Source: a virus
Direction: 5' to 3' (one strand)
Virus record (IMG/VR): IMGVR_UViG_3300020020_000147
Coordinates: 1-26,239 of that record
Length of the DNA stretch: 26,239 nucleotides
Part shown: positions 1-26,239 of the stretch, piece after piece
Layout of the letters: the number at the start of each line of letters is the position of its first letter
How positions within the stretch are numbered: position 1 is the stretch's first letter
The notes under the pieces: model-generated
Databases searched by the model: none
Told to the model about the DNA's origin: nothing
Seen by the model: the letters and a program-made list of their open reading frames with translations, nothing else
Translations under genes and position numbers: made by a program

Positions 1-182
1 GTTTCTGGAGCCTCCGCACCGTCAACATTTTGACGCCCCCCCGTCGTCGTCGTCGCGTCGTCGCGCGCTGGTGCGGGCACCCCACCCGATGCAGGTGGAG
101 TCTCGAGCCAGAGCCGATTGAGTTGCCCGCGTACCCGCTGCCGAGTACGGAGCTGACTACGCCACTTGGGTGCTTGACGCAT
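1..182 (-). CDS. Partial hypothetical protein, 3' end cut by window edge
   Basis: The ATG at 182 lies three bases after the HNH stop codon and is preceded by a GAGGGG ribosome-binding site about eight bases upstream, so this is a real gene start. Sixty residues are visible: an Arg-rich N-terminus (MRQAPKWRSQ...), then a Pro/Ala/Thr-rich stretch encoded by GAC/ACG triplet repeats and a G7 run. I recognise no family. By position, between an HNH nuclease and (if the genome is circular) the large terminase, a small terminase subunit would be expected. The visible residues do not match the P27-type N-terminus, so that function is only a positional guess. Confidence 0.6.
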   Translation of the reverse strand, partial: MRQAPKWRSQLRTRQRVRGQLNRLWLETPPASGGVPAPARDDATTTTGGRQNVDGAEAPE

Positions 183-185
183 ATG

Positions 186-518
186 CTATTCCCCTCGTGC
201 GGTCTTCTCGGCGTGGTGCGCATGGCACAAGCCGACGCAGTTCCCGATCGCCCAGAACAACAGCGGATCACCACGGTGGGGGATGACGTGGTCGACCTCG
301 GTGGCCGCTGTCACATGGCCCTCACGCTGGCACACGTGACAGAGGGGATTGCGGCGCAGGGCCTGGGCGCGTACCCCCCACACGGGATGACGCCAGCGCG
401 CCAGGTGATACCACCCCCACGCCTTCGCCCGGAGTGCCACCCCCGCATCATGCGCCGGACAAGGGCGACGCTCTGGGCACGTCGAGACCAAGCACGCCGG
501 GGTGGGCTTCGTGGGCAT
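186..518 (-). CDS. HNH endonuclease
   Basis: This 110-residue protein has the build of the small HNH nucleases encoded beside phage terminases. It has a Cys-rich N-terminus (Cys9, 14, 20), a C60-x2-C63 knuckle, the beta-beta-alpha metal core with Asp76-His77 followed by His81, an Asn at 93 and a closing C98-x2-H101. The family nicks or cuts DNA and, in HK97-like phages, works with terminase at packaging; that role is inferred from family and place. The start codon overlaps the stop of the upstream gene (TGATG), so it is translationally coupled. It is not inside the intron found elsewhere in this genome and is more likely a packaging nuclease than a homing enzyme. Confidence 0.88.
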   Translation of the reverse strand: MPTKPTPACLVSTCPERRPCPAHDAGVALRAKAWGWYHLARWRHPVWGVRAQALRRNPLCHVCQREGHVTAATEVDHVIPHRGDPLLFWAIGNCVGLCHAHHAEKTARGE

Positions 519-718
519 CAGCGCACCACTTCCCGCTTGTGCCGTTCCAAGGTTTGGCGAATGTCCGCGAGTTGCCGGGTACGTAATGCCGCATTAATCA
601 GGCGCAGGACTTCGGCCGTCCCGAGCGAGTCCATGGCTTCGGTCACGCTATGAAATTGGCGAATCTCGGTCTCGGTCACCTTCCCGCCGAACGTGACGGT
701 CACATGCTCGGTCCACAT
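518..718 (-). CDS. Small hypothetical protein
   Basis: A 66-residue protein starting at an ATG that shares one base with the upstream stop codon (TGATG at 720-716); a GTG three bases earlier is an alternative start. Its own stop overlaps the HNH start in the same way. The N-terminal third looks like a beta hairpin (EHVTVTFGGKVTETEI) and the rest is helical and charged. I do not recognise a family. The overlaps on both sides and the absence of a better frame make it a real gene of the operon. Confidence 0.65.
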   Translation of the reverse strand: MWTEHVTVTFGGKVTETEIRQFHSVTEAMDSLGTAEVLRLINAALRTRQLADIRQTLERHKREVVR

Positions 719-1158
719 CACAGCTTTTCCTGCTCTCCTTGTGAGGGTGCAGGCTGGGGAAGAGGAGCCGCTAGTTCGACGGTTCGCATCAGCAGCGCTC
801 GGTAAACCTTATGTGAGACGCATTCCTCGTTCGAGCAGTTGTAGAGCGGTCGCCCGTGCGTGTCATACGACCGATAGCCAACCTTGCAAATCGCGCAGTA
901 GCCGTTATCAACTTGCGGCAGACCGTCATTCAGGCTACGCAGCGCCTCGTAGAGTGCATCAGCTCGCAGCGTCTCAATCGGTTGCCAGGGTGCAGGCTGG
1001 GGCGACAGCGAGGCGGCGGCTTCTCGCAACACGTACGCGCACACCTTGCAATCTGGTCCGTCGCACGCTGCCACGATGCCACCTTCGCGGCGAATCGCAA
1101 CGTTGAACAGCATGTGCAGCTCCCGGAGTTCCGCGCTCCGCGTGGGAGAAGTATTCAC
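718..1158 (-). CDS. Hypothetical protein with Cys pairs (possible zinc binding)
   Basis: A 146-residue protein beginning at a GTG that overlaps the stop of the small membrane protein gene (GTGA at 1158-1155). Residues near the N-terminus hold a CDGPDCKVC cluster and the second half holds CAIC and CSNEEC, a spacing that suggests one or two structural zinc sites. The C-terminus is Pro/Gln-rich. No family is recognised. It sits between a holin-like membrane protein and the HNH gene, but nothing visible links it to lysis or packaging. Confidence 0.65.
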   Translation of the reverse strand: MNTSPTRSAELRELHMLFNVAIRREGGIVAACDGPDCKVCAYVLREAAASLSPQPAPWQPIETLRADALYEALRSLNDGLPQVDNGYCAICKVGYRSYDTHGRPLYNCSNEECVSHKVYRALLMRTVELAAPLPQPAPSQGEQEKL

Positions 1159-1313
1159 AGCACGCCCGCCCAGCGCGCAATCAACACCACCACGATCAGC
1201 AGAAACAGCACATCGATGACCAGGCGCACCGGCTGCGGATGCGCGCCGAACGCCGTCTTGAGCACAAACCAGATGAGCGCGACGAGCACGATGGCAATCA
1301 GCAGCGCCAGCAT
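1155..1313 (-). CDS. Small two-helix membrane protein, holin-like
   Basis: A 52-residue ORF found by reading the gap on the minus strand. It has two hydrophobic segments, residues 2-18 (LALLIAIVLVALIWFVL) and about 29-46 (VRLVIDVLFLLIVVVLIA), joined by a short polar loop (KTAFGAHPQP). The stop of the beta-helix gene lies three bases upstream of its ATG, and its TGA overlaps the next GTG, so it fits the operon perfectly. Size and topology match small class II-type phage holins and also generic phage membrane proteins. No endolysin is recognisable nearby, so the holin call is inference. Confidence 0.7.
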   Translation of the reverse strand: MLALLIAIVLVALIWFVLKTAFGAHPQPVRLVIDVLFLLIVVVLIARWAGVL

Positions 1314-1316
1314 GGG

Positions 1317-2618
1317 CTAATCCACGTAGGTGTTATCGGGATAGCGGTCGCGAAATTGCGAGTGCGCGCCGCTGATGGTGTTGCCGGTGATGACCAGTTC
1401 CCGGATCTGGCCGCTCGCGTTGTCGCCATGATTCGCCCCGCCGATGCGAATCCCGTAGCTCCCGTAGTTCCAATCGCAGTTCACCACGCGCAGCAGGTCC
1501 ACGGGGTCATCGTCGCCGACATCGATGAAGCTCGAGCCGTCGTGGCGAATCAGCGCATCCTCGACGATGAACGACTCCGGCCCGCGGCCAATCAGGCAGA
1601 ACCGCCCGCTGCCGCCGAACTCCGCCTTGTTGGTGTGGTACTCGCCGCCGACGATCGCGACCTGCGTCCGCGGCAGGCTGCGATCGTCCGCGTCGACGCC
1701 GGTGATATTCACAATGCCGCCGACGTCCTGGACGTGGCAATTCTGGACCACGACATTGCGCACACTGCCGCCGCGCGTCGGCGTGAACATGAACGCATAC
1801 CCGTCTTGCGCCGATTGCCAGCACTGCGCCAGCGTGCAGTTCTCAATCAGCACGTCGTGCCCGTCTTTGAGCTCGAGGAGATTCTTGACGGGAATGCCGG
1901 CGGTTCGCCAGGCCATCGGCTTCGCGAACATCGCATTCCGAATCGTGATCCCGGTCGGCCGGCACCCGGGAATTTTCATCGCATCGCCGCCGACCATCAG
2001 GCATTCACTCGCCGCCTCGAAGTAGCCGCCCTCGACGACCACCGGCCCGGGCGCGTTGCCAATCCAGATCGCCTGGCTGTCCTGGTTGTCGGGGTCGTAG
2101 CAATCGCGCACGTCGCAATCGACCAGCGTGACATCGGCCCCGTTGATTTCAAAGGCGCGCTTGCCGCGGTGCCCCATCGACGAGACACCGCGCAGGGTGA
2201 TACCGCGCGGCGCCTGGTCGACGGTGGTTTGTTTGTCGTCGTTGCGGCCGATGCGCAGCGCCGAGCCGTAGGCCGTGGCGACGATGGCGAGCGCCCCGAT
2301 CTCGATGCCGTCGACGTCGACGGGCACCTCGAGCGCAGGCGCCGTGTCGCCACTCACGGTGTTGAGGCTTTGCCCCATGAGGGTCGTCGTCGGCGCGTCG
2401 CAGTGATAGCCGTCGGGACAGGCGCAGGTCAGCTCGGGCGCCAGCAGCACCGTGCCGCCCGCACTCAGCGCCACCTGCAGGTCGGCGGCGTCCGTCACCA
2501 CGGTGTCGTCGCCGGGTTCAGGCTCAGGCCCGGGGTCGGGCACTAGGAGCTCGTCGCGGATGGCTTGCGTCGCCGCGTCGATGGTGTCGCAGTAGCCGCG
2601 GATAGTGTCGGGGTTCAC
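1317..2618 (-). CDS. Right-handed beta-helix protein, probable tail spike or receptor-binding protein
   Basis: A 433-residue protein with a short helical N-terminus, a Pro/Glu-rich linker (about residues 28-37) and a long body of repeating short strands. Examples are GITLRGVSS, VTLVDCDVRDC, VVVEGGYFEAA, GITIRNAMF, VLIENCTL, VVVQNCHVQDV and LVITGNTI; this is the rung pattern of pectate-lyase-like parallel beta-helices. In phages this fold serves as tail spikes that bind or cleave surface glycans. No catalytic residues can be assigned. The GTG start overlaps the stop of the upstream coiled-coil protein (GTGA). It lies far from the tail genes in this linear view, but just upstream of packaging genes in transcription order. 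Confidence 0.75.
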   Translation of the reverse strand: MNPDTIRGYCDTIDAATQAIRDELLVPDPGPEPEPGDDTVVTDAADLQVALSAGGTVLLAPELTCACPDGYHCDAPTTTLMGQSLNTVSGDTAPALEVPVDVDGIEIGALAIVATAYGSALRIGRNDDKQTTVDQAPRGITLRGVSSMGHRGKRAFEINGADVTLVDCDVRDCYDPDNQDSQAIWIGNAPGPVVVEGGYFEAASECLMVGGDAMKIPGCRPTGITIRNAMFAKPMAWRTAGIPVKNLLELKDGHDVLIENCTLAQCWQSAQDGYAFMFTPTRGGSVRNVVVQNCHVQDVGGIVNITGVDADDRSLPRTQVAIVGGEYHTNKAEFGGSGRFCLIGRGPESFIVEDALIRHDGSSFIDVGDDDPVDLLRVVNCDWNYGSYGIRIGGANHGDNASGQIRELVITGNTISGAHSQFRDRYPDNTYVD

Positions 2619-3289
2619 GATTCGGCCTCCGCGTCGCCAATCAGCCGGCGCAAGATGGCGATGGTCGCTGCGTCGGGCGGGTCATCGGTGCTCATGTCGG
2701 GCGGCGTCGCCGTCCCGGGCTTCACGGCGACGTCGATGTCGCCCTTACAGCGCAGCGAGGTCAGCGACTCGAGCACGATCGGCAGGTTGATGGGGCCGTG
2801 GGCGTGCAGGCCGTCCATCAGCGCGTGTTCGATTTTTGTCACGCGCTCGACGAGGTCGTCCATCTCCTCGCCCATGACCATCGACGCCTCTTCGAGCGCC
2901 GTGACGCGCGCGGCCAGCTCGCTGCTATCGGGCGGTACCGTGCCCCCGCTCTCGCCGGGCGTGACCACCGGCGGCCCGCCCAGGTCACGCCACTCCCACA
3001 GCAGCGAGCCCGGCGTGGGGCCATCGGTCAGCGGCGAGAACGGATGCGAGTAGTACCCGAGGTCATCAGGCGTGGCGGTCGGTAGGAAGATGCGCCCCGC
3101 GATGCGGCCGTCGCTGCCGATCTGCTGCGTCATCGCCGCGAACGGCATCGACGCATCCGGCACCACGTACGGCCCGAGCCCTTTCGGAATGCCACTGCCG
3201 CCGAGCACGGCCTCGTAATCGTCGGCGGGCTGCCCCGGCGCCCGCTGGATGGTGGAGAACAACAACTGCCCATACTCCGCACTGGTCAT
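2615..3289 (-). CDS. Hypothetical protein with central coiled coil, probable virion-associated
   Basis: A 224-residue protein. Residues about 1-110 are mixed and Gly/Pro-rich, and residues about 122-156 form an amphipathic helix (SSELAARVTALEEAS...MDDLVERVTKIEHAL) typical of a trimeric coiled coil. A His-containing turn (HAHGPINLP) and a Pro-rich tail follow. It is coupled to its neighbours by ATGA upstream and GTGA downstream. The pairing with the beta-helix gene suggests both belong to an adsorption structure, for example a connector or fibre shaft. That is inferred from architecture and order; no family was recognised. Confidence 0.6.
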   Translation of the reverse strand: MTSAEYGQLLFSTIQRAPGQPADDYEAVLGGSGIPKGLGPYVVPDASMPFAAMTQQIGSDGRIAGRIFLPTATPDDLGYYSHPFSPLTDGPTPGSLLWEWRDLGGPPVVTPGESGGTVPPDSSELAARVTALEEASMVMGEEMDDLVERVTKIEHALMDGLHAHGPINLPIVLESLTSLRCKGDIDVAVKPGTATPPDMSTDDPPDAATIAILRRLIGDAEAES

Positions 3290-3558
3290 CGGTTCGTCCT
3301 CTGGGCCTCGGCGACCCGTTCACGGGATTCGGTGCAGGTCGTCCAATGCACGGCGCCCTGGTCAATCACGGTCACGAAACTCCCGTCCTGGCGTTCATAC
3401 ACGCGGCTGATGTCCAGCGGCAGGTTGACGGGAATCTTCGCACCTTTGCCGATGGTGGTCACCCATTCGATCGCCGCCTTGCAGGTGTCGGCGCGGCAGG
3501 TGCCGTAGGCCGGCGGGCTCGAGCGAATCACGGACAGCGACTCCCATTTTTGCGACAT
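3286..3558 (-). CDS. Small conserved phage protein with CxxxxC...HxxxC pattern
   Basis: A 90-residue protein preceded by a strong GGAGG ribosome-binding site six bases upstream of its ATG. Cys21 and Cys26 near the start and His71 and Cys75 (HWTTC) near the end resemble a small phage zinc-ribbon family, in which a cysteine pair is followed by a hydrophobic 'minimal sugar-like' segment and a closing H-x3-C. Here the middle segment reads KIPVNLPLDIS. This resemblance is from memory. The function is unknown; DNA or RNA binding is plausible. Its stop overlaps the next start (ATGA). Confidence 0.65.
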   Translation of the reverse strand: MSQKWESLSVIRSSPPAYGTCRADTCKAAIEWVTTIGKGAKIPVNLPLDISRVYERQDGSFVTVIDQGAVHWTTCTESRERVAEAQRTNR

Positions 3559-3590
3559 GTGTCCTCCGTGTGACCTACCCTGTCACGCCC

Positions 3591-4286
3591 TTATGCCCGC
3601 CGCCGGACGTGCGCGACCAGCACGGCGTCGTATGTCTTGCGCACGAGGTCGGCGTCGTAGCGCAGACCGCGTTGCGCACACAGCGTCTTGAAGTGCTCGC
3701 CGGCCGTGCTGACGGTCAGGTCCTGGTCGACCGTCCTGGCGAGCTCGAGCGCCTCCCGCATCACCACGCAGGCCGTCGCGAACGTCGGCGCGTTTTCTCG
3801 TCTCGCGAACGCGAGCCGGCGGGCACCGCCGGTGCTTGTACGCTTTTGATCTTTGGGTACTGGTTTCATGGATTCATGGATACCGCGCGCGCGCGAGTCC
3901 GCGAAGTGTCCACGCTGGACAGGTTTTCCTTTCGCCCCCCCGCGCGCCTGCGCTTTCCGCTGCCGGTCGAGTTCCCGCTTCTCCTTGACGGTGGAGGCTT
4001 TCGGGTTCCACTGGTGGTAGTCGTGAATCTGGTAGCCGCCCTTGACCTTTCGCCAGAGGCGAATCGTGCGGTTTGCTAAAACTTTTGCGATCGATCCGCT
4101 CTTTGAAACCACACCACAAGACGACACAAACGCATCCGGAATGAACCCGTCGGTGAGATGTTGCCGCGCGTAGGTGATACCCAGGAGGTAGAGATGCAGC
4201 GCCTGCGAGGCGCCACCCGGGCCGAGCAGCGCGCCGGCTTTCAGAATTTTTGGATGCGTCGGCAGGCGGTCGTCGAGGTAAAGCAT
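3591..4286 (-). CDS. Replication organizer-like protein (DnaD-type N-terminal domain)
   Basis: A 231-residue protein. The N-terminal 95 residues follow the plan of phage replisome organizer N-terminal winged helices. The elements are LDDRLPTHPKIL, a helix ALHLYLLGITYARQHLTDGFIPDA, a second helix around 64-72 (GSIAKVLAN), and RLWRKVKGGYQIHDYHQWNP. A basic linker (about 97-135, rich in Lys, Arg and Gln) leads to a C-terminal helical domain. Such proteins bind the origin and load the helicase. Place in the operon, next to a recombinase, nuclease and methyltransferase, agrees. It starts at TAATG, sharing bases with the previous stop. Confidence 0.7.
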   Translation of the reverse strand: MLYLDDRLPTHPKILKAGALLGPGGASQALHLYLLGITYARQHLTDGFIPDAFVSSCGVVSKSGSIAKVLANRTIRLWRKVKGGYQIHDYHQWNPKASTVKEKRELDRQRKAQARGGAKGKPVQRGHFADSRARGIHESMKPVPKDQKRTSTGGARRLAFARRENAPTFATACVVMREALELARTVDQDLTVSTAGEHFKTLCAQRGLRYDADLVRKTYDAVLVAHVRRRA

Positions 4287-4447
4287 TAATTCTCCGTAAG
4301 GTCGTCCTCAGGCAGAAACTGCGACAGCCACTCGACGAGTTCTCGATCTTCCGGTTCTTGGTCGTCGTGACTCTCCAGCCAGACGATCAGCGCGGCGAGC
4401 TGATCAGGTCTGGGGCATCGATCAAGCGGGCTATCTGGTTTCGCCAT
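4286..4447 (-). CDS. Small acidic hypothetical protein
   Basis: A 53-residue protein starting at ATG 4447 (MAKPDSPLDRCPRP), seven bases after the stop of the nuclease-like gene. A longer in-frame extension to 4543 would overlap that gene and reads like its shadow, so the shorter start is preferred. The protein is rich in Asp and Glu, with one probable helix pair (DQLAALIVWLESH and DRELVEWLSQFL). No family is recognised. Its TAA overlaps the ATG of the replication organizer gene, so co-translation is likely. Confidence 0.6.
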   Translation of the reverse strand: MAKPDSPLDRCPRPDQLAALIVWLESHDDQEPEDRELVEWLSQFLPEDDLTEN

Positions 4448-4454
4448 TTCAAGA

Positions 4455-4865
4455 TCACCAGTGAATCTCGCCGACGTCGAGCGGGGCGACGATGGCGTCC
4501 ACCTGAGAAGGCTTGTATGGACAGTCAGCCCACCACGCCGCAAACCGCGCTTGGTACTCAGGTACTGAAATCACGTGTTCGGGTTGGCTGAACTGTGACC
4601 AGCCAATCTGCCCGTCGCGGCGCTTCACCACAATCCACACCGTGAAATGCTTTGGAATCGCGACGAGATCCTTCAACACGCGATACTGCGATGGATCGAT
4701 CTTTTCGCCTTCCTGCTTGAACTCTTGAAACAGAAAGCGATGCGTTCTGACATCGTGGGTCACGGCATCCACATCGGTGAACGAGCTCCCGCGGTGTCCG
4801 ATCCCCCCGAGAATCGTGTCGAAATAATTCGAGATGCCGCACTTGCACTTTCGGAGCTGGGTCAT
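4455..4865 (-). CDS. PD-(D/E)XK-like nuclease family protein
   Basis: A 136-residue protein with the spacing of a small PD-(D/E)XK nuclease. Asp31 and Asp33 (SFTDVDAVTH) are followed by a strand ending in Glu48-Phe-Lys50 (FLFQEFK), with a Gln/Glu-containing helix after it. A second strand is HFTVWIVVKR. A CKCG start may bind metal. The family includes phage-coded resolvases and exonucleases; the exact substrate here cannot be read. It lies between the Dam methyltransferase (4-base overlap) and the replication genes, which suits a recombination or replication role. Confidence 0.6.
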   Translation of the reverse strand: MTQLRKCKCGISNYFDTILGGIGHRGSSFTDVDAVTHDVRTHRFLFQEFKQEGEKIDPSQYRVLKDLVAIPKHFTVWIVVKRRDGQIGWSQFSQPEHVISVPEYQARFAAWWADCPYKPSQVDAIVAPLDVGEIHW

Positions 4866-5692
4866 CGCGCATCCGGCTTTACGAGCACCACGCCAAACAC
4901 GCTAAACGCCTTGCGAAACGTCGCGAGGTGGCTCCCGACGTACAGCACCGCTTGGCCTTGCAGCGGCGTGGCGGACTCACGGTCAGGACTCCAGAACCGG
5001 ACGCGGCCCTTCGGAAAACACACCGCAGTTGCCACGTCGGAGAGATTCCGAAACCAATCCGTTTCCGTGGCGTTGTTCACCAGCACCAGGCCCGCCGTGA
5101 TGTCCTTCGCGATGACGCTGGCGGCGAACTTGGTCGTAAAGTCGTCGATGGCGGGCTGGGCATAGGGCGGGTTCATCCACACACGCCCGCGCCAGGGCTG
5201 CGCCAGTCCGTTCTGCTCGAGGGTGTAGAAGGTTTTGGCGCCGACTATCTCGTTCGCTTCCGCACTGGATGCCGGATCGAGATCGATCGTCCCGAGCACC
5301 GCGCGGGCCGCCTTGATGTAATCGGCCGGCGTATACCATTCGTTGTTGCCGCTGTTATGCCCAACGTGCGCGCCCTTCGAGGCGTTCGCGATCTCGTTGT
5401 AGGCGTCGCGAAACCTTGGTCGCGGGTCTTGTAAAGTGAACTTTACGACTACCTGCCGCACATAGTTGACGTGCATCGCCGAGTACGGCTCACCAGTTCG
5501 CACGTTGATCCATTGCGCCGCCATTGCGCGCTGTGTGGCGCCGGCTTCGAGCTGTGCCACCACTTGCCCGGCCTGTTCCCAGAGCATCGCGTCGGCGTCG
5601 TCCTCGGCCGTCACAATCCGTTGTTCGAGCGCGTTAATCTCGCGGATGGCGAAATCAAAGACGGATTGCACGATAGCGGTCTGTTGTTTCAT
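4862..5692 (-). CDS. dam: DNA N6-adenine methyltransferase (phage Dam family)
   Basis: A 276-residue protein. The C-terminal domain from about residue 110 carries EWYTPADYI (118-126), the DLDPAS stretch (137-142) and the catalytic NPPY (174-177, in VWMNPPYAQP), as in phage-type DNA N-6-adenine methyltransferases. Residues 1-108 are helical and may be a DNA-binding extension. The start at ATG 5692 overlaps the previous stop by four bases; a longer in-frame extension to 5920 is shadow sequence of the upstream gene. The enzyme would methylate adenine in phage DNA using SAM, probably to evade restriction or mark replicated DNA. With the cytosine enzyme it makes two methyltransferases of different chemistry in one genome. 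Confidence 0.9.
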   Translation of the reverse strand: MKQQTAIVQSVFDFAIREINALEQRIVTAEDDADAMLWEQAGQVVAQLEAGATQRAMAAQWINVRTGEPYSAMHVNYVRQVVVKFTLQDPRPRFRDAYNEIANASKGAHVGHNSGNNEWYTPADYIKAARAVLGTIDLDPASSAEANEIVGAKTFYTLEQNGLAQPWRGRVWMNPPYAQPAIDDFTTKFAASVIAKDITAGLVLVNNATETDWFRNLSDVATAVCFPKGRVRFWSPDRESATPLQGQAVLYVGSHLATFRKAFSVFGVVLVKPDAR

Positions 5693-6024
5693 GCGCGCTT
5701 CTGCCAGTCCTTCGGCACCGGGCCAAACCGCCGAACATCCGGGTCCTCGGTCTCGACCCCCAGGCACGACTTGGCGAACAGCCGCACCGCATCCACGAAC
5801 GCCTGAAACTCTTCCGGCTTCAGCCGGGACGTATGCGGCACCGCGATCGTGCGGACTTCCCCGTCCGGCCAATTCGACAGCTTGTGCACCGTCGGCTTGG
5901 GTAAGAACCACTGCACGCACAGGTCATGGATTTCCCCGGTGGTGCGCCCGGTCTTCGCGGCCATCGCCGCGTAGACGACGCCCCAGAGGTAGGCATTCGC
6001 GCGGGGGGAACGGATGCGAGGCAT
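5689..6024 (-). CDS. ninB: NinB-like recombination protein
   Basis: A 111-residue protein with the usual NinB plan. It opens with RSPRANAYLWGVVYAAMAAKTG, continues with a helix ending at about residue 42 (IHDLCVQWFLPKPTV), and closes with a segment around TSRLKPEEFQAFVDAVRLFAKSCLGVE. NinB (Orf) proteins bind ssDNA and act in RecF-type phage recombination. The partner ERF annealing protein is encoded directly upstream and the two overlap as TGATG, which supports the call. The assignment rests on recalled pattern, not on a search. A longer in-frame extension to 6543 is the ERF gene's shadow. Confidence 0.6.
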   Translation of the reverse strand: MPRIRSPRANAYLWGVVYAAMAAKTGRTTGEIHDLCVQWFLPKPTVHKLSNWPDGEVRTIAVPHTSRLKPEEFQAFVDAVRLFAKSCLGVETEDPDVRRFGPVPKDWQKRA

Positions 6025-6719
6025 CAGAACGGCGCCTCCTCCGCTGCTGCCGGCTTGGGCACCGCCCGCGCCCGCGCTTTGAGCGCCTCCCACTCGTCGG
6101 CGTGTTTCGCCTGGACGTGTTCCTTCAAGTCGCGGCCGGACTTCTGCCACGCCTCGAGCAGCGCCGCGACGCCGTCCTCGGCGACGAGCGCCATCCCCGC
6201 CCACCAGCTGTCGAACTTGACCGGGGTCGTCGGCTTCGCGGGCTTGGTAGGCTTCGGGGCTGATGGCGCCAGTGGGGTGGCGTTGCGGGGTTCGGCCGCC
6301 TCGCCGTCGTCGTCCTCCGGCGCAATGCCGACCATCGCGGCCAGGCCGTATCTGCGCCCATACGTGATCGCGCTGCCGACGGCCTGCGGCGTGTTCTGCC
6401 CGGCGGTCAGCGTCAAGTCCTGGGCGATCCATTCGCCCGAGCTGTGCGCCAGCATCGTCGTCACCGTGACGTGAATGCCCTCGGCCCGCGTCGGCTGCAG
6501 ATACGCAATGCCGTGTTTCGCCAGTGGGTCGCAGGCGTCGCACACGGAGGCGAGCGTCGGATACTTCGATCGAAAATGGGGGTTCGTCGCATCCTTGGCG
6601 GCGCCTTTCATTTCCCCTTGTGCCTTCGCGAGCGCGTCGGTGAGCTTGCCGATACTCGGCGACATGCGCACGCCGTCACTCGCCGGCGCCGGCGGGTCGG
6701 TGAATTCGTCCAGGGTCAT
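6024..6719 (-). CDS. erf: ERF family single-strand annealing protein
   Basis: A 231-residue protein. The ERF core spans about residues 20-140, with the hallmarks NPHFRSKYPTLASV and QAVGSAITYGRRYGLAAMVGI. A Pro/Ala/Lys linker follows (about 150-180), then a helical C-terminal part and an acidic tip ending EEAPF. ERF proteins coat ssDNA and anneal complementary strands for homologous recombination or genome circularisation. The start at ATG 6719 overlaps the upstream stop as ATGA; the longer frame to 6890 is shadow. The tip resembles the protein-docking tail of SSB (acidic residues followed by Pro-Phe), an unusual feature discussed in the findings. Confidence 0.9.
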   Translation of the reverse strand: MTLDEFTDPPAPASDGVRMSPSIGKLTDALAKAQGEMKGAAKDATNPHFRSKYPTLASVCDACDPLAKHGIAYLQPTRAEGIHVTVTTMLAHSSGEWIAQDLTLTAGQNTPQAVGSAITYGRRYGLAAMVGIAPEDDDGEAAEPRNATPLAPSAPKPTKPAKPTTPVKFDSWWAGMALVAEDGVAALLEAWQKSGRDLKEHVQAKHADEWEALKARARAVPKPAAAEEAPF

Positions 6720-7096
6720 GCGGTCACCCCCATGCGGTCCCACCGTAAACGTGTGGCGCCTTGGTTGAACGGCTTGCGACGCCCGATGAAAAGTTGCCAC
6801 TCGCTTTCGGCGAGCACGACATCCGCGTTGACACGGACGGGATAGAACCCGAGTTGCGCTAACCGTCGGCGTTCGCAGGCGGTAAACCATCGCCCTAACG
6901 CCTCCACCGTCCGGCAGGCGCTGCCGTATGTCATGCCTAATGGCAACGCGCGCAGGGTGCTAAGAGGGAGGAGGTCCATGAGGGTTTCTGTTAACCGACC
7001 CGCGGGGGCGTCCCCCTCGATCCACGTGTGACTAAACCCTGGCCGCCAGGGCCCTCGTCCGTCATCGGCCTGTACGCGATACGCGACCGCCCTCAT
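6716..7096 (-). CDS. Conserved phage protein of unknown function
   Basis: A 126-residue protein beginning MRAVAYRVQADDGRGPWRPGF at an ATG overlapping the previous stop (ATGA). The middle has a Cys-containing stretch (MTYGSACRTVEALGRWF), followed by TACERRRLAQLGFYPVRVNADVVLAESEWQLFIGRRKPF. I recall this last pattern, a hydrophobic strand ending AES-x-Q-x-x-F-x-R-x-K/R-P, as a common unannotated protein of high-GC temperate phages. No enzymatic motif is visible. It belongs to the early operon next to ERF. Confidence 0.7.
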   Translation of the reverse strand: MRAVAYRVQADDGRGPWRPGFSHTWIEGDAPAGRLTETLMDLLPLSTLRALPLGMTYGSACRTVEALGRWFTACERRRLAQLGFYPVRVNADVVLAESEWQLFIGRRKPFNQGATRLRWDRMGVTA

Positions 7097-7293
7097 GACC
7101 GGTCCTCCGCTGTCGGGTCGACCATCGCCTCGGGAATCACGCATTCGTTGAAGGTGGCAATGTTGGCGTCCAGCACAATCGCCACGGCCTCACTCCGGGC
7201 ATAGCGGCCCGCGGCGCGCACGTCGCTGGTGTAGCCGCAGCGATCGGGCGCCCACCAGGCGTTGTGTTCGATCGACCAGATCAGAAACTTCAT
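7093..7293 (-). CDS. Small conserved phage protein
   Basis: A 66-residue protein starting MKFLIWSIEHNAWWAPDRCGYTSDVRAAGRYARSEA... at ATG 7293, which overlaps the upstream TGA as ATGA; a TTG six bases earlier is a weaker alternative. The FLIWS-x-EH-x-AWW-x-P-x-x-x-GY and AGRYxRxEA features recur in short uncharacterised phage proteins as I recall them. The fold is probably one beta sheet with a helix. No function can be assigned. Confidence 0.7.
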   Translation of the reverse strand: MKFLIWSIEHNAWWAPDRCGYTSDVRAAGRYARSEAVAIVLDANIATFNECVIPEAMVDPTAEDRS

Positions 7294-7433
7294 CGCCAAG
7301 ACTCCCGTTTCGCTTTGACCGGCGGGTGGTCCCAGTCGTCATAGCGGGCCATGTCGCGGGCAAACCGGGCGAGCGCCCAGACCACGCCGGCCCCGAGCAG
7401 CAGCACCGCGGCGCCGGCGAGCGCGAGGGTCAT
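7290..7433 (-). CDS. Small single-pass membrane protein
   Basis: A 47-residue protein starting at ATG 7433, overlapping the methyltransferase stop as ATGA. Residues 3-22 (LALAGAAVLLLGAGVVWALA) form one transmembrane helix, followed by a charged cytoplasmic-type tail with a DDWDHPP stretch. No family is recognised. It could be a small early membrane effector or an exclusion protein. The tight coupling on both sides supports its reality. Confidence 0.6.
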   Translation of the reverse strand: MTLALAGAAVLLLGAGVVWALARFARDMARYDDWDHPPVKAKRESWR

Positions 7434-8569
7434 GTCGTTATCCCTTCGGCGGCGAGGATGCGCCGCGCGAGCCATTCCGCGATTTGCGGGACGATCGCGT
7501 TGCCCAGGCCGCGCAGGCGGTCCACCCGAGCGGGTACCCCATGAGCCACTCGACCCACGTCGGGTTCAAACTCCCACCAGTTCCCTGCGACGCCAAGTAG
7601 TCCTGCAGGTTGTAACGGTTCTCGTCCAAATATCTGTGGGCTTGTCCACTGCGGTTGTGACTGTCGCGCGCTTGCGGCGTCGGCACCTTCGGCCACATCC
7701 GCTCCGGCGCCACCGCGCCGAGCAGCATCGGATAGCGCGTTCCGTGGTCGCCCTTCTGATAGGGGACGTTCTTCGCGTCCTCCGCGCACGGCGTCGGCCA
7801 TTGTTTGACTTCCCGTGCGAGCGCACGACCTTGATGAGACTGCAGCCCCACTTTCGCATCCGTCGCGTTCGGTGTCGCCCACGGCTGGATAGGCGACGAG
7901 CCAGACGCGGTCTCGTCGGTGAGGCGCACCAAAGGCTGAAGCTGGTAGGCTCTGCCACTCCGCGTCATACCCGCACGCGGCCAGGTCTCCGAGAACGGTA
8001 CCGAAGAACCGTCCAGCCTCACTGGAGAGCAGTCCGGGTACATTTTCCGCCACGACCCATCGGGGTCGCAGCTCGCGAATAAGTCGGGCGAACTCCGGCC
8101 AGAGGTCGCGATCGTCGGTGGAGGCGCCGCGTCGGCCGGCGAGACTATGGGGCTGACAGGGAAAGCCTCCGCAAATAACGTCAACTGCTGGGAGGCAGGC
8201 GGCGCATACATCCCGCGCACCGCGATGTCGAGCGGCGTCAATCCCGGTACGCTGTTCGTCGGCTTGCCTCTCGCATATCCCTGCGGCGTGGGCCATGTGT
8301 CCATCAATCCTCGCCGCGCCATCGACTGCAGACTGGTCTCGTACCGCTTGCCGTTGACGGTGCTGTAATTGCCCGGCATCGCTCGCAGCGTGGGCCAGAG
8401 GCCTGTGGACTTGTCGGACATCCTCGTAGCGCCTCACGTTCGGCCAGTGCTGCGCGAGCACGGCCCGGCAAAACGGATCGATTTCCACCTGCCAGCGGAT
8501 GTCGAACCCGGCCCGCGCAAAGCCGAGATCGAATCCGCCGATACCCGCAAACAGCGACCCGACCGTCAC
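7430..8569 (-). CDS. dcm: C5-cytosine DNA methyltransferase (Dcm family)
   Basis: A 379-residue enzyme transferring methyl from SAM to cytosine C5. Motif I is SLFAGIGGFD (5-14), motif II has the acidic Glu29, motif IV is CGGFPCQPHS with catalytic Cys138, motif VI is ENV (175-177), motif VIII is RRDR (218-221) and motif X is LGNAIVPQIAEW (355-366). The target-recognition region is about 230-330. An unusual insert of about 75 residues (54-128), rich in Ala, Arg, Gln and His, sits between motifs II and IV. Its GTG start overlaps the upstream stop (GTGA). Almost the whole gene, downstream of residue 50, also codes for a second protein in the +1 frame. Confidence 0.93.
   Translation of the reverse strand: MTVGSLFAGIGGFDLGFARAGFDIRWQVEIDPFCRAVLAQHWPNVRRYEDVRQVHRPLAHAASDAGQLQHRQRQAVRDQSAVDGAARIDGHMAHAAGICERQADEQRTGIDAARHRGARDVCAACLPAVDVICGGFPCQPHSLAGRRGASTDDRDLWPEFARLIRELRPRWVVAENVPGLLSSEAGRFFGTVLGDLAACGYDAEWQSLPASAFGAPHRRDRVWLVAYPAVGDTERDGCESGAAVSSRSCARTGSQTMADAVRGGREERPLSEGRPRNALSDAARRGGAGADVAEGADAASARQSQPQWTSPQIFGREPLQPAGLLGVAGNWWEFEPDVGRVAHGVPARVDRLRGLGNAIVPQIAEWLARRILAAEGITT
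7438..8421 (-). CDS. WPTP-repeat protein encoded in the +1 frame inside the methyltransferase gene
   Basis: A 327-residue ORF nested in the cytosine methyltransferase gene. It starts at ATG 8421, about ten bases after a GTGAGG ribosome-binding site, and stops eight bases before the host gene's stop. It reads like a real family, not a shadow. It has repeats of W-P/A-T-P type (WPT at 9, WPTP at 43, WATP at 181, WPTP at 208, PTP at 247) and a central segment SSPDLFASCDPDGSWRKMYP with FSETWPRAGMTRSGRAY. It ends with GGSLNPTWVEWLMGYPLGWT (282-301). I recall these motifs from uncharacterised proteins near phage Dcm genes. The function is unknown. The chief alternative is a remarkable coincidence of frame. 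Confidence 0.7.
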   Translation of the reverse strand: MSDKSTGLWPTLRAMPGNYSTVNGKRYETSLQSMARRGLMDTWPTPQGYARGKPTNSVPGLTPLDIAVRGMYAPPASQQLTLFAEAFPVSPIVSPADAAPPPTIATSGRSSPDLFASCDPDGSWRKMYPDCSPVRLDGSSVPFSETWPRAGMTRSGRAYQLQPLVRLTDETASGSSPIQPWATPNATDAKVGLQSHQGRALAREVKQWPTPCAEDAKNVPYQKGDHGTRYPMLLGAVAPERMWPKVPTPQARDSHNRSGQAHRYLDENRYNLQDYLASQGTGGSLNPTWVEWLMGYPLGWTACAAWATRSSRKSRNGSRGASSPPKG

Positions 8570-8781
8570 CCGACCCGCCGGAGGCGCCCGACCGGCGCGC
8601 GGGCGATGAACTGCCGCACGTCCTCGCCGGCCCAGCGCCGGCGCGAATCGACCGACGGCAACGTCGGAATCGGGAACGTGCCGACGGCCAGGCGCCGCTG
8701 AATCGAGCGCCGGCTCGTGCGCAGCGCCCGGGCCACGTCGTCGATGAAGCAGACGTTCGGGATGTCGATGGTCGCGGTCAT
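8566..8781 (-). CDS. AlpA/MerR-like helix-turn-helix DNA-binding protein
   Basis: A 71-residue protein. Residues 11-55 follow the HTH_17/excisionase-like plan: VCFIDDVARALRTSRRSIQRRLAVGTFPIP, then a beta turn (DSRRRWAGEDVRQFI). Such proteins act as excisionases or as transcription regulators, including AlpA. It is the second gene of the early operon, overlapping the Cro-like gene by ATGA and the methyltransferase by GTGA, so it is made early after derepression. An excisionase role would fit a phage with a tyrosine integrase, but the sequence does not prove it. Confidence 0.75.
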   Translation of the reverse strand: MTATIDIPNVCFIDDVARALRTSRRSIQRRLAVGTFPIPTLPSVDSRRRWAGEDVRQFIARAPVGRLRRVG

Positions 8782-8996
8782 GCGGCCACCTCCTTGACGG
8801 TCTGGCGGATGGCGCGCATCACCACGGCGGTCGAGAGGCCGAGCACGTCGGCCAAGGCCTCGACGGTGCCGTAGCGCGGGTTGGTGATTTTGCCGGCGTC
8901 GAGCTGGCTGATGGTGGTCTGGTCGATGCCGGCGAGCTTGGCGAGATGGGCCCCGTTCGGGAACCCATGCTTTTCTCGGAGTTCGCGGAACGTCAT
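8778..8996 (-). CDS. Cro-like XRE family regulator
   Basis: A 72-residue helix-turn-helix protein (LREKHGFPNGAHLAKLAGIDQTTISQLDAGKITNPRYGTVEALADVLGLS) covering little more than a single HTH_3 domain, like Cro. It is the first gene of the leftward operon and is divergent from the larger repressor gene at 9169. Its ATG lies only nine bases beyond the proposed -10 box and has no ribosome-binding site, so the message is probably leaderless. By analogy it would bind the operators in the 9000-9125 region and repress the rightward repressor promoter. Confidence 0.85.
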   Translation of the reverse strand: MTFRELREKHGFPNGAHLAKLAGIDQTTISQLDAGKITNPRYGTVEALADVLGLSTAVVMRAIRQTVKEVAA

Positions 8997-9004
8997 AGCC
9001 CGAG

Positions 9005-9034
9005 ACGATATTGATTCAAATCATGCCGTGTCAA
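9005..9034 (-). promoter_or_regulatory. Early leftward promoter, probably leaderless
   Basis: Reading the minus strand, a perfect TTGACA (9034-9029) is followed after 18 bases by TATCGT (9010-9005), a 4/6 match to the -10 consensus. The expected transcription start falls at about 8998-8996, which is the A of the start codon of the Cro-like gene. An inverted repeat TGATTcaAATCA (9012-9023) sits in the spacer and another (ATGAAattgTTCAT, 9034-9047) abuts the -35 box; both are good operator candidates. Confidence 0.6.
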
Positions 9035-9047
9035 TGAAATTGTTCAT

Positions 9048-9065
9048 GTATCGCTGAAGCGATAC
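9048..9065. promoter_or_regulatory. Operator candidate: inverted repeat GTATCGCTgaAGCGATAC
   Basis: A perfect 8-bp inverted repeat with a two-base centre, 18 bp in all, lying just upstream of the early -35 box in the divergent regulator region. Its length and symmetry suit a dimeric XRE repressor. Its sequence differs from the CTAGGA palindromes, so it may be the site of the other regulator. Confidence 0.5.
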
Positions 9066-9104
9066 GCGAAGGACCGATCGTGACCGGTCGAGGCGCGCCA
9101 GCCG

Positions 9105-9122
9105 CTAGGAATTAATTCCTAG
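9105..9122. promoter_or_regulatory. Operator candidate O1: palindrome CTAGGAATTAATTCCTAG
   Basis: A perfect 18-bp palindrome placed eight bases upstream of the TATACT box of the rightward promoter, where it would cover the -35 region. A near copy with the same outer arms (CTAGGA/TCCTAG) lies at 9783-9800, beyond the repressor gene. The pair looks like binding sites of one dimeric regulator, most simply the repressor encoded between them, allowing autoregulation. Confidence 0.6.
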
Positions 9123-9129
9123 ACTCTGC

Positions 9130-9158
9130 TATACTCGGCCGACAGGTAGAGGGGGAGG
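9130..9158 (+). promoter_or_regulatory. Repressor promoter -10 box and ribosome-binding site
   Basis: TATACT at 9130-9135 is a good -10 box; no convincing -35 is present and the palindrome O1 occupies that position, suggesting regulator-dependent activity. A GGGGGAGG ribosome-binding site at 9151-9158 precedes the TTG codon at 9169 by ten bases. A second possible -10 (TACAAT, 9196-9201) would place a start exactly at the alternative ATG 9208. Confidence 0.5.
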
Positions 9159-9168
9159 CGGTAACGTT

Positions 9169-9645
9169 TTGCGGTCACTGGCAGGAATTGTTTCTTACAA
9201 TGTGCACATGACCTCTGGCGACCTCTGGCGCGCGGTCGGTCGTGCGCTGCGCGAGGTACGCGAGCGGCGGCCAGGCAAAACCTTCATTGCCTATTTCGCC
9301 GACCTCGCCGAGATCGATGTCAACACGATCAGCGCGATCGAGCGCGGCCGGCCGGGCACCATCGCCAAACTCGAAGATTACGCCGGCGCGCTGGGGCTCT
9401 CTATCGTCGACGTGCTTTCGTCAGTGCTGAAAGCCGCGGAACAGCGCCCCACGCCAGAGGCCGCCGCCTTGCTGCGGTGCTTCGAGCATCTGGGCGTGGT
9501 CGATCGGCGGCTGTTGCTGGAATCGGCCGAGCGCCTGCTGGAACAGCACGAGGCCCGAACCCGGCTCGAGGCACAGGTTGCAGCCGCCGCAGCCACGCCA
9601 CCAGCAACGCCTGGTCGGCGACCGAAACCGCCGCAAACAACATAA
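9169..9645 (+). CDS. XRE family repressor (CI-like)
   Basis: A 158-residue regulator. The helix-turn-helix domain spans roughly residues 18-78 (LWRAVGRALREVRERRPGKTFIAYFADLAEIDVNTISAIERGRPGTIAKLEDYAGALGL). A helical middle (EAAALLRCFEHLGVVDRRLLLESAERLLEQHEA) probably dimerises. The tail is Ala/Pro-rich. There is no LexA-like peptidase domain, so induction would not be by RecA-driven cleavage of this protein. The TTG start at 9169 has a strong ribosome-binding site; ATG 9208 is the alternative, compatible with a leaderless message. Just inside that ATG the decamer ACCTCTGGCG is tandemly duplicated (9211-9230). It is divergent from the Cro-like gene and probably keeps lysogeny. Confidence 0.8.
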   Translation: MRSLAGIVSYNVHMTSGDLWRAVGRALREVRERRPGKTFIAYFADLAEIDVNTISAIERGRPGTIAKLEDYAGALGLSIVDVLSSVLKAAEQRPTPEAAALLRCFEHLGVVDRRLLLESAERLLEQHEARTRLEAQVAAAAATPPATPGRRPKPPQTT

Positions 9646-9648
9646 GCA

Positions 9649-9662
9649 GCTCCCGTTGGAGC
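9649..9662 (+). terminator. Weak hairpin after the repressor gene
   Basis: GCTCCcgttGGAGC forms a 5-bp stem with a four-base loop three bases after the repressor stop. There is no following T-run, so as an intrinsic terminator it is weak. The rest of 9646-9826 holds only this, a small GTAAG/CTTAC repeat (9751-9764) and the O2 palindrome. Confidence 0.25.
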
Positions 9663-9782
9663 GTCGTCAGTCCAGCCATAACGCGCTCTCCCGGGGGAAT
9701 CGTGCAGGGGATGAGACCGTCGCGAAGGCGCCGCCGAAGCGGATTACACGGTAAGACACCTTACGACCAACAAGCAATATGC

Positions 9783-9800
9783 CTAGGACTAAAGTCCTAG
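9783..9800. promoter_or_regulatory. Operator candidate O2: palindrome CTAGGACTaaAGTCCTAG
   Basis: A perfect 8-bp inverted repeat with a two-base centre, 18 bp in all, 27 bases before the start codon of the zinc-ribbon/integrase pair. It shares the outer CTAGGA/TCCTAG arms and total length with O1 at 9105-9122. Placement suggests the same regulator controls integrase expression. Confidence 0.6.
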
Positions 9801-9826
9801 CGGCTCATCAGCAGGAAACGATCACC

Positions 9827-10000
9827 ATGACCGAAGAAGAAATCCGCGAATTTATACGCCGGGCGCAGGCCGCCCAGGCCGCCGTCGATCGCATCCTCGC
9901 CGACCCAGGCGAATGCACGTGCCGAACCTGCGGACACGTCGCCTCCGCGCACGTCGGGGGGGTCTGCGCCCACTGTGGGCAGAAGGGTTGCTGGTCGTGA
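9827..10000 (+). CDS. Small zinc-ribbon protein coupled to integrase
   Basis: A 57-residue protein starting at ATG 9827 with AGGAAA about ten bases upstream. Residues 1-25 form an acidic-to-basic helix (TEEEIREFIRRAQAAQAAVDRIL). Residues about 29-54 hold two Cys pairs, CTCRTCGH and CAHCGQKGC, in a zinc-ribbon arrangement. The GTG of the integrase overlaps its TGA (GTGA at 9997-10000), so the two are co-translated. It has no helix-turn-helix and is not an obvious excisionase; an accessory role in recombination is possible. A longer frame from 9779 would run through O2 and is not favoured. Confidence 0.75.
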   Translation: MTEEEIREFIRRAQAAQAAVDRILADPGECTCRTCGHVASAHVGGVCAHCGQKGCWS

Positions 10001-11160
10001 GCATCTACGACGGCCACCCCGGCATCAAGGAGGACCAGTACGGCATCCGCGCCAACGTCAAGGTTGGCAGCCAGCAGAAGGGCAAGCGCTTTAAACGCGG
10101 CACCCCGATCAAGACGATCACCGACTGGCAGGATCGGACGCGGGTCGCGCTGCGCGACGGCGCCGTGCCGCTGCCGAAGGATCGCCTCGCGGTCGACGCC
10201 GCCCGGTACCTCACGCACCAGCGAGCGCAGCTCGCGCCCTCGTCCTATGCCTCGCTGGTGTGCGAAATCAACGCCTGGCTCGCCGTGTTCGGCCAAGTGC
10301 CGCGCCACCAAATCACACGCGAGATGGTGATCGACCAGCGCCACCGCTGGCTCACGGAACCCCGCGGCGGGCCGACGGCGCGCAAGGGCACGCGCGAGGC
10401 GCAGCCGCACGCGCCTAAGACGTGCAACCACCGGGTCCGCGCGCTCGCCGGCCTGTATCACTTTCTCGATGGCAGCAAAGCGCCGACGCCGTGCGACGAC
10501 GTGCCGAAGCTGCGCGAGCCGGAGGCCGATCCGAAGTTTGTGCCGGTCGCGACGGTGCAGCAGGTCGCCGCCAAGATCACCGACCCCAAGACGCGCGCGC
10601 GGTTCATGGTGCTGACCGCGACGGGCCAGCGCCCGGCGCAGCTCAAACGCGCGGAACCCGCCGACCTTGACCTGGCGCGCGGCGTCTGGCTGGTGCGGCC
10701 GGCGAAGGGCGGCCAGGCCATTCCGGTCGTCCTCACCAACGACATGGTCGCCGCGTTCGCGGCGCTCGACGCCGCCGAGGCCTGGGGTGACTTCGACGGC
10801 AGCGACTACGCGAAGGACCTCTACGCCGCCGGCTGGCCGAAGGGCATCCGGCCGTACAACGCCAAGCACACCGTCGCGATCACGCTGGGCGAGGCCGGCG
10901 CCGAATGGGAGGACATCAAGGACTGGTTCGGCCACAAGGACATCAAGACGACCCGCATCTATGCCGGGCACATCCTGCAGCGCAGCCGGGCGATCGCGCA
11001 GCACCTCGAGGGGCGCCTGGGCTGGACTGACAGCGGAAAACTGACAGCCGAAACTGACAGCCGCCAGCGTCCCGACGGGACGCGACTTGTCAAAAATAGG
11101 CGCAATTTGTCGCAGGTCGAAAACGGCCCGCTGTCAGCCGTTTCTAAGGGGAAACGGTGA
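9997..11160 (+). CDS. int: Tyrosine recombinase / phage integrase
   Basis: A 387-residue integrase. An N-terminal arm-binding part (about 1-70) is followed by a SAM-like core-binding domain (about 75-170) and the catalytic domain (about 185-345). The catalytic set is Arg in TATGQRPAQL, the box YNAKHTV (usually H/Y-x-x-R-H), GH in WFGHKDIKTTRIY, and the nucleophile Tyr in RIYAGH. The second arginine of the box is lysine here. A polar tail of about 40 residues follows. The GTG start overlaps the zinc-ribbon gene. The upstream in-frame extension to 9913 is shadow. It should recombine the attP core 30 bases downstream with a host tRNA-Met gene. Confidence 0.9.
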   Translation: MSIYDGHPGIKEDQYGIRANVKVGSQQKGKRFKRGTPIKTITDWQDRTRVALRDGAVPLPKDRLAVDAARYLTHQRAQLAPSSYASLVCEINAWLAVFGQVPRHQITREMVIDQRHRWLTEPRGGPTARKGTREAQPHAPKTCNHRVRALAGLYHFLDGSKAPTPCDDVPKLREPEADPKFVPVATVQQVAAKITDPKTRARFMVLTATGQRPAQLKRAEPADLDLARGVWLVRPAKGGQAIPVVLTNDMVAAFAALDAAEAWGDFDGSDYAKDLYAAGWPKGIRPYNAKHTVAITLGEAGAEWEDIKDWFGHKDIKTTRIYAGHILQRSRAIAQHLEGRLGWTDSGKLTAETDSRQRPDGTRLVKNRRNLSQVENGPLSAVSKGKR

Positions 11161-11191
11161 TTTTAGGCCCGTATTCATTGAGGGAAGGGAG

Positions 11192-11240
11192 TTGCGGGGG
11201 CGGGATTTGAACCCGCGACCTTTGGGTTATGAGCCCAACG
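11192..11240 (-). other. attP core: 3' half of a tRNA-Met (CAT) gene
   Basis: On the minus strand this is the 3' half of a tRNA. It has an anticodon stem-loop TTGGG-CTCATAA-CCCAA with anticodon CAT, a variable loop, a T-arm GCGGG-TTCAAAT-CCCGC and an acceptor strand CCCCGCA plus discriminator A, without encoded CCA. The 5' half (acceptor, D-arm) is absent, so it is not a working gene. It matches the usual phage strategy of carrying the 3' part of the target tRNA as attachment core so that integration restores the gene. It lies directly beyond the integrase stop codon. Confidence 0.85.
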
Positions 11241-11301
11241 GATCACGCAAAAAGCCCCGCCAATGTGGCACTGGTAGCCTGACTGGTAGCCGCCGACCGT
11301 C
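11241..11301. repeat. attP flank with two direct repeats ACTGGTAGCC
   Basis: The decamer ACTGGTAGCC occurs at 11270-11279 and 11282-11291, twelve bases apart in register, next to the attP core. On the minus strand a GGCGGGGCTTTTT string (11262-11250) looks like the right half of a terminator whose left half is missing. The repeats could be arm-type integrase sites. No gene is seen between 11161 and 11301. Confidence 0.4.
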
Positions 11302-11655
11302 TCAGCTCGGCGTGTCGATGCCCGCGAGCGCGTTCCACAGGCTCAGAATCTGCGACTGTAGATCGATATCGGCGATGGTGCAGGTCGCGGTCTTGGTGGC
11401 CTCGTCGTAGGTCGTCGCGTTGACGACGTTGACGCCCATGACGACCTGCGGCCCGGCCTGCGTCGCGGCCTGCTGCGGATTGCTCACCACCTTCTGCGCG
11501 TAGAAGGCGCGGTTCTGGTGATAAGGCGTGGTCCCCGCTTCACTCAGGACCGTGGGGCAGGCAAAGGCCAGCATCGCCTGGACGCGCTCCATGAAGCCGC
11601 CGGGGCCCGTATCGCGCGTGAGCGCCATCTGCTGGGTCGTGACATCAACAGCCAT
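11302..11655 (-). CDS. Conserved hypothetical protein at the end of the tail operon
   Basis: A 117-residue protein whose ATG follows directly on the TAA of the hub gene, with GAGGTG six bases upstream. It has a helical N-terminal half (GGFMERVQAMLAFACPTVLSEAGTTPYHQNRAFYAQKVVSNPQQAATQAGP). A beta-rich end follows (VVMGVNVVNATTYDEATKTATCTIADIDLQSQILSLWNALAGIDT). I recall similar short proteins at the end of phage tail modules without known function. It may be a virion component or an assembly factor. Confidence 0.65.
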   Translation of the reverse strand: MAVDVTTQQMALTRDTGPGGFMERVQAMLAFACPTVLSEAGTTPYHQNRAFYAQKVVSNPQQAATQAGPQVVMGVNVVNATTYDEATKTATCTIADIDLQSQILSLWNALAGIDTPS

Positions 11656-14600
11656 TTATCGCACCTCAAACGTCAGCGAGACATGCACCGCCGCGGAGCC
11701 GCTCAGCGTGCCCCCGGCGGTCGTGACGATGTGGACGGTGTGGGTACTGGCGACATAGGCCCGCCCGTCGACGACCCCGCTGGCATCCGCCAGGTACGCT
11801 ACGCGGGTCGGCCCGTCATACAACGTGGCCGCCTGCCGGCCAAAGGGAATCACCAGCACCAGCGCCGAGACGGGCGCCGCCAACGGCGCGGCCGCGATCA
11901 CCAGCGACCACGTCAGCGTCGTGCCCACGAGCGTCGCCCGGTTGACCAGCACCTGGGCGGCGCCCACCGTCCACGCGGCCTCGAGCCCGCTGAACAGGTC
12001 CGGCGCGTAGCCGATGGCGGCCCAGTGCCCGAGCGGGACGGTGCGCCCCTTCTCGTAGACATCCCGGCCAATCTGGGCATCGCCGCCGCGGTTGAGGACG
12101 AGCGCCTGCGCCTGCACCACCGTCTCGGCATCGTTCAGGGCTTCGACCAGAAACACCTGGGCCGTGTTGATCAGCCGAAAGACGCGCGCCTCGGCGGGCT
12201 GCGCCGTGTCGGTCAAGACGAGATGCGGGTTGGCCTGCGTGAGGGTTTGCGGCGCGAGAAACGTGTTGGCCTGATCGCGCCGCGCGACATTGCTCGAGAG
12301 CCGCGCGTCGGGAACCGTGCCGCTCAGGAGCTGCGACGCGTCGAGCGGCGTGCCGTCCAGCCCGCGCGCTTTCAGGATGCCCGTCCCGGGGTCGGTGGCA
12401 TGATCCGCGCCCGCCCCCACCGTCACGCCCCCGCCGGGATGAACGCGCACATGCTCGACGCGCGCGCCCGGCGAGAGCCCGGTATGGACTTCGAGCGCCT
12501 CGACCTCGAAGGCGAGCGGCTGATAGGTCTGCGTGTCGTAATTGCCGCACGAGATGCGCGCCCGCGCGAGCTCCTCCTCGTGGCGCATCGACAGCCCCGC
12601 CGCGTAGTTCTGCGACATCAACATCCGCGCCCCGGTCGGATCGCCAATGAGCGCGTCGATCGCGGCGCGCTGGGCCGCCGTGCGCGGATTGACGGTCCCC
12701 GTCACCAGGAAGTCGCCGTCGACCGACTGGTCGGCCGTGAAGATGTTCGCCTGATCGGTCCACGCGGCATCCACGAGCGCGTCGCCGCCGCCCGGTTCAT
12801 GCGCCTCGTGATGCAGCATCAGCGCGGGCGCGCTGCCCCCGCCGCCGCTGCTCACCCCCGCCCCGCCGCCGCCGCTCCCGGCGACCAGCGCCCATTGCTT
12901 GTAGGTCGTGCGCCAGTTGACCGCGGTCTGGAACAGCGGCCCCTCGTGGGCGGTCACGCGGTAGACCAGCAGCGGGTCCTGCATTCGGGTCTCGACGTCG
13001 GTAATCAGGAAGGCGCCGGCGAGGCTGCGGTTCGCAATCGTGATCGTCTGCGTCTGCCCCGGGATCAGGCCGGGCGTGATCGTGGTGTACCGGACTTCGC
13101 GCCGCGGGGTCGTCACCTGGGCGAGATACCCCTCGGCGACCGCGAGCGCCTCGTCGTAGTGAAAGATCGCCGGCTCGTGGAATTTGGTCTCGATGAACAT
13201 GCCGAGCGCCAGCACCAGCGCCTCGTCGTCGACGCGGATGGTCAGCGGAAACTGCGCCGTATACGGAAAGACGATCGCCGCCGCCGCCGCGGGCGCACTG
13301 CTGCGGACCAGCGTATACATCGGCTGATGCGGCGCCGCCACGGGCGCCAGCTCCCACAGCTCGCCCGGGCCCACGGCTTCACTCACGCCGTTGACCGTCA
13401 GGGTCCCGCCGTGCGCGATTAGGGGATAGTGCAGCAGAAAATCCGTGGTCGTGCCGTCCCCCGTGAACGTGTCGACCACGGTGCGCGGCGACGAATCCCC
13501 GGCGATGAGCCAGACACTGGTCGCGAATTCGGTGGCGATCGGTTCGACGAGAATGTCGCCGATCGCGACGTCGGTCCCGTCCAGCACATCGACCGGCGCC
13601 GGCGTCGTCACGGGGTCCCACATCGTGAGCACGCGCGTATAGTCGATGCGCCAGACCATCCCCGTAATCGTCGCGAATTCGTCCAGCACCTGCGCGATCG
13701 AAGCGACGTGATAGGTCCGCTGCGGCAGCACCGGCCCGGTCACCTGCGCCGGGTTCAACGTCACCCCCGGCAGATAGAACAGCAGCGCCTCGAGCGCGTA
13801 GATCAGCGTCTCGGCGGTGCCGCTGACGCCGTCGACAAACCGCCAGTCGGCCAGGCCGTTGAAGTCGACCGCGGTGATGTCGTAGAGCTGCGACGGGACG
13901 TTGGTGCGCGACGTGGCCGCGCGTTCGATGACCGTATCGACGAGGCCGCCGAAGATGCGGACCCCGTCGTAGGTGACGACGATCTCCTGGCGCACGTCCG
14001 GCGCCACCGTCGGCAGCGGCAGCGTCGCCGACAACCGATCGCGGCCGTTGACCGTCGCCTGGATCGACAGGGACTCGTGCAGGATGCGCTGCGGGGTCCC
14101 GTCGATGGTGACGACCAGCCCCGCCGCGACCGCGATCACGAGATCGACGGCGCTGCCGGCCGTCACCATCGTCCCCGCCACGGGCGACTGGCTGATGACG
14201 TGCCCCGCCGGTACGCTGGCGCTCAGGGCCGTGGTGATCGTCCCGACGGTGAGGCCGGCCGCGGTGATCGCCGTGGCGGCGTCCGCCTGGAGATCGCCCA
14301 CGACATCCGGCACGGCGATGCCCGCCGGCCCGGTGGAGACGACGAACCCCACCGCCGATCCGCCGGCCGCTTCCGTCCCGGCGGTCGGCGACTGGCTGAT
14401 CACCAGGCCGGCCGCCACGCTGGGACTGGCACTGTAGGTAATCGTACCGACCGTGAATCCGGCCCCCGTGATGGTGCTACTCGCCGTCGCTTCGGCCAGG
14501 CCGACCACGTCGGGCACCAGCAGCGGCCCGCGCAGCGCGATCGTCAGCATCGCGTTGACGCAGGCCGCCACGGTGACCGTCGTCGTCCCGATACTGCCGG

Positions 14601-15177
14601 CGACGGCTTTCTGCCCGGTGAACACCGCAATCCCGCCGCCGTTGCCTTGGCCGGAGCTTTGATCGTGGCGCTCCGTCAGGCTCGCGAGCGCCGCATTGGC
14701 GACGCCGGTAAAGGCCGGCGTGCCGATGTCGAGGTCGTGCGTGATGGCCTGGACGATCAGGGTGTCGGCGACCGTGGTGGTCAGCGTCGGCAGCGACGCA
14801 TTGGCGGCGGCCGTGGCCTTCACGGCGCCGGCGGTCACGTCCCACGGGACGCCGATCGTCGCCAGGCCGGTAAACGTGATGATGACGCCGTGGTTATGGT
14901 CGCCAGAATCCCCGGTCGACGCCGTCGGTTCGGCGCCCGACGTGGCCGTTTTGTAGAACACCGTCAACTGCGTGCCGGTGGCGCCCGCGCCGGTCGCCTG
15001 GGGTGAGTTCGCGACCGGCGTCCAGCCGCTGGGCGTGGCGGGGACGGGTTCGCCGCCACACGTCTCGATGAACAGGAGGGCGAAGTCGCCGGCGGCGTGC
15101 CCCACCGGCCAGCTAATGTTGGCCGACCCCGCTAAGGCGGCGGCGGTACTGGCCGCCTTGAAGACGGGCATCGCCAT
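11656..15177 (-). CDS. Large multidomain tail hub/fibre protein with two PASTA repeats
   Basis: A 1173-residue protein downstream of the tape measure. Residues 1-217 form a beta-sandwich-like domain. Residues about 219-284 and 288-352 are two PASTA repeats (VPDVVGLAEATASSTITGAGFTVG... and VPDVVGDLQADAATAITAAGLTVG..., each closing with ISQSP-x-AGT). Residues about 355-765 look like a baseplate hub domain, with a DGVRIFGGLVDTV stretch typical of late-control-D/gp27-like hubs. A Gly-rich linker (767-782) leads to HHEAHEPGGGDAL and a fibre-like C-terminus (about 800-1173) with repeated DQANxF segments. It probably joins tail-tip assembly to host-surface contact. The stop is followed immediately by the next ATG. 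Confidence 0.8.
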   Translation of the reverse strand: MAMPVFKAASTAAALAGSANISWPVGHAAGDFALLFIETCGGEPVPATPSGWTPVANSPQATGAGATGTQLTVFYKTATSGAEPTASTGDSGDHNHGVIITFTGLATIGVPWDVTAGAVKATAAANASLPTLTTTVADTLIVQAITHDLDIGTPAFTGVANAALASLTERHDQSSGQGNGGGIAVFTGQKAVAGSIGTTTVTVAACVNAMLTIALRGPLLVPDVVGLAEATASSTITGAGFTVGTITYSASPSVAAGLVISQSPTAGTEAAGGSAVGFVVSTGPAGIAVPDVVGDLQADAATAITAAGLTVGTITTALSASVPAGHVISQSPVAGTMVTAGSAVDLVIAVAAGLVVTIDGTPQRILHESLSIQATVNGRDRLSATLPLPTVAPDVRQEIVVTYDGVRIFGGLVDTVIERAATSRTNVPSQLYDITAVDFNGLADWRFVDGVSGTAETLIYALEALLFYLPGVTLNPAQVTGPVLPQRTYHVASIAQVLDEFATITGMVWRIDYTRVLTMWDPVTTPAPVDVLDGTDVAIGDILVEPIATEFATSVWLIAGDSSPRTVVDTFTGDGTTTDFLLHYPLIAHGGTLTVNGVSEAVGPGELWELAPVAAPHQPMYTLVRSSAPAAAAAIVFPYTAQFPLTIRVDDEALVLALGMFIETKFHEPAIFHYDEALAVAEGYLAQVTTPRREVRYTTITPGLIPGQTQTITIANRSLAGAFLITDVETRMQDPLLVYRVTAHEGPLFQTAVNWRTTYKQWALVAGSGGGGAGVSSGGGGSAPALMLHHEAHEPGGGDALVDAAWTDQANIFTADQSVDGDFLVTGTVNPRTAAQRAAIDALIGDPTGARMLMSQNYAAGLSMRHEEELARARISCGNYDTQTYQPLAFEVEALEVHTGLSPGARVEHVRVHPGGGVTVGAGADHATDPGTGILKARGLDGTPLDASQLLSGTVPDARLSSNVARRDQANTFLAPQTLTQANPHLVLTDTAQPAEARVFRLINTAQVFLVEALNDAETVVQAQALVLNRGGDAQIGRDVYEKGRTVPLGHWAAIGYAPDLFSGLEAAWTVGAAQVLVNRATLVGTTLTWSLVIAAAPLAAPVSALVLVIPFGRQAATLYDGPTRVAYLADASGVVDGRAYVASTHTVHIVTTAGGTLSGSAAVHVSLTFEVR

Positions 15178-15180
15178 CGC

Positions 15181-17433
15181 TTACGCCAATCCGTAGCGCT
15201 TGACGACGCCGGGAATGCGCGGCACGACCGCCTCCGCGAGTTGCCGGCCGTCGAGGTTGATGACGGCGGTCCCGCCGCCGCTCGTGTTCGGCGCCGACTG
15301 CGCCACCGCGTCGCCGGAGAGATTCGGCAGCGCCAGCGACCGCAGCGCCAACGCGACCCGATCGATCTGCCCGTTGACGACGTCACCCCAGGCGCGCCAC
15401 TGGTCCTCGTTGGCGCGCAGGAGCGGCTCGAGCGCCTTCATGGCGCGCTCGGCTTCAGACGCCGTCTCGATGGTGGCGCGGGCCTGCTCCTCCGTCGCGC
15501 CGGTGACGTCCTCGCTGGCTTCTTTGTGCTTGCGCAGCGCCTCCTCGACTTCGGCGATGTTGGCGGCGGCCTGCTCGGGGTTGCCCTTGTCGGTGCCCTG
15601 CGTCAGCTTGATCCACAGCCGCGCGCCTTCCTCGCCGAGCGCCTCGAGCTGCTGCTGCAGCGCATCGAAGCCGCCCATCGACTCGGCGAAGTCGACGACC
15701 GCATCCCGGCCCTTGTTGCGGTCGAACATCCCGAACAGCGCCCGGCCGATCTGGATGGCCGCCTGCGCCGCGGCGACGATGGTGCCGATCCCCGACGTGA
15801 TGCTGGTGAACCCGCCCAGGATCGACGTCAGGCCCCCGCCGCTGGTCATCTTCTCGAAGCCGCCTTTCATGTCGCCGATGGCGCCATGAACCTTGGAGAA
15901 GGCCGACACGGTCGCGCCGAGCTGTCCGAGCAAGTTGTTGCCCAGGAGGCCGCCCAGATTCGACACCGCGACGCCGAGCTTGTCGAATTCCTGCGTGACG
16001 GTCGGCAGCTTCGCGAGGTTCTGAAAGAACGCTTTCGCATCGGCGGCGTTCTCGTTCAGCGCATCGCCGAACGCATCGCCGGCTATTTTTAATTTCCGGC
16101 CCGCTTCATCCGCGCCGATGCCGATCTCCTTCCAGCCCCGCGTAATATCCGGGAGCTGGTCAGCGGCTGACCGATTCAGCTGCACGAACCGTTGAATGCC
16201 TTGGCCGATCGCCGCGAAATGTTTGGCATTGTCCGCGTCGAGCTTCGCGAGCCGGTCCCCGAACTGCCGCATGCTGGCAAAAATCTTGTCGTCGGCGGCC
16301 TTCTGCTGGTCGGCCGCGGCCTGCGCTTTCCGCGCGGCGGCCTCGCGCTCTTTCGCCAGCCGCTCGAGTTCCTCGGCGCCGGCCGTGACCCCCGTCGCGG
16401 GGAGGTGGACATCCTTCCCCGGCCCGCCCGTCCGCGGCGCCCCGGCGCCGAGCGCGGCGCGTTCGACGATCGCCGCGCTGCCGCGGAACTTCAGCACGTT
16501 GGCGATCATCTCGCCCGTGATCACGGTGACCCGCGTCGCGAGATTCTCCCAGGCTTGCTTCGCGTCCGCCAGGCGCCGGATGGTGTCGTCGGCCATGATC
16601 TGCGCGGCGTCGCCCGTCTTGCTCAGGCCGGCCGAGATCGCCGCCCCGAGCGCGCCGCCCGCCTTGCCGAGCAGCTCGATTTCCAGGCGGGCCCGCATGG
16701 CGGGGTTTTCGATCTTCTGCAGCGCGTCGGTGATGGCGATAAAGGCCTGTTCCGGGGACATCTGCCGCACCGCGTCGAGGGAGAGCCCCAGGTCGGTGAG
16801 CGCGTGCGCGGTGGCTTTGCTGCCTTCCGCCACCTTCTGATTCATCTTGAAGATGGCATTCCCGACGTCGTCGATGGATGCGCCGGACTGCTCGGCCGCG
16901 TAGGTGAAACGCTGGACGGCGCCGGTCGAAATGCCGAGTTTCTCGGAGAGGTCGGTGACCTTCTCGGCGGCATCGAAGACAGACGCGACGAAGCCCATGA
17001 CGGCGTCGACGGAAAACGCGATGCCGACCGCGCCGGCCAGCGAGAGCAGGCCGCCCTTGATATCGGCGAATCCGAGGGAGGTCTTCTTGGTTTCCTGATT
17101 GACCTGGCGCGTCGCCTTCTCCAGGTCCTGCATTTCCTTCGGCGCCACCTGGCCGAGCGCCTTGTACTTCTCGATGGCCTCGGCGAGCTTGGCGTTGACC
17201 GACGCCTGCTCTTTCGCGGTCAAGGCGGTGGCGCCGCCGATTTCCTGAATCGCCTTGGTCATAATCTCCGCGTCCTGCACGAGCTTCCGCCCGCTGAACG
17301 CATTGGCGACCTTGTCGACCTTCTGCGCGACCGCTTCGGCGTTGGACTGGAAATCTTTGAGCTTGACCGTGGATTGCTGGACGGCGTCGTAGAACGACTT
17401 GAAGTCGGCGACGAATGTAGCGGTGATAGGCAT
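15181..17433 (-). CDS. Tail tape measure protein
   Basis: A 750-residue protein in the canonical place between the frameshifting chaperones and the tail-tip genes. It has long coiled-coil stretches (about 1-120 and 340-430). A hydrophobic segment at about 131-156 (LLSLAGAVGIAFSVDAVMGFVASVF) precedes a TMP-like region (about 160-260: KLGISTGAVQRFTYAAEQSG, ALTDLGLSLDAVRQMSPEQAFIAITDALQKI). A second Gly-rich hydrophobic region lies around 530-590, with an acidic coiled segment after it. It sets tail length; at about 0.15 nm per residue, near 110 nm. Its ATG overlaps the stop of the -1 frame of the chaperone (TGATG at 17435-17431). Confidence 0.92.
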   Translation of the reverse strand: MPITATFVADFKSFYDAVQQSTVKLKDFQSNAEAVAQKVDKVANAFSGRKLVQDAEIMTKAIQEIGGATALTAKEQASVNAKLAEAIEKYKALGQVAPKEMQDLEKATRQVNQETKKTSLGFADIKGGLLSLAGAVGIAFSVDAVMGFVASVFDAAEKVTDLSEKLGISTGAVQRFTYAAEQSGASIDDVGNAIFKMNQKVAEGSKATAHALTDLGLSLDAVRQMSPEQAFIAITDALQKIENPAMRARLEIELLGKAGGALGAAISAGLSKTGDAAQIMADDTIRRLADAKQAWENLATRVTVITGEMIANVLKFRGSAAIVERAALGAGAPRTGGPGKDVHLPATGVTAGAEELERLAKEREAAARKAQAAADQQKAADDKIFASMRQFGDRLAKLDADNAKHFAAIGQGIQRFVQLNRSAADQLPDITRGWKEIGIGADEAGRKLKIAGDAFGDALNENAADAKAFFQNLAKLPTVTQEFDKLGVAVSNLGGLLGNNLLGQLGATVSAFSKVHGAIGDMKGGFEKMTSGGGLTSILGGFTSITSGIGTIVAAAQAAIQIGRALFGMFDRNKGRDAVVDFAESMGGFDALQQQLEALGEEGARLWIKLTQGTDKGNPEQAAANIAEVEEALRKHKEASEDVTGATEEQARATIETASEAERAMKALEPLLRANEDQWRAWGDVVNGQIDRVALALRSLALPNLSGDAVAQSAPNTSGGGTAVINLDGRQLAEAVVPRIPGVVKRYGLA

Positions 17434-17935
17434 CAGCCGTCGACCTGTTCGGAGAGGCTATCCACTAGGACGCGGTAGACGTCGCGGTCTAGTTCGCCGA
17501 CCCATTCGTAGCGCCATCCAAAGACCCGGGCGATGGCCAGGTCGGATCGGACTTGTTGGTCCCACTGTCCGTTTTTTTTTCGTCCTCGCGCTCGCGGTCC
17601 ATCGTGCGCTCGTGCGTCTCGACGGCTTTGAGGATTTCGGCGAAGGAGTCGACGTCGAGCATCTCGAGTACGTCGGCGACGACGTCCTCGGACTGGCCGC
17701 GGATGATGACGGGTTGATCGTCGGCGTCGGTAATCGACCAGTCGACGAGATAGACCACCATCTTCGACAGGCCGACTTGCAGCGAATCGATTTCGTCACC
17801 GGTGGCGCCCTTGCGGATCATGCGGCGAAAGACGCGGCGGGTCTCGCCGGCCGTCAGGTGTTTCTTGACCACGATCCAGTCACCGCGCGACAGCGCGAGC
17901 CGGAGCGTTTCGGGGCGGCGGATTCTACTGGACAT
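17433..17935 (-). CDS. Tail assembly chaperone GT fusion made by -1 frameshift
   Basis: Ribosomes that slip back one base on the A9 run (17580-17572) leave the frame of the short chaperone after residue 121 and continue as NGQWDQQVRSDLAIARVFGW... to a TGA at 17435-17433. This adds 46 residues for a product of 167. The site reads GAA AAA AAA ACG, a perfect A-AAA-AAA heptamer. The extension reads like genuine T-domain sequence (RVFGWRYEWVGELDRDVYRVLVDSL), and its stop overlaps the tape measure start. This is the lambda G/GT arrangement: both proteins bind the tape measure and bring tail tube subunits. The join is 17935-17573 then 17573-17433, with base 17573 read twice. Confidence 0.85.
17489..17935 (-). 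CDS. Tail assembly chaperone (G-type, unshifted product)
   Basis: The unshifted product of 148 residues starts at ATG 17935. The body is alpha-helical (IVVKKHLTAGETRRVFRRMIRKGATGDEIDSLQVGLSKMVVYLVDWSITD...VVADVLEMLDVDSFAEILKAVETHERTMDREREDEKK), as in other tail chaperones. Beyond the slip site it ends in a Ser/Thr/Pro-rich tail. The start overlaps the end of the upstream gene by 11 bases. A longer in-frame extension to 18049 is shadow. Confidence 0.85.
   Translation of the reverse strand: MSSRIRRPETLRLALSRGDWIVVKKHLTAGETRRVFRRMIRKGATGDEIDSLQVGLSKMVVYLVDWSITDADDQPVIIRGQSEDVVADVLEMLDVDSFAEILKAVETHERTMDREREDEKKTDSGTNKSDPTWPSPGSLDGATNGSAN
17573..17579 (-). promoter_or_regulatory. Slippery heptamer A-AAA-AAA for -1 frameshift
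   Basis: On the minus strand a run of nine A (17580-17572) follows GAC-G. In the zero frame it is read GAA AAA AAA ACG, giving the ideal X-XXY-YYZ heptamer at 17579-17573. It lies where dsDNA tailed phages place the G/GT shift. A9 could also cause transcriptional slippage. Confidence 0.8.
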
Positions 17936-18218
17936 AGGGGGTCCCGTCCTCGATGGGGTTCCCGAGTTTCGCCATGAACGGCCCGGCGACGCGGGGGACC
18001 GGGGTCTCGATCGGCCACACCCACTCGCCCTTGGCGTGCGGCGCCACAAACTTGAGCGGGCGCTGCGTCAGCTTGAAGGCGTCGGCCAGCACGATCGTCC
18101 CGGTCACCGACCACGCACGCGTCACCGGGTCGCGCGTCACCGTGTAGCCGTTGACCGCCGCGGCGGTGTAGTAGGCCCAGCGGATCGACGCGACGACCCC
18201 GGTAATCCCGGCCGGCAT
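17925..18218 (-). CDS. Small tail protein
   Basis: A 97-residue beta-rich protein whose ATG directly follows the tail tube stop (TAAATG). The features ASIRWAYYTAAAVNGYTVTRDPVTRAWSVTGTIVLADAFKLTQRPLKFVAPHAKGEWVWPIETPV match a short protein that I recall between tail tube and chaperone genes of high-GC phages. The function is unknown. A role in tail tube assembly or as a minor tail subunit is likely from position. It overlaps the chaperone start by 11 bases. Confidence 0.7.
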   Translation of the reverse strand: MPAGITGVVASIRWAYYTAAAVNGYTVTRDPVTRAWSVTGTIVLADAFKLTQRPLKFVAPHAKGEWVWPIETPVPRVAGPFMAKLGNPIEDGTPYVQ

Positions 18219-18942
18219 TTACCGCGGCGCCGCGGGTGGCGGCGGCTCGGGGCCGCGCTCGTCGCGCCGCTCGCGGCCGCGCGCCGTGGTCACGCCCGCG
18301 GGCTCGCGCGTCCAGTCGCCCGCCCCGACAAACGACGAGCTGATCGACACGGCCCCGGTCGCCGTGACGTTGATCGACGCGTCGAGATACGCCGGCCCGA
18401 TCCAGAAATAGGTGGGCTCCAGCGACGACGGCATCAGCTTCAGCGTCGCCGCCGTATCGCCCGCGGCGACGTCGAAGAGGTCCATCTCGGTGTTCTCGTA
18501 CCAGCCACTGAGCTGGCCCTGGATATTCGGGAGCCCCTGCACCCACTGTTTGAACGTGTCTCCGACCCTTTGTTACGAGCCTGCAACGAACCCAGACTCG
18601 GGCCGATCATTTCTGTCGGCCTCTCACGGTTCCTGCTTTCCGTGAGTGCGGACTATCGCATCACCCGGCCGTCGGCCGGGGCTTCTGGGCTTAGTCTCTC
18701 AGGCTGCACGGCTTGCGCCTGCTTGCCCCCTGTTTGCATCGCAGCATCCAAGTCGATCACCAGAAGTGTTTGCTCGACGCTTACGCGCCGAGAGCCCCCG
18801 TCGTTGAGGCGGTCACGTCCACCCGGTCGCGGTTCATTTCCAGCGACCAGGAATTCATCGATGCGATCACGACCGGCGTGCCCGGGTCGGCGCCGGTCGG
18901 GTCGATCAGAATTTGCCCTTTAGAACCGTGAATTCTTGCCAT
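18219..18942 (-). CDS. Major tail tube protein, split by a group I intron
   Basis: Exon 1 runs from ATG 18942 to 18807 and exon 2 from 18565 to TAA at 18219. Joined, they give 483 bases and 160 residues without a stop. The protein opens MARIHGSKGQILIDP, has NSWSLEMNRDRVDVTA-FGDTFKQWVQGLPNIQGQLSGWY across the junction, then LKLMPSSLEPTYFWIGPAYLDASINV and SISSSFVGAGDWTREP; this is the usual pattern of siphovirus tail tube subunits. The split falls inside the well-conserved DVTAFGDT. The C-terminus has an Arg/Pro-rich tail. Without splicing, translation would end after 53 residues (TAA at 18783-18781). The tube polymerises around the tape measure. Confidence 0.88.
18566..18806 (-). ncRNA. Group I self-splicing intron (about 241 nt, no ORF)
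   Basis: Read on the minus strand, the element shows a group I fold. P1 pairs exon GCCU and the first intron C with GGGGC, giving the U-G pair at the splice site. P2 is CGGCGC-guaa-GCGTCG. P3 is CTTCTGG with CCAGAAG (7 bp). A GGC-GCAA-GCC hairpin forms P5/P6. P7 is GACTA (after GAGA) with TAGTC (in GCGATAGTCC), and P8 is CCCGGCC-gac-GGCCGGG. P9 is CTCACGG with CCGTGAG, followed by two more hairpins (GGCCGA/TCGGCC and GAGTCTG/CAGGCTC). The 5' exon ends in T and the intron ends in G, as group I chemistry requires. It has no homing endonuclease. Confidence 0.92.
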
Positions 18943-18944
18943 GT

Positions 18945-19367
18945 CTACTCCTCAGTCGCCGTCACCCAGATTTCGTAATGGCCGCCGCGGTGGTTCCACC
19001 GCACTTCGTTGAGATCGTCCCGTTCCTGCTCGCGCACGCGCTCGACCCGCGCGCAGTGCATGTCGACGTAGCCCACAGGCTCGAGCCGCGCGCCGTCCAG
19101 CACTTCGTGGATGCGCGCCGCCGCGGCCTTCGCCGTCTCCGCCGACGGCCCCGGCGTCACCGCCTTCACGACGTAGGTGAACACTTCCCACGCGGTCCCG
19201 CCGAACGCCGGCTCGTCGACGTGCGCGACGTGCCCCACGAGCACGAACTGCTTCGAGCCCTCGGGCGCCAGGTCGAAGTAGACGCCGTCAGGCGTCAGCG
19301 CCATCAGCGCCGCATCGCCCGCCAGCTTGGCGACCAGGGCGGCATCGACCGCCGAGCTATCCGACAC
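18945..19367 (-). CDS. Tail terminator/completion protein (DUF3168-like)
   Basis: A 140-residue protein between the HK97 gp10-like gene and the tail tube gene, the standard place for the tail terminator. It begins with a helix (SAVDAALVAKLAGDAALMALTP), has DGVYFDLAPEGSKQFVLVGHV, a strand TAWEVFTYVVKAVT, the helix ETAKAAAARIHEVLDG, and ends with strand pairs (HYEIWVTATEE). This matches the DUF3168/gpU plan. The protein caps the tail tube and joins it to the head. The likely GTG start at 19367 overlaps the upstream stop by 11 bases. Its TAG is followed by the tail tube ATG after two bases. Confidence 0.75.
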   Translation of the reverse strand: MSDSSAVDAALVAKLAGDAALMALTPDGVYFDLAPEGSKQFVLVGHVAHVDEPAFGGTAWEVFTYVVKAVTPGPSAETAKAAAARIHEVLDGARLEPVGYVDMHCARVERVREQERDDLNEVRWNHRGGHYEIWVTATEE

Positions 19368-19803
19368 GGCCCGTCACCTGGAACCCCGCGCGGCGCACGA
19401 CGTCGGCCAGCGCCACGTACATCTCGCGGCGCCGGCGCGCGACGATCGGGATGAACACCCGCCCCGGGGCCATCGCCCCGCGCCGCGACCCGAAGTTCTT
19501 CGCCCGGCCGCTGGGCAGCGTCGTGACGTAGCGCGCCTGGGTGCCGTTCTCGAAAATCCAGGCATGCGGCGCCGTGCTCGTGACGATGCCCGCGGCCCCC
19601 GCCTCCGTGGTCCGCTGCACGATCTTCAGCCCCTGGCGCAGCCGCCCGCGCGGCCCCGTCGGGTACTGCGCCTTGACCTCGGCGAGCGCGCCGGCCGCCG
19701 CGCCGTGAATGATCGGCGCCGCGTCGTCGCGCAGATGGCCCGGCAGCTGCTGCAAGTCGCGCAGGAGCTGCTCGAGGCCGTCGAGCACCAGGCGATTACT
19801 CAT
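19357..19803 (-). CDS. HK97 gp10-like tail/neck protein
   Basis: A 148-residue protein with the HK97-gp10 pattern. A starting helix pair (LDGLEQLLRDLQQLPGHLRDDAAPIIHGAAAGALAEVKAQYP) is followed by a beta part with GPRGRLRQGLKIVQRT and APHAWIFENGTQARYV, then GAMAPGRVFIPIV and a closing helix (RREMYVALADVVRRAG). The family works at head-tail joining or tail completion. The ATG at 19803 overlaps the previous TGA (ATGA). An in-frame extension to 20322 is the shadow of two upstream genes. Confidence 0.8.
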   Translation of the reverse strand: MSNRLVLDGLEQLLRDLQQLPGHLRDDAAPIIHGAAAGALAEVKAQYPTGPRGRLRQGLKIVQRTTEAGAAGIVTSTAPHAWIFENGTQARYVTTLPSGRAKNFGSRRGAMAPGRVFIPIVARRRREMYVALADVVRRAGFQVTGRVG

Positions 19804-20153
19804 GGCCGCTCCGCGACGCTGAGCACCAGCTCGCGCCCGGCTTCGTCGGGGTCGCGCAGCGCGGCGACCTGAAACGTCCGCGTCCGGCCGCTGCGCGGGT
19901 CGACGTAGGTGACGCGCGTCTCGATGGTGACGCCCGGGTGATACGGCAGCGTGATCTCGTGGGTCGCCGTCGCCAGCACCGTGCCCGCGAACGCCCGCTC
20001 CTGGTCGCGCGCCGACACCGGCACGATCGCGGCGAACGCGTCCGGCGGATCCAGCGGCGTATACCCGTCGACGAATCCGCCATCGGCGTCGGCGACGGGC
20101 GTCCCCGGCGCATCGAGCGTCACGCGCTTGTCGCGCAGGCCGGCGGGCATCAT
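19800..20153 (-). CDS. Head-tail joining protein (head closure, SPP1 gp16-like)
   Basis: A 117-residue beta-barrel protein of the head-tail adaptor type. It has MPAGLRDKRVTLDAPG, a central insertion (GGFVDGYTPLDPPDAFAAIVPVSARDQERAF), strands THEITLPYHPGVTIETRVTYVD and RTFQVAALRDPDEAGRELVLSVAE. It would seal the connector after packaging. Its ATG overlaps the upstream stop (ATGA). Order after a gp6-like connector and before the gp10-like protein is canonical. Confidence 0.8.
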   Translation of the reverse strand: MMPAGLRDKRVTLDAPGTPVADADGGFVDGYTPLDPPDAFAAIVPVSARDQERAFAGTVLATATHEITLPYHPGVTIETRVTYVDPRSGRTRTFQVAALRDPDEAGRELVLSVAERP

Positions 20154-20506
20154 GCCAGCACCGGATCGCCAAAGCGGCGCAAGAGGCCGGCCACGCCCGG
20201 CGCAAAGTCGGTCCCGGAGTCCCGCGCCGGGGACAGCGCGAGCGTCGCCGGGTCATCGCCGCGGAAGCGCCACAACTCGCCGAGCTGCAGCAGCACCGCC
20301 GCGCGCAGGTCGGCCGGCGCATCCAGGTCGGTCACCCACTGCGCCACCAGCGCCGCCCCGGCCGGCGACCGCTCGACGTAGCGCACGATCGCCGCCTCGG
20401 CCGCGTCGAGCTTCTCCTGGACGTCCGGATCGTCGGGATGCCCGGGCGGCGTCGCAATCCGCAGGTGCATCTTGGCGGCGGCGAGCGTCACGAACTGCGC
20501 CGCCAT
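20150..20506 (-). CDS. gp6-like head-tail connector protein
   Basis: A 118-residue mainly helical protein: FVTLAAAKMHLRI, then PDVQEKLDAAEAAIVRYVERS, a helix DLRAAVLLQLGELWRFRGD, and a C-terminal GVAGLLRRFGDPVLA. This is the HK97 gp6/phage_gp6 pattern, a ring that attaches to the portal. The final 'LLRRFGDPVLA' is typical of the family. It overlaps both neighbours (TGATG upstream, ATGA downstream). Confidence 0.82.
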   Translation of the reverse strand: MAAQFVTLAAAKMHLRIATPPGHPDDPDVQEKLDAAEAAIVRYVERSPAGAALVAQWVTDLDAPADLRAAVLLQLGELWRFRGDDPATLALSPARDSGTDFAPGVAGLLRRFGDPVLA

Positions 20507-20934
20507 CAGCCCTTCCCCTGCTTGACCTGCAGCACCCAGCCACTGCCCCCGCCCGGCCGCATGTTGGTCGTCGCGGTGCAGGACCAGAGCGCGCCCGCGT
20601 GGGTCACCTGGTCGCCGGCCGTGTAGGTGCGCGCCGTGTCATAGACGCCGCAGTACCGCGGCAGCGTCAGCCGCACCGTGCCCCACGGCGTCACCGTGTC
20701 GCCCGCCTTGACCCCGAACGTAATCAGCCGCTCGTCCTCGCCGTCCTGCGTGACCGTCAGCGCGTCGGCCGTCACCCCGGGGGCGCCGTCCTGGCCGTCG
20801 GCCCCGGCCGGTCCTGGCGGCCCGGGCACGGGCGGACGGGCCTCCAGCGCGGCGAGCCGCTCGAGCACCGGTGACAGCGCCGCCTTCATCGCCAGCAGGA
20901 CCGTATCGGCGAGCCGTTCGGAGAGGTCAGCCAT
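20506..20934 (-). CDS. Collagen-like protein with carbohydrate-binding-like C-terminus
   Basis: A 142-residue protein placed between portal and connector. Residues 1-32 form an amphipathic helix, and residues 37-53 are collagen-like G-x-y repeats (GPPGPAGADGQDGAPG). Residues 54-90 are beta-rich, and residues about 93-138 resemble a small chitin-binding type CBM5/12 fold (YCGVYDTARTYTAGDQVTHAGALWSC...GWVLQVKQG). Such modular proteins serve as head or neck fibres or decorations that stick to host surface sugars; this is inferred. It overlaps the portal gene by eight bases and the connector by TGATG. Confidence 0.72.
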   Translation of the reverse strand: MADLSERLADTVLLAMKAALSPVLERLAALEARPPVPGPPGPAGADGQDGAPGVTADALTVTQDGEDERLITFGVKAGDTVTPWGTVRLTLPRYCGVYDTARTYTAGDQVTHAGALWSCTATTNMRPGGGSGWVLQVKQGKG

Positions 20935-22303
20935 ACAGCAATCCCGCGGTCAACCGTTTCGTGAACTGCGCCAGGTCGACGTCGTCGTCCTCGTCCTCGG
21001 GCGGCGCGGCCGGGGCCGGCGGCGCCGGCTTGCTGAAGGGCGCATCGGCGTCGCGTTCGGCGAGCGCCCGCAGCGAAAACATCTGCTGCTGCATGTAGGG
21101 CGTATCGCCGCCCGTCACGGCCCCGATGCCGAAGTACTTGGCGCGCGCCTCATCCGGTGAGAGCACGCCGCCGGCGACGCCCTGCTGCGCCGCATCCGTC
21201 CGCGCCTTCGCGTCCATCCAAATGAGATCGTCGATGTCCAGCTCGGTGCCGAGCGTGCGATCGGGGACGGTGGTCAAGCCGAGCCCCTCGTCGAGCGAGT
21301 TCTCCAGCGCGACGATGAGCGCCTGCAAGCATTGCGAGAAGTATTGCTGCGTGAGCGGCTCGTTGTTCGCGTAGGGCACCGGCTGGCTGTTCACCAGCGA
21401 GACCGGCACGTGGTAGCAGGCGCACACGGTCTCCACCGTCCACTGCAGCTGCTCGACCAGCTGCGCATCGACGGCATTGACTGACATCGCCTCGTACTTC
21501 AGCCCGTCGCCGAGCACCGCCACCTTACCGACGTTCGCCCCGCTATAGGCGGTGTCCCAGTACAGCTTCAGCCGCTGCGCGGTCTCGTCGGTGATGCTGC
21601 CGGGCGCCGTCAGCACGCCGCCGGGATTGCTGCCGCTGGCGAAGAACGTCGACGAGTTGTCCTGAATGTTGAGGCCCTGCAGCGCCGCCAGGCCGCAGGC
21701 ATAAATCGGCGACACGCCGATCAGCGGATGGAACAGCGGCACCATCAGGTCATGGATGACTTCACTGGCCGGCACCGCGACCGCCGTGCCCTCGGGCGTG
21801 ATGCCGGCCAGCTCGCTCGCCCCGAGCTGGTAGTAGACCGCGCCGTCAGGGGCGACGAGCGGCTTCACCGACTGCGGGTCGAGCACATACAGCGCCACCA
21901 CCACGCCGCGCTGGTCCCGCTGCTTGAGCACGTAGGTGTTGCCGTGCGTCAACTTCGAGACCAGCCACTGCTCGAGAAACTTGTTGATGATTTGGTAGCG
22001 GTTCGGTTTGCGCAGCACCGGCGAAAAGGCGGGGCTGGCGGTCTCCCGCCAGATCCCCGCGCTGTCCTGCTCGACGAGCCGCAGCCGGAGTTTGCCGATA
22101 TCCGACGCGATCAGCGTCGTGCAGGCAAACACGGCCGGCGAACCCAGCACCGACGGCACCGAGCACTCGTCGTTCCGCTGCCAGGCGCCGAGGTACGGCT
22201 CGCGGACAATCGGCCACCAGCCGCCGCGCGGGCTGACCGCGGTCGCGCCCGCCGGCGTCGCCCGCGCCCGCGCCCGCGTCAGCTCGAACCCAAACAGCTT
22301 CAC
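20927..22303 (-). CDS. Portal protein (HK97 family)
   Basis: A 458-residue portal beginning at GTG 22303, overlapping the capsid stop (GTGA). The longer frame to 22378 is shadow. Landmarks are VFACTTLIASDIGKLRLRLVE, RYQIINKFLEQWLVSKLTHGNTYVLKQRD, VIHDLMVPLFHPLIGVSPIYACGLAALQGL, NPGGVLTAPGSI and VETVCACYHVPVSLVN. The stem and clip helices (FSQCLQALIVALENSLDEGL) are followed by an acidic tail. The protein forms the dodecameric DNA channel. It follows the protease-capsid gene, whereas in most HK97-like phages the portal comes first. Confidence 0.93.
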   Translation of the reverse strand: MKLFGFELTRARARATPAGATAVSPRGGWWPIVREPYLGAWQRNDECSVPSVLGSPAVFACTTLIASDIGKLRLRLVEQDSAGIWRETASPAFSPVLRKPNRYQIINKFLEQWLVSKLTHGNTYVLKQRDQRGVVVALYVLDPQSVKPLVAPDGAVYYQLGASELAGITPEGTAVAVPASEVIHDLMVPLFHPLIGVSPIYACGLAALQGLNIQDNSSTFFASGSNPGGVLTAPGSITDETAQRLKLYWDTAYSGANVGKVAVLGDGLKYEAMSVNAVDAQLVEQLQWTVETVCACYHVPVSLVNSQPVPYANNEPLTQQYFSQCLQALIVALENSLDEGLGLTTVPDRTLGTELDIDDLIWMDAKARTDAAQQGVAGGVLSPDEARAKYFGIGAVTGGDTPYMQQQMFSLRALAERDADAPFSKPAPPAPAAPPEDEDDDVDLAQFTKRLTAGLLYG

Positions 22304-24189
22304 CGATCCTGGTCCTTGCGGCCGTTGCGCCCCGTCGGGGGGTCGGTCGTGAACACCTCGCCGGTCGGCGACGGCCACGCGGTGGCGGTGAGGTACTTCA
22401 CCGAATTGACGCCGATGCGCTTCCAGTTGATGAACCGCTCGGCGCGCAGCCCGACGTTGTTGGTCTGCCAGAGCGAGACGTAGACGGTGGTCGCATCGGC
22501 CGGCGAGGCCGGCGCGCTGTCCATCTGCAGCGACGCTTCGCGCGACGCGTCGATGGTCACGCCACCGTCGTCGGCGAAGAGGATGTACTCCGGCTGCAGG
22601 GCGATGACGTTGGTCGTCAGCGTGTTGCTGGTGATGAACGTGAGCCCGCGATAGCTGCCGCCCGAGATGCCGATGCCCGGGAACTGCGGCGAGCCGTCGA
22701 GGTTCGACCGGAACGACAGCGCCAGCGCATTCGCGGGCGACATCAGGAACACCAGGCCATCCACCGGGATGTTGTTCGCGGCGAAATGGTTGATGAGCCC
22801 CATGATGTCGGCGAGCGGATTGGTGGTCGCGGCGGCCGTCGCCGCGCCGTTGGTGATCGACGCGGGATTGACGCCCGCCACCGCCGCCACCGCCGGGTTG
22901 ACGAACTGCCCGTCGAGGAACTGCGCGATCCCCTTGATCATGTCGTTGCGCGCGAGTGCCTCGGCCGACGGATTCGACAGCCGCACCAGCTCCTCGGTCA
23001 GCACGATGATCCCGGCGACCTTGGTGATGTCGAGGGTCTCGCTGCTGAACGCGAGCGAGGTCACCGGCTTCGGCTTGCTCTCACCGACCCACCCGTAGGT
23101 CCCACCCGCGGTCTGGCTGGGGACCTTGCAGTTGAACGGCACCTGGCGCAGCCCGGGGATGCGGCCGATGATGGTCGCCGGCCGCAGCAGCTCGAGGAAG
23201 TCATCGGCGATGACGCGGTTGACGAGCGGCGCCGCCCAGGTCGCATCGGTCGTGGTGCCGGGCGCCACGGCGGCCTTGAGCGCCAGCGCGACTTCGGGCG
23301 TCGAATCGTTCCACCGCTGCGCGTACTGCGCCGCCTCGAATTTGTTGCCGTGGCACACCATCTGCGCGCAGGCCAGGCGCACAAACGCGGTGCCCTTGGG
23401 GACGTTGGCCTTCACCTGCACGACCGGCGTGCGCGGGTTCGGCGTCGTCGGCACGGGCTTGGCGCTGTCGGCGTTGAGCGCGTCGAGTTCCCGCAAGCGC
23501 GTGATGTGTGCGTCGATTGACTTCACCCGCGCGGCGGATTCGTCGTACGCCTTGGTCTGCTCCGGCGTCAGCGTGACGTTCTCGTTACCGGCGGTGGTCA
23601 TCAGGTCGGTCATGCTGGCGACGGCCGCAGCGCGGCTGGTCTCGTGGGCGGTGATTTGTTCGGAATAGGTCTGCATCGGGAGTCTCGTCGGAATGCTCGC
23701 GACGCCGAGCGGGGGGAAGGCCAGGCCAGACGCGGCCGATTTGATGTTCGTGATCGTGGCCTCGACGTTCATCGGAATCGTCACGGCCGAGAGTTCCGCC
23801 CACTGCCACCGCTTGATGTGATTGCCGCGCTTGAGCGGCACCATCTCCAGCGGCTGAAACCCGATCGACAGCCCGCGCACCAGCCGCGCCTTCACGCTCT
23901 GCCACGCCTCGTCGAGCCGGTCGCGCAGCGCGCCGGGTTCCTCGACTTTGGCGAAGCGGGCCTTAATGCGAATGCCGGTCGGGGTGACCTGCGCATCGAT
24001 GACTTCGCCGACGGGCTGCGCCTGGTTGTGTTGCCAGAGCAGCGGAATGGGCAGCGTGAACAGCGCCCCGCCGCAGTCGACGATATCGCCGCCGCGGTCG
24101 GTACAGGGCGTCGTGGCGACGCCGTCGATTTCGCGGAGGTCGCCGTCGAACGATTTGACTTCGAGGGTCGCGTAAGCGCGGTCGAGCAT
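22300..24189 (-). CDS. Prohead protease fused to HK97-type major capsid protein
   Basis: One 629-residue reading frame holds two proteins that are usually separate. Residues 1-150 are an S78/U35 prohead protease, with the catalytic His54 (LLWQHNQAQPVGEV) and Ser108 (VRGLSIGFQP). After a linker, residues 172-260 form a coiled scaffolding-like delta domain beginning MQTYSEQITAHETSR. Residues about 260-610 are the capsid fold (ELLRPATIIGRIPGLRQVPF, GWVGESKPKPVTSLAFSSETLDITKVAGIIVLTEELVRLS, VFLMSPANALAL). The protease presumably cuts itself and the delta domain off during maturation. The ATG lies within a 9-bp hairpin. Met172 (23676) could be an internal start but lacks a ribosome-binding site. 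Confidence 0.9.
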   Translation of the reverse strand: MLDRAYATLEVKSFDGDLREIDGVATTPCTDRGGDIVDCGGALFTLPIPLLWQHNQAQPVGEVIDAQVTPTGIRIKARFAKVEEPGALRDRLDEAWQSVKARLVRGLSIGFQPLEMVPLKRGNHIKRWQWAELSAVTIPMNVEATITNIKSAASGLAFPPLGVASIPTRLPMQTYSEQITAHETSRAAAVASMTDLMTTAGNENVTLTPEQTKAYDESAARVKSIDAHITRLRELDALNADSAKPVPTTPNPRTPVVQVKANVPKGTAFVRLACAQMVCHGNKFEAAQYAQRWNDSTPEVALALKAAVAPGTTTDATWAAPLVNRVIADDFLELLRPATIIGRIPGLRQVPFNCKVPSQTAGGTYGWVGESKPKPVTSLAFSSETLDITKVAGIIVLTEELVRLSNPSAEALARNDMIKGIAQFLDGQFVNPAVAAVAGVNPASITNGAATAAATTNPLADIMGLINHFAANNIPVDGLVFLMSPANALALSFRSNLDGSPQFPGIGISGGSYRGLTFITSNTLTTNVIALQPEYILFADDGGVTIDASREASLQMDSAPASPADATTVYVSLWQTNNVGLRAERFINWKRIGVNSVKYLTATAWPSPTGEVFTTDPPTGRNGRKDQDR

Positions 24190-24202
24190 GGGAATGCTCG
24201 AC
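24181..24202 (-). promoter_or_regulatory. Hairpin enclosing the protease-capsid start codon
   Basis: A perfect 9-bp inverted repeat (minus strand GTCGAGCAT-tccc-ATGCTCGAC) places the start codon ATG 24189 at the base of a four-base loop. No ribosome-binding site is visible upstream. In mRNA the hairpin would hide the start, suggesting coupling to upstream translation or a regulator. Confidence 0.55.
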
Positions 24203-24210
24203 AGCGTGCG

Positions 24211-24393
24211 TCAGCTCGAGGGCGCGGGCGATTTGAAAACTTTTAATTGCTGCCGGATGATGGCGGGCAGGGATTGGCGCAGGGCGAGCGCGCGCCGGGC
24301 CAGCGCGTCGAATTCCTTCGAGGGCAGGCGAATCGTCAACGAGACCGACGGGTCCGCGGCGTCGAGCGGCGGGCGGCCCCGCGGCTTTTTCAC
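24211..24393 (-). CDS. Ribbon-helix-helix type small protein
   Basis: A 60-residue protein beginning with GTG that overlaps the terminase stop (GTGA). After a basic, AT-hook-like start (KKPRGRPPL) comes a ribbon-helix-helix pattern: a strand VSLTIRLP, helix SKEFDALARRALALRQ and helix SLPAIIRQQLKVF. RHH proteins bind DNA as dimers. Between the terminase and capsid genes it may regulate late expression or packaging; no target is known. The stop lies 21 bases before the capsid start, within reach of the start-codon hairpin. Confidence 0.7.
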   Translation of the reverse strand: MKKPRGRPPLDAADPSVSLTIRLPSKEFDALARRALALRQSLPAIIRQQLKVFKSPAPSS

Positions 24394-26210
24394 GGCGACG
24401 CCCCCAGCACCAGCATCTGGAACTGCTTCGACGGGCCGGCGCTCCGCAGCGCCCCACTCAGCGCCGAGAGCAGCGCATCGATCGCGTCGATTTTGTTCGG
24501 CGATTCCGGCCCCTCTTTTTTCGGCAGGATGGAATCATTCGTCCGCCGCTCGACCACGACGTTGGACGCTTGCCAGCGGAGACACGCGTTGCCGTCATGC
24601 CGGAAGCGCCCATGCCGAATCCGGGTTTCGAGTTCGCGCGCCGGCGCCGTGGTCGTGTTCGCGTTCTTCGGTTCGACGCGTGCCGGAAATCCGTCGTTGA
24701 ACAGATTGCCCACCAACTGCCCCGACCCAAACTGGTCGAACACGATGTCCTGCACCCGGAACTGCGCACACCACGCGCGGACGTCCCGCTCAATCCGGCT
24801 GTAATCAATCATCGACCCGTCGGTGAGGATCAGCAGCCCGGCCTCAGCCCAGAGCCGGTACTCCGGCACGGCCCGCGCCCGCGCCTGCACCACGCCCTCC
24901 GGCAGATAGCAGCGGACAAACCCGTAGAACACGTCGTCACGCTTGAACACCGCCGCGACCGCGGCGAGGTCGTCGAGCTGCGCCAGGTCGCCGCCAATCC
25001 AGCAGGACTCCCCGGCGAAGTCGCCCAGGCGCAGCGACGGATCCGCGCACGCGTCCCACTCGGCCATCGACAGCCAGGCCGACGCCGCATTCGACCACTC
25101 GCTGCAGCACTTGACGCGAAACTCTCCATCGAGCCCGGGCGTCTGCTGCGCGTCACTGCAATACCGCCGCATATAGTCCAGCGTCGGCGTCACCCCGAGC
25201 ATCGGGTTCGCCTTGATCCACACGCGCTCGTCGCGCCAGTCGTCGCCCTCGTCGATGGTGTAAATCGCGCCGAGCAGATGGTCCGCGACAAACACCCCCT
25301 CGAGCACCTTGCAGAGCGTCGACCGCAGCGCGTAGCCGATCGAGAGCTGGTTGTACCCGGCCGTGGTGGGACAGAGCAGCAGCGGATTGGCCCGCGCGCC
25401 CTGACTGCTCTTGAGCACGTCGTGCAGCTCGAACGTTTGCGCATGCGACTCGTCGAGCACGATGCACGACGGGTTCAGCCCGTCCTGGGTCGATGCTTTC
25501 GCGTTGATCGGTTTGATGGTGCCGTCGACCGTGGTGATGCTATTGGCGTACGCCTGCACGCCCTGGCCCTTGAGCCACGACGACGCAAACACCATGCGCT
25601 GGGCAATCCCGAACACGATCCGCGCTTGCGACCCCGTCGTTGCCCCACACACCACCGACGGACCGGGCTCGTTTTCTCGGAGCAGATGGAACAACACGAT
25701 CGCCGCCATCAGCGTGCTTTTGGCGCCCTTGCGCCCCAGCTCGAGATACAGCGTGGTAAACCGGCGGCGCGCCAGGTCGCCGCGCACGCGCCAGCCAAAC
25801 AGCAGCATGACCACAAACACCTGCCACGGTTCGAGCCGAATCGTCGCGGTCGACCAGCGGCCCTCGACATGCGGCAGTCGTTCGATGAACGCGCAGGCGT
25901 CACGCCCGTGGGTCGGACTCCACACGTACGGCCAGCGGCGATCCCGCGCGAGATCCGCCGCTTGGCGCGCGCACGCGAGCTGCACCCACTTGCACGCGAC
26001 AATGCGCCCGGCCGTGACACCCGCCGCGTACCGGCGCGCAATGCTCGCGTAATCGCGCCGCGACACCGGAACGTCCACGACCGCAGCCGGCGCCGATGCC
26101 GGCGGCTTCGGCGCGCGACCCGGACGCAAGGTTCCGCGCCGCTGCTTCTCGGCCTCAGGCAGCGCCGGCCGCCCGCGTTTCGGTCGGGTCAGCGACGCCG
26201 TACTGGTCAT
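24390..26210 (-). CDS. terL: Terminase large subunit
   Basis: A 606-residue packaging motor. The ATPase has a Walker A variant LGRKGAKST (158-166), adjacent to LYLELG, and Walker B CIVLDES (249-255), followed by a coupling region (LLLCPTTAGYNQ). The nuclease has acidic residues in GGDLAQLDDLAAV, in DIVFDQFGSG and in the closing NKIDAIDALLSAL. Residues 10-40 (KRGRPALPEAEKQRRGTLRPGRAPKPP...) are an unusual basic extension, reminiscent of the N-terminus of P27-type small terminases. The ATG at 26210 has no ribosome-binding site in the 29 bases visible to the window edge. The protein cuts and pumps phage DNA into the prohead through the portal. Confidence 0.95.
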   Translation of the reverse strand: MTSTASLTRPKRGRPALPEAEKQRRGTLRPGRAPKPPASAPAAVVDVPVSRRDYASIARRYAAGVTAGRIVACKWVQLACARQAADLARDRRWPYVWSPTHGRDACAFIERLPHVEGRWSTATIRLEPWQVFVVMLLFGWRVRGDLARRRFTTLYLELGRKGAKSTLMAAIVLFHLLRENEPGPSVVCGATTGSQARIVFGIAQRMVFASSWLKGQGVQAYANSITTVDGTIKPINAKASTQDGLNPSCIVLDESHAQTFELHDVLKSSQGARANPLLLCPTTAGYNQLSIGYALRSTLCKVLEGVFVADHLLGAIYTIDEGDDWRDERVWIKANPMLGVTPTLDYMRRYCSDAQQTPGLDGEFRVKCCSEWSNAASAWLSMAEWDACADPSLRLGDFAGESCWIGGDLAQLDDLAAVAAVFKRDDVFYGFVRCYLPEGVVQARARAVPEYRLWAEAGLLILTDGSMIDYSRIERDVRAWCAQFRVQDIVFDQFGSGQLVGNLFNDGFPARVEPKNANTTTAPARELETRIRHGRFRHDGNACLRWQASNVVVERRTNDSILPKKEGPESPNKIDAIDALLSALSGALRSAGPSKQFQMLVLGASP

Positions 26211-26239
26211 CGGGATTTTTGGTTCTCGGAAAATCTGCC

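What the first reader, a model, noticed from the sequence alone, without database searches (positions are those of the whole stretch)
18566..18806. Compact group I intron in the major tail tube gene
The tail tube gene is broken into two parts that each look intact, separated by 241 nt. Splicing after the T at 18807 and before the T at 18565 restores DVTAFGDTFK exactly and in frame. The insert shows a nearly complete group I core by eye: P1 with the U-G pair, P2, P3 (7 bp), P7 (GACTA/TAGTC), P8 (7 bp), P9 and two further hairpins, with terminal G. It has no endonuclease gene. Introns in tail tube genes of high-GC temperate phages are, to my knowledge, rare.
Basis: partly seen in the sequence, partly recalled or inferred. 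Interest (0 to 1): 0.9.

Follow-up and report, generated by a model that had tools for sequence, protein, structure and literature searches.

The report
Self-splicing intron in phage tail gene
A phage gene for the tail tube is interrupted by a 241-base RNA segment that almost certainly cuts itself out (a group I intron), and it belongs to a large, phage-rich intron family that the standard RNA database fails to recognise.

Summary
On the minus strand a major tail protein gene is split by 241 nt (18806-18566). Thirteen IMG/VR relatives carry the same gene uninterrupted through the junction. The joined protein hits a PHROG major tail family; neither half does.

The insert is very probably a group I intron. 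P1 with U.G at the splice site, P10, P2-P9.2 and a terminal G are all present. That test is unsound: the insert belongs to a large phage family that RF00028 misses while ringing on every classic phage intron I checked.

I found relatives at more than 100 viral places and aligned 50 cores. All group I core helices (P3-P8, including the bulged guanosine-site helix P7) show strong compensatory changes. A model built without the window finds the insert as its only hit in the window (E about 1e-17).

The 'rare' claim needs trimming. Spliced introns in capsid and tail genes of high-GC phages are published, and this family mostly sits in major head genes. The more interesting result is the family: invisible to Rfam, up to three copies per locus, one member only 172 nt. 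Splicing itself is inferred.

The parts
18807..18942 (-). Exon 1 of the major tail protein gene (45 codons + 1 nt), ATG at 18942, Shine-Dalgarno-like GAGGAG just upstream
   Evidence: Translation; uninterrupted homologues; joined protein hits phrog_1407 major tail protein E 4e-8 while exon 1 alone hits nothing
18566..18806 (-). 241-nt group I intron, terminal (omega) G at 18566, no endonuclease gene
   Evidence: Absent from 13 relatives; independent covariance model hit to its core E 1.4e-17
18219..18565 (-). Exon 2 of the major tail protein gene (2 nt + 114 codons + stop)
   Evidence: Translation; homologues. Read backwards in this frame the intron holds TAA four codons before GGA; first start codon is GTG at 18542
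18794..18810 (-). P1: exon GCCU (18810-18807) pairs with intron GGGC (18797-18794), U.G at the 5' splice site
   Evidence: Read from sequence; ranked 2nd of 98 frame-compatible T|..G| junctions for P1+P10 pairing
18798..18800 (-). P10 strand: intron CGG (18800-18798) pairs with exon 2 UCG (18565-18563), so the internal guide CGGGGGC spans the ligated junction GCCU|UCG
   Evidence: Read from sequence; the same arrangement in L008, L009, L038
18773..18792 (-). P2 hairpin, 8 bp, GUAA loop
   Evidence: Present in the minimum-energy fold
18760..18766 (-). P3 5' strand CUUCUGG
   Evidence: 7 of 7 pairs with compensatory changes, 97.7% of cells paired
18753..18759 (-). J3/4 UGAUCGA, conserved 7-nt joining strand
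   Evidence: Alignment of 50 cores
18749..18752 (-). P4 5' strand CUUG
   Evidence: U.G, U-A and G-C at the second pair across the family
18735..18746 (-). P5 hairpin
   Evidence: Compensatory changes at 4 of 5 consensus pairs in the family; only 3 bp in the window
18729..18732 (-). P4 3' strand CAGG
18701..18728 (-). P6 (GGGC/GCCU) and P6a (GCAGGC-GCAA-GCC(G)UGC)
   Evidence: P6 pairs swap G-C and C-G in 22 and 6 of 50 sequences
18692..18698 (-). P7 5' strand G(A)GACUA with bulged A: guanosine-binding site
   Evidence: Pair beyond the bulge is A-U, G-C, C-G or U-A with no exception in 50; inner pair A-U, G-C, C-G or U-A
18682..18688 (-). P3 3' strand CCAGAAG
18664..18680 (-). P8 hairpin, 7 bp in the window
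   Evidence: 4 of 4 consensus pairs with compensatory changes
18650..18655 (-). P7 3' strand UAGUCC
18623..18646 (-). P9 hairpin, 7 bp
   Evidence: Single-sequence fold only
18601..18621 (-). P9.1 hairpin with CAGAAAUGA internal motif, 6 bp
   Evidence: Single-sequence fold; same motif by eye in L038, L082, L098
18576..18600 (-). P9.2 hairpin, 8 bp
   Evidence: Single-sequence fold only
18566..18575 (-). 3' tail UAACAAAGGG; UAACA also precedes the 3' splice site in L008, L009, L038

Best explanation
The insert is a compact, ORF-less group I intron. In the transcript the internal guide (CGGGGGC) pairs with the end of exon 1 (GCCU, U.G at the cut). A guanosine held in the bulged P7 helix attacks after U18807. 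The freed exon then attacks after the terminal G18566 while P10 holds exon 2 (UCG), giving a ligated mRNA for the full major tail protein. Shown here: exact interruption of a conserved gene, uninterrupted relatives, a complete core with covariation across a family, and guide pairing at both splice sites. Inferred from group I biochemistry: the two transesterifications and their efficiency. Also inferred: arrival by horizontal transfer into a previously uninterrupted gene, by recombination, an endonuclease supplied in trans, or reverse splicing.
For: Junction restored exactly and matched by uninterrupted homologues. Joined protein hits the major tail family, halves do not. 50-sequence core alignment: 96.6% of cells paired against 77.2% in shuffles and about 40% when slid; 24 of 36 pairs with changes on both sides; covariation score 0.549 against 0.184. 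P7 has the group I bulge with four pair types beyond it. A model without the window hits only the insert, E 1.4e-17. R1's only sub-threshold hits in seven phage genomes with known introns fall on the RF00028 hits in Twort and LittleE. RF00028 weakly hits one family member, L136, at the right place (E 0.078). Guide pairing ranks 1st or 2nd of 57-127 junction candidates in four introns.
Against: No Rfam group I hit to the insert even at E<=5. No RNA data exist for this uncultured phage. In the pairing-only ranking one other junction (-14/-2) scores slightly higher for the window, though it would not restore the conserved protein. P4 is only 4 bp and J3/4 7 nt, against 6 bp and 3 nt in the RF00028 consensus. 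P2, P9, P9.1 and P9.2 rest on single-sequence folding.
Confidence: 0.95

Rival explanations
1. The intron has decayed: it has group I ancestry but no longer splices, and the tail gene is a pseudogene or the phage is defective.
For: No splicing data. P5 is short in the window (3 bp) and the window scores lowest of the nine members compared (88.6 bits).
Against: Every core pair in the window is a standard pair once P5 and P8 are read in the window's own register. Exons show no stop or frameshift on either side, and 20 of the 40 differing exon-2 codons (against L002) are synonymous. The neighbouring terminase, head, portal and tape-measure genes give full-length family hits.
Confidence: 0.03
2. 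Two separate polypeptides, or ribosomal bypassing of the insert, make a functional tail protein without splicing.
For: Exon 2 has an in-frame GTG at 18542.
Against: Starting there drops GDTFKQW, which is conserved in relatives; the frame is closed by TAA inside the intron. The insert's fold is a covarying ribozyme core found in unrelated genes, which neither model explains.
Confidence: 0.01
3. The insert is an assembly chimera or a chance insertion without function.
For: Single metagenomic contig; no second copy at this site found.
Against: Chance excluded by the independent model hit; the exact, frame-restoring junction with guide pairing is not expected from a chimera.
Confidence: 0.01

Closest known systems
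Group I introns of Mycobacterium phages BAKA (minor tail gene, 265 bp) and LittleE (capsid gene), Pope et al. 2013, PMC3706429
   Same: ORF-less compact intron (BAKA), virion structural genes of temperate phages of a high-GC host, U at the exon end, G at the intron end; splicing shown by RT-PCR
   Different: RF00028 finds both weakly (28.6 and 30.7 bits); the family model R1 gives 25.9 bits on LittleE and nothing on BAKA. Different tail gene.
RF00028-type phage group I introns: T4, Twort, S-PM2, Tuc2009, SPO1
   Same: Same core P3-P8 topology, bulged P7, P1 U.G, terminal G
   Different: All ring with RF00028, five of their introns above the cut-off; none is a member by R1 apart from a 22.9-bit cross-hit in Twort. 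The window family has a 7-nt J3/4 UGAUYGA and a 4-bp P4.
Unannotated members of the same family in named records: Rhodanobacter plasmid NZ_CP088981, Thioalkalivibrio plasmid pTK9001, Roseobacter phage CRP-118 (ribonucleotide reductase), phage ctn9Y15 (P22-like coat gene)
   Same: Same core at 95-122 bits with R1; same P1/P10 logic where checked; no Rfam hit
   Different: Other host genes; lengths 172 nt (CRP-118), 267 and 293 nt

Membership tests
Group I intron | Interrupts a gene whose uninterrupted form exists, with an exact frame-restoring junction | tested here: met
   13 uninterrupted relatives
Group I intron | Core helices P3, P4, P6, P7, P8 supported by covariation | tested here: met
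   the window pairs accordingly
Group I intron | P7 with bulged nucleotide (guanosine site) | tested here: met
   Columns 100-106 with 150-155, no unpaired cell in 50 sequences
Group I intron | P1 with U.G at the 5' splice site and P10 to exon 2 | tested here: met
   Read in the window, L008, L009, L038; junction ranking (2nd of 98 in the window)
Group I intron | Terminal guanosine of the intron | tested here: met
   G18566
Group I intron | Guanosine-initiated self-splicing | not testable with these tools
   Needs an RNA experiment
Rfam RF00028 Intron_gpI | Score at or above 50 bits | tested here: not met
   No hit in the window at gathering score, nor for the insert at E<=5. The curated model does not cover this family, so this is no argument against group I chemistry
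One of the 14 named group I subtypes (GISSD) | Match to a subtype-specific covariance model | not testable with these tools
   Models not available; J7/3 of only 3 nt leaves no room for a P7.1/P7.2 insertion between P7 and P3
Mobile intron with homing endonuclease | Endonuclease ORF inside the intron | tested here: not met
   241 nt filled by structure; no room for a gene. Some relatives have an endonuclease-like ORF just downstream of the core

The most novel reading that the evidence does not exclude
The intron represents a group I subgroup not yet named: a phage-concentrated lineage with a conserved 7-nt J3/4 (UGAUYGA), a 4-bp P4 and a minimal 3' domain (down to 172 nt in all), which prefers virion structural genes, often several copies per capsid gene, and which standard annotation misses.
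Probability: 0.4. Interest if true: 0.75.

Novelty: new member of a known kind. Interest (0 to 1): 0.52.

Why it matters
As a single case it is an ordinary mechanism in an unusual gene. Its value is that it exposes a large group I family in phages that Rfam does not detect, so many 'split' capsid, tail and ribonucleotide reductase genes in viral metagenomes are probably spliced genes mis-called as fragments. Merk et al. 2025 (PMC12350094) describe phage group I introns as preferring nucleotide-synthesis and DNA-metabolism genes; the bias seen here towards head genes runs against that and may partly reflect what annotation pipelines could see. Members near 172-200 nt would be useful minimal ribozymes for structural work.

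Tried and rejected
Rfam at the gathering score, and on the insert at E<=5: no group I hit; not taken as refutation after testing RF00028 on known phage introns and on the family. blastn of the insert against GenBank phages: nothing; against plasmids: two real relatives in ribonucleotide reductase genes (L008, L009) and two short hits not followed beyond a negative Rfam check of one. The first core pattern gave 51 viral hits of which only one was real; the second was nearly all real. Xanthomonas phage phiL7 and Klebsiella phage Roth32 introns were tested as possible members: not members by R1, classic by RF00028. Checked whether the family was already described in the open-access papers searched: nothing found; the CRP-118 genome paper (PMC11092137) does not mention an intron. 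Assembly artefact, split protein and bypassing rejected as above.

Full report
What is there. On the minus strand the major tail protein gene starts at 18942 and ends at 18219, and is interrupted by 241 nt at 18806-18566. Removing exactly these bases gives VDVTA-F-GDTFK. Six IMG/VR relatives align to the joined DNA with no gap at the junction. A search with exon 2 alone brought seven more contigs, all reading uninterrupted through DVT(A/C)F(G/Q)D or a close variant. None of these contigs contains the intron core. The joined protein hits PHROG major tail families (4e-8) over residues 1-140; neither half does. The gene lies in a normal head-to-tail cluster: terminase at 24390-26210, a protease/major head protein at 22300-24189, portal at 20927-22378, adaptor at 20150-20506, tape measure at 15181-17433.

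What the insert is. Rfam's group I model gives no hit in the window at its gathering score, or for the insert at E<=5. blastn against plasmids, however, found two similar inserts inside ribonucleotide reductase genes. They sit at the same codon in a Rhodanobacter and a Thioalkalivibrio plasmid, in NP|CGEQPL. 121 places carried the upstream core motif as well; five did not, one of which (L096) is a genuine member. In about 85 thousand bacterial and archaeal genomes a nearly identical pattern matched only 11 contigs, of which 6 hold strong members. The family is therefore concentrated in phages.

Structure. Fifty diverse cores were aligned (A1) and the group I core was written as a structure including the P3/P7 pseudoknot. 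96.6% of cells pair, against 77.2% in shuffles and about 40% when slid. 24 of 36 pairs show changes on both sides, and the covariation score is 0.549 against 0.184. P3 covaries at 7 of 7 pairs and P8 at 4 of 4. P6 swaps G-C with C-G. The P7 pair beyond the bulge occurs as A-U, G-C, C-G and U-A without exception, and the last P7 pair likewise. The variable positions of P3, P5, P6, P7 and P8 were left open in the search patterns, so selection did not create this. A model built from 44 members, excluding the window and the first relatives found, hits the window once, at 18768-18648, E = 1.4e-17.

Splice sites. Exon 1 GCCU pairs with intron GGGC with U.G at the cut, and exon 2 UCG pairs with the adjoining CGG, so one guide CGGGGGC covers the ligated junction. 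The same arrangement is readable in L008, L009, L038 and CRP-118. Among all frame-compatible junctions within 60 nt the proposed one ranks second of 98 for the window, first in L008 and L009, and second in L038 by pairing alone. The higher-ranking alternative in the window would not restore the conserved protein; the one in L038 would add 11 residues from the intron end. The intron ends in G.

Is it really group I when Rfam says no? RF00028 rings on all seven phage genomes with known group I introns that I tested (T4, Twort, SPO1, S-PM2, Tuc2009, LittleE, BAKA), and on none of four family records. R1 does the reverse, and its only weak hits among the classic phages lie on the RF00028 introns of LittleE and Twort. 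RF00028 reaches one family member (L136, E 0.078) at the right place. This mutual weak recognition, the topology and the bulged P7 place the family within group I. Nawrocki et al. 2018 (PMC6125680) already reported that RF00028 had no significant hits in archaea where subtype models found introns. Absence from Rfam therefore does not by itself mean a new subgroup. The subtype models were not available to me.

Where the family lives. Flanking exon fragments of 62-69 members were scanned. Major head proteins dominate (phrog_1357 in 18 of 62 upstream and 15 of 69 downstream fragments; phrog_283 in 8 and 9), followed by ribonucleotide reductase, tape measure, portal and terminase. No other member of this sample was identified in a major tail gene. 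Several contigs carry two or three members within about 2 kb. The CRP-118 member is 172 nt long.

What is inferred. Splicing has not been seen for any member of this family. The chemistry is taken from group I introns in general. How the intron arrived is unknown: it carries no endonuclease.

Assessment. Its rarity claim is weakened by Pope et al. 2013 (PMC3706429) and by the family census, and 'temperate' is unsupported. As a single element it is a new member of a known kind. The family it reveals is the part worth following.

Noticed in passing
L067 822-939, 1359-1474, 2175-2294 (+); L141, L147, L139, L087, L123 and others: Single IMG/VR loci carry two or three introns of this family within 1-2 kb, mostly in major head protein genes; capsid genes appear riddled with Rfam-invisible group I introns.
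   Followed up: partly
L193 (Roseobacter phage CRP-118, OR420741) about 2489-2660: Ribonucleotide reductase annotated as two genes is probably one gene with a 172-nt group I intron (NP|CSEIILRPYQFCNLTE), among the shortest I know of; the genome paper does not mention it.
   Followed up: partly
L194 (phage ctn9Y15, MW202674) about 2495-2705: P22-like coat gene annotated as two pieces with a small hypothetical gene between them; that 'gene' overlies the intron core (122 bits).
   Followed up: partly
L008 and L009 plasmids, about 1958-2225 and 1951-2244: Ribonucleotide reductase genes of two plasmids carry family introns; the PLSDB table lists no gene there.
   Followed up: yes
L038 3787-3907 with 4050-4278 (-); L096 4119-4238 with 4442-4667 (-): An RF00028-type group I intron lies about 150-250 nt upstream of a family member near the same capsid gene: two intron types side by side.
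   Followed up: no
window 11193-11260 (-): Rfam finds a tRNA (36 bits), anticodon CAT by my reading, that ARAGORN misses.
   Followed up: no
PV062637 81358-81482 (-): Unannotated Nitratidesulfovibrio phage SRB7757 holds a family member (89.8 bits) and three sub-threshold RF00028 hits.
   Followed up: no
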